A DNA stretch of 64,000 nucleotides from Limanda limanda (lineage: Eukaryota > Chordata > Actinopteri > Pleuronectiformes > Pleuronectidae): the NCBI RefSeq assembly GCF_963576545.1, contig NC_083639.1:18729118-18793117 (forward strand). The letters run 5' to 3'. Numbering within the stretch: position 1 is the first letter of the stretch; each line of letters starts with the position of its first letter. A program made the position numbers and the translations under genes. This document shows, piece by piece, positions 1 to 64,000 of this stretch. Below the pieces are notes generated by a model that saw nothing but the letters and a program-made list of their open reading frames with translations, searched no databases and had not been told where the DNA came from.

Positions 1-3000
1 ATGAGCCCTTGTGTTCTCCTGTGCTGCTCTTGACTCGATGAAGGCTGTGGATCATTGTCTACCACTGTTTGATATCTCATGTGTTATTCATTGAAAAGCT
101 GTTTTGCTGTTTGCGCTCCTCATGCTTCCTGCTGACTTTACATGGTGTCACTTTAACCGGCTGCTGTGTGTACTCAGAAGGATTGCCAATAAATAGAAGT
201 GGAAGGTTTTTGTCAAGCTGCATTATTATTTTGTGTTCTCTTCGAATGTTTGTGAGGTGACTTGCACAATCAGGGACTCATAGAATCATGTTTCACATAC
301 TTTTAATATCTCCGCTTTAAAACACAGGGTTTTTCATAATCAAATGAAATGAATCACAATCACATCCAAACATACCTGATGTGTTCTTCTCTCATTATTT
401 GTCATGAGTGGAATAATATTTATCATGCACCAGTCTTGTTGGTATTAAGTTTGATTCTAATACATTTAGCTAACACAATCATGATTTTTTTTGCCTCCAT
501 TGACCCATCAAGAGGTAACTAAAAAAACAATTCAAATGTCCACATCGTAAAGGTATCAGGCTTTTATTCAACATTAATACCAAGCTGGGGAAACATTGCA
601 CTCCGAGTTCTCTAATTACAATGCAGCTAATGTATTATTTCCACCCCATGTGGGATTACTTTCATCTTCCCCATTAAGATGCACATTTTGTTTGGATACT
701 CAAATTACAAACCCCATATTAAATCTGACTGTGCAAAAGGCATTGATCATAGCCCCGATAGCTGCACTCCAACTTTGATTTAATTTGCACTTCCATTAAT
801 ATCTATGAGACGTCCGATTGTCGTCTTGGGCATATTGATGGTATTGTAAGCCCTGCCTTCATATAATGTTCCCCAGCGGCAATGAGGAAATGTTACAGAG
901 AATTAGGCCGAGAAGCAGGCTCAGTGGAACTGGCACTGCAGTCGGAAATTCATTACCCTAATAAATAGAGGGGGGAAATAGCAGAAATCTTAAGAGAGAT
1001 TTCTCTCTTCCGCCTCCTCTCTCTCGCTCTCTCTCCCACCACAAAAACACAAAAAAGCCCTCACTTTGGCCAGAGAGTGGGTGACTGGAACATAGGTGCC
1101 TCTTATTATTGCTGTCTGTGCACCCAGAGGACTTCTTGGGACCCTAAGAAGTCTTCAAAATGGGCCCAATGATTCAATAGAGAAGCAGTCACTTACTGTA
1201 TGTCCATCATGAGGCTTTATGTCTACACAACTGTATATGGCTGCATCGCTGATTATTACATCAATGAGCTTAAATCTCATTAAAATCTTCAGAATAGGAT
1301 TAAATGGCATTATTAAAAGAAAGTACAAGTACAACTCCAGTAGTAGATTCAGTCGCAGCTAGATAAGTGTCAAGCCACGCTGATTTCTTATGTTGATTAA
1401 TGAAGTGCCAGCTGAGTATATGTACTGTTCTCTTCCTTTGTGGAGGCCTTGACATGATGTTTTCTATGGGGAAAACAATGGTGGAGCCAAGAGACATGAG
1501 TTATGCTGTAATTAATGCAATCATGAAGATGAAAATAGCTGTTGTTGCAGCAAGAAAACGACAATGAAGAGCGTGTGAACTGAAGGAGGAAGAAGATTCA
1601 TTGTTGGGTGACTGCGTTCGGAGACCGGGCGGTCCTCCGAGGCCGTCGCCGCGGCTCGACAGTGTATCTTTCGGTAAGAGGCATCTCCGAAACAAATATG
1701 TTTTACTGCGTCCCTCATTTCCTGCATTTTATTCCAGACAACAGCGAGCTTTTTCAGTGGATGGCACAATTTCCCTTTTTGTTTTCAAAAAAAAGGGGGA
1801 GGGCTGCGCTTCTCTTACGATTCTGCCAGAGTGATTCATTTGCAGGTCATTAAAAAACTCGTCTTTTGAAAGCGTTAGGCTGCTCAGGTGGCGAAGCCTG
1901 TGCAGGGGAGACATGTCGTAAATAAAGGCAGCTACATTTCAAATGCCATAAATAGGGGACACCTAAGGACCTTGCATGATTGCAGACATCTAATCATTTA
2001 ATTTATGCGTGTCTAAAGGAGCCCTCATTAACATTCAAGTAGCACTCATCTGTCTAGCGGGATCATTCCAACGGCTGCATCACTCTCAGATGGAACGTAT
2101 CTATTTGGGCAACACAGCATGGCTACACACTCAGCAAGCACCTTCTCGCTTTCTCCCTCAATGTCATGAGAGACACAGCATGTAACTCTCATAACTTACA
2201 GTGTGTGATTTGTGATCCAGTGATTGTGTTGCTGTTAATATTGAGAACCTTTGACAAAGTTAAAGTCGTATTCTCTAGGTCACAATGCAGCGGCGGGGCC
2301 TCGCACTTCTGACTGTGTTGCAGCAAACCCCGTGACCTCATCTCAAAGCAGTCTGGACAAAAGGTGCATGTTGGGAGTGTATTTGCAGACGATCATCAGC
2401 AGCCTTTTGATGGAGACAACTGAAGCCTGTGATGTTTATTTTTGAATATCGTCTGAAGTCTGTGTTAACACTGCGATACTGTACCACACCTCAGCGTCTG
2501 CACAGCAGATACATGTATGACAGGAATTCAATAGTAATTGGCGTGGATTGCTTCTGACACGTGCTGCTAGCTGACAGCTGCTTTGTTCTATGGTCAGATC
2601 TCATATTTAACACATCAAAGAGTCGGGATACTTCACACTCTGCTAAGGACTGATAGCAAGTCTGACACTTCCCTCAGAAGACAGGGGAGTTTGTCTCGCT
2701 GTGGCGGAGAATGAAGTCAAGTTGCATTCAGCGCTTCTTTTTTCTCATCCCTGCCAAATAAATGAAGTTATACTCGGGCAGTTTTTTACAAGGAACACAG
2801 TAAACATCACAGAGGAAGCGCGATTTTGTATGAGGGAATTATTGGCAGGAATTTCCTGCAGCAGGGAGGCATATTTAAAAACTGTAACTATATTTAAAAG
2901 CTTGCATGAGCAGTCTGTAAACACGGAGAACTGTTGTGAACATGACATGCGCCGTGGGTTAGCGTCTAGACAGTGAGAATGACTTTGCAGATTGAGGATT

Positions 3001-6000
3001 AACACCAGTGAGACGGGGAGAAGCAAATAATAGATTTTTCTGTTTTGGTACACTCCTCCAGTTGTCTAATTGTAGCTCAACAAAATTATTTACACACAAC
3101 AGGCCTGTTACCTTTTGCTGTGAATATGACAGACAGAGTTGCATATGGCCGTTACACAGAGTTACACAAAGTTATTGCCACGATGAAGACAATGTAACAT
3201 ACTCTGTCCTGCTCCTTATTGGATCTGAGGTTTCCATTTGTCCTCTTTCCAAAACTATTAATCTTGAAATGGTTTTATTCTGAAATTGTCTATGACAGAG
3301 AGGGAGAGAATGTTGAGAATGAAGTTGTAATATTATAGGAAAAAAGTTGCAAAATATGAGAGTAAAGCTCTAATATAACAAAGCATTGTCTTTCTACATA
3401 TTCATTTCCTATTGATTTCTTTAAATAAACACATTTTTAGTTTAAACTCATGTGTAGCCTTCCCTACTTTGTCCATCCTGGAACAATTTTATTATTGAAC
3501 TCTCCCAAAAAATGTTCTCCAACATGGCCCTCAACGTTGTCCTCCTAGTCAAAAGGCCAAAGGACAGTTTCAAGCTATATCTGAGTTAGCTGTCTCGCTA
3601 ATCAGCTACAAATCATGTGAGTCTCAGTTTGAGATCAAATTTATACATCATCAGCCCAAAACAAGGAGAAAGAAAAGCAGACACCGATTTTTAGTAGGTT
3701 TTATAAACTCTGAGGACCTGGAGGAAAGTGCAAGTATTTGTGAGGTAATGTGACACGTCCCTCATTAGCCCAGAAGACCTGCAACACCCCCCCTTTATAA
3801 GGTAAGGCAAAGGCAGGGGCCTGTTAATGACTTGGTGTTAAACACCCCATTTTAACCGATGCACAAGGAGTGAGAGAGGCATGCTCGTCTCTATAGGCAG
3901 TATCCGGCAGCATTTTGATGTCTCTAACAAGAACACAATAAATTGTTCCTCATTATTCAGTAATTAACTCCAATGCGCCGGGTCCCCATCCCCCTGCGCC
4001 ACGCTCTAAATCACCACCCTCCTCCCCTCTTCTCCTCCTGCTACACAGCTCTTTAATTTCCTCTATGCTGTGGGGGGTGGGGGCAAGAGAGGAGTGGAAG
4101 GGGGGGACACACACAGCTTGATGCACTCCATCATTCCCTTGCCACCCTCCTGTCACCCCTTTGCCCTACCCCAGCCGCACCCTCCTCCTCCCTCCCTCCC
4201 TCCCTTCCTCCCTTCCTTCCTTTCCATCCCCATGCCAACTCCTCACCAGTGTGTGCTCTCCCCGCTGGATGCCACCTGGTTAAAGCAGGGAGGGGTCAGC
4301 TGAGCCGGGGACGACAGGCTTCAGTCACGTTCGACGTAATGAGAGGAGCAGCGGCTTGCACTATCAAGGCATCAGAACTCGCCCCCCGGCTCCGCTCGCT
4401 GTCTTCTTCGCAGGGCTTTCCCCTTCCTCCCGTGCTCTTAATTGTTCGAATGAGGTCATTAATTGGAGGCTGAGTCAAATCACCTGTCATTTCAGCTGGG
4501 AATCATCCGCTGATTGAAAGGTATCATAAAAACCTGCCCAGGGCCTGGTTTTTGCGGCGCCTGCTGGGAGCTCCCGTCCTGCCTTGACAATCTCCGCCCA
4601 TGGGCACACAGCTCACTTTACTTGCAGCGGCGGAGATTAGGTGGGTACAGACTTGGGTGACACACATCCACGCTCATGGCCCAAATATAGATTCAAGAGA
4701 GTCAGTAGTGTCAGGCGCAATTCCTGGAGGATGTTATGGGGAGTGTTCGCTTTCCACTGTACTATTAACGCCCCTGACCTAATTGAGGATGTTGCTTCCA
4801 CACAAACCACTTCACTGTAAGAGAGTGAGGTCAGGTTCATTTGTGGGGGTAATTGTGAAATTGGCATGTAAACTAGGACAATATAATAAATGACAAAAAA
4901 ATTAGGACAGATGTCAAATTTCTTGATAGATTGTTCATAAATTTAGACATGTCCTGCTGCAATCACAGATGTGGTGTGGTAGTCCAGCAGTAAAGCTACA
5001 TTAATAACTATATATGTTGTATCTACTGTCTTCGGATGTCAAAGTTTCACGGGGCAGAATGCTTCTTAGCCATCATATTATTCTGCTCAGCGTCCTGGGT
5101 GTAGCTGGAAAGGAGGCTTATGAACACATGCATCGAATATTTGAAGTGACGTCAACTTTAACGAACAAAAACATTCTTCACCTTGTGACAGCTACACTGC
5201 ACAGCAAGGCACTGAGAGCTGCACTCCCGGACACTTAAAAACACTCAATTTACTAAAGAAAAATCACATTGAATGTGTCCGCAGTATTGACACAGAAAGA
5301 CCATTAGAAAAACAGGCCTAAATTATTCTGAAGGCACAATGCTACATTAGGCTTTGGGACCCACTCTTTTTCCACATGGACTTCAGCTTGAGGAACAATA
5401 CATAAGATGCTGACAAACCCGCTGTTTGAAATAAAAACCCTCTAAACACATGGCATTAATATTTAATGGTGCTGCTTCCTCAGGAGGCCACTCTGGGCTG
5501 CAGTGCTGTGTCTGAGGGGAGATGGTATTAGTGCTGTGAGCTCTGGAGGAAGAGCAGCTTCACACTAATGAAGCGATCAGGGCCTGAACTCTGAAGAAAC
5601 CTCACATCCGATTAGTGAGCAGACATGCATGTAAACATGGCGGAGCTGCACGCGATTAGATCACTTTGTTAATGCGAGTCTTGTGTCACCAAACACAACA
5701 GCGGAATATCGTGCAGTGTTTGGAAGTATTTAGCTTGCTTACAACACATTGCACATTTAATCATTTCAGTATTAATCTTTCTTTTTGACTCTCTGTGCAA
5801 GTGTTTTGAATTAGGCTGTAAACCGGGGGAGTAGCATGAAAGCTAATGGGTTACCACTATCCTCTGAGCAACCATTACGGTGCATGCACATGTTGTGTGG
5901 CAGTGAAAACCACCTGTCCTTGTCCACATCCGCTCGGCTCAGGATGGGACAGCGTTTGAACCGTGGCCAGCAAAGGACAGGCCATTTGGATGTTATTAAA

Positions 6001-6539
6001 AAAAACATTAGTTTCTGAAGCCTGGGCTGCTCCCAGAGCCATCAGGTAATTTGAAAGGGATCCAGCGAGTTTAAGATGTGCAGATGTTTTCGCTTTAAAA
6101 CTGGCATCTGTTTATGTAGGCACACTTTATGTTCGAAAAACCACAAAGGACCACCAATAGGTTTTATGGAGCAGTATCAGCTAGAGCACTCAGCTTTGTA
6201 ATTGTGCTACACCAAGTAATGAGAAAATTGGTCACAAGCAGTGTTCCCTGTAGATGTAACCCGCAACATACAATTTTGCACAGCTTGTGTAGTATCCACA
6301 TTTATTTTTTTGTAGTCTGCACGCTGCTTTCTGAGCTCCTGTGGAGCTCTTAGGAGGTCACACACGGTCAGTTCAGAACATAATTCATATCAAAGGAGTA
6401 ATTCCATCTAAAAATACATGTAACTTCATACAAGGCTTGTAAAAAAAAGCACCTTGAGCCTTCACAAAGTCAACTTCTTCAAAAGTAATTCTGTGCATAT
6501 TATCTTAATCCTCTTTTACTAAATACTGTGAATGTAAAG
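1..6539. other. Non-coding DNA with candidate regulatory blocks
   Basis: I see no supported gene. Short open frames have no recognisable motifs and stop frequently. A CT-rich tract lies at about 1001-1037 and a CTCC/CTTC polypyrimidine tract at about 4172-4228. Blocks around 1500-1680 and 4430-4570 combine TAATTA-type homeodomain core sites with GC-rich parts, a texture often seen in conserved non-coding elements near developmental genes. No alignment was possible, so conservation is untested. Confidence 0.5.
4172..4228 (+). repeat. CTCC/CTTC polypyrimidine tract
   Basis: This is an almost pure C/T run built of CTCC and CTTC units just before a GC-rich segment. It is a low-complexity sequence with potential to form triplex DNA; no function is claimed. 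Confidence 0.8.
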
Positions 6540-7040
6540 GTTTAAAGGGATAGTTCATTATCTACTCGCCCCTATGCCGATGGAGGGGTGGGTGAAGTGT
6601 TTAAGTCAACAACAACACTTTTGGAGTTGCAGCCAAATCCAATACAATTGAAATAACTGGTGACTACTTCTTCAAACGTAAAAAAAACTGCAGAAAGAAA
6701 ACATGAAATGCATCCACACTGCTCCTGTGGTGTCATCCAAGTGTCCGTAAACCCCGGCATTCAAATTAGACTCAGAACAGCGTAATTTGCACCATGTTTT
6801 AAGGCTAAAAGTCTGACACCAGAAGCAGCGAGGCTCTTGGGCGTGAGCTCATGTGCAGTGTTTCCTGTGTGTGGAGGATATCAGAGGTCATCAAGGCTAA
6901 AAACATGGTGTAAATGATGTTCCTGACTGAACTCTCACAAAGCTTCATATGCTCCCTGGAGAGAACTTTGAGGAACACAAGGAAGTAGAAAATGAGATGA
7001 TTGAAAAGCATTTCTGGATTTCATCAAATCTAGGCTGGCA
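6540..7040 (+). mobile_element. DNA-transposon-like interspersed repeat (TTTAAAGGGATAGTTC end)
   Basis: It begins TTTAAAGGGATAGTTC and runs on with sequence I recognise as a high-copy non-autonomous repeat in percomorph fish (ATCTACTCGCCCCTATGCC followed by GGAGGGGTGGGTGAAGTG). The opposite terminus was not found nearby, so this copy is probably truncated; the right boundary is approximate. Reverse-oriented ends of similar type (GAACTAT..CTTTAA) occur near 12090 and 27170. Confidence 0.6.
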
Positions 7041-9934
7041 CGGTGGTTGTACAGCACTGTCACCGCACAGGAAGAGGATTTTTGGGCCAAGTTTCAGTTT
7101 TAAATTGAGTTTGTATTTGGTCAAGTAGAAATATTGTGATTTATTCTGCCTGTAGTGAATAAATAAGGAAATATACTTTGTTGCGTCACTTGTAAAATCT
7201 GACATCTCATTACATGTCCTATAGGTTCATGCAACATTAAAGTGTGGTAAAGCTTCTATAATATGTAGAATAAAATAATAAAAGTTATATTTGTATTTTG
7301 CTAAACGAGTAGCACTCAGGTCTTGTGCAGCACTCACACAGACTTCTAGTTGTTGCTTTATATAAAATAACCAACAAGCACATTAAAAGAAATGATGTAC
7401 AACCAAGAGAACATAAAAATCGATTCAACAGTAAAAGAAAAAAAAGTAAAAACGTCTGCCGCATACTTTACTGTCGGCAATACAAGGCATAGAAATCAAT
7501 GTGACTTACAGTATATTTGGTAGATGACCACATTACATTAGTGTGTAAACTGCAGCGGCACCACAGGAAACTAAAGTAAAGTAAGTAAATAAAAACTCAA
7601 TAAACCTGCGTGGTCTGTATTTAAATTAAAGAAAACAATGACATAAAACAGTGGATTGTAACAGCACAGATTCTGTAAAATATTAAATCATTTACGAGCT
7701 AAAGAAATTGGAAATGAATCACAGTGACAGCTCACTGTGTATCTGCACCATGATCTGCACGTATAATACAGAATTATCAAACCTAGGCTTTTCAGGTGCA
7801 TTCCCTGTGTTTCTATCTGTCTTATAGGACTGTGGCAGGAGTGTATAACTGGAACAACATGCGATGGCAGTACTTCTGTCGCTGCGGTATAATAGTCTGT
7901 GTGTTTTCAGAGTGGGATTCCTCTCATCGTCTTCATGTGTAATAGCAGAAAACAAATGTTTGGTAATTGAGCGTGATCCAGTAACACTCAGTTGTGCACC
8001 TCTGACCTGTCTGAGAAACAGATGGTGCTTAAGAACAATGTTGTGTTGTACTGTTCACTGTTCTAACACCGACATGGCAGCCAGGCTCCTGTGTCCATTT
8101 CCCATTATGTGACAAGGACATCTTTCAGACTGAAGTGATCCAAACACTGATCTACCACTTGAGAGAACTGTCTTTGAGAACAGAGGTTGAGGGGAGCGTC
8201 AAGGACGAGTGTCTCACAAATGCCACATCCAGCAGCTCCTGTGTTTCCAGTGGCACTTGAACTGAAATAGGCACGCTCAACAGGGGACAGGCTTCAAGAC
8301 TTTTTTTCTCGACACTTCAGAAAAACGTTGCAGCTGGAGAGCTTATTGGTGTGCCAGTATCAACAGAGCAGCGATGGAATTCACAGGCCTGGGGGACAGT
8401 GTATTGTTTGTGGTGACACTGCGGCTTTGTTGCATGGTGATTCGGTACAGTGCAATTTAGATTCAACACACTACTTAACTCAGACTGTTACAGTATTGAT
8501 TGATTAAGGTGATAGTTACAGCCATGACATGAGTGTTTGTAATAACTTATTAGGAAGAGCAGGTCAGAGATAAAGGAATATTTATTTAAAATAAAATTGA
8601 CAGGATGTATCAGCAAATTTCACATTAGATTCAACTTCAGGAGACAGCAGACAATTATGTGAGGGAGGTGATAGTCAAGTATTTGAAAGTTACTATAAAA
8701 GGACCATTCCAGCAACAGTGGGACAAGGTATAATAGTAACGTTAGTAGCCAATTATTACTATTATTATAGCAATTGCCCCCAAAATGTGTATGCTGTATC
8801 AGTACTGTTGCATTAATGCATTTCATATAACTCACTGTATATGTAATATATGATAAATATTGTTTGTTTCACACATTTATGTATCTGGTGCAACTAATGG
8901 GCCGACATTAGGGCTAACTCCTTGGAAAAACACTCCAAGTTGGGAAAGTTGTGTTTTTCCTGATACATTCCCTACTGCCGACATTGTGTGAATCTAGCGT
9001 AATCTGCCTAGCGAGTGATAAGCTGGCTTTCAGATTTTTGGCGATGACTATACAAATCTGAGCAGCCACCACTTTAAGAAAGTTGCTATTTTTATACATT
9101 AATAATCAGATGGTTTGGTTTCATAAATATCCATGGAGCATGGATTGTTAAATTCCTTCATTTTAAAACACGGTTTGAATGCACATTTTACTGTAATTCA
9201 CTATGGTTGAAAGCATCTGCCATATACATGCAGTGTGTAATGTATTTACTGGATGTAATACTTTTTTTCAGATGAAAGATTGACAGCCTCAATACATACA
9301 ACTTTCCATATAGTCATCTTGACAGATTTATGTTTTATTTTTTAAATGATTGAGGTTAAATTTGTCTGTGTTGAACAGGAAGTATTGGAAACAGATACAG
9401 TATTTTGTAATAAACAGAAGAACCACTGATGCTGAACCACAACTATCAACAGTCTCACTACAATTTCTCCTTTGTAGCTCGAACATAACATGGAAAACCT
9501 AACAGACCCTTTTTTCACAGAAATATTAAATACGCCTTGACAGGAAACACAAACACAGTAGGTGTGATTAATAATAGTGTGTGCATTCAGTTCCTGGCTC
9601 TACTGTTGAGGCTCGCTGCTTTAAAAATGGGTAACAGCCGTTGTCAATCATATAGGTCCACTTGGCTTTTCCTGTCAAAGTCAAACTGTCTGAGATGAAA
9701 TGGGTTCGTTTCATAGATTTAGGACATTACATTATATAGATACAAGGTCACATGCATTCACAGATGCATTATCTATATTTATAGTCATTTTAACACCACA
9801 AATGTTGCATGTAACAGCTTTAATATAATTTTCTGTGCATTTATCAGAGTTTTAGCCTGAAGAAACTGTCCACTTCACAGTCTGATCTTTGCATATCCAT
9901 CAAGTTCCTTAGGGTAATGAGGATTGTTTTCCTC
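7041..9934. other. Non-coding DNA downstream of mdfic2
   Basis: I found no gene. The probable 3' untranslated region of mdfic2 lies in its right part. On the minus strand an AATAAA (TTTATT on the plus strand) occurs near 9332 and again near 8580, and either could be a polyadenylation signal. The sequence near 8880-9120 has a repeat-like look but I could not classify it. Confidence 0.4.
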
Positions 9935-10152
9935 CTAGCGGAAGCATAACTCAGAAGCCTCCATCGCCAGCTCCAGACAATCCCCTCCTGCATTACAGGC
10001 ACTGAGCAGACCACAGTCCAGGTCCGTGTAAGAGCCATCGTCACTGCTGGATGCAGACTCTGCTGCTGTGACGACCTGCATGTAGTTGGGGCAGCAGTTG
10101 CTGCTGTCGAAGCGGCAGAAGAGGCAGTTGAGGATGATTCCTGCACAGTCAA
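9935..10152 (-). CDS. mdfic2: mdfic2 last coding exon, I-mfa-like domain
   Basis: The acceptor is ..TCTCCCTCAG|TTGAC. It encodes residues 104-175 and ends in TAG at 9937-9935. Cysteines fall at about residues 106, 113, 116, 123, 124, 150, 156, 162 and 173. The spacing LDCG-x4-C-x5-DCLE-x8-CF is the recognisable tail of the I-mfa family. The middle of the domain holds an acidic-serine loop (SASSSDDGSYTD) where MDFI/MDFIC have a dense cysteine cluster, so metal or thiol chemistry there is probably reduced. A longer open frame over the same bases (9844-10311) is a shadow. Confidence 0.8.
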
Positions 10153-13100
10153 CTGAGGGAGACACACCCAGTCAGGAAGGACGTTAAGTTTTATAAAAGC
10201 ATATACCCCCTTCACGCTTTTGCAAAGACCTCTTTGAAATAATGTGTGATGTTTAAACCATATCTGGGGACATAAATCATTTGTGCTACTATAAGAGCTG
10301 CTTGTCCTCACTTATATCTTATAACGTTTTAAAAGCATCCTTTGCTTCCTTTATACATGCATAATTTAGGAAATCATGCCCCACTCCCTCAGAGAGACAA
10401 GCAAGAAAGCTGTTTGGAGACATAATCAATTACTCCAAGTCTCTCTTGTATACTTTGCCAGGAGCGTTTCCAAATTGTGGTGTGGCTGCAGTGAAGCAAT
10501 GTTGTGTGTCTTCCCAGCAGCCTTTGCCAAATGGTGCCCCCTCGGGTGCTATGAAGCGTGAGATCATCAAGTGACACTGACCATGCACAGACAGTTACTC
10601 ACACACAAGACATGTTGTTGGAAAGACCCTATGACGTGTGTTGCAAAGAATGCAGAGAAGATAAAGTGTACTTCCTTCTAGGTTGCAAAATGTAATGAAT
10701 TTGTTATTTAAAAATGTATATAAATTGAAATCTGCATCTTGATCCTGGTCTGCATCATAATACATTTTTATAAAGATATACACTTTATGAGATGAATTAT
10801 GAACAAATTTAGTTAAATCCACAGATTTATGCTGATTTAAATTCATTCAGCTGCTATTGTATGAGCAAGATGACACTACATTCAACTCATACTTGTTATC
10901 AGCATGTATCCACAATATGTCATTGCAATTGTGCACTGCTTTCAAGAATTTAATCAGATGTCAGAAGTGTTACAGTCGGACAGGAAATAGGATTTGGAAG
11001 AAGAGCATTTACAGGGTTATCTGAATATATAAAAGTATAAAAGTATAAACCAATTGCCTCAGTGTAAATGTTATGATGTGACTTTTGTGATTTCGAAATG
11101 ACAGGATTAAATTATCTGCACCGAAGCCAAGAAGAATAGGCTCAGCACAAATACAGAAATACAGTAACTAGTTATTCAGATTCCATTCTATGTAGAAGAC
11201 CAAATCTCTTTAGTGGATGTAATGACCAAGTGAGAAGAAGGTGGCTTAGACTTATTTAGTTCTCTTGAGGCTCTACAAATTGCACCAAGTCTAAATCATG
11301 GATGGTTGTTGCATTGTTTGAAGTTTTCCACAGTGTGCCAACCCCTTTGTTTTGGACATGGCCGTGAAGGGGTATAGTCTCATCCCCTTTCTCTATCTGA
11401 TGTAGGGGTATTCACCATCAAGCCCTTCAAACCCTCCTTTAACTGTAGTATATTCAGGACCCCCCTAAAAACAAAGGGGTAGACGGAAATTCCCAAATGC
11501 TTCACGAAGGGACGAAGCAAATCAAGATGGTGTCCGCTGCGGGTAAAAGGCTCAGAAATGCTAGTATGAAATCTTGCAAAAATAATCATGAATTTCATTT
11601 TTTATTTCAGTGGAATATCTTATTTTAATCCAGTAGAAAATGAAAATGTTATTGAATCACTGAGACGAAAGTTTTCAGGAAAATCGCATTATGTGATTAA
11701 GTGTCTAAAAGAGGCTGTAAACAATCTCCTAAAGCTTTGTAACAGTGACGTTGCTATTCTTGGTACCATAGTTCTCTTTTATACAATAATAAATATGGTT
11801 GTTTTGGATAAAGTAATTGTCACTGCTTACAGTACTCCGTCAGTTTCCATATTCATATCTAACATTGAGGATATATGAGCCTAAAGCAGACTCATAAACT
11901 GTTGTTTGTCAAGAAGTACGAATCTACTTTTTTACTTTGCACAGGAACCAGTCTAGCTCCAGCCACTGCTTCCAGTTTTCATGCTAAGCTAGGCAAGCTA
12001 GGTCCTGACTCCGTATCAACACATGAAATGACATCAATTTTCTTATCCCTTGAAAAGAAAGTGAATAAGGGTATTTCCTAAAATGTTGAACTATCTCTTT
12101 AATTAAAATGAGTTATTTTAAAATTACTTATTTAATATTTAATTTAATACAAGTGCATAAGAACAAACAGTCTGTGGTGTAATCACTTATGCTGCATGTA
12201 CAGTATCGAGTCTACTTTGGTGGCCTTTCTTTTCATTAGTCTTCCTATTTTTTGCTGTAGTTTCAGTTTCTTAATTATTCACACATTTTCATAATTGATC
12301 ATATGAGCTGCATTTAAGCATTCCCACTGCATAGTGAGGCATAAAGCTAGTAATTTGTCAAATTCTTTATTCTGTATATGGTCTATGGCATTATTATGCT
12401 GCATATTAATGATCATTTATTTCATCAGTGCAAAACCAGTGTTTGGATGAAAAAGTTAATTTCCTAACAGTTTTTACAGAGGATTCAACTCAAGGTCTAT
12501 TTATCCCCGAGAAGACTTCACTGTGTGTTTATCTGAACGGGTTTGGCAGTTTGATGATGGCAGACGTAGGGGTGAGTAAGTGCTGGTGTCACTAACCGCC
12601 CATGTTGCTCTGCGGTGAAGAAGACAGAGACTCTGTGGAGGAAGAAGCTTTGGAGGAAGATCTCCTCAGGTACATTTTCAAAGAGAACCTAGGGGAAGAG
12701 GATCTGTCACACTCTCTGGGCTGCTGAGCATCTGTTTCCCCTCTGGTGTCCCCAGCCTCAATCTCTGCAGGTCCCCAGTTTCTGACTTGAGCCTCAAATT
12801 GAATCCTTTCTGTAAGAGACAAAATGTTAAATAATAAATAAAGACACACTCATTAGCAACAGGTACTGATGCTGACTGATTGACTCAGTCATTTGAAGCA
12901 CAGTTAAATCAGCTGAGTACTAAATATGTGTCTGCTGTCATCTGTACTTGTCCATGTCTCAGAAGAGAAAAGTAACAAGCCTGTTTCACCATGTAACTGC
13001 AGTAATTCATTTGAAAAAGTAGAACCCGACAATTTACTGCCAATAGTATTGGCTTTATGGTAATGTTACCATACAGTAGTCCTGTATACAAAAATACTTT

Positions 13101-16062
13101 TAAAAGTCTTTATACTGTCACAGGACACAGCAGCTATCCAGTAAAACAAGACTGTTGAGATTCTTTGAGGGTTAGACACTGTAGAAACAGTGAATACCAT
13201 AGGGAGTGGGAGTAAAACTGATAAATCACAGCCTTGAAACAGTTTAAAAGACTTTGCTGGGATTCAAATTAGTGAACGACAACAAGACATTCCTTTTAAC
13301 TTCACGAGCCAAATGCTTTTTTAATGGGAAAAAAACAAATTTGGAAAAACATATTGTCTTTCTTTCTGAGAATGATAAGGCAAATGATGCATGCAAGCTG
13401 AATGTATTGTTAGCAGTCCAGGTCATGGCCTGGGGCTGTCCTGTGCTTGCTTACTAGCAACTGTAAAGCTTGTTAATTGACTTGTTATATCTTGTTTGTT
13501 AACCAGTATGTCAGGCAAGCAATTTCATGGTGACAACAAGAGTTAGATGATACACAGATTTTATTTCTCACTATCTTCACAGCCAAGCTGGCACCTTCCT
13601 TATTTCTAGACAAGCTAAGCTAATATTCTCATGGTAACAGCGAAGGAAAAAGCTAGCCTGCATAGCTCTATTCAAAGTAAAGAAACAAAATCCGCTGAAC
13701 AACCCATTGGTTTCCCCTTCCCTCTTTATGCCAATTCAAGTCAACCAAACTATTGCTTTAAAGTCTATGTCCCGACTTGAGACAACATCTACAATCTTTG
13801 TGATGAACATGCCACTGGTCAATGATAAAGAAAGGTATACTGTTTGATTTGTTTGCCCTATCGTCAAGTGGAAACCGCAAATAGAGTCCTAAGCTTAGTA
13901 GCTTAATAGCAAAGTGTATCCAACACATAAACCCTGCACACCCACAAAAGTGTTTTTAATGACTCGGGCTGATTAGACATGGTCACGTTAAAAATGCTAT
14001 TATACGAATTTATTGCGTTCCAAAACTCAAGTGCCAATAAGAAGGATGACAGGTCAACCAGTCATTCAAATGGTTGCTACAAAATGAACAGGAGGGTGGA
14101 GCTGTCAGTCAAACACAATTTGTCCACACCCTCGTGGTCCTGAGAATGGGAGTAATCAGATAACGCCTGTGTGGGCGGACTGAAGGCATGCACAAGCTTT
14201 AATGAGGCAGGTAGTGCTCAATGTTGGATGAATATTTATTGAATGGAACTACTGATTGATTCAAAATTGACAATTGTCAATTTGGTTATTTGTGTCCAAA
14301 TCCAAACCAAGCCTGATGTAATTCATCTAAGCTGCACTCAGTTTGTATTACTCTGTGCCTGACACACATTGTTATTGCTTGCTTCGCTCGATAACAGACA
14401 TGTGCAGCGTAACAAATCTGCCCAGCCAATGTGACCAACCTGAAACTGAATATCATTTCAGATATTTTTGTCTGACTATGGTTGGTTGATCCAAACTCTA
14501 ATGTGCAGTATTGCACTATAGACACAACATACAGTAAAAGACCAGTCGAGCTTCTCAATGTGCAAATGTTACATTGGAGATGTGTGATACACCAGTGGTG
14601 TTATATATGACCCTCACATGGAAGGTGGAGCTTGTGAATGGGAACTTGTGTACACACTGTACTTTGTGCTCAATTGGTAAAGTCGTGAGAACTCCGTGGT
14701 CAAGCAATGGAAACCTGCATGTGAGCAAGCCAGCAGGTCGAATATTACAGCGATGGGGATCTCAACATTTTTCTGTGACATGTTATAAGGTACAAACTAC
14801 GTTTGGCTATAAATAGAGTATATTAACTTATCAACCAATGAAAAACGTTGTACAAATGTATAAGTTGTGTGTTCAGGGCTTTGTGAAAATCCAAAGTCCA
14901 AGGTTGTGAAGTTTTAAGATCAGCATGTCAACATCAAATCTAAACAGATATTAATGAATTATTGCGATGGTTGCAGAGTGTTTACCTTTTCACCACCTAT
15001 TTGAAATGAATTATTCACCATTCCTTTCTCTGGTTTATTTAACATTTAATGCCTAATGATTTATTCAAACTCTGGGCACATTTTTGAAAGTCGAATAAAC
15101 TGTAGTTGTCTTGTTTGTCTTACCTAAACTGTTGAGAGACAGATACAAATGGACGTTGCTCAGGGCTGTATTGGCCTTTTTTAAGATTTAAGTGGCTGTT
15201 TTGTAATAAATATGCAATAGCGAAGTTCAAAATATGTTCCTGTGTTAACACTGTCAGGTTTTATCTCTCACTGGAAATGTCTGTAATTTCATCGGCCACA
15301 TCTCAGTGGCTGAAAGGAGAAGCCAAGAAGGAAGGAATTGGTATTTGAAGAACAACAAGTTTAAAATAAACTTCAAAATCAGCAGCGTCTGAGTGTATGT
15401 TTGAGCTGAAAAGCAGCATGATGCTCCGGGGTTATCTAATGAATTAAGTACGAAGTGCTGCTAGTCCGTGCCCATGACCATTAGCTGATAGAGAAATTAG
15501 GCCTGCAGGCATTTTTCAGGTTTTGTTCCAGTGTTTGGCCAAGCCACACTCACTCATTAGACAACACAGTAAACTCAGAGCTGGATGGAGGATAATCTCA
15601 CATCATGTTTTAAATAAAAATGCAAACTCAAAGTTGCAGCACAACAGTCAAACAGAAAAACATCAAAACAATTTTAAAAATGTACGTACGCAAGCGACTG
15701 ACCAAATCCATTTGTTTCATTACTGCAAAATGGGATTTGTTGGGGAAATCTTTCTGAAACAGTAGAACTTTCCTTTAAAATGTCCAATTTTAAATATAAA
15801 ATAACACAGGATAGAAGTAAGCACACTCAGGCAGCTGCTTCAGGATGAGGAAAACGGATGATAACACAGACGACTGCACAATATCATAACAGAGATTTAC
15901 AAGAAACACAGTGAATCAGTAGCCATGCTCTGACTTTTTCCACAGACCTGAGTCACGTTTCTTACCTCCTCTCACCCGGTAAGAGCCCTCCTCAGCAGCG
16001 TCCGCCCTCCCTTTGTCTCTCACATCGGCTTTCAACGTCATTTCATCTGCCATCTGGTCCAT
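9935..16062 (-). CDS. mdfic2: MyoD family inhibitor domain-containing protein 2 (three coding exons)
   Basis: The coding sequence joins 16062-15966, 12809-12597 and 10152-9935 (528 nt, 175 residues plus TAG). Both introns have GT-AG borders and both are phase 1; the split codons resolve cleanly (g|aa and g|tt), and exon 2 is a multiple of three. The C-terminus (from about residue 104) resembles the I-mfa domain: it opens DCAGIILNCLFC and closes LDCGLLSAC..GGDCLELAMEASELCF, the pattern seen at the ends of MDFI/MDFIC domains. Proteins with this domain bind and restrain transcription factors such as the MyoD family, and MDFIC has also been linked to PIEZO channels; the role of MDFIC2 itself is little known. 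The N-terminal two thirds are charged and serine-rich. The length is close to the roughly 190 residues I expect for the mammalian protein. The domain has fewer cysteines than MDFI/MDFIC, which favours MDFIC2 over those paralogues. The paralogue assignment is inference; that it is an I-mfa-type gene is well supported. Confidence 0.8.
11340..11700 (+). repeat. Interspersed repeat, copy 1 of a family shared with 26.4 kb
   Basis: It shares ordered blocks with 26430-26720: GTGAAGGGGTA, then AATCAAG.TGGTG..CGCTG.GGGTAAAA, then AATATCTTATTTTA and TTTCAGGAAAATCG. The GTAGGGG and AAGGGGTAG motifs suggest a MITE of the type common in fish. The copies are diverged and carry small indels. Confidence 0.55.
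11860..12107 (+). repeat. Interspersed repeat with TTAAAG..ATAGTT end on the minus strand
   Basis: The segment contains CATGCTAAGCTAGGCAAGC, GTGAATAAGGGTATTTCC and the terminal AAATGTTGAACTATCTCTTT. This order matches a very common teleost repeat I know from other fish genomes. Fragments with the same features occur at 13560-13710, 26990-27175 and 43390-43530. Confidence 0.55.
12597..12809 (-). CDS. mdfic2: mdfic2 middle coding exon
   Basis: The acceptor is a pyrimidine-rich tract ending ..CTCTTACAG, and the donor is GGCG|GTTAGT (non-consensus third base). It is 213 nt and phase 1 at both ends, encoding residues 33-104. The product is low-complexity: acidic first, then a basic, serine-rich stretch (SLKMYLRRSSSKASSSTES) that looks disordered and phosphorylatable. 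Confidence 0.75.
12810..15965 (-). other. mdfic2 intron
   Basis: About 3.2 kb. A degraded copy of a common fish interspersed repeat (AAGCTAGCCTGC, AACAAAATCCGC) lies at about 13560-13710. Nothing else coding or RNA-like was recognised. Confidence 0.55.
13560..13710 (-). repeat. Fragment of the same teleost interspersed repeat
   Basis: It includes GACAAGCTAAGCTAAT and AAAAGCTAGCCTGCATAGCT, followed by AACAAAATCCGC, the internal part of the repeat family described at 11860-12107. No termini are preserved. Confidence 0.45.
15966..16062 (-). CDS. mdfic2: mdfic2 first coding exon
   Basis: It starts at ATG 16062-16060 in the context gatgcaATGG, a fair Kozak match, giving MDQMADEMTLK... The reading frame is open upstream to 16176, but the upstream residues look like untranslated sequence, and the Met-Asp-Gln start is the natural one. 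It ends GAG|GTAAGA, a strong donor, after one base of codon 33. Upstream non-coding exons may exist but I could not place them. Confidence 0.7.
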
Positions 16063-17129
16063 TGCATCACAAATAGAGAATGTACTAAGTATGACAAACC
16101 GGATTACCTCAAACCAAAAACATGAGGCTCCACACAACTCAGGCCAATGTGAGTCAACGTCTGACACCGAAACCACAGCTCGGTGTCTCCGTGCTCATGT
16201 CAGCTCTCAGGATGTGTCATAGTCTTCTGGTCCTGGCTGTGGAGGAAGCTTTTCACTTCGGCAAAGCGGAGAGCATCCAGGACAAAGTATCCTTTACATT
16301 GCACAGGGTCCATTTGGCCTGCTGCCTACTGTACTGTAAACCTCTCTGATGTTCCAGTGACGTTGGCAAAAAATACTGGAGATCTGCTCTGATCACAGCA
16401 TCAAGGAGACAAAGTCAGAAACATTTTATTAGTGTGAGTAAGTCTCGCCCTTTAAGTGAAAATGAAGCTTAAGGCAAAGCATCACATCATAAAAGGAAAC
16501 ATCACTTTAAAATATCAGTCACTCTACTAGAGAAGTGCTCGTTCTAAACCTGCCTGTTCGTAAGGTTCTGTTCTCTTGTCCTGAATTATTCCTTGTCATT
16601 AGTGAGTCCTCCTCAAAGAGTTCTACAATATACTGTGACTTTTTATTGTTATGTGTATAGTCTATAGTGCAGACTGAAGTGAGACAATTTTGTGTTCATC
16701 CTAACCCTAACCTATTTCTTATGTATTTTTATGTTTGATAGTCAATGTTCTTATTAAAATTAAACTGAATGTGCTTCATTGGATGACGAAGGAATGAGCA
16801 CCGGCAAACACCCGTTAATGTCTGTGCTGGTCTGATGTGGTGAGTTCCAATGCCAATGACTGTTGTTTATCTGAGGACTTGGAAGAGGACATGTTCAGCT
16901 CAGACGGCAGACTGAACGCATTCTTCCCCGTTCGCACTGACTGCTACAGAGCCGGGTCACCTGTTCATTACATTTTTATCTAATAGTATTGCGTGTCCAC
17001 ATCACACAAAAATTACCACTTTACTTCCTTGAGTCATTAGGAAGATACATGCCAAGTGGGTATTTTTTGAGGATACCAATTATTGTAAAGAGAAGAAACA
17101 CATTCCACATATAAACATAGTTCCTGTAT

Positions 17130-17167
<38 letters not shown>

Positions 17168-18917
17168 CATCTCAGTCCCTGCTTCGAGGCAGTGTTTCTG
17201 CTGAACATATTTATGAGGCAGCGAGTGCCAGTTTGTTTGTTGGGGTGAAACATGCGGTGAAACATGCGTAGCGAGCTGCATTCAAATTTCTCCCAATACA
17301 AGCCAACCAATTTACTCTAATTAGGCTCAACACTAGAGTTGCATTTTAATGGACGCCCCGCTGTGTTTGCATATGTTTAGAGAACAAGAGCCATGTTAAT
17401 TGAAAAATTAAGATGTGAGAGTATTTGTCTACTGAGCTCCCACTATGCTGCGCTCAGTGTAAATATAACTCCTGAAGGTAACTTCCACAGAGAGTGTCTA
17501 ATGCTTTCTTCCCTCCTCCTCCTCCTCCTCTTGTTTTCTTTATGTTGTGTTGATGATATAATGTGATATAGATACAAAACGAATCTTGTGCTCTCATGTT
17601 CAGTAATGACCGATGAAGAATAGTGATGATGTGACGACATCCTATTGTCACTCTGTTGCTCTCATTGTTTCTCACTGACACAACTGGTTTTAAGTCATTA
17701 TTCGACATCAATGACACCGTCGCCGAGGTTCAGCAGGTTATGCTTTAGTTTGGGCTCCTGTAAATCAGTGGTTGACACTTTCCATTGAAGCTTTTCCCAA
17801 AGCAGAGTGAAGTGACAGCCTGAGATCAAGTTCAGCTACTAAGTCTAAATGACAGCTTTCACACCCCCTTTTACCTCACTTACACTCCACTCCATTATTT
17901 ACAGCTCTAAACAAGCACACGTACACATTCTCTGCTGCTTCTCATGTTAGCTTGTGTTTATCTGCTGTTTCTGGCAGTGAACAAGCTTTCCCTGCTTTTT
18001 CAACGTATTTACAGTCAAAGGACTTGAGGTGGGATTACTTATTTTTGTTGTTTGGTTAAACCAACAGGCAAACAATGATCATTTGGATCTAACCTCACTG
18101 AAACAGAGCAAAGGGAAACAGTGCTGGATTTAAAATTGAATGGAGCATAATGGTGATACAGCTTCATGTATGTTAGGCCTTGTCTACACTTCAACAAACA
18201 TTTTTTTCAATGATTAAAAAAAAGAAAAATCTCTGTCCACACGACCTTTGTTTCACAAAATATATCCGTCAAGACACAAACACAAGAACGACTACAAATA
18301 CTCAAACAGGAATGCCAGGCCAGTAGTTGGCTGTTGAGAAGAACACTCAACAGCCAGTGGTCCAAGTGACACTGGGAGAGGCAGACACCTGTCTGTAATG
18401 TGGTGCAGTGATGCCATTGTTGTTTGTTTGCGACATTTGCACAAAGCAACAGTGCGCATTAAGGAAGTTAACGTAAACTAACTCAAATCTTGTGCATATG
18501 GACGGGAGTCCGAAACTCAGAGGAAAGAGTTTGTATTGCATTAGTGCAGGACAGGGAGTTACAATGAAATGACAAAAGGCTTGAATGCTGCATTGAAGTG
18601 ATATACAATCAACTCATTCAAGACAATAAACTCATCTAAAAAGGGGTTTAATGGAAGTAATATCTTTATCTTATTTTTGCACTTTAATCAAGAATAAAGA
18701 GGTTATTTGTATACATGCAAGTACCAAGCATATTGTAAGTCTTCAGTGGTACTCAAACATTTTAGCCATGACCTATCTTTTGTGAGAAGTTGTTAGAAAG
18801 AGAAATGACAGAAAATATATAAAAATTGATTTGAATTTCCAATTGGCTGGTGGGTTATATTGACGGAAACACTGATGACTGCAGTGTCAAGAAAAAAGTG
18901 AACCATGAGATACTCAC
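16063..18917. other. Upstream of mdfic2, non-coding
   Basis: This would hold the promoter and any 5' non-coding exons of mdfic2. I could not place a transcription start. A short (CA)n lies at 17139-17166. The segment at about 18174-18330 (GTCTACACTTC ... TCTGTCCACACGACC) has the look of a decayed DNA-transposon end, but I found no clean inverted partner. Confidence 0.4.
17139..17166 (+). repeat. (CA)n microsatellite
   Basis: About 14 CA units. Confidence 0.95.
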
Positions 18918-19230
18918 AGAAATTATCTTATTTCCTCCCTTGTCCAGATCACCTTGGAAGGACAACTTAACAATTTCAGCATGTGTGGCCCTGGCAGGTG
19001 CTGCATTGAACTGAATGGAAGTTTTTTTTTGTGGTTTCAGTAAGGAGTCTTAGTTTGTTGAACATGCTGCCGGTGCAGAGGTCCTCTTTGTCCCTTAATG
19101 AGTTCCACAGAGAATAAGTGTCATAGTTGGCTATGGCGATGGGAGCAGACTCCCATGTCACCTTGAGGCCGGCGAAGACAAAGGGAAGACGGCACTTGAT
19201 TTCATATTCACTCCATTCTTTTACAAATAG
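18918..19230 (-). pseudogene. Unrecognised coding-like exon with a homopolymer frameshift
   Basis: Read on the minus strand from 19230, the frame is open for about 67 codons with protein-like composition (EWSEYEIKCRLPFVFAG and TWESAPIAIANYDTYSLW). It then meets a run of nine A (T9 at 19022-19030), after which it drifts into LQ-poor filler and stops near 18976. The next frame continues open from the same run for another 36 codons (for example ATHAEIVKLSFQGDLDKGG) and ends exactly at TCT|GTGAGT, a strong donor. Together this looks like one exon carrying a one-base indel in the A run, either a pseudogene or a sequencing error. The left acceptor is poor and I do not recognise the family. It lies about 2.9 kb upstream of mdfic2 on the same strand; no partner exon was found. 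Confidence 0.4.
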
Positions 19231-22200
19231 TTAACCCGGGTGGGCCAAGTTTAATGTCATAGGCCGATGTCATTATACTTAGATAAATAAAATATGCATT
19301 TCTATAAATACAACACATGGAAAAGCAACCCCTTAATATAATATGGGTGGCATGTTGAATATTGTAAGATAATAATCACATAAATGTTGATTCTTATTCC
19401 CTAATGCCTACTTTTACTTTTATTTAAATAAGATCATCCTTGCATGTAAACACTTTACAATGAAAATACTGATCATTGAGAAAATGTATTTATATCCGTT
19501 CACATTTAATTTTACATAGTGTTAATAGGTTGTAACAACCTGTACATTAAATCAAATTAGAAACGACTAGAGAATATTTGTTGTTAATTAGACAGTAAAC
19601 AAACACATTTGCCCCTAATAACAACAGCTATCAGAGCATTGAATGTGATGTTATCTAACACCAGCAGTTACCTATGGAGGCCACTTCCAGGCCATTGCAT
19701 TATTTCCTCTGTTTGATACTTAAGATGTGACTTATGATATATTTATACAGATCTGCACTGCAAAATAAAGTTAAATCTGTTATTTCCTTACTGTTAGATA
19801 TTTTTCAGACTCAACCTATCATTTCTTGTTTTGTCTAATTTGATATGAAGCACGGCTTGTTAGGTTTTTATTTAAAAAAGTAATCAAATAAATAATTTTT
19901 TACCACAATGCATTATTAAAGTAATGGCAAACTCAAAATGTGCTTATATTTAATGACTTGATTTACACAGTTATTCAGTTATTCAAAACATTCAAAATTC
20001 ATAGTGTTTTAGGGACAGACTTCTCTTATCAGTTTTCAAATAAACTTACTTTAAACTTTAGTGCTAAAGACTTGGAAAAACTTTAGTGCAAAATAGCCTG
20101 CGAGAGCTACTTCTTCACAGCATTAGGTGATAATCCTGAAAAATCACCTCTGGGAACCTGAGACACGCATGAGAAAGGATGAAATATGAAATCAAACAAT
20201 CCCTCTCTGACAGACTGACTGCTCCACTACTGGTGAAGAACTTTAAGAGTATACATTGCTGCAGTTATTAATGGGCTTCATTAACTACCACAGAGTTTCC
20301 CGTGGAGCAGCTTGTTCTGATCCACTTAAAGTGCTGTACCTTAAAGCAGAGCTCACCTTGTGTGCTCTAGGGAGTGTTTCTGCTCAGCCCATTAAGAACA
20401 CAATAATTCATTTTGGAGATCATTTTGCTCTAATTGAACATGTCTGGTATATTCAAGTTTTGCCACATCTTCGAGGACACCTGCCTACCTTTATGACAGC
20501 CCAGAAGGGCGGGGGTGAGACACTCCTGCTGCTTGTCACGGAGGGAAGAAATCACAGTTTCCAAATTAAGATTGCAGATAAATGACCTTACAAAGCAAAG
20601 GAAATCAAAGAAGTATGGGAATGGGGTAAATTGGATTCCTTGGCGTCAAACAGTATATGACTTAAACCAACTGGGGATTCTCTCCACAGTGGAGGAAGTG
20701 AGAGTGTCCTTAGGCAACAGTCCCTCCTGGGACCTCAGGATGATCCATGGGGTGTTCGGAAAAAGCCTTGAAGTTATTCAACCCACTAAAAGGCTAAATA
20801 GATTTTTTTTTTCTATTAACATTTAGGCGTATTGTTCTGATTTCAGAGCTTCTATACTGGTTTCAGGCGATCTATTTCATTTTACTCAGTCAATACTCTG
20901 TATTTAATTTGCATAGCTGAAAGGTTCATTAATGTCTGAGGTCTCATTGTGTCACACTTGATATTAACAATGATCAAACAATAGTAAACCTGAGAAATCT
21001 CTGCTTAAATTATATCATTAATTATCGCTGTTACACTCATTCTCAAAATATTTCTAAGTATATTTTTTAGAATATATCTTTAAATAGTAGTCTCGGCCAA
21101 AACACTTCCCACTTGGCTTCTAAAAATAGAGCTGGGTATCATTTTTCAATCCTATTACTGATATGAATCCAACATTTAAGTGAACAAAATACAATCTTTG
21201 GAAAAAAAACATATAAGCTTCCAAATATCAAAAAAATATGTTCAACTGGAAGAAAAGTAATGAATGAACACATCCAAGTCTTGTCCTGTAATATGAGAGA
21301 CTTTACTGAACCTAAATTTCAGCAAACAAATATTGTTAATGAAAAATCCTCTCTCTCAGAGCTGTAAAGAACTCTCAATATAGTTATAATATAAATGTGT
21401 TTTTATAATTTGGTTTAGGTCGAAGTCTTATACGAGTAATACAATGTTAATGAATGCAGAGTTTCATTATTCAGATAGTTCAAATAATAATTATTAACAA
21501 TAATGAAATAATGTCCAAATCAGCATTCAATACATTTGTAGCTTGACTCCATCTTACAAGACCAAATGCAGCACCAAACTTGACATGATGTCTTTGCTAT
21601 AGTTTCAGACTGATGCAGTTGTCATTTACGTGTCCAGTGCAAATGCACTTGTGCTCAACTGGTCCTATGGGTGTGTTGCTCTTAAAATCATTTTGCGGTG
21701 AAGTGCATTGTTGGTGCATTGACCCGGTAGAAAGCATTTGTGCTGTTGGCCAAAGAAACCCTGGTCTGTTTGAGATTTCAGTTTGCCAAGCAGATCTGTT
21801 TCCGATGCAGAGAAGCCTGCTCTCTCACTACCTGGCAAATACGCGATTAATGGGAAAATGTGCTCTGCTGTGTTAATGCATATAACATAAAAAAAGCATT
21901 TATGATTAATTGGAGTACAAGCTTTGAACCATGTGCCTGGTGCAGCAACCTTTTTACCACTGAACTATAGCATGATAGCATTGATTTCGACACACCCTAA
22001 ATGTATTTGAGCCATATCTGCTTTCGACCATGAATTTACGAACAACGTGGATTTGGCTTCTTGGCTAAAAGTTGCCAAAGTACACATCATCCAGATATAG
22101 AGCAAAATAAGCTTCATATAAAATGTACGGGTCTGACCTACAGCTGCAAAATTCTTCATGAGATAACTGACTAGCTAGTTCCCATCCAGGCCTTGTCTGC

Positions 22201-22960
22201 TCTTTTGCGCTGACCAGGTAGCATTGTCATTTTTTCATATAATTTAAGTATTAAGTCGATGGCACATATAAACCTGAACTTTATATTTAGGTTGAAATGC
22301 TCATGAAACTCCATTTTTACAAGAAAATGTAAAATGACTGGTCTGTAGCTTCACAGACACATGGTGAGAAATATCCATTATTACAGACCATTTTGCTCCT
22401 TTAGATAATCAGTGCTGGCACTGACTCAAGCCCTGCTCCACAGGCTAAACGCTTGAATTGATCATTGATGCTTTCTCACCAATAAGCAGTTTAAAATGAC
22501 TAATTGGGGGGGGCTAAGAGTAGACCGCACTTTAGTGTAATGATGATATGACATCAGACGTTTTCTGTAAAGCATTGTCTTGTTGTTATTGGGAAAGACA
22601 GATTATGATTGGCTTTAGTCAGTGCACATTATGAGATGCTCCTTAAGTAGTGTTCATAAAGCAAAGCTCCTTGCTGTGTCAGAGTGATAATAAGGGTAGT
22701 GATTCATATATACTTTAGGAGTCAAGGGGAGCACCCTGTTAGACCTGTATTTTATTTTATTTGTCCTTGCTGTTGGGATCACGGACCTCGTGCTTTCTTT
22801 GTCCCCACATACAGTACATCAGACAGTAAGTTCTGTCTGTCATTGATATGCCAGCTCTGTTTTCACACATTGTCATTTTATCTTTCTCATTACTGTCATT
22901 ACTACAGGCACAGATAGATCTCATTACAAGGGTAATTCGGACAAACATAAAATCTGCGCG

Positions 22961-22974
22961 CCCCCCCCCCCCCC
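22961..22974 (+). repeat. C14 homopolymer
   Basis: Fourteen consecutive C follow a GCGCG step. Runs of this kind are prone to length error in sequencing. Confidence 0.9.
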
Positions 22975-25900
22975 GCTTTAAGTTGGATATCTTTCAAAGT
23001 AGATAACCGCCGTGTTAGGTCCACAACAGCTGTTAATGTTTCATGATAATATAGCTTTATTCCCACTGATAATCTTTCTGACTTTGTTTCTTTTGATGGC
23101 AAATTAAAATGGAAAATTACTATGACTTCAAATGGGTCTACTTTCTCTGGATGTGCACCTGCACACATGCACATGAGGTTCAGTGTAATGTGCATGCACG
23201 CGGACACCCGCTAGCTTGAGCGTGCACACACTCGAACATCGGAGCGCACATGCACCCCTTTATGTTGAGCTGGCACCAACTTCTGATATGATTTTATTTT
23301 TAGCCAGTCGTCTTTTCTGTCGGAGCCCCATGAAGTCTTTTCCATCTACAACTTAGTTCCTCGGCCAAATATTGACTTTGGGATCTGATTATTAAGCAAT
23401 TTCCACAAAACTTCAAATTGCTATCTGAACAATTATTTTAAAGACGTTACAAGACCCAGTAGACCCCCAAGGTCCTGAAACTGATTATGCAAAAAGATAA
23501 TTGCTATGAAGATTTAAAAAGAATGAAATTGGTTTGACAAACCTATAAGTTGTTAACTACTGCTCACTGCAAAAGAATACATTTGCTGACAAGGCCACAA
23601 AGAGCCGGAGCAGAAGAGGCTTTTCCCCGTGCGCTCAGGTGGGCGGGAGGTAACGCTCTCTTTATTATCACAGCTAATGGCGTTCCAGATCTGTCCTCAA
23701 TTATACAGGATGAGATGAACTATTAATTAATAATTCTTCTGATAGATAAATTGTGCCATGTTCAGCAGATGTGACTTCTTAGAGATGAGAGGCGACCCAT
23801 ATGGATGCTATTGACCAACAGTGGCCCCGTTCCGTGTCGGCCTTTATAGATGTGTGAGCTTCAGCTCAGCTTGACACATTGTTATGTCCCTGTCCCCCTG
23901 TCCTGCTTTAACTGCCCACGTACCATCAGCAGGCGTCCATGTTTGCCTGATTTACTGAGTGCAAAGCCAATGTTGCATAATTTGTGTTTTAAGAAAAGAT
24001 ATTAATCCTTCTTCACAATGTGGAAAATGGTTATTTTTTTCCTCGTATAGGTTAAACGTACACTGCCTGAAAAATGACACATCCTCAAGGTACTTTTGAG
24101 CAAAGGCTGAGTTGTATAATTTTCCCATAAGCTCGGAGTGTTTAAGTGTAGAAAGGAGGAATTATATGGCTCTGAATGGCTTCCTTAATAGTGATATCAC
24201 TTCCTAGAACAAAAGGAGGCGGCTCCGCGAGGAGCCGGGGAGTGCAAACGCAAGCTCGATCGGCCATTTCCGCAGCTTCCATTAAGGTCATGCACTGCGC
24301 CACCGTGCCAGAGAGTGCATGAGTGACAACACGGCCAAGACGAATGGAGCACTCTCCCACAAACCTCGTTAAGACTGAAATCACCGAAAAAATAATAGTT
24401 ATTAAATTAATTGCAGTCATAATCTCGTAAAATATATGTCAAAAAATTATATGCAGTTCGATTAACACATAACATGGGTGTCAAATATGTAATAAAACTC
24501 TGATCAATAAAACAATAACCATGTTGTTAAAAGCAGTCATTGAAAGGTGTTGCTGGCAGTGGGCTCCAGGGGTGAGCAACCCTTTTAATATAAACGGATT
24601 TCATCTTTCCACCATGTCACCTAAATCACCTCAATGTTTGTGTATACAATTAAAATAAGATAATAAATTGCAGCAATGGATGGATTGTGAGCGCTCCCTT
24701 CGACCCCATACATCAGGCTGTGTCAGTGGCCCAGAAAATGCATGTCTAACAATCTGTTGATTACAATGTGGTGTGAGCCCAGGCCCCGCTCGGGGAGGGT
24801 GATGACTGTTGCAGGATACATTATTTTAACATATTGTTATGTTTAAATCGATAAGTTCTAAACGAGCGCTAACGACTGCTATTAATTAAACTTTGAGAAT
24901 CTTTTATTAGAAAAGTTACCTCTTGTGCACTTGATTTAATGAATGGTTTATAATTTCATTTTGTTGGCCCTGACCATTATGCCCAAACGACTGGTCTTTT
25001 ATCTTGAAAAGAAATGAGGCAAGGCATAGTTTATTTGCTTTGCACAGACGATGATAACGCGTCAGTTGAAGGGCATATTTGTTTAAAAGCCTTGGAGGAG
25101 TAACGGTGACTAGTTCTTGATACAGTTTGCCTGCCTTGAGACCATATTGAAACAATTTTCCTTCCCCCCTTCTCTCCTCCTATTTGGCCCTTGAGATATT
25201 TCTTTTTTTTATCAGTGTGTTTATATGAAATCATTTGAGTGGGCATGTCAATTTGGAAATGAAATTGTCTGTGCAAGGGAATTATTCAGATTGCAAATTA
25301 ATGGTATTGCAATTAAAACTTGGGAGTTACAGTATTTGGTAACAATTATGATAATGACTCTAGCTGGAGGTGTGAATTTCACAAGTGGATGGAGGCGGGG
25401 CTGACTGTTAACATGATCGCTGCGCTGGAAAGCTAGCGGTAGCAAGGCTGTTCTCCTCTCTGTAATAATATGTTTCTTTTAATAGAGCATTGCAACTGAG
25501 AAAATACCATAGCCTCTGCTCAGGAGAATGTGTGTAATTCCATTACTGGACATAGATAAACTGCTTTTTGTGATATTTTTCACGTATATTATCTGAAGCT
25601 GCACTGACTGAACGTGTCCTACATTGTGCTGTGGTAATAGAGTGGTTTATCAGCTCATGTTGAGAGTAGCTATAGGCTAAGTATGGTTGAGAGTCACAAT
25701 TACCAACAGACACAACATGCTGTTTGTCTGCACATGATTAATGCGCTGGATCAATGTGGGCCGCCAGAAAGAAGCAGGGTGATGGAAGATTCCTTCCTGT
25801 TTTCTCTTTTTTCTTTCTACACACACTGCTATCAACCAAATTGGATGATCAGTGGGGGAATTCTCCCTCTCTCTGGGGTTTTCACTGTGGTTTGTAGATT

Positions 25901-26429
25901 TTGCCTTCAGGTTTGAAATTCACTCAAACCGGAGAAGTCCTTTATCCAGAGACTGATTTTTTTTTCAATTGAGCATTAAGCGGGGGTTCAGATGGGGAGA
26001 AACAGAAGCCTTTTTTTTAAGCAGGGGAACAGTGTTTATTCTGTTACTTGTAATCCCATGTCAGCCAGGATAAATCCTAAATACCTGTATAGAGATACTA
26101 CAGGCCTACGTGAGAGCTAAACTATCTGTGGTTAAGATTTATCTCCTCTGAACACCCACAAACTGAGCTAAATTATGTATATTTTAAATGCTTGTATTTC
26201 CTTTTATAATTATGTGGATGGACATTTCTGCATCGGATAAATACTCTTGATCATTTTCTTGCTGAGAATTAGATGAGAAGATTCATATCTCACATGCCTA
26301 TGCCCATTAAATACGAAGCGGTATCTATAAGCTGGTTATATTAGCTTAGCATTAAGCTAGCCGACAACAGTGTATGTAGTGTAATTGTGTTCAGCTCAGC
26401 CTCCGGACTGAATTTAAGGGCCCAATTCA

Positions 26430-26720
26430 CCCCGTAGCCCTACCACTTGGACCTCCCCCTTCGTTTAGCACGTAGTCGTGAAGGGGTAGTGTTGTCCAAT
26501 TTTTCTATGTGTTCCGGAATGCCTTAGGAGGATACAAAGTGAATCAAGTTGGTGACCGCTGTGGGTAAAATGCTCATAAATGTTAGTGTGAAAAATTGCA
26601 AAATAATCATGAAAACATTTTTAAATCCATCAGAATATCTTATTTTATCCCAAATTAAAGCATAATTTAATCCTTGTGACAAGCGTTTCAGGAAAATCGT
26701 TTTTCACGGTGTCAAAACAA
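26430..26720 (+). repeat. Interspersed repeat, copy 2 of the family at 11.3 kb
   Basis: It carries the same ordered motifs as 11340-11700 (GTGAAGGGGTAG, GTGGGTAAAATGCTCA, CAGAATATCTTATTTTATCC, TTTCAGGAAAATCG). The left edge has CCCGTAGCCCTACCAC, resembling the outer part of a MITE with ACCCCTAC-rich ends. Confidence 0.55.
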
Positions 26721-26989
26721 GCATATAACCATTATTAGCTGATATTGTTTCTCCTCAATTTAAACGACCCTACCGAATCTGTCTCTCATCATGTCTTTTT
26801 ACTTTCTTTGTACGGATTAAGCTAAAACTTGTCTCATGTTTCTGTCTGCTCCATATTTAAAATGGCAATCCACTATTTTACTGAGTAACTATAGCAAATA
26901 CTCCATGAAGCTACTGGTCCAAGTAAAGAAATGGCATCATAATTTATTTTTCCATTATTAAAACAAATACTAATTTGCTTCTTAAGTAA

Positions 26990-27175
26990 TGAGCCACTAG
27001 CTAGAGATGCTGGAAGGGAAATGTATATATTTGGTGGGAGCTAATCTAGCTATTTCCCTGTATCTCCTGTCTGTGAGCTAAGATAAGCTAACCCCCTATT
27101 TACTGTGCAAACATGAAAATGTCTTTACAAGAGGAAAAAAGCTTGTTTGACTGAATGTCGAACTATTCCTTTAAC
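26990..27175 (+). repeat. Interspersed repeat fragment with GTCGAACTATTCCTTTAA end
   Basis: This ends in TGTCGAACTATTCCTTTAA, the reverse complement of the TTAAAGGAATAGTT terminus typical of the teleost family also seen at 11860-12107. Confidence 0.55.
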
Positions 27176-30100
27176 GACCATCACGATGAACATTTAATAT
27201 CATGAATGCAGCTGAATTCATATGGCAGATTCAGAGCATTTAAATAACTGGTACACACTCTTCTCCTGTTTCAATAGCTTTCAAACAAAAGCCGATCGCT
27301 CAACAGCACATCTCCCACTGAAAAAGGCAATATGTGGTTGAGTGCAAAGGCCGGCTTCACATACCAGAGGTTACTAAGTAAGATTTTATGGATGGGCCTG
27401 CCAAACAGCATTTAAATCTAACCCTTTCATGGTTCAAACAAATTATAATGTAATAGGTTTTTTTGGACGGAGCCCAAAAAACGTATTTAAACGACATACA
27501 ATCCCCCAGAAGGAGCATTCTTTGCTTTCTTTCCGGGATGCTGAACGCTGAGCCTCTGAGCCAGAGCCGAGAATGAGGATTACCCATCAACTCTTGAGCA
27601 GATTCAGTGGTCAATAATTGAATGAGTGAATCTCATTGTCCAATTACCCACATTATCTGTGGATACTCCTCTCATTAAAAGGCTAGGGAGGAAGGAGAAT
27701 AATTAAAAAGATTTGCAGCATGGGCATTTAATGATCACGGTGCTTTTGCCTGATATACTCTCCAGGACCAGTGAGATCATGTGGGATTGAAGGCATGAAG
27801 AGCACCCACCCTGCCCCCTCCTCCAACCTGCGCCGTTCCTTTCTCCTCGCCCTGCGGCACCAACTGGCTCCTCTCTGTCAGTGAGTGGGCTCCAGCCTCA
27901 GCTCTGTGGGGACGAGCTCACACCATGGGCCCCAGAGGACTCCAAATGAAACCATAAAGTCTTAGCATCCCATTTACAAATTCACCCTCTCGACGTAAAT
28001 ACACAGTGAATATTAAAAAACAGCAAGTTACATTAAAAAAGTCACATTTCCAAAGTGCAGTGTAAACACTTGCAGTAGAGTGCTAAATTGCTGTTTGGCT
28101 GGTGTTGCTGCTGGCGGTCAGGACACGTACCTGTGGTAGGAATGCCCTCGTCAGGTAGAAATTATTTGCACCATTAGGCTGGTGAGGGCTGGAAGAAAAA
28201 CACCCCCACCCCCCACCTCTACCTCCATTCAGCACAGCTTTAATTAACTCAATCTCACTGAATAACACCAGTATGATTTTGTTTGGGGATCTTTCGACGT
28301 AGGGGCCCTCTTGATGTGTTTCTGCCTCATTCTCAGAGAGCGCATCACACGGTCAAGTGTGCTCTTGTGTGCTGTGTCTGGAGGGCTCTGGTTTTACTGT
28401 AAACACGCCTGAAGTGTTGCTCAGGAAATGGTCGTGCAGAGGAGTTCACTAGCTGTCCAAATATCGTGTGCATCATCCAATGATGTAACAGCTGATTGAA
28501 TCAAGTCCTATCTTCTCATTGAGAGAAACTTCTGACTTTTGACATTGATATTTGGAGTTTGTGGAACTTCTCCATTAGTGTAAGTATTACTTCTAATGTT
28601 TCCGGGGTTGAGAAAGATGTGTTTGATCAGAGCAACATCTGATTGTGTGTTTCACTGAGTCAGATGAAGAAGATTAAACTGTCATCAGCAATACACTGTA
28701 AACTACTAATTCAGCAATAATTCATATTTAAATTGTTATCTTGGTTAGTTTGCCAAGATATTAGCGTACGCTTTGGTAAAGATATTGACATGTTTTATAA
28801 ATATGTGGAAATTACGAGTTTATGATAAATCTTAAAATCCATCAGGACAGACTGAGTCCGGGAACTACTGGGAAACTGGTTGTTTATTTATGCCTGTTTT
28901 AGCTTATCAGTGATCAGTATACGACATGGGATTGGACTGTACTAAAGCAAAGAGCCCGTTTCTCTAGGATCCCGGCTTTTTTACAGTCCATAAGTTTTGA
29001 ATTTTCAGATCAGAGCTGCTGGACAACGCAGCCAAAAAACACGTGATCGGAAAGCTTGTAAATGTATGGGCCGGTCTTGGAAAATGTGTTATAAGCTCAA
29101 CTCAATAGGAGTACAAGGGTTTATTCTTTGTCTGCAAAGTTTTAAAAAATAAAGATTTGTCCTTTTCAATGTTTTAGAATGTTAGTGGGTTTTCTACAAG
29201 GTTTCAAATCTGGAAAACAAACTGATGCACTGGGGGGAACAGGGACAGATTTGAAACTCACAGAATGTGTTGTTGAAACGGTATTAAAGTTTGACAGTTA
29301 CCTGTGTATCTAAAGTCTGATGAAACTTACTTCTTTGGGCCATGCAAGCCCCATCAATGAGCCACTGTGTTGCAACATGTGTCTTCATTATGATGAACAT
29401 GTGAACTGTTTGTTTTGAATGAACACCACATTGTTCTGCAGCCGTAAATACTCACAAGAATACCAACTGTTTGCATTTGCAGCTGAAAATAGCCTGCAGC
29501 CCTTTTTGCTCCTGCTTGAGCAACGAAGGCCAAAAACAACCGAGTCCAGCCGGTTCGAAAATTATTGAGCAGTTGTTTTTTTTTGTAACCCATTTATGAC
29601 CTCACTCGTTTTTTTTTAATGGGAACCAATAGCCTCTGAGTTGAGTGCTATAGACAGACTATGAAGGTTACAAAGCCTGAGGAGACAGGCTGAAGCAATG
29701 TTTGTTTAGGCTTAGAATATTACAGCCTTATCCTTTAAAAGGACAGTTGGTGGTTTTTAGACAGACAGACAGTTATGGCTTTGTTTGGCAACATTTTGAG
29801 ACTTCTGCCGCCACCATAATAAAACGATGAACTAAATTTTATGTCTCAGCACACGAAGCACTGAATAATGACATTTAGAATACAAACGCACCAATGACAG
29901 GACTTGAAAAAGACTTCTCATTGAAAACTATTGGCTCTGTGTGCTTAATCCAGTATTATGAGGACATTGTTTCTGGGAGGGCACGTCAATGTTGGGTTTT
30001 TGCTGTGAGCACCACAAGTTGAATATCCTCCATCCTCAGCAATAACCTCAGCAATCTCAACAAACAAAACCCAAACATTATCCATGACTACAGACCACAG

Positions 30101-31119
30101 TGGGGGGAAATATGTGTTGCTATTTTGGGTGAACAGAGTATGTATGGGTTCACCAGGTTAATGTCAAGTTTGTTTCCTGGCTTGAATGTAATGTTCTGCT
30201 CAGTGGGAAGAAGCGCACAGTGTTTGTTTGACTTGTGCCTAAAGACGTCACACTTCAGGGAATAAATGTGACACTATGACAAAACATTAATGGGTAAGAT
30301 CTCCTAATGTTGACATACATGACCTATTAAAACCTGCCTGAGATCATTACGTACTGTAATTATAACTCCTATGGTCATTATGCCTAATGTAAACATCCAA
30401 GCAGCTGTACATAACACTTCATTTGTCCAATGACACAATGGGGAAAGGAAATCTCATCTACTTGACTTACAGCTTGCTCACAATATTCAGCAAGGATATT
30501 AGTGGTAATTATATCAAGTGCAAAACTTAGGCAGCCTCCACACCCCCCCAAAATCACACACAGGCGACATGAGCAGATATTGCTGTTATCCGCGGTTTTA
30601 ACTGTCATCAGAGACATATTGTTTCCCACACATCTCTGCAGCGCTGCCTCAAGATGAAATGCTGTGTAAAGGGTGCCGTTAAAATGTCAGTGGAGATTAA
30701 TCACACTTATCCCTGATCTGTGGTGACATTCCTAACCGGGTCACCTGTAAGAAAAGATGACTTTAGAGCTGAAATAGTCCAGACCGATCTGAAAGTGAAT
30801 CTATCCCACATGAAAAGAGACTGGAGAAAAGCACAGAGAGGCTGAATCACTGAACAATTGGTTTGATGATGATGAGATGGTTTTGGTTGTTTGCTCGATG
30901 ATTGATGTGCGTGTCTGTCCGGTGTGTGTGTGTGTATATATGTCTGTGTGCGTATGTGTACTTGCACAGATGGAACTGAGGCTGTGTGAGTGGTAAACCT
31001 AAGACATTTGTGTTTATTCTTTTCATATTTTATAGGTTCAGCTTCCCCAAATTGACACTAAGAATACACTAGCTGGTGATTATTTTATATTTTGTTTTCC
31101 AGTAATCCAGTATTTATCT

Positions 31120-31126
31120 CTAATAA
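31120..31126 (+). repeat. Left target-site duplication CTAATAA
   Basis: Seven bases immediately outside the CAACCC terminus, identical to 38358-38364. Confidence 0.8.
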
Positions 31127-31176
31127 CAACCCAGTCTCATCAGGAAACGTTCAGTGGGAACGTTGGTCCACTTGGA

Positions 31177-31230
31177 CAAACGTTTCCATCTCACAATCTG
31201 GCCTATCAGATTGTGAGATGGAAACGTTTG
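31177..31230 (+). repeat. Subterminal perfect hairpin, left end
   Basis: Two 24-base arms (31177-31200 and 31207-31230) are perfect reverse complements around a 6-base loop (GCCTAT). The hairpin sits 50 bp inside the terminus. Subterminal inverted repeats of this kind are often transposase-binding regions. Confidence 0.85.
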
Positions 31231-31792
31231 GTCCGCCCATTGTTTTGCATTGACGTGTTTTCACGTCACGTGACTCCCGAGTTCCCGTCTCCGGAAAGGA
31301 AAACATGGCGGACAGTCCTTGTTTTTTCAGATAAAAACATGATTTTGTAACTTAGTCTGGGCATAAAAATACATTCTGACACCATTTCTAGCGAGAAATG
31401 TGGTCTTTGCTTCCACAGTCTTCAGCCAGTTTGTGCTTATGATATATATTTTAATAGTTATCACGAATGTTTTTATCGTTGCTATGGTGGTTGCTATGAC
31501 GCTGCCATGCACACAACGTCGTAGCGTGCTGTTTAAATCACCGTACCTGCGTGGTGTCGTTCAGTGATTGTGTATGTTATTCATGTTAAATAATATTAAT
31601 ATTTGAGGCTAGATTACACCTCTAATGCGAAGGATCTTGCGAGTCTGTTCAGAGGCGGACATGAGTGTGACACCGGACCGAGATCGCGAACGGACCGGAA
31701 CTGACGTGTGGCTGGCGTACAAAAAGGTTTTGTAAACATTCTGTCCATTTAACTTAGCGCTGTCATAAACACGGACCATTTGGAAGACAACG

Positions 31793-31813
31793 ATGTCATC
31801 TTCCTTCTGTCAG
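31793..31813 (+). CDS. Candidate short first coding exon of the arm gene (left)
   Basis: An ATG at 31793 gives MSSSFCQ and runs into CAG|GTAAGTA, a near-perfect donor, in phase 0. It follows a GC-rich, CpG-rich stretch that could be a promoter. An alternative upstream ATG at 31661 gives a 24-codon frame. The family is unknown. Confidence 0.35.
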
Positions 31814-32234
31814 GTAAGTAGTTTATTGTTTTTAAAGATCTATTACGATCTAGGTTCACAGTCCGAGTGCTGAGACAGCGGATGCGGAGTCCGTCGATAA
31901 ACACAATGGATGCATTTCTTCAGCTAATATGCCATGGTTAGCCACATGCTTCAGCCCACGGTAGCATGTGATTACCTGGGAGGTGAAAACATGGTTTTTG
32001 AAACCAGTTCAAGACGCTTAGCTCATCATTAAGGGACGCTACAATATAAATATAAACATGAATTTGATTTATGAATGCTTTAGATTAATAAGGAGTGTAT
32101 TTCTCGACCATTACTCCTCAATAACAGATCAATTTGGTTTAATGTATAGTATGCAATATGACAATAATGTTTTCATGTTATGGAGTTGCGATTCATTTTA
32201 TAAAACAATTGCTATGTTCTGTTTTTTAATCAAG

Positions 32235-32351
32235 GAGGATCCAAGTGAAGCTACAGGAGTTTCATTAACGTCAATAACTTGGACCGAACAGTTTGTTTTG
32301 CTTGATGAAGAGGAGGAAGGGCAGCCTGGAGAGAAAGAGAAGCCGGGTTGA
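32235..32351 (+). CDS. Candidate exon encoding an acidic segment (left arm)
   Basis: The acceptor TGTTTTTTAATCAAG is followed by a phase-0 frame (EDPSEATGVSLTSITWTEQ, then LLDEEEEGQPGEKEKPG and TGA). Of the three frames after the acceptor only this one stays open, which supports it. The stop at 32349-32351 would end the protein early unless a donor upstream of it is used; GAG|GTACTT at 32418 lies after the stop. Continuous open frame from 32058 includes intron-like sequence. Confidence 0.35.
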   Translation, partial: EDPSEATGVSLTSITWTEQFVLLDEEEEGQPGEKEKPG

Positions 32352-33354
32352 GCCCACTTCCATCATCCACGTACCACAAGGAAGATGAGGGGGAGAAATG
32401 ATCCTACCATTAAAGAGGTACTTTTAAGTTACATACCAGAAACACCATTTTATATAATGTGCCAAATATAAATTTGTATTAAATCCCCAAAGTACGCTGG
32501 CTGAAATACAAGTTAATATCACACTGAAAGAGTTTTGATCAATCATGCTTCCCTGCTGTGGTTGTTCAACTGGGAAAACAACTTTTTCCAAAGGAAGGCA
32601 AGTAAATTTAAGGAATGCATCTGCAAAGTTTTCCTCTGTTATGTATAATGATGACCCCCATTAAACATTATGTTATTAATAATATTTACACCTTTTCATT
32701 TATACTGTTTATTTCTGTCTACATGTTTGAATTTGCCTTCATTAGTTTCAGAAAAGAGCGATGATGTATCGGTCAGTGGGCGGCAGCACGAGACTCCGCA
32801 AACTAGTCTCTAAGCAAAGTAGACGAAGGCATTGAGGTTGCGGCCTGCCATCATTATTATTTTGCTTAAGGGACTGAATACGTTTCATGCAGAAATATTA
32901 GCATTTCCCTTATATCTACCAAAACTGCTTGTTTCACAGACTGCAGTTTTGTTTTGATCCGATGTGGTGTGCAAATACTAACCGTATATCTGCAATGGGT
33001 TGTTGTGCATTAACATTTGTAACTCTATTTTTGTTTTGACAGACTGTGCAAAGAATGTTGAGAACATCACTAACCAGTGCAGTGTCCGTCTACATATTTC
33101 TACATATTTTCTCTCATATAAATGTCACTGTAACCTCTTGACAACTGAAACCATAACATGAGGTCAGTGTGGCCTTGACCTTTTGACTTTAAGACAAGTA
33201 CACAGTTAGACAACCCGAAAACATGCAGTAATGCCTCCGGCGACTCGCTATTGCAGAGGCATTAAAATGTTAGTGTAGTAGACTGGATTTTATTGGTGTT
33301 ACATTGGACATCTTGTATTGGTATACAAAAAATATATTTGGTTTCACATTTTAG

Positions 33355-33977
33355 ATGGCATAAGCAGAGACATCAACTCAGGAAATGGATTTCTGCAGAA
33401 AAGAAAGCCTTGTATGTGTGTATATATACATACAAACGCACTTTTAAAACGTTTTGTTTTTTATCATATATTCTCAGGTAGTACTGACGCATTTATGGAG
33501 ATGGGACATGAGGGCCTTGTCTGCGTGCTCAAGAGAAGATTCCACAGAGTTCAAGCTGAGCAGGCTGCAGCAGGTTTGGAGGAATCCTCCTCTGAAGAGG
33601 AAACATGGCGAAGTACTTCTCCACTGATGAAGAAATGTGAGCGCTGTGATTAAATAAAATCTGCTGCCATGCTACTGTTGCTACTGGTGGGCCCTGCTAT
33701 TAGCTTGGTGTTTGGTAGCTGTTAGCTTTAGCATATTTATTTTTTAGGGACCTGTCTGACGTTTATGTTTTTAAAAAAAAATCAGAGGGAACCATCTTCA
33801 TAATTTAACACTATGTTTTCTTTGTGTTCTTCAGTTATTCTCAAGAGAAGCTGCCTCAGCTCCACGGTCCCTCCTGCAGCTTCCACTCCTGATGCTAACC
33901 CCCTGTTTACATCACACCATCCGGGCAGACCTGGAGTCACAGAACTTTGTCCAGAGCTGCCGTCTGAGAATTGTTGA
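33355..33977 (+). CDS. Spliced 3' part of an unknown gene in the left arm (three exons)
   Basis: Three exons, 33355-33411, 33478-33636 and 33835-33977, have GT-AG borders (acceptors CACATTTTAG, TATTCTCAG and TGTTCTTCAG; donors CCTT|GTATGT and AAAT|GTGAGC). All junctions are phase 1 and the joined frame has no stop until TGA 33975-33977. It encodes about 119 residues: a short basic start, STDAFMEMGHEGLVCVLKRR, a glutamate/serine-rich stretch (EESSSEEE), and a proline-rich tail ending CPELPSENC. AATAAA follows at 34021. I recognise no domain. The start of the protein is not fixed; 33043-33081 is a phase-compatible upstream exon but its donor is weak. The gene points toward the centre of the palindrome. 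Confidence 0.5.
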
Positions 33978-34020
33978 TCATATAATTTCCAGCAGATGCC
34001 TTAATGTAATGTTTGTGCAC

Positions 34021-34026
34021 AATAAA
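34021..34026 (+). terminator. AATAAA polyadenylation signal, left arm
   Basis: It lies 44 bp after the TGA of the candidate last exon and before an AT-rich, non-coding stretch. Confidence 0.5.
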
Positions 34027-34563
34027 TGACATTGATCATAACATATTGGTATTTCCTTGCACTTTTACACCATGATATTGGCAGATAAGATGTTGATTAC
34101 ATTAAAGCAGTGAATGCTCTGCTTTAAGCAACATAAACACACAATGATCCAATGGATTTGAAGTAGAATGGGCACGTTACATTCTGTAGAGAGTACCTCA
34201 GTAACGGAAGTCAGAAAATTAATTTTTCTTTATCTGAGGTTCAGTGAGTTATAGTAACAGCAAAGCACACAGGTCTTGTTGTCTAAGTGGCAACCATATC
34301 ATATTGTTTAAGATGTGTAACATCAAGCTTGTGTATCAGTGCTAAATACATCCAGTCATAAGTAAGTTCACCCTCTTGTTAACACTAAAAGTAGGTGACC
34401 CAGATGTTTCACAATGCAATCTGATAAGGTCGTATGAGAAACATTCTTAACATTAAAGAAATGAACACAGAGGATAGCAATAGATGTTTCACTTTAAATC
34501 AGTAGCTGGTAATCGGCAGACTGACTTATTCAAACACATTAATACTACAATGAATGAGGCAGG

Positions 34564-34920
34564 GGTTTGCTATCAGAAATCATTTCTGGGACATTAATTT
34601 AAAAGATCTCCAGTATAAGCAAATGTGTTCTAAAATTGGTTTACATCCAAGTGAGAGGCTGTCCCATCTCAGGGATTTAAGATATATATATTGCTTGTAT
34701 TAGCTGTCCCTCAGTGAAGTACTTGCACTTCTTGAAAAGCTCTATATAAATAAGATGTATTATTGTTTATACATTGCCCTCTAGTATATGTTTTCCTAAG
34801 TGACTGTAGATACAGAAACAACAGTATGGTTCAGGTGACAGTAAGTGGAAGGTGAAGGTCATTTCCATGAGCTCAAGAGAAACCTAATGTGACGATATAC
34901 TTGATTTCTGATAGGAAGCA
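34564..34920. other. Unique centre (spacer) of the palindrome
   Basis: This is 357 bp and AT-rich. The near-perfect pairing stops at 34563/34921, but weaker pairing continues to about 34582/34902 (the block CTATCAGAAATCA is shared). Beyond that the two sides do not match. No gene or known motif was seen. Confidence 0.75.
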
Positions 34921-35457
34921 CCTGCCTCATTCATTGTAGTATTAATGTGTTTGAATAAGTCAGTCTGCCGATTACCAGCTACTGATTTAAAGTGAAACAT
35001 CTATTGCTATCCTCTGTGTTCATTTCTTTAATGTTAAGAATGTTTCTCATACGACCTTATCAGATTGCATTGTGAAACATCTGGGTCACCTACTTTTAGT
35101 GTTAACAAGAGGGTGAACTTACTTATGACTGGATGTATTTAGCACTGATACACAAGCTTGATGTTACACATCTTAAACAATATGATATGGTTGCCACTTA
35201 GACAACAAGACCTGTGTGCTTTGCTGTTACTATAACTCACTGAACCTCAGATAAAGAAAAATTAATTTTCTGACTTCCGTTACTGAGGTACTCTCTACAG
35301 AATGTAACGTGCCCATTCTACTTCAAATCCATTGGATCATTGTGTGTTTATGTTGCTTAAAGCAGAGCATTCACTGCTTTAATGTAATCAACATCTTATC
35401 TGCCAATATCAGGGTGTAAAAGTGCAAGGAAATACCAATATGTTATGATCAATGTCA

Positions 35458-35463
35458 TTTATT
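35458..35463 (-). terminator. AATAAA polyadenylation signal, right arm
   Basis: Mirror copy of 34021-34026 (TTTATT on the plus strand). Confidence 0.5.
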
Positions 35464-35506
35464 GTGCACAAACATTACATTAAGGCATCTGCTGGAAATT
35501 ATATGA

Positions 35507-36129
35507 TCAACAATTCTCAGACGGCAGCTCTGGACAAAGTTCTGTGACTCCAGGTCTGCCCGGATGGTGTGATGTAAACAGGGGGTTAGCATCAGGAGTG
35601 GAAGCTGCAGGAGGGACCGTGGAGCTGAGGCAGCTTCTCTTGAGAATAACTGAAGAACACAAAGAAAACATAGTGTTAAATTATGAAGATGGTTCCCTCT
35701 GATTTTTTTTTAAAAACATAAACGTCAGACAGGTCCCTAAAAAATAAATATGCTAAAGCTAACAGCTACCAAACACCAAGCTAATAGCAGGGCCCACCAG
35801 TAGCAACAGTAGCATGGCAGCAGATTTTATTTAATCACAGCGCTCACATTTCTTCATCAGTGGAGAAGTACTTCGCCATGTTTCCTCTTCAGAGGAGGAT
35901 TCCTCCAAACCTGCTGCAGCCTGCTCAGCTTGAACTCTGTGGAATCTTCTCTTGAGCACGCAGACAAGGCCCTCATGTCCCATCTCCATAAATGCGTCAG
36001 TACTACCTGAGAATATATGATAAAAAACAAAACGTTTTAAAAGTGCGTTTGTATGTATATATACACACATACAAGGCTTTCTTTTCTGCAGAAATCCATT
36101 TCCTGAGTTGATGTCTCTGCTTATGCCAT
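35507..36129 (-). CDS. Spliced 3' part of the same unknown gene in the right arm
   Basis: This is the mirror copy, with exons 36129-36073, 36006-35848 and 35649-35507, the same splice borders and the same stop. It converges on the left-arm copy, so read-through from both would give transcripts complementary over kilobases. Identity of product unknown. Confidence 0.5.
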
Positions 36130-37132
36130 CTAAAATGTGAAACCAAATATATTTTTTGTATACCAATACAAGATGTCCAATGTAACACCAATAAAATCCA
36201 GTCTACTACACTAACATTTTAATGCCTCTGCAATAGCGAGTCGCCGGAGGCATTACTGCATGTTTTCGGGTTGTCTAACTGTGTACTTGTCTTAAAGTCA
36301 AAAGGTCAAGGCCACACTGACCTCATGTTATGGTTTCAGTTGTCAAGAGGTTACAGTGACATTTATATGAGAGAAAATATGTAGAAATATGTAGACGGAC
36401 ACTGCACTGGTTAGTGATGTTCTCAACATTCTTTGCACAGTCTGTCAAAACAAAAATAGAGTTACAAATGTTAATGCACAACAACCCATTGCAGATATAC
36501 GGTTAGTATTTGCACACCACATCGGATCAAAACAAAACTGCAGTCTGTGAAACAAGCAGTTTTGGTAGATATAAGGGAAATGCTAATATTTCTGCATGAA
36601 ACGTATTCAGTCCCTTAAGCAAAATAATAATGATGGCAGGCCGCAACCTCAATGCCTTCGTCTACTTTGCTTAGAGACTAGTTTGCGGAGTCTCGTGCTG
36701 CCGCCCACTGACCGATACATCATCGCTCTTTTCTGAAACTAATGAAGGCAAATTCAAACATGTAGACAGAAATAAACAGTATAAATGAAAAGGTGTAAAT
36801 ATTATTAATAACATAATGTTTAATGGGGGTCATCATTATACATAACAGAGGAAAACTTTGCAGATGCATTCCTTAAATTTACTTGCCTTCCTTTGGAAAA
36901 AGTTGTTTTCCCAGTTGAACAACCACAGCAGGGAAGCATGATTGATCAAAACTCTTTCAGTGTGATATTAACTTGTATTTCAGCCAGCGTACTTTGGGGA
37001 TTTAATACAAATTTATATTTGGCACATTATATAAAATGGTGTTTCTGGTATGTAACTTAAAAGTACCTCTTTAATGGTAGGATCATTTCTCCCCCTCATC
37101 TTCCTTGTGGTACGTGGATGATGGAAGTGGGC

Positions 37133-37249
37133 TCAACCCGGCTTCTCTTTCTCTCCAGGCTGCCCTTCCTCCTCTTCATCAAGCAAAACAAACTGTTCGG
37201 TCCAAGTTATTGACGTTAATGAAACTCCTGTAGCTTCACTTGGATCCTC
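37133..37249 (-). CDS. Candidate exon encoding an acidic segment (right arm)
   Basis: Mirror copy of 32235-32351. Confidence 0.35.
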   Translation of the reverse strand, partial: EDPSEATGVSLTSITWTEQFVLLDEEEEGQPGEKEKPG

Positions 37250-37670
37250 CTTGATTAAAAAACAGAACATAGCAATTGTTTTATAAAATGAATCGCAACT
37301 CCATAACATGAAAACATTATTGTCATATTGCATACTATACATTAAACCAAATTGATCTGTTATTGAGGAGTAATGGTCGAGAAATACACTCCTTATTAAT
37401 CTAAAGCATTCATAAATCAAATTCATGTTTATATTTATATTGTAGCGTCCCTTAATGATGAGCTAAGCGTCTTGAACTGGTTTCAAAAACCATGTTTTCA
37501 CCTCCCAGGTAATCACATGCTACCGTGGGCTGAAGCATGTGGCTAACAATGGCATATTAGCTGAAGAAATGCATCCATTGTGTTTATCGACGGACTCCGC
37601 ATCCGCTGTCTCAGCACTCGGACTGTGAACCTAGATCGTAATAGATCTTTAAAAACAATAAACTACTTAC

Positions 37671-37691
37671 CTGACAGAAGGAAGATGACAT
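37671..37691 (-). CDS. Candidate short first coding exon of the arm gene (right)
   Basis: Mirror copy of 31793-31813 with the same CAG|GTAAGTA donor. Confidence 0.35.
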
Positions 37692-38253
37692 CGTTGTCTT
37701 CCAAATGGTCCGTGTTTATGACAGCGCTAAGTTAAATGGACAGAATGTTTACAAAACCTTTTTGTACGCCAGCCACACGTCAGTTCCGGTCCGTTCGCGA
37801 TCTCGGTCCGGTGTCACACTCATGTCCGCCTCTGAACAGACTCGCAAGATCCTTCGCATTAGAGGTGTAATCTAGCCTCAAATATTAATATTATTTAACA
37901 TGAATAACATACACAATCACTGAACGACACCACGCAGGGACGGTGATTTAAACAGCACGCTACGACGTTGTGTGCATGGCAGCGTCATAGCAACCACCAT
38001 AGCAACGATAAAAACATTCGTGATAACTATTAAAATATATATCATAAGCACAAACTGGCTGAAGACTGTGGAAGCAAAGACCACATTTCTCGCTAGAAGT
38101 GGTGTCAGAATGTATTTTTATGCCCAGACTAAGTTACAAAATCATGTTTTTATCTCAAAAAACAAGGACTGTCCGCCATGTTTTCCTTTCCGGAGACGGG
38201 AACTCGGGAGTCACGTGACGTGAAAACACGTCAATGCAAAACAATGGGCGGAC

Positions 38254-38307
38254 CAAACGTTTCCATCTCACAATCTGATAGGCCAGATTGTGAGATGGAA
38301 ACGTTTG
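38254..38307 (-). repeat. Subterminal perfect hairpin, right end
   Basis: Mirror copy of 31177-31230, the same distance from the right terminus. Confidence 0.85.
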
Positions 38308-38357
38308 TCCAAGTGGACCAACGTTCCCACTGAACGTTTCCTGATGAGACTGGGTTG

Positions 38358-38364
38358 CTAATAA
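38358..38364 (+). repeat. Right target-site duplication CTAATAA
   Basis: Seven bases immediately outside the GGGTTG terminus, identical to 31120-31126. Confidence 0.8.
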
Positions 38365-40998
38365 ATATATCAGGTGAAGAACAGGTTATACTATGTTCTC
38401 TCTCACCCATGTTCCTATTGATGACGGCATCAAAGCACAAGACTCTGAGGTCATGTCGTTCAGAGGAACCTCATGCAGAGGATAGCAGTGATGTGTCTGT
38501 GAGAGCTGAACTCAGATTATCAATCAGATTAACCGGTAAAGAGAAAGTCAGAACAACAACCCTGTTTACAGACCTATTGCTTTTCTCTGGTTCCAGGATC
38601 TTAACTTTTCAGAGGACAGAGTTCTGTCTCAAAGTTGAGCAGCTCAGGCCAAGGATTTTCCTTAACCTCTTTTGAGAAATGGACCGCGGGGTGAATTCAT
38701 AAAAGAGCAGTCTGTTGGACAATTTGTCTTTTGACAGGAGGGAACATTGGAAGCCACCAGAGGGTGGTCAGCGGTGAGTGGCACAGGCGTGCCTGGGGCG
38801 GTACCTGCAGGCCATTCTTCCTCATGATTTGTCCTGGACGAGGAGAGGAGGGAGCGGCGGCACGGGCCGCCATCTGGCCCCGACCGGGGAATTGGGTGGT
38901 GAGGTGTGCGTTCGGTGTCAGTGTGGCTCCATCAGGGCTGTTTGCGAACAGATGTTCTGTGGTGTGTTTGCTCCAACATGGCTCAGGAGGGAGGACGTGT
39001 CTATCAGTGGCTGGAGGCTTTTAGCAGCAGACTTTGACCTTGAGGCTGCCGCATGTCAATCCCTGTCTCTTAAATCCCAGTGAGACTGTCCAACACTACC
39101 CTGTTTTGTTATCAAATAGGCAGACATTTGTAAAAACACAATATGTTTAATTTACTATATGCATGTATTAAAATCCCTTTTCAGAAAAAGTTACATTTCT
39201 GATTATTTCTTTACAATCTTTTTAAAACTTTAGTCATCAATCTGCAAAATGTAGCTTCAGCCATATTTTTAAAAAGTCAGGGGCCAGTTTTTTTTATTAT
39301 GCTCTTTCATGAATAGAGGACAGTGTAAAATGCAAGGGCAAGAGTATCCATATCCTCTGTCTCCATCATCCGGATCTCAGCAATCAATAAGCGTTTAATC
39401 AGTCAATTATATGGCACTAATTTAACAGCCTGCAGGTAGAGCTGAGCTGAGCACTATCCCATGAAAATACAGGCCATAGGAAATTTATCTTTTGGAAAAA
39501 ATGTCAGTGCAGAAAATGAAGTTTCCATTTGGAGGGGGGTCTGCAACGTTTTCATCGTCCGTCGTCCATGTTTGGAGACACGGAGGACGGACCAGAGCGC
39601 TGCAGTGTCGGGGGAAAGGGTTAAAAAGGAGATTATGTATATGCATGGAAAATTTGAGTATCTTGTGAGAACGTGCAGAAAGGGAAGGTGCCCCATGCTA
39701 GAGGCTTTTTTTCTACTCCAGTGAAGATAAAAGAAGCTGTGGTGTTGATAGTGAAGGGAATATTTTAACATTCTTGACAGGAATTCCTCTGGAAAGTGTT
39801 TGAGCAGCGGCCATGTTGGTACAGCTTTTCCCTCAGTGTCCATTGTGAGCAACTGCCCACATTTAGCTTATTATCTATTAAACAAACATCCCTGCCGTCT
39901 CACTCACATCAGACATATTTGCACAATGGAACAAAATTTGTTTTATTTGTTCATAAACTGAAAGCTGATGTTTTATTTATGGGCAGCGATTAGAACAAAC
40001 TGTGGGGAATTGATGTTTAACAAATAGAGAAGAAAAACAAGAAGCCTCAACATAATAGAGAAGAGTTTGTGACGACCCAATTCATAATTTCTCCTGTCAT
40101 TATTATGAATCGTTTAGGGGAAGCGTTACGGACACAGGGGCTGGCGTGGGAGAGCGCCGTCCGGCTCCTCGCTCACCTATAAAAACTAACATCTGTTGAA
40201 GCATACATTAAGTTTGAAAATAACTGTACAGAGATCAGCGGGTAAAGTACAGTCAACCAGATGTCGTTTTAAAAGTACCAGATGGAACAATGAAAGCGGG
40301 ATTGGAAATTAGAAAGCGCTGTGAAAGGTCAGATCAATTAAGAAAGCTGCGTTGGCTGCCATATGACAATTAAAGGCAAGTTTAAAGCACTTGAGCTAAC
40401 AGGGCAGCGGCGTGAGTGGCCAGCACGGGGTGGAACTTCTTGGGGGCATGGAAAGCGTTCACGTGCAGGACGGGGGGAGCCTCCTGGACTGAAGTGCATT
40501 TACACCAGGTCAAGGTTAATGACCCACACAGATAAACCTGATAGAACGCCTCACAGCGCTGCTCACGACCTTTGTCCGTCAGTATTAAGGAGCCAATAAA
40601 TTACAGCCGTGACTTTAAGTGACATTGAAATTTACTCTGCTCTAATGAGAGAAAGAGAGAGAGAGGGAGACGGCAGAGAGGGACGGAGATGTGGGAAGGG
40701 GATGCAGTTACTGTGGAGGTTTGGTTGGATTCATAAATCATTTATTTCCTGAACATTTCACTTCATACAAAACCTACAAAGCCTCATTTCCTCCTTATGT
40801 TGCTCACGATTCCCACATGACATCAGATCCAGCTGAAACGCACCTGCTTTACTCCTCCAACCTTTATCTTACATGCTGAAATCAAACCATTACAGGTGCT
40901 TCGTCTGTCGTCCCAGATGTCTGCCAGCTCCCCATGAGTGCACATGAGCCACAAGGGGGCAACATTTGCATTGTTTGTCCGCATCCTCCCCAGGCACG

Positions 40999-41000
<2 letters not shown>

Positions 41001-41060
<60 letters not shown>
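41001..41060 (+). repeat. (CA)30 microsatellite
   Basis: Pure CA for 60 bp. It produces spurious His-Thr and Cys-Val open frames on both strands. Confidence 0.97.
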
Positions 41061-41063
<3 letters not shown>

Positions 41064-42653
41064 ATTTACATTTATGTTTTGCATTTGCACATTTGGATCA
41101 AGTACAGTTTAGCTGTTCATTTACATCGCAGCCTGTTAACAGAAACCATGATAAGCTGTTTCCTGTGGCGACAACAGCTCACACTGTCTGACTAACAGGA
41201 CCACGGGCCCTTTAAGTTACAATTTACAGGCAATAATAATTTGCAGACTAAAACAGCCGCTTTCCTCCTTTCATACCCGCCGCTTATCTGTAGTTTTGGA
41301 AACATTTCAGCCGAGCGACATCTGTTGTCTTGCTCTGCGTCGGTTTCTGCTTTGAACTGAGGATTAACAAGCCATTGTTCTAAGTGGTCAAGCATGCATG
41401 TGGTACAGCTTGGTACCAAACACTGAGAGAGTGCAGGAGAGCTTTTCCACACTTAAACACTCTGAACAAGACCATTTAGGAATTTCTCACACGATTTGCT
41501 CAGTTGATTCTTCCAAACTTCTGCTGTAAGCACTTTTGCAGCGTGCAAACGGAATTATTCATCGCATTAACGATAACATAAATGCAGCGGCGACAGAATT
41601 TAATGCACCCATGGAGATTACCTTTATTTACTCATGAAAAAAGAATACAATGAACTACTTTTTTTACAAAGCAGCGTCTCTGTAAAATGATTCTTTTGAA
41701 CTCTGTCCCCAGCACACTGAGAAGGATATATGTTAGGTCTGTTAATATCTCAATTTGCATGGCCTTAAAATACAGTTTTAATTATAGATAAGCCTAACCT
41801 GTGATAGCACCGTATATAAAACGATGGCAAACTCACGGTGGTCCAGTATTTTTATAGATTAATGTTAATAGTGTTCTCGTCAGGGAGATAAGATGGTTAG
41901 AAAAAGTGAAAGTCACAAAATAATGTTCTCATTTTAAAGTGTTTTCTTTACCTCAGCAATTACATGCAATTGTTACTTATACATTGCATTTCGTCCTGGA
42001 AAGTGTTAACACAAACTGTAGCGTTAAATAAAAAGCTCAGACCTAATCTCTGCAGCAGGTGCATCTCCTCAAGCTCCGTATGTACCAGGTGTAACTGTGC
42101 TCTGGGTTTTCATCTCAGTGTTTTGTCTGCATTGATTGTTGGGCCACACTGTAGGAATGTGGGAATTAATTAGACAATTTGTATAATGGACTTAGGCACA
42201 TAAAGACACGCAGGGCTTGGCAGAGTGGCGGCATCCTGCAGCTCCCATTGTCCTTGAGGAACTCTCATCCAGATGTTCAAACGGATTGGAGGCTGACCCC
42301 TCACCCGCTCCTAATTATCATCTGAATGACAACATGGCCCAGATCAATAGTTCCCAGTCGCAGTTTGAAGATCACAGATAAGAAGCCACCTTGTTGTAAG
42401 AGAGAAAATGCTAATGTAATTAATGCTCAATAATCCTCAATAAAGATCTGCGTGTGGATATTAATGCCGGATATTTACTCCAAACAGGCCCGTGAGGGGA
42501 AAACACACAGACCTGGCAAACAAGGGAGTGTCAGAGGCGGTTTGAGCGCAGCCTCTGTGCTGCTCGCTGTCCCCTGGAGGGAAGGTGTGAAACGGAGGAG
42601 ACTTCCTGTTGAGAGCACAACTCATGATGAGGTCAGTGGGTCTCCCTCACTGT

Positions 42654-42655
<2 letters not shown>

Positions 42656-42717
<62 letters not shown>

Positions 42718-42734
42718 TGTGTTTGTGTGTGTGT
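42656..42734 (+). repeat. (TG)n microsatellite, interrupted
   Basis: About 39 units, with an AT step near 42711 and a TT step near 42722. Confidence 0.95.
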
Positions 42735-45700
42735 CTAACTACAATACATTTCTTTGACCACTTAAGTTAATGATTACTAAAAATAATATTCAAATGATCG
42801 AATATCTTACCTAAATAAATGTAATTTGTTTCGTAATGATCTGACTCTTAAGATTTATCTATTTTTCTCAGTTATGTTTAAAATTCTACATAACGTGGTT
42901 TTCAAGCTACTTCACTGCAGCATCCAACATGCAACAATGTCAAATATAGTTAAATATTGGTCAAAGGAACTAATCATTTTAATTAATTCTTTAACTAAAA
43001 TTTGCTGCTAATACTTCTGTAGTTAAAAATGTATTGGTAATAATGTTTTCACAGTTTACCTTTAGCCTTTTTCAGTTTGTTAAGAAGGCCTATATTGTAT
43101 CAGTTTAGAATTAAATACATTTGTTAAATGATTCTATGCAGTGTAAGTAGACATGTGGTTGCTTGAAAAGGTGGAGTTCTCCTTTAAAATTTCCTTCGCA
43201 GAAAACATGTTCATCTCGTGGACCATCTAACATTATAGAAAACAAGTAAAAACAGCTTCACCTTAGCAACACTAAAATGCTGCTAACCCAAAGCATCAGT
43301 TAGAATAATACAGTATTGTCACTTTTTTAATTATGTTTAAATGAGGAGACTCATGCACTTTAACTTAAAGTAAATGTTCTAGATTTTTTTGTCATTGCAA
43401 GCCAGCTCACTCCCCATTCCTGGTCTCTTTACGGGCCTAAGCTAACTAGATACTGGCTGTATACCCATATTATAGACAAGAGAATGTTTCTCATTTCATT
43501 CTCATCAAGAAACAAGCAATTTGAATTTACTTTATTAACTCTCTCTTTATCAAATTATTTTGTCTTGAAGAGAATGACTCCAAGTATGATAACAAAATAA
43601 ATTGTCTGATGTATTTTTTGTCTCCATAGGTGCAGAGAGCTGCAATCTCCTGAATTGCCTCAAGTGATGTCAAAGTGTGGCCGTTAGGGCCGGAGATAAG
43701 AAGTTGAAAAAATATCTTGGGGTTTCTTCATATACTAAACATATTCTGCTACTAGCATTAAACACCTGGATAACAATGAGAAATCTCTAGTTCATATTGA
43801 TATGCTCTGGTGAACTATTCTGTTAGAGAACTGAATCATTTATTCAGTAAAACTGTGGAACATTGGACCCTAAAATGTTACAGTGAGACATGTTTAAACT
43901 AAAGGATTTGATGTTAAAATGCTCAATAAAAATATAAGATATTGTCTTTTTGTCATGAAATATAGTGTGGAATAAATAGTAAAATAGAGATACTCTCCGT
44001 CTCTTCCTTCTCGACCCTTCAGCCGACCCACCGCCGCTGACCAGCTCCTCCGTCACGTATCACCACTAATGACACTGACCTCCTGATGACACAGATACCC
44101 CTCCCCTGCCCCGCCGTCTTCCTCCTCAAGGTGTGCATTCATTTCTCTTCTGATGTCGACCCAGCCGCCACCTGCCACAGCTTACAACTGGCTAAGCTCA
44201 TGATTAACTTCATTCCTTTTTTTTTTATCCTCTGAGCCTCACAACAATGCTTCCCACTGAGGCAATAACAATTTCTCTGAAAAGTTGCACTCCTCATGAT
44301 TCAAAATCATAAACCCAGCATGTGTCAATGAGAATCCCATCCCTGATTTCTGCAAAGATGAATAAAACAGGTTGCAGGGAAATAGGCAGAGATGCCCAAT
44401 TAAAGAAATTGTTATTGTGAGTAGCGGCGGATCTCATCGGGATTTTGCTTCAGTAACTATCCCATTCCCGTTTAAATGATCTGTGTGAGCAGTGAAGAGA
44501 GAAGGGAAGAGATGTTTGTATGTGTGTGGGAGGGCGTGTTCTTCACAAGATGGAGAGAGATGGAGCAATACAATTTATTCCTTAAGTGAGGTAAAGGCCA
44601 TATTGCCTACCATTAACAGAGCAGAACGTCGGCACGGGCTGATAATTAAGTAATCCATGAGAGCATGAGCAATATAGGACAATCACTAACACCCTCTGCT
44701 TCTTTGCCACATCAAGCCACTCGTCGTTTTTTCCCCCCAACATCATTTTAGATTATGCTGGAAAATATTATTGCATCGTGATGTGAAACTGCTGCTACAG
44801 AGGAAAATGTTCTGCTCGCAGCTCCAAACTAATGATTCCAGCGAGATGAACCCATTTCAAAGACACGTGTGGCCTGTCACACTTTTCTGATTTGGAAAGT
44901 TGAGGTTAATTTTCGGTTGAACAAGAGAAAGTTGTTGAAGCTGTTTTAGGTTGTTGGTTTTTATTATGTTGACACTGTTGGGAGTGACACATGTATTTAA
45001 AGTGGGTCTGCATGCATGATTCATAAAGCAACGCTAATATATGCACCAACCTAACTGATTTTCAAACCGATTCTATAACACAGAGTTATTTTGGGTTTGG
45101 AAACAACTACTGAAATAATCATTTAATTCAAACATGCCGTGGAAACCCTTTCCCTGACATCATGTGTTTCAATACAACATAACTGACATTTTATTTTGAA
45201 GGTATTTGACAGTATTTTATCATTGATTTTAATCAATAAATAGTACATTTTTATAGATACACAATTCTATCAACTTCTAAAAAATGTTCAACAATAATTA
45301 TACAATGTTTGCATTAGCCAAAATTTAAGAATCATTCGTGGAAAAGAAAGATTCTGATCTGGAAGACATCTTTTCTACAAAGTCACATTGTTGTGGTCAA
45401 AATGTGAAAAAAAACCATTTTTTTTACCTTTTAGTTATTTTAGGTGTTTTATTTTAACAGACAACAGAAAACACTCTCTGTATTGTGTGGTTAATGATTT
45501 ACTTCGTGAAGAAAAATACTTTTTAGTCATTGAACGGCTTTCATGCACCACACAGAAAACAACATTTTAATTAATATATTACTTAATTTTTTACGTTTTA
45601 CTCGTCTCAAAATGTCCCTTTTGGAATCAAAAATGTAATAAGCATGTATCACTCACACAAGCCTTTGTATAATTTTTAGAAGTATATTTTGTTATTAAAA

Positions 45701-47104
45701 TAACCAAATCACCATTTTTTTTAAATGTATAGCACTAAATCACAACATATATTAACTAAACATAATAAAGTCGAGACCTTACATTATTATACAAAAAACC
45801 CAATACCACCAAACTAAAACCCAGATTCAGTTACAGTATGAAAAAACCCTGAGTGAGTCAGTTACTGCCATCACATCAGTTATGTTCCATCCTGTCAAGT
45901 GGCGGAAATTATTGTGGTACAAAATTAAAATTTTTGCAACGGACCACATATATATTTGATATTCATCTTTATATTTAACATTTTATTCCACAATGTGTAA
46001 CATGTTGTATTGTATGAACATTTCAGTGGCCCTAATAAAGACCTTCATCAGTGTATGTGTAGTGTGGTGGAGACACCATAGGTGAACTCTAATACAAAAG
46101 ACAAAAGATTTAAGTGATATCTATAGAGTCTATATTTTTTTAGGGTCAAGTGTTATGGACTAAAAACTGAAATAATAAAAATAAAGTGTTTAAATTTGAT
46201 CATCCATGCTCTACAGAAGGTCTGTCTACATCACAGTTAACTATAAAGTCATTTCTTTCACGGACAATATCTGTGAACCTTCATTTCATCATGTTGGTCC
46301 AGTTGTTGCTGAAATATTTATCCAGATTGCAATTTACAACAATCCACAATTTATGACAGCAGTCTGCATCATCCATCTCCCTGCTTGTCCAAATGCATTT
46401 CCTTTGTTTCTTAACAGAAATTGAATCATGGGAGGTTTAGGACAAGACTCTTCAATTTTTTTTCCTCGCTTCCTAACAAACGGTAACATTTTAATTCTTG
46501 CTTCCATCCCTCAAGACGGAAAATACAATTTCATGATCACCTCGCTGCTAGAGCCATGTTTAATAATTCCCAATTATGCAGCCAGGCACCTAGTCCACAG
46601 CGTGAGCCCCACCATGCAGCCTGAACAGCAGCTGGCCCGCTGCTCTGTGTATGTTCAGTCACCTTGATATCATCAATGAGCATGTTCCCCCATCTTAGCA
46701 GGTTACAACGCCAGGACCTATGCTGTTGTATTAATAATACAGCATGGTATTGTCCAGGAGGGAGTTTACTGTGTGTCTCCGGCTACAGCCTTTTTCTCCA
46801 ATTTGTTACGCAGTTTACCCAAACATGGAGCGTGCAGCGTTTCAGGCGCTGCATGTGGCAGATGCAGTGACGCACAGGGACTACTTTCACTTCTTGTGAA
46901 TACACACAGGGGGGAAAGGCTTCGAGAGTGTCTGTATTTACACATTTCAAGTGAAAAGCTGTTTTTCTTTATTTCAGTTTTCTGTATCACATACATTCCT
47001 CCACAGCAACTTACAAAGTCTATCTTTGCTCAACAGTTAATGAAGAACTGGAAGTACTTGCTGCACAAAAGATGAGAAACATTGATATTATTATCTGAAG
47101 ATTG

Positions 47105-47235
47105 TCAGTCCTCCAGTTCATTGAATCTTCAGAAGTTGTACAGGTGAACATAAGCAACTGGACTTCTGATCCAAGAGGCTTCTTCCTTTCTAACTGACTC
47201 TTGGGAGGTATCAGACATTTGACCTCTTTTGGTCT
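47105..47235 (+). repeat. Small fragment related to the repeat at 57.96 kb
   Basis: It shares CAACTGGACTT and ATCCAAGAGGCTTCTTC..TTCTAACTGACT with 57975-58050, so it is probably a decayed end of the same Penelope-like family. Confidence 0.5.
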
Positions 47236-49363
47236 CTACCTGTGTTGAGAACATTACGTTAGGTCAGGTCATTGACCTGGAAAAACTGTCACTTAAAGGT
47301 TGTAGCAATGCCACAAATAATACAAACCTGTTATGATTAAAAGTTCTCTTTTGAACATGGTTTGAACTTTACTAAAGTATAAATACAGGAACATGATGAG
47401 CATAATGTACTTACTCCCCTTGGATACAACTAGCCATTGGGATATTGCCATGGGAGTCATCGTCATAATAACTATTATAGTTAGGTTTATTGGTTTAGGG
47501 ACAGAAAACATTTTAGTTTAGTCTCAGTTGACTAAAACACTTAAAAGCATAATTCATCTCAAAATAAGCTGACGAAAATGTTTTGGACCTCTTCTATGAA
47601 AGTCTTATTTCATCCATTTGGCTTGAATTGATAGAATTAGTTTAAAAGTAACATATTACATAATGTACTACACATCCTGGACAACATTACTGCATATTAA
47701 CATCTTCTCTCCATGGCATTACAGTGCATTTGAAGTATTTCCAAATGTCAACCTGCTTATTCAGTCATTAACATCGGACGCTGGCCAAGTTCCCTATATA
47801 CAGCTGTAGGATGCAGCTGGATCCAGACCCTGCTGGTGTGAACTGTTGGAATGTAGTTTTGTCTCATTTTGTTATTAAAAAATATGGCATGCAAATTCAT
47901 AGTGTCCGCGTCCTCCAGTCCACTGGGGTCCAACATGGTCCTCGTGATTTAAACCCATGTCTGCTAGGTTAGGCACAGAACCCTATGTCCGGTTGCAGCC
48001 CGAAATGTATGATGGCACTGTCTGTATGCTTTAACTGCACATGCCCCACGAATAAAATTTCCACCTACTGGAAAGGGATGGGATGTGGGATCAGGTACAC
48101 ATCTATGGAATGCCCGACCGACGTACACCCTCATTTAATCACAGTTATAGAAATTGAGTTTTGTCTCTTCTTTGTCATAATTTCACTCTTTTTACCCTGA
48201 AAACAGTCCCTTCCACTTCCATGCAATTGTCAATTAAAAAATAAACCTTTAAAAAACGACAAGGTAAAAGGATTTGATATCAACATAAAATAAAAACATT
48301 AGCTGCAGTCAGACATTCCACAACCACTAATGACATCATTGACCAACAAGCAACTCATTAACTCAGTTAATTCCGCGGATTGGGGGAGGGATGTGTTTTG
48401 CTGTCGTGTTTGAAAATGTTTTTCTTTGCTCAGTGTGTCTTCTGCATTTCCTTCCTGTTCTTTGTTCCTCTGCTAAACACATCTCGCCACGGGACACTCT
48501 CTCACCCTCCAGCAACACTTTATATCAGACTAACGCCTCAGTGTATGTTGTGTAACGCTACAGAACATCATCAGTTTGTGGTTTTGTTGCTTTGTTTCAA
48601 GGCTTTGCAGTTGGTGAGTACAGAGCATATTGAATATTAGTCCGAAAAACCAGCATGCCAGCTCTGCTTCTCTTGCTTTTCCAAATGCCAGCGTTTAGTC
48701 TTAACACATGATTCCCTATGAATAGAATAGCCAGAGAGAGGAATGAACGAAAAAACACCACCTGAGCACACACACGTAATGCCAGGGCCTGAGCATCATT
48801 ACATTACACAGTAAAGCTATTCAGGAATGAAAATATTTCGCTGTGACTGGCCAGTTATGACAAAATACAGTTCAGTACTTTATTTTCCTTAGGCTCCTTT
48901 CTTTTCTTTTTTTCCGTTCTTTTTTTCTTTGCATGTCACCTTTAATACCGCACTCCCTCTCCATATGAAAGCAAGCTTAAAATTAGTGATTGCAGGTTAC
49001 GTGAAGGTCAAAAGTCTGATCAGAACCATGTGTTGTGAACATTATGTGTAGTTTTTTCATGTCAGTCCTCATGGAAATCAATCCTCGCAGTGACCCACCC
49101 ATGTGCACTGAAAAACTGCACAGCATATTTATGAGCTTACTGTTCCCATTCGCATGGCATAAAATCACAAGGGCATGAAAAGTATTGTTCACTAGGATGT
49201 GGGCTGACGAAACATGTCTGAGGGTGCTCAGCTATTAAACTGTTGCCCCTTTCACAAATTCTGTACAAGAGGGGAAGGTTGTGCCTTACTGTTCTGCATG
49301 TAAGTTACAAATATGGAATGTGGCTGCAGCAGAGGTCGTCACAATATCTGGTCAACGTCTCTG

Positions 49364-49878
49364 TAGCTGTGTCTCAATTCAGGGGCTGCATCTTTCGTAG
49401 GCTGCATCTAAAGACCGGTTGCGTCACAGCTAAGCTGTCTCATTTCAGAGGCTCCTCCAAATGTGTCCTTTCATCCCCAAGAAACAAAGGCTCCAACGGA
49501 TGGATCCTTCACAGGCTAACCTGTCCCAGGATTCATTGCGCTTCAGTGAAGAACAGCTTTTCAAAGAGTTAATTGTGCTGGCAAGCAGAAAGTCTAACCC
49601 ATGAATATCAGGCTTAAACTCAACGAACAGCTAATGGTAAACATGTTAAAAAAACAAGGAGGATTAAAACTTTCTTGTTTTGTCCAACTTAAACTCTGTT
49701 GCTAGGTAACAGCAATAAAAGACGTGGCATGCTGGTGATACTGGTAATATCAAGCTGGTGAAGCCTCTGTAGACCAGAACATATCATTTAGGATTGGCCC
49801 ACAAAGACACTGCTTCCTTCGTAGGCCGGGTAGACTGCCTCCTCCAATGTATGCAGCCCCTGAACTGAAACACAGCCA
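49364..49878. mobile_element. hAT-like MITE, about 515 bp
   Basis: The termini are inverted repeats: left TAGCTGTGTCTCAATTCAGG continuing GGCTGCAT, right end ATGCAGCCCCTGAACTGAAA continuing CACAGCCA. Inner subterminal parts also match (CTTTCGTAGGC / CCTTCGTAGGCC). It has no coding capacity. The end sequence is typical of a hAT-type MITE family common in fish. I could not find a clean 8-bp duplication, so the exact edges are uncertain. Confidence 0.65.
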
Positions 49879-51682
49879 GCACTGTTGTTTTACACGTCAC
49901 GCCTCTGATTCTGGAAGCTGGATCATACACACTGGAGCAGCAATGTAGTGGCTTTGTTTGGTTCACTGTAAACAAGCAACAGTGGCATCATGACAGTGTC
50001 TACTTCACAGCAGTATACCACAAACTCTTTCTCTTCTACTTTGAAATAGTTGCACCTTTCTTCCATACTATGCAGTGTTTCTTGTTTAATATTACTTTTC
50101 AAAACCTCCATTCTTTATATTCAGCAGCAGAAATGTGACTTCTTAAAAGATGTAAAACAGAACAAAAATCTAGAATTGTGGGAGATCGCCAAAGTGTGTG
50201 TGACTTACAGAAGGGAAACAAGAAAGTGATCAAGTTGTGCACTGGTGTGCAGGGCCGTCCAGCCCTCTTCAAAGCAATCTCTCTCCATATGGTGTTGTGT
50301 GCCGTGCGCGGGTCAACTTGCAGCGCCGCAGCTCTGGAGAGGGGATTTTCTCCCGGCCCATTGTCTTGTCCACAGAGCCTGCGGAGAGAACCCGCCGCTT
50401 TCAGGGCATCACTGCCGGCCCCTAATATGGCAAATGAATGCATGAGCGAATACGAGGGTGAATAACTGAATGAATAACCAAAGACGATTTACATAATTGC
50501 ACGTAGGATATGTATTTTCTGATGTTTGAGTTACTATTTGCATATTCAGACTGTATAGAAAAGTCAATACTGAAGATCCATCATGTAAATACACTCCTCC
50601 CTAAATTAACGGAAAAAAATTATTCAAACAATAGTAATGTTAATGGTGTTTTTCGCCCTGAGGACAGATCTCCTCCCTGCCTCCAAAGCAATTGCTGTCA
50701 AAAATTTAGTTATGACACATCTTCTTGGCAGGTAAACATCAGTCAGAGAGATAAAAAGAAATCTTCAGTGTGTTGTGTACCTTTTTTCTTCCTTTCTTTT
50801 TTTATATCTTCTTGCATTGATCTGAGCCTCGAGCAAACCATTCATGTCAAATGTAAGGAGTCTTGTTTCACATGTGTGGTGACAGTCTGCCGTAACTCCC
50901 CTGCAAATCGTCGCCACTGTCTTGTTGCATCATTTGAAGTCCTGTTTTCCCTCATGTCGGCCTCCTTTGTGATCCAGATGGACGCGGGGGTTTATGCGAG
51001 ACGACATCTTTTGAACTATTCAAAAGCGCCACGATCACTGCACATTCCTTTTGTTGTCGGTTTAGGCGGGACAAGAGGCCGGTTAACCTCCACGACGCCT
51101 GCTCCAGAGTGAATCCGGGGTGGTGGGTGTGTTTTGACCTGTCTACCCTTCACCTTTCATCTCACTGTGTGGTGCTGGTGTGAGTGCTGGAAGAGGACAT
51201 GTGAAGAGCCAGACTCTGGCCAGCAGAACCCCTGCCTGGGTTCCAACCCCTCCAACCCGCCCCCCCTTTCTATGTCTTTCACTCCGTCTTATTGGCCTGC
51301 AGCTATAAACCCATATTTCATCTATTAGGGGTGATGTTGGCAGGGGGTTGGAGGGTGGAGCAAAGGGGAGCCAAGCACATTACAACCCTAAGTACTGTAT
51401 GTTGCATGTCGTAGTGGCATTTGACCAGGTCAGTCAGCTTTGTCAGATTTTGCACGGCGCTGGGGAACGGCTCCCTCACTTCTCTCAATCATCTCATTTT
51501 TCTGGCTTGTAGAACACGAGCCTTTATGCCTCATTTTGCTTGTCATACTTAAATTTCTCTTGTTTGTCAGCCGTAATTCAGCATCTCATGAATTAGTCAT
51601 GAGAATAACTGTTTTCATTTAGAGGCTTTAACCTGCGCAAAATCCTCCTTGGCTGACTGGGCAGTAGCACACATGCACACAG

Positions 51683-51707
51683 ACACACACACACACACAC
51701 ACACACA
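51683..51707 (+). repeat. (CA)12 microsatellite
   Basis: A short pure CA tract about 100 bp left of a long G run. Confidence 0.95.
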
Positions 51708-51806
51708 TTGGGTGGGTGCTGCAGGCAGGAGTGGAGCCGTGGTAGATGTGCAGCGCTCTGTCCACAAACGGGCGGGCATGTAAATGAGATGGCCTGCAGT
51801 CCTGAT

Positions 51807-51831
51807 GGGGGGGGGGGGGGGGGGGGGGGGG
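51807..51831 (+). repeat. G25 homopolymer
   Basis: Twenty-five consecutive G. It can form stacked G-quadruplexes and is often miscounted in sequencing. Confidence 0.9.
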
Positions 51832-54602
51832 CCTGCTGATCACTGTCCACCACATTAAGCACCACTCGTTCCCGCTCACACGCACAATCATCTCATCATA
51901 TGCAAAACAGGAGGCTCCCGGTGTGAAAAACAACAACAGGCGCACTAATGAAACACTCGCTTTTAATGTGCTTCTGAGTAGCATGTCATTTGTTGAAGAT
52001 GGAAAGATGTTGTTCTCTAAAAGCAACATCTTCTGGGGGGAGAAAGAGAACATGGACACACAGTAAAGTGCAGGTTACACTGCCGTCCACTCTGCTGCTG
52101 GTTACAGGAGGATGATGTCTACTTTATTTATAAACTTCTTTTTATAAACTCATTATTAACTTGTTCATAGTATTTCTAGGCATAAATTCTGATTGATTTT
52201 ATTTGTTTACAGCACATCGACACCGGCGTTGCCTCTAATCACCAAACACTCTCCTGAAATCTTTGTCTGTGTCTCCTGGCACTGCTTTTTCATCCTGGGA
52301 TGTTTGTTATCTTTTTGTTTGTTATATAAATGCTGTCTGTTGAAAGTTAGAAACATCATCAACATACTCTCACGCTTGCACTGAATACTGCTGTGATCTC
52401 ACATCAGCTCATTCGGACATTATAGTTTTACTGAGGGACCTTCTCAAACAGGAGATTATCTGGAGTTCAGTGAATGTCTGAAAGCAGCTATAGTCAAAGA
52501 CGGTAAAAATCGTCCCAGCTCTCAAGCTTCGTGGATTTTGTTTTAGTGGATTTTGTGTGAATAAAAACCTTCCTGGCAGAAGTAATATATATATTCAGTC
52601 AAAGTTGAGCCAAGACACTGTTCTGAGAACTAAGATTGGTGGTTCTAATGGGAAGTTGCGGTTCAAATGTTTCCATCCATGTCTTCTTACTTTCACTGTG
52701 ACTGTTCACACTGTAAAGAATTGTAGACAAATCTATTAAGTACATTGTATGCTTAATGCTCGCCTATATAGTGTATCGAAGTGGGTTTTTAGAACGCAGG
52801 GTGTACGAACCAGCGTTCATGTACTGCATTCTGCGTGGGGTTAGAATTCGGCACCAGAAACACCTCGATAAGAGCAAGTTAAAAAAAAGTATTACATTGA
52901 CAAATGGTGGTTGTACATTGGGTCAGTTGACTGGAGACTCCTCTGGTTGTCTGGCATCCTCAGATCGACAAGACTCCACATCCAGTGAAGCCCAAATAGC
53001 TTTAATGTGCTGTTGAAAGGGTCTTGATACATTTTCATAAGAACAGGGGAATTATCCTTTAAGGAGACAACAACCTTGATGAATTATGGAACTATAGCTA
53101 CAGATAAATGCTGATAGTGGACGTCTGCTGTGCTGATTTGTCAATAGAATTGGCTTTCGGTCACAGTTGCAGTCAATAGGACAACAGACAGGACTGGGAC
53201 CCGGGACAGATCCTTCAGTGGACTCATAATAACTAGACATATTCTGACAATGTGTTCGATAGACGCAGCACATTATCATGCCGTATTTGTCAGTGGCAAA
53301 TACAACAAAAGCCTCCACGTCTTGTGTACTTTACTCAGATTTACCCTCCAGTCCAGTCAGCAAACAAGCTCTGCAGAGGTTATTTACAGCAATAGTGAGT
53401 TCCGCAACGGTTAACACATTTGTTCTCCCTGAATGCTTCATTTATTAAACCGTGTCGGTGCAATTTGTTCACTTAGCGACATGCCTACCTATTTGTTCCT
53501 TTACGTGACAGTGTAGAGCTTCCTGTCAGGAGTGTTTTTGTTTCCTCTCAGTGTGCTTCCAGCATTCGAATGTGCTGAATACACAGAGTGTGCCCGGTTG
53601 GCTGAGGAAGGGAAGGGAAGGAGAGTAAGCAGACTGGAGTAAACAACGCTTTGGCTCTTTAAATAAAACATTTGTTTGTGATTGAAGCTTCATGATGTGA
53701 ACAGCATGACCTGTTTTACTGGGAGTCTCTAAACAGCCAGCCCGTCGCCCTCACAGAAACAGATCCCATCTCGCTACCCACAGACGCGCAGGCCTATTTA
53801 TATTGCATGAGAACAAATTCTTTGACAACTTGAGTGATAGATTTGTACAAGGTCTAAATGTTTTTCTCTTTCTCAGAGGCCCTGTCTGAGTGACATAAAT
53901 TGCTATTAATAAAAATTTTAACAATACATTGCAAATGAGTTTTTTCTGTTAACATGGCATGAGCACGAGCAAATGGTGCTTGTTGAGGGCTTCCTGGGAA
54001 TAAAGGGCGCTGCTGTCTGAGTCAACATTTGAAGAGAGGCTGTTGGGGAGGGAAGAAAGCATGTGGTGCTGTGCTTGTGTGTGGAATAACACAAAGAGTG
54101 AACAACTGAGACAACACAACCTAACAAACAGAATACATTTTCTGAAGGAATCGATCAAATTCTGCTGAAACAAAGAACCATTTAGAGGTGTTTAGATGCT
54201 CACCAGGCTGTTCACCACGCGCGGGGGATTTAATGAAAGATTCTCTCATGTTGTACTATGATGTTGGTTTTTTTTAAGCTCCACTCATTTACTTTTTAGC
54301 TTCTGTCATCTATAAATTGCCAAAATGTTCAACTCTATATGATGGAGCCTGTTATTCTAGAGAAGTGCAACTTTTCCTCTGTAAAGACTCAGTGTTCCTA
54401 ACTCGACCTAAAAATCGTTGTGAAAAATGTCTTCAGTATGTTTTGTTCATTATCCAGAGAAACAGATTCAGCCTCTGGTAAGAATGTGTAATTTTTCAGT
54501 AAATAGAGGACCACATATGGAATTCACCTCCATTCTATTGTTATGGAGTGTAGACTGTTAATTAGAAGATGAACAACATGACAGCAAAAGTGAAGGTGCC
54601 TC

Positions 54603-54738
54603 AGTCTATATATATATAGATCGTGGTGGCAGCTGATCGTGGATTGATATGGTGGATTATGGATCGTGGTCATGGATAGTGGTGATAAATAGTAATCGTG
54701 GTGGTTGATCATGATCGTGGTGGCGGCTGATCATGGAC
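54603..54738 (+). repeat. Degenerate GATCGTGG-type minisatellite
   Basis: Imperfect repeats of GATCGTGGTGG, CTGATCATGGA and TGGATTATGGATCG. Two blocks, near 54619 and 54714, share GATCGTGGTGGC.GCTGATC. Confidence 0.7.
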
Positions 54739-55449
54739 TATGATAACAACAAGACTGCTTGATTTACAATATGGCTACTCACATATTATACTATTAATGG
54801 CAATAACGCCTCCATTTCAGTTGTGATTGCATCTTCCATTATCTCTATCAAACATTTTCTTTTGTATAAATACTTTAAACGTGGACAAACCTTTCCATTA
54901 TGTTAAAATCAATGTTGTAACTGGACCTCTTATTTGACTGAAAAAGTCAAAGTAGTGGTCAGTTTCTTTTTCCGCAAAGATTATCTATTATTTTAAGCAG
55001 TTCCTATCACACTCCTTCTTGTTCAAGTGCACATTTTTCCAGTATGTTTGGTTTTAATTGGTTATTTGATGCTATAAAATCAGGGTGAAACGCTCTGATT
55101 GACAGCTGAGACTGACTCACGATGGGTCAAGCACATGCATCAGCGGGACCTCGCTGCCGCTGCTCCACATCATGATTGCTGCTGACCCCATATGTGTAAG
55201 ATGGCAGCTTCGTATCTTGATTACTTTGGCTCCATTTCTGGATAGCGGGAGGATGTGGAGACACGACATCAATATCTATAAGCATATTATAATTAGTGTC
55301 TATTCTGTGTTAAGTTCAAAGCTACATCTAGGCGTAGATGTAAATTTCGAAACTTCTCTGTACATTTTTGTGTTTATTTCTCAATCTCCTCTTTCATTGG
55401 TTCAGTCCTCATTAAAGGCTGGCTGCGCTGTGCTGAGTGTGCGCACAGA

Positions 55450-55610
<161 letters not shown>

Positions 55611-57959
55611 CTGCAGGAGGCCGGCTGACAGCAGCAGGCCAGGATTCCACAGCTGCCTTCTCCTTCTCCCCTCTTCGTGTTTTGCCTTCTCACTTTGTGC
55701 TGAAATAATTAACTACGTGCATGTTTGAAGGCGGGATTACAGTTGTCTAATTGTAGTGAGGGTTGTCATGGAGACTATCAGGATATCGGTGAATAAACAG
55801 CCTTACTTGGCAGTGTTTGGCTAAAATGGGGCTTTGTGCAGATGTCAGACACAGATTTATGATGGTGAAACAGATTATGTTTGGCAGGAAAATCAATAGG
55901 CTGACCACTCTGGACTGGCTGCTTATTTTGATAAACAGCTCTGTGGATGTAACCTGCCCAGAAGCTTGTCTCCTCATCTGTTTGCTCTGAAAGCTGAATT
56001 AGCTCTGAATTAATGCAAAAGTTTACTTTCCACAGCAGTGTTGCCGTCAGGTTCAGAGTTTTGCACACATTTACTATTTACTGCTGTAAGGCTTGTGAAT
56101 TCGTAATACTGTCCAAAATATACAGCAATATGCAAAATTAACAACATTACAATGTTAGTTTGATAAATTTACTTAAATGACAAATAAATGTTTTTCCTTT
56201 AGGTAACTAGAATCCTATTACAGAAATATTTAAAACATACAGAGATATTTGTCAAAGCAAGTAAAACTGACCAATAAAAGTAAGGTCTGTGTATATCTCA
56301 TTTACAGGTAATATGCGGAGAAATTGTGATGAAATTTATTATTGAATCATGAAGAATTTATGGAAATTATTAACCGACATCGGGAAAATAAGATACAGTT
56401 TTTTGTTTTTATTAGAACTACATCCAGAAGTCAAAGAGAAAAAAACTGACAGCAAAAGGTTCATGACAACCACAGTCAGTTATTATGTGACGTTTAATTC
56501 TAATGTTGGTGACATATTGTTTGTGTCTGCACCGACGGGGATATGATTAATAGTTGTGATGGTGGAAGTTGTCGTGGACAGATATAAACTAAAACTAAAA
56601 ACTAAAAAACAACGTAAGAAAAATGATAAAACCCCAAAATGCTGCTTTGCTGAATATAGTAGTTATTGTTATTGTCAGATAATTTCATCTGGACTTACTC
56701 CATACGTCAAACATGATTAAAAACATAAAACCAAAGTTTTTCATTATGTAATAATGATTATACTGTATTTCAGTGAGACAGTATGTTTCAGTCAGAAGCT
56801 ACTACTCTTATTTTGAAATAGAAGCTTGGAACAGCTCACAGAGGGATCGTCGGCTCATAACTCTTCTCCCTCCTGGGCCGTTCAAATCGATTGGAAAGCT
56901 TGATGCTATTGGTCACTGTAAATTTCTTATGTTTTTATCAAAGCGGTGTCATTGATTTTGACATAACTCCTGCTGCTGTGGGATCTGTGAGAACTGTGAG
57001 AGACGGTCGCGATGCAGCACCGACATCACTGATGCTCAGCTGATCTACACAGTATTAAGTAATAAACCTTAAAAAAAACATAAATCATTTAATTTGTCAT
57101 TCAATTATAAACACAAGCTGTCATCAGCCTTGCCCAAATATGCAAATGCAATTTAAGTCACTGAAGTCCACACTACAATCTTGTTTTTTTTACCTTAAAT
57201 ACTGAAAAAAATTATCAAGACATTCCATCAAGTGAGGTCTTGAAAGCATTAACTGCTGGAAAATTTGAAGAGAATAAATGTTTGCATATTTAAAAAAATC
57301 CCACTGTGTCCCTGGACTCCAGGACAACATGTTTAGGAGCTGGAGGAATGCAGTTATCTGAAGTTTCATCTAAGGTCCAGATGTAGTGAGGCCCTCACTA
57401 GGCCCTGTAATCAACACTTAATCCCTATTCATGCATTAAGAGAGAAGGATATGTCTTTAATATATTCACTTCCTACACATGCCTGCAAACTTTAAAACGA
57501 GTTCAGTTAACAGTCAGGAGAGGAACATTCCAGGAACAGGAAGTCAATAATGCCGGTATCCCCCTCAGGGTGCACATTCCCATTGTTGTGAGCCAGGTTA
57601 ATGTACTTCAAACTAGGTTTATTATACTGCAGTGTACAATAGGGAGGCTGAGGAGTGCAGCGGTCAAGTGGTGTAGGTGAGAGAGGCGGCTGATCACTGA
57701 GGTTATGAGGAGTAAAGACTCAGATACAGAAACATTTATCTGTTTGTGTGAAGCATTGTTCAGATATATGAGGAATCCTGACCTGACTGTAACCACCTGT
57801 GGAAATCAAGAGTTTTACAAGCAGTGTTTTTAAATAGACCCTATAAACGCTGATGCTTTGTTGTTATGTTGTTTTACTTTTAAATAGCCAGCAGAAATCA
57901 GGTAACTGCAGCCTGATAATTGGTCTGTGGAGATTCTCAGACTTCCAGGTCATGAAATA

Positions 57960-58330
57960 TCCAAGTGCTAAAAACAGGTCAACTGGACTTGGTTGAGTTT
58001 CTTAAAGAGGTTTCGGCTCTCATCCAAGAGGCTTCTTCAGTTCTAACTGACTGTTACCTGAGAGGCGGCACCCATCCTGCTGTTGGTTTGTTGGGAGTTG
58101 TTGGGAGCCTTTGCCCCACCCACCCCCTGAGAGTCATGTGTCCTAGGGTGTGAGTTGTAGGTAATCTTCCTTGTGATGGAAGTCAAGACTGTATTATATT
58201 TGGCTGATAGGTGGCGTCTTAGACCTCCTCCTCTGTTCAGAGATGGTTTCTCTAGTTTGATGTAGATGGTGTCCTTCACTCCTCTTTCAAACCATCTGTC
58301 GTCCCTGGCCAAAATAAAACCCCACTGCTT
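57960..58330 (-). mobile_element. Penelope-like retroelement remnant (GIY-YIG endonuclease end)
   Basis: The minus strand at 58312-58150 encodes DDRWFERGVKDTIYIKLE followed by KPSLNRGGGLRRHLS, which I recognise as the C-terminal part of the GIY-YIG endonuclease of Penelope-like elements in fish. The remaining plus-strand segment at 57975-58050 (CAACTGGACTTGGTTGAG, ATCCAAGAGGCTTCTTCAG) is the usual downstream untranslated part. The reverse transcriptase is absent, so this is a 5'-truncated dead copy. Confidence 0.7.
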
Positions 58331-58686
58331 TTAAACAGAAAACAGCCAAACATCTGTCTCAGATCTTTGTCCCCATATTCCCACTAATTTGTACCAGATC
58401 TCGTTCCTTCCAGGAAACTTTCAAATACACTAGTCAGAAATCAAAAAACGCAATAAAAGTATGGTATTACAGAATATCAAGTATACTTTAGAATAGATAA
58501 TAATAATATGTCAAGTAAAAGCAACCTCTGCATCATTTTTTGACAGATGACAAAATTAGAATGTTTTACTGAACACATTACTCCATGAATCAGTGCTACC
58601 TGGATATTTCTTAATTTTCTTGATTACAAAAACTAGTTTCGTGGTCATAAACCACCCACAATGCCGCTGCACTTTGTTTTTGATCA

Positions 58687-58907
58687 TAGCTGTGTCCAAA
58701 TTCAGGGGCCTCATCCTTCATTGGCTATATTCGTAGACCGATTGCTAGGCTGTCGAATTAAGTGCCCTGACGAATGCAGCCGATAAATGTGTCCTTCCAG
58801 CCCGAGCAACTGAGGATCCACCGGGTTGTTCCTTCCCGGCCCAAAAGTCGTCGGCTGCGTAGACCGAGTTCTCGGCAGGATGCGGCCGCTGAATTGAGAC
58901 ACATCTC
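58687..58907. mobile_element. hAT-like MITE, about 220 bp
   Basis: The left end TAGCTGTGTCCAAATTCAGG pairs with the right end CCGCTGAATTGAGACACATC. The ends match those of the element at 49364-49878, so both belong to one family; this is an internally deleted form. It includes CCTTCCAGCCCGAGCAACTG and CCTTCCCGGCCC as imperfect internal inverted parts. Confidence 0.6.
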
Positions 58908-61900
58908 ATGACTGTTCAATTTAGCCCACAGTTGTCGATGGGGTCCACTGGAGTCAACCTCCCCACTCAGCTGGCCCGGGGGTCAGAAGGGGGCTTTTAG
59001 GCTCCACTGAGGGGCCTGCTGCTCATCAATATTGCAAAGGGATAAAGTAGACTGGTGGTTAAGCACGGGTGTGTCGAAGCCTAATCAACCGTCACTGTGC
59101 TCCAAACCAGGAGTGAAACAAGGATATAGATTTAGGGACACACTTCACCACTGTTGTTTAATAATATATGAGGAAATATATGGCTCCTATAGAAACTCAC
59201 CTAAGGGTCAGGAGATAAATACATCTGATAATACATCACACTGGTTTTGAGATGTCAGTCAGTCTGTGACAGCTCACACCACACAATATTATATCAAGAA
59301 TCAACTGTAAAGCACTTGACTGATGTGGCTTGGCTTATTCTTTCATGGACTCCCACAACCTCCTGTTCGTGACGTGTTTCTATTCGACAACAGCAGAGGA
59401 ATGTAAGCGGCAGCTCAAAGGAATTGAGAGATTACCTTTATTTCAATTATAAAGTACACTGCGTATGACTGGCTTTGAACACAGCGGGGGGACCGAAGCC
59501 CTGCACGGTTTTTGTTCATTACGATGTGGTACCTCAGCAACGGCCTACAGTGCCACAATAAAAGACCAATGAACGGTGCACATCCTGTATTGATTTGTTT
59601 GCTGAATATCAGAGTGAATTTTCAGATGTATTTATAATAGGCTTATTAAAGCAGCCTTTGATCTAAAGAATACAACAACAACAGAATAGTCTATGTTGTT
59701 TGCAACTTAAATCCACTGTGGTAAAAATGTCAATATGAACTGGGGGGTTTTCAGCGGTATTCAATTACTTTTCCTTTTAATCATAGAATGTAATCACTTT
59801 CACAGGTGGGGGGTGGGCTCAGTGTGCTTATTCTCTTCTATGATTGAAGCAAAGCTGTCCATCCACTGGCATTAGTCCAGATATGACCTTCTTTTGTAAA
59901 TGAAATATTCTTTTTGAAATACAAACAGCTTTAATTATTGAAACTGACAATGTGTTTGACTTTGAAAGACTGTCAGCTGTTGACATTGGATAAAGAAACA
60001 GAGAATTGTGGGGGATTTCTGCTCTCGGCACTTGTGCGATGGAGACACTTTTTGGAGGTGACTCGTCCGCTCTGAGAGTTATTGAGGCGGACGACCGCAA
60101 AGACAAGAGATCTGATGAATTGATGATTAATGTGAGAGGGTTTAAAGTAAGGATGAGGATCAACTCTCTCTGCGCTTGTTTTTTTAAAATGATGCTCAAG
60201 TGGAGTCAAATGAAAGAACAAATAAGAAATACAATATCAAGTGAAACTCGAGGGACACTCACTGTCACATTATTCATTGGGGAGGGGAAATAAATTGCTA
60301 GTTGAAGCGATAGCAAATTCAAATGGAATGAAATTCAAGTAAAAGTGAGGAGATCATTTGGAGCGCCATTTACTGGACAATAAGGACACTGAGGTAAATG
60401 ACAGTTATACACAATGAGATGTTTTATGTGGACTGGAAATGAAGTATACTACTTCATTCAAGAAATCATACAGGCCAAGGACATCTAATCATTGTGGATG
60501 AATACAAACAAATATATGGCTGCTCGATGTGTGGTCAATGTGCAACACTGCATAGTGGATAACTATAGGTAACACTGTTAACAATTGCTTTCAATGTAAA
60601 ATAGCTCAAACCTCCTCAAACAGTTACTAAAAGTATGTGAATTAGCATATTCATGACGCCATCACATCCTATACGCCCTTTGGCTTGTACGTCTGTTTGC
60701 TTTTCTCCTCCTCTCTTTACTCACATATACATTATTTTAATCAAATTGAATTTCCAATAAAGCAGTTCCTGTTTTCTGCAACAGAACAAATACGAAACAT
60801 TGACAGAAACATAGTCCATAGAGAAAACAGTTAGTGAAAGACATGTACATGCCCCTAACACCCTTCTCTGTGTAGATCAGCAGAGATATTGCAGCATTAC
60901 TTGTGTGACAGAGCAGCAGCAGGTGTTTCCTCGGATATGTTGTTGTGATGTTACTATAAGACAGTTGTGTTTTACAAAGCTTTTCACAATTGTGTCGACC
61001 CACGATTCGGAATCTGGACAAAGTCTTGACCTGAAAGAAAAAAATCACTGCTTGAACTGCAGCACCATTTTGTGTCGTCAATTAGCTGCAGGTGCAAACC
61101 AGTAAAATATAGAGGTCAACGCTTTGTAACTTTGTTTGCAAAACAGAGCATCATTCAATTCATAAACGAATTTAATCTAAATTTAAAATAAAATAAAATG
61201 TTCATGAAAAAGTGAAATGGTGATCAGATACAAGAAGTTATTTCAGTGATATTTCACAGTTAATAAATGAAAGTCTTCTGATCATCACCCTTCTCCACAT
61301 ATCTTTCCATCCTGCGTGGCATGATGTACATGTGTGGCTTTTTTTAGCCAAGAATCTGTTGTCCATATTTAAGAAAACTTGGTCTGAACCCAAGAATATC
61401 ATTTGGCTTGGCAGGCCTCTCAAGGCAAACAGTTGCTACTGCCTTCTTCGTCTGTAGATGAGAAAACTGAAACAAATTTACACTCCTCATGGATCCAGTC
61501 ACTTGGAATTACAGAGCGAGACGATCTATAAACACTTCTCTCTGGTGGACAGCCGTACCTGTTTCATATTAAGTCTATAAGAGTCGTGGTTATCTTTAGT
61601 TTTTCAGATGTGGCGCGGTGGGTTTTCTTTAGGCTTTGTAATGGGGTCCACACTGACTTCATGTGCTAGAAGAAACTGCAGCCGGAGGTTATTGGATCCT
61701 TTGCTTAGAAACCTGCTGGTGAGAAGATTTGATAAAGCTACAGATAGTGGAGGGGACGCTGTGTGATTCCCACTAGCGTCACTGTTGGTCATGCCTCCAC
61801 TCCCTGCCTTACTGATGCTATATCCACACTACGACTTTTTCATTGGATAATGTATCAACATCGCTACAGATACATCTGGCTTACACACTACTCCGGAGTT

Positions 61901-61991
61901 TTAGAATCGCTAAAACAGAAAAGTTTGGAAAAGCTGCTGGTTTAGTCTGGACGAGCAGAAATGGAGATGTTTGAAAACAATGACATAGACA
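58908..61991. other. Non-coding interval
   Basis: No supported gene. Open frames of 60-125 codons near 59828-60293 and 60737-61105 lack motifs. The A-rich tracts and 61600-61810 have a repeat-like look but were not classified. Confidence 0.4.
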
Positions 61992-61999
61992 CTCACAAC
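61992..61999 (+). repeat. Left target-site duplication CTCACAAC
   Basis: Identical to 62469-62476. Confidence 0.85.
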
Positions 62000-62468
62000 C
62001 ATAGATATCATATATAAACACTAGATGTCTCGGCCGCGTTGCCGGCCAACAGAGTCGAACGTCACCACATGGCAGCCATCTTGCTGAGGGCTGCTCGCTT
62101 ACCCATAACAATGTGTTGTAGTGGTGCGTACTTTTTTAATAACCATAACTTTCTCAATTTTCAACCAATTTTTAAACTGTTTGGTTTGTTATAAACGTCA
62201 GAGAAGTAGTTATGACACTGCATAAATTATTAAATTGTTTAGAAAAATAAACAATTTAACATAAATTATTAAATTGTTTAGAAAAATAAACAATTTAACA
62301 TAAACAGTTGAAAAATCGGTTGAAAATTGAGCAAGTTATGGTTATTTAAAAAGTACGCACCACTACAACACAATGTTATGGGTGAGCGGGCCGCCCTCAG
62401 CAAGATGGCCGCAATGTGGTGACGTTCGACTCCATTGGCCGAGGCATCTAGCCTTATATATGTCTATG
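62000..62468. mobile_element. 469-bp MITE with perfect 8-bp target duplication
   Basis: The element starts CATAGATATCATATATAA and ends TTATATATGTCTATG. It is flanked by identical CTCACAAC at 61992-61999 and 62469-62476. Long imperfect inverted arms include GTCGAACGTCACCACAT and GCCATCTTGCTGAGGGC, then CCCATAACA and TGTTGTAGTGGTGCGTAC. An 8-bp duplication fits the hAT superfamily. It has no coding capacity. The centre holds a 39-bp unit repeated twice. Confidence 0.85.
62222..62299 (+). repeat. 39-bp tandem duplication inside the MITE
   Basis: Two exact copies of a 39-bp unit that itself contains an inverted pair (AAATTGTTTA / TAAACAATTT). Confidence 0.9.
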
Positions 62469-62476
62469 CTCACAAC
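62469..62476 (+). repeat. Right target-site duplication CTCACAAC
   Basis: Identical to 61992-61999. Confidence 0.85.
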
Positions 62477-64000
62477 TGCTTGCTGTGTGGTTGCTTGATA
62501 TGCATTTTCAGGCCAAAATCCTTGTGTGGACAGAGAATGTTTTAGAAGTGACAGCCCCTCAACTGCCAAAGAAAACTAATGAATTTCTCTTTCCTCTTTG
62601 TTTTGAAGAGGAGCCGTGAAGGTGCAATGTATAGAGCAGGCAGAGCAAACTAAGCCGCTCAGAGTTGAAACTCATCAATGTTAGACGATCTGTCGTGCAC
62701 TCTGACTGCAGCGTTTGCTTAAAGCACCGTTCCACATTAGACCAGAGCTGTGAAACAGTTTGATTTGTGCAAATATGATTCATACATAAAAAAATGATCA
62801 TGCTGTTAGTAATGTTTTCCTTTTTATGGAATCCGAGGCACCGGAGGTTATTTTACAACTGGGACTTCTTTCCTGAACGGGTTGTCGAATAAGCCTTATA
62901 TAAAACCTCCCCACACACAGCGCATGAAAACATCAGTAAATTTTAAATATTTATAAATCGTTTTACTGAAGAAAAGCTGGTGGAGCAGCGAGCTGTCAGC
63001 AGATGTGTCGGTGGCAGAGAGAATAGAGGAGTTTTCCTCCTCTATCGAGGGAAGACAATGCCGAAGTTCTTCTGAGGGCCATGGTTTCCATCAGCGGCTT
63101 GCTGCACGCCAGCGGCAGGCGCACTGGTTTGGCCCGATCACTAGACAGGAGACAGAGGGAGGGCAGGTCATACATTTCTATTAGTTTAGGATTTCATACA
63201 TCGCTGGAGAATGGACTGAACGCATTTATCCACGGCCGCTGCTCTGCCAAGACGAAGCCCCGACTGTTACGCAACCTGAAAGACGGGACTGATGGGAAAG
63301 AGGATCAGTTTATTCACTGTCAACACAAAACAAAACCACTTGTTGTAATATGACATCTCCTTAATTTTAACTTTATGGTGCACAACACCACTAACAAGGG
63401 CAAACAAAGTGGAGATTGTTCAAGTCTTGTGCGAATTTTGCTAATTTGAGGGAAAGTTAAACCAACAAATGTGAATAAATAAACAACCCTGTTCCTCCAA
63501 AGACTCCATTCTTCTACATTTCATGCACCGCGGTGGCTAATTATAGCCTTAAGACAGGCGCTTTGATGCATTTTCCCTCAGCGGGAATCTCTGGCTTCTC
63601 TTTTCCTGAAAGCGCTTTACTGTTGCTCCGGAGGTAAACTGCCTGATGGCGCACAGCAGGTTCTGATCACTCTGAGCATATAGTGCATTTATCTGTGTGT
63701 GTAAGGCAGAGGAGGCGATTGAGAGAGAGTTGACCCGATGTGGTCTGTGTTGTGTAATGGCAAGAGAACTGACACTTCCCCCGTCTACATCTTTATGCCC
63801 ATTGGAGACGTTTGAAGCCCTGGAAAGGCAAACCGCAACCCGAGCTGGCAGGGAGAGCGCGTCTCCACAGCAGAAAATAAAACCTTCCTGGTTCAACTTT
63901 GCGGACTGTCAGCGGTGTGGCCCTCCACGTCTGCCATTGGCAGGCCGTTTAGCGTGTGTGCAGCGCGAGCCCAAGATCAACAGCGAAGAAGGGGAAACCA
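62477..64000. other. Non-coding right edge
   Basis: No supported gene. The last 1 kb rises in GC and CpG content and could approach a regulatory region outside the window. Open frames at 63081-63353 (plus) and 63549-63896 (minus) have no recognisable motif. Confidence 0.35.

Follow-up and report, generated by a model that had tools for sequence, protein, structure and literature searches.

Foldback elements appear to belong mostly to the Mutator superfamily, although exceptions exist, and the source of their transposase is often missing (PMC4079207). THAP binding sites have been described in the arms of Galileo, the P-type foldback of Drosophila (PMC3688188). Within the Kyakuja-Dileera-Zisupton (KDZ) transposons, the Kyakuja branch has 7-bp target-site duplications and CA..TG termini and is described without terminal inverted repeats (TIRs); for Zisupton, duplications of 8 bp are given (PMC12730594).

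The analyzed stretch of 64 kb (the window, C4:18729118-18793117 of a 717-Mb genome) contained a palindrome of 7,231 bp at 31127-38357, of which 6,912 bp lay in the arms (Table 1). Pairing of position x with 69484-x gave 8 mismatches in 3,456 positions (at 31328, 31385, 31545, 31936, 34072, 34564, 34566 and 34569), in agreement with the first-pass annotation, which had described a near-perfect palindrome with this pairing. The arm length of 3,437 bp proposed there was too short: the pairing itself is real, and the arm continues to 3,456 bp, the lower value stopping before the last three mismatches. Identical arm limits were obtained by independent repeat finding in the window. The termini were CAACCC at the left and GGGTTG at the right. 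Nearly the whole element thus consists of long inverted arms around a short centre and is mobile, which is the structure of a foldback element. No tandem repeat was found within the palindrome, and neither a tRNA nor an Rfam match was found in it or anywhere else in the 64-kb window. Elsewhere in the window, a tandem array was noted at 62221-62304 (39-bp unit, 2.2 copies, 100% match).

Table 1. Coordinates of the palindrome, of its predicted contents and of the KDZ transposase matches (window positions unless a chromosome is given).
Feature	Position	Strand	Basis or context
Left target-site duplication CTAATAA	31120..31126	.	sequence
Left arm, 3,456 bp, 99.77% complementary to right arm	31127..34582	+	pairing, repeat finding
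Conserved outer 300 bp of arm; AACGTT at 31146, 31159, 31179, 31223	31127..31426	+	comparison with copy L035
Small palindrome, 54 bp, inside arm end	31177..31230	.	repeat finding
Predicted first coding exon MSSSFCQ and splice donor	31793..31813	+	joined to the following exon in P0002 of plaice
Predicted second exon EDPSEATGVSLTS..., end uncertain	32235..32351	+	open reading frame; P0002 match
Predicted later exon	33478..33636	+	part of plaice protein P0001 match
Predicted last coding exon	33835..33977	+	part of P0001 match
Unpaired centre, 319 bp, common to many copies	34583..34901	.	pairing; copies compared
Right arm, inverted copy of left arm; same predicted exons on minus strand	34902..38357	-	
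Small palindrome of right arm, 54 bp	38254..38307	.	repeat finding
Right target-site duplication CTAATAA	38358..38364	.	sequence
KDZ match 1	C16:18791582-18791923		inside 13,024-bp end pair
KDZ match 2	C12:5511430-5511771		inside 12,606-bp end pair
KDZ match 3	C2:32022930-32023259		3,414 bp inward of unpaired end

The 25-bp end of the element was searched for in the whole genome with up to 3 mismatches. It was found 122 times (62 forward and 60 reverse), while the reversed control sequence gave no match in the 717 Mb. The 100 end matches listed of these 122 resolved into 46 inverted pairs, with 8 ends left without a partner; 42 of the 46 pairs were below 8 kb in length, and all 46 together had a median of 7,180 bp. 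Twenty-nine elements including the window copy, to which the 40 scored of 138 end candidates belonged, were read. All 29 carried the CAACCC and GGGTTG ends, one of them with a single changed base (GCGTTG), and all 29 were flanked by perfect target duplications, 7 bp long in 28 cases and 8 bp in one (L011). The duplicated 7-mers differed between copies, and no strict target was evident. Because 28 further elements share the ends and have matching duplications, and because 122 end matches stand against none in the control, chance is excluded and the palindrome is real. The family to which it belongs is young and recently spread, with dozens of copies.

These results also bore out the reading of CAACCC...GGGTTG with flanking CTAATAA as element boundaries, and the earlier proposal of a foldback-type transposon moving as a single unit with 7-bp duplications. 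The search by terminal bases suggested there thus yielded further copies, and the case named as contrary to the proposal, copies with other ends, was not encountered among the 29 elements apart from the one base change.

Copies were not uniform in length. Of the 46 pairs, 30 contained two matches to an arm-interior 30-mer (window 33541-33570, with up to three mismatches allowed), 13 contained a single match and 3 contained none. In many shorter copies, the centre had been lost together with a portion of one arm. Two long end pairs, C22:16877029-16890965 (13.9 kb) and C8:27562041-27589067 (27.0 kb), both held a match to the palindrome centre and may be copies with insertions or nested copies; owing to the centre match, they were set aside. 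A rearranged copy was noted at C18:12522708-12523741, with the centre repeated and four additional pieces of 37 bp spaced 95 bp apart. Matches to the arm interior outside the listed end pairs were noted at C12:27649315, C14:8862032, C19:226976 and C19:4725146, and these are perhaps fragments or older relatives.

In one case, a related site lacking the element was available. Copy L032 was inserted into an old repeat, and a relative of this site at window 55035-55167 aligned without gaps across the insertion point, with 93 of 133 positions identical. This was the sole case among the 29 junctions when compared with the DNA read here. The window segment 55035-55167 itself belongs to an old, dispersed type of repeat and is 70% similar to the site into which L032 was inserted.

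Two subfamilies were distinguished. Subfamily B comprised 4 of the 29 elements (L018, L029, L032 and L035), which differed from the window copy by 3-7%; in each of these copies, both arms were longer by about 245 bp, at an identical position. Divergence was determined for the 19 of 29 elements with at least 2,500 aligned bases in each arm (15 of subfamily A and 4 of subfamily B), the other 10 being left out. In subfamily A, the arms differed by 0.27% within a copy and by 0.78% between copies, and none of 5,000 permutations gave a value as low; therefore, the arms homogenise within copies, clearly so in this subfamily. The corresponding values for subfamily B were 0.47% and 0.80%, with 222 of 5,000 permutations as low, which is a weak signal. 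Among the variants of subfamily A, 63 were private to one copy and present in both its arms, and 93 were present in one arm. In the tree, the two arms of a copy were sisters in 14 of 19 copies and not sisters in 5.

The arm was conserved unevenly. Between the window copy and L035 of subfamily B, 2 differences were found in the outer 300 bp, compared to 37 in 194 at arm positions 501-700. CpG over the first 800 bp of the arm was near or above expectation, and this part may be promoter-like. None of the seven open reading frames of the arm that were tested matched a Pfam family at E up to 1, and no transposase was found encoded in the palindromes. When the arm was spliced by hand, MSSSFCQ was joined to EDPSEATGV..., and these two exons, joined in the same way, form the start of the plaice protein P0002 (92% over 58% of the query). 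The later predicted exons were matched by a second plaice protein, P0001 (61% over 74%). These were the only two protein relatives found, and with both of them from plaice, a fish host is likely. A search for long proteins that begin with the first two exons yielded 4 candidates, none at E ≤ 1. As judged from these matches, the arm carries parts of a predicted spliced gene with relatives in plaice.

A candidate source of the transposase was found outside the palindromes. When all 6 candidates for the KDZ transposase family PF18758 were scored, only three matches were obtained in the whole genome; all three were above the Pfam cut-off and free of stops, and all lay in or beside ends of this family (Table 1). 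In the two long end pairs, the offsets of the match from the ends were similar, 3,446/9,236 bp in the 13,024-bp pair and 3,106/9,158 bp in the 12,606-bp pair, and the orientation agreed. Under uniform placement, the chance of finding all three at family ends was roughly estimated at about 1e-10. The KDZ-bearing elements are defined by end coordinates and the Pfam match, and the duplications of 7-8 bp refer to the 29 palindromic elements. By coordinates, a KDZ transposase thus lies between family ends in two long elements and was not found in the palindromes themselves. As far as they were compared, KDZ-bearing elements and palindromes have the 25-bp ends in common, with 1 mismatch each. No match to the palindrome centre was found in the 13,024- and 12,606-bp pairs among the 40 scored of 43 centre candidates. 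The arm-interior 30-mer, at up to three mismatches, was found at none of the three KDZ-bearing places; a derivation of the arm as an inverted copy of one side of these elements would thus be conjectural. The palindromic copy L026 (C7:23685474) also lacks this 30-mer, so the pattern is not infallible. KDZ is probably the superfamily of the transposase source, which gives a likely answer where the first-pass annotation had left the superfamily unknown. The rare end pairs of 12.6-13.0 kb with their KDZ match are candidates for the autonomous relative that this annotation called for, although the arm-interior 30-mer was not found there.

We consider it likely that the palindrome is a non-autonomous foldback DNA transposon moved in trans, with the rare 12.6-13.0 kb KDZ transposon as the best candidate for the mover. 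The transposase would be supplied from other loci, most likely these same-ended KDZ elements; it would recognise the CAACCC ends, excise the 7.2-kb unit and insert the unit at a staggered target cut, giving duplications of 7 bp and rarely 8 bp. The KDZ protein would act in trans on the palindromes, and the conserved outer 300 bp with the AACGTT cluster is a putative docking site. Arm-templated repair, either gene conversion or hairpin repair during excision, may keep the arms alike, and errors in this repair could explain why one arm is shortened in many copies. On balance, we lean slightly towards the fuller picture of a KDZ-driven foldback family in a vertebrate, in which dozens of 7-kb palindromes are set in motion by a few 13-kb KDZ transposons, and the two 3.4-kb arms of each palindrome rewrite each other as self-correcting mirrors.

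Long palindromes are prone to misassembly, and this tendency would favour reading the palindrome as an artefact of assembly, or else as an inverted duplication that arose locally, with no mobile unit. Such an origin is highly improbable in view of the dispersed copies with their own duplications, the non-identical arms, the shared centre and the related site without an insert (L032 compared with 55035-55167); at the level of the family, it is refuted. A vertebrate foldback of the Galileo type, moved by a THAP/P-type transposase, was hinted at in the first-pass annotation and shares with Galileo the 7-bp duplications and the long arms. P-type transposases are also present in the genome, one of them with an uninterrupted 853-aa frame. 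None of the 24 matches to PF21788 and none of the 13 to PF21787, however, lay in the end pairs among the 100 of 122 ends listed, whereas two KDZ matches lay in such pairs and the third near an unpaired end. Between the P matches and the listed paired ends, the smallest distance was 196 kb, and no P match was present within 20 kb of any listed unpaired end. Neither an end-like sequence nor AACGTT was found within 2.5 kb upstream of the P gene on C10 or in the second P-like locus L045, and the zebrafish P element Pdre2 has ends CATACCTGTCAAC and 8-bp duplications (PMC10983969). With no P match inside the listed end pairs, the P-superfamily origin was rejected and is regarded as very unlikely.

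As for these P-type genes themselves, the gene on C10 (C10:7276826-7282692, L037 and L046) contains the 853-aa frame with a THAP-like first exon upstream, and relatives 83-95% alike and mostly broken occur on C2, C5, C7, C8 and C15. The second P-like gene has many exons and exists in several copies, at L045 (C9:12605600-12611900) and on C1, C2, C19 and C23, with three copies about 14-15 kb apart on C23.

Less improbable, though still doubtful, is another transposase as the mover, such as a 7-bp hAT, a Mutator or an undescribed kind, with the KDZ elements sharing it or carrying KDZ as cargo. hAT7 families with 7-bp duplications are known (PMC12730594), Mutator appears to account for most foldbacks (PMC4079207), and the KDZ elements of 12.6-13.0 kb leave room for further genes. 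On the other hand, KDZ is itself a transposase family that fits the duplications and termini, and the only three KDZ matches of the genome are all in this family. A KDZ source is thus preferred, and the elements represent a real, young, giant foldback family with a probable source of this kind.

If the KDZ-driven picture is true, the family is the first case of a foldback lineage linked to KDZ transposases. The genome with its dozens of young copies also contains a probable transposase source of a kind other than Mutator and P, and trans-mobilisation of giant palindromes is thereby directly testable. Long palindromes promote breaks, inversions and gene conversion, and the young 7-kb copies form a natural series for measuring the mutual upkeep of palindrome arms. 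In the openly accessible literature searched, no link between foldbacks and KDZ/Zisupton was found; in subscription papers or repeat databases, the family may be listed under another name. Neither vertebrate foldbacks with long terminal inverted repeats nor teleost palindromic non-autonomous DNA transposons with long inverted repeats were found in the same scope. A 12-mer of the element end returned only papers with titles unrelated to transposons. To our knowledge, no foldback arm is longer than the 3.4-kb arms of this family.

Compared with described systems, the family is like the KDZ transposons in having a KDZ transposase match within elements that bear its ends. The duplications are 7 bp in Kyakuja and 8 bp in Zisupton and Dileera, compared to 7 and rarely 8 bp here, and the CA..TG termini of Kyakuja resemble CAACCC...GGGTTG (PMC12730594). 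In contrast, the palindromes have inverted arms of 3.4 kb and no transposase found in them, while the fungal Kyakuja is described without TIRs in the same paper.

Galileo likewise has long inverted arms and 7-bp duplications (PMC3573991) and many non-autonomous copies with varied arm lengths (PMC3573991, PMC3688188). Its longest arm is given as about 1.26 kb (PMC3573991), compared to 3,456 bp here, and its transposase is P-type, of which none was present in the listed end pairs. By analogy with its arms, the AACGTT cluster invites the idea of sites resembling THAP binding sites. Drosophila FB and Tetris also have long inverted repeats with a central loop and are non-autonomous; the arms of Tetris carry 220-bp tandem repeats, and its duplications are 8-10 bp long (PMC4079207), whereas no tandem repeat was found in the window element.

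Among fish elements, Pdre2 is likewise a DNA transposon with a long duplication, but differs in its 13-bp TIRs and 8-bp duplication (PMC10983969). Dada, with duplications of 6-7 bp, is similar in this respect; two of its members, Dada-U6 and Dada-U1, are without terminal inverted repeats, and small-RNA genes are the targets of Dada, whereas the sites of the palindrome family are varied. Dada was rejected on the varied insertion sites, the perfect terminal repeats and the lack of a tRNA or Rfam match in the window.
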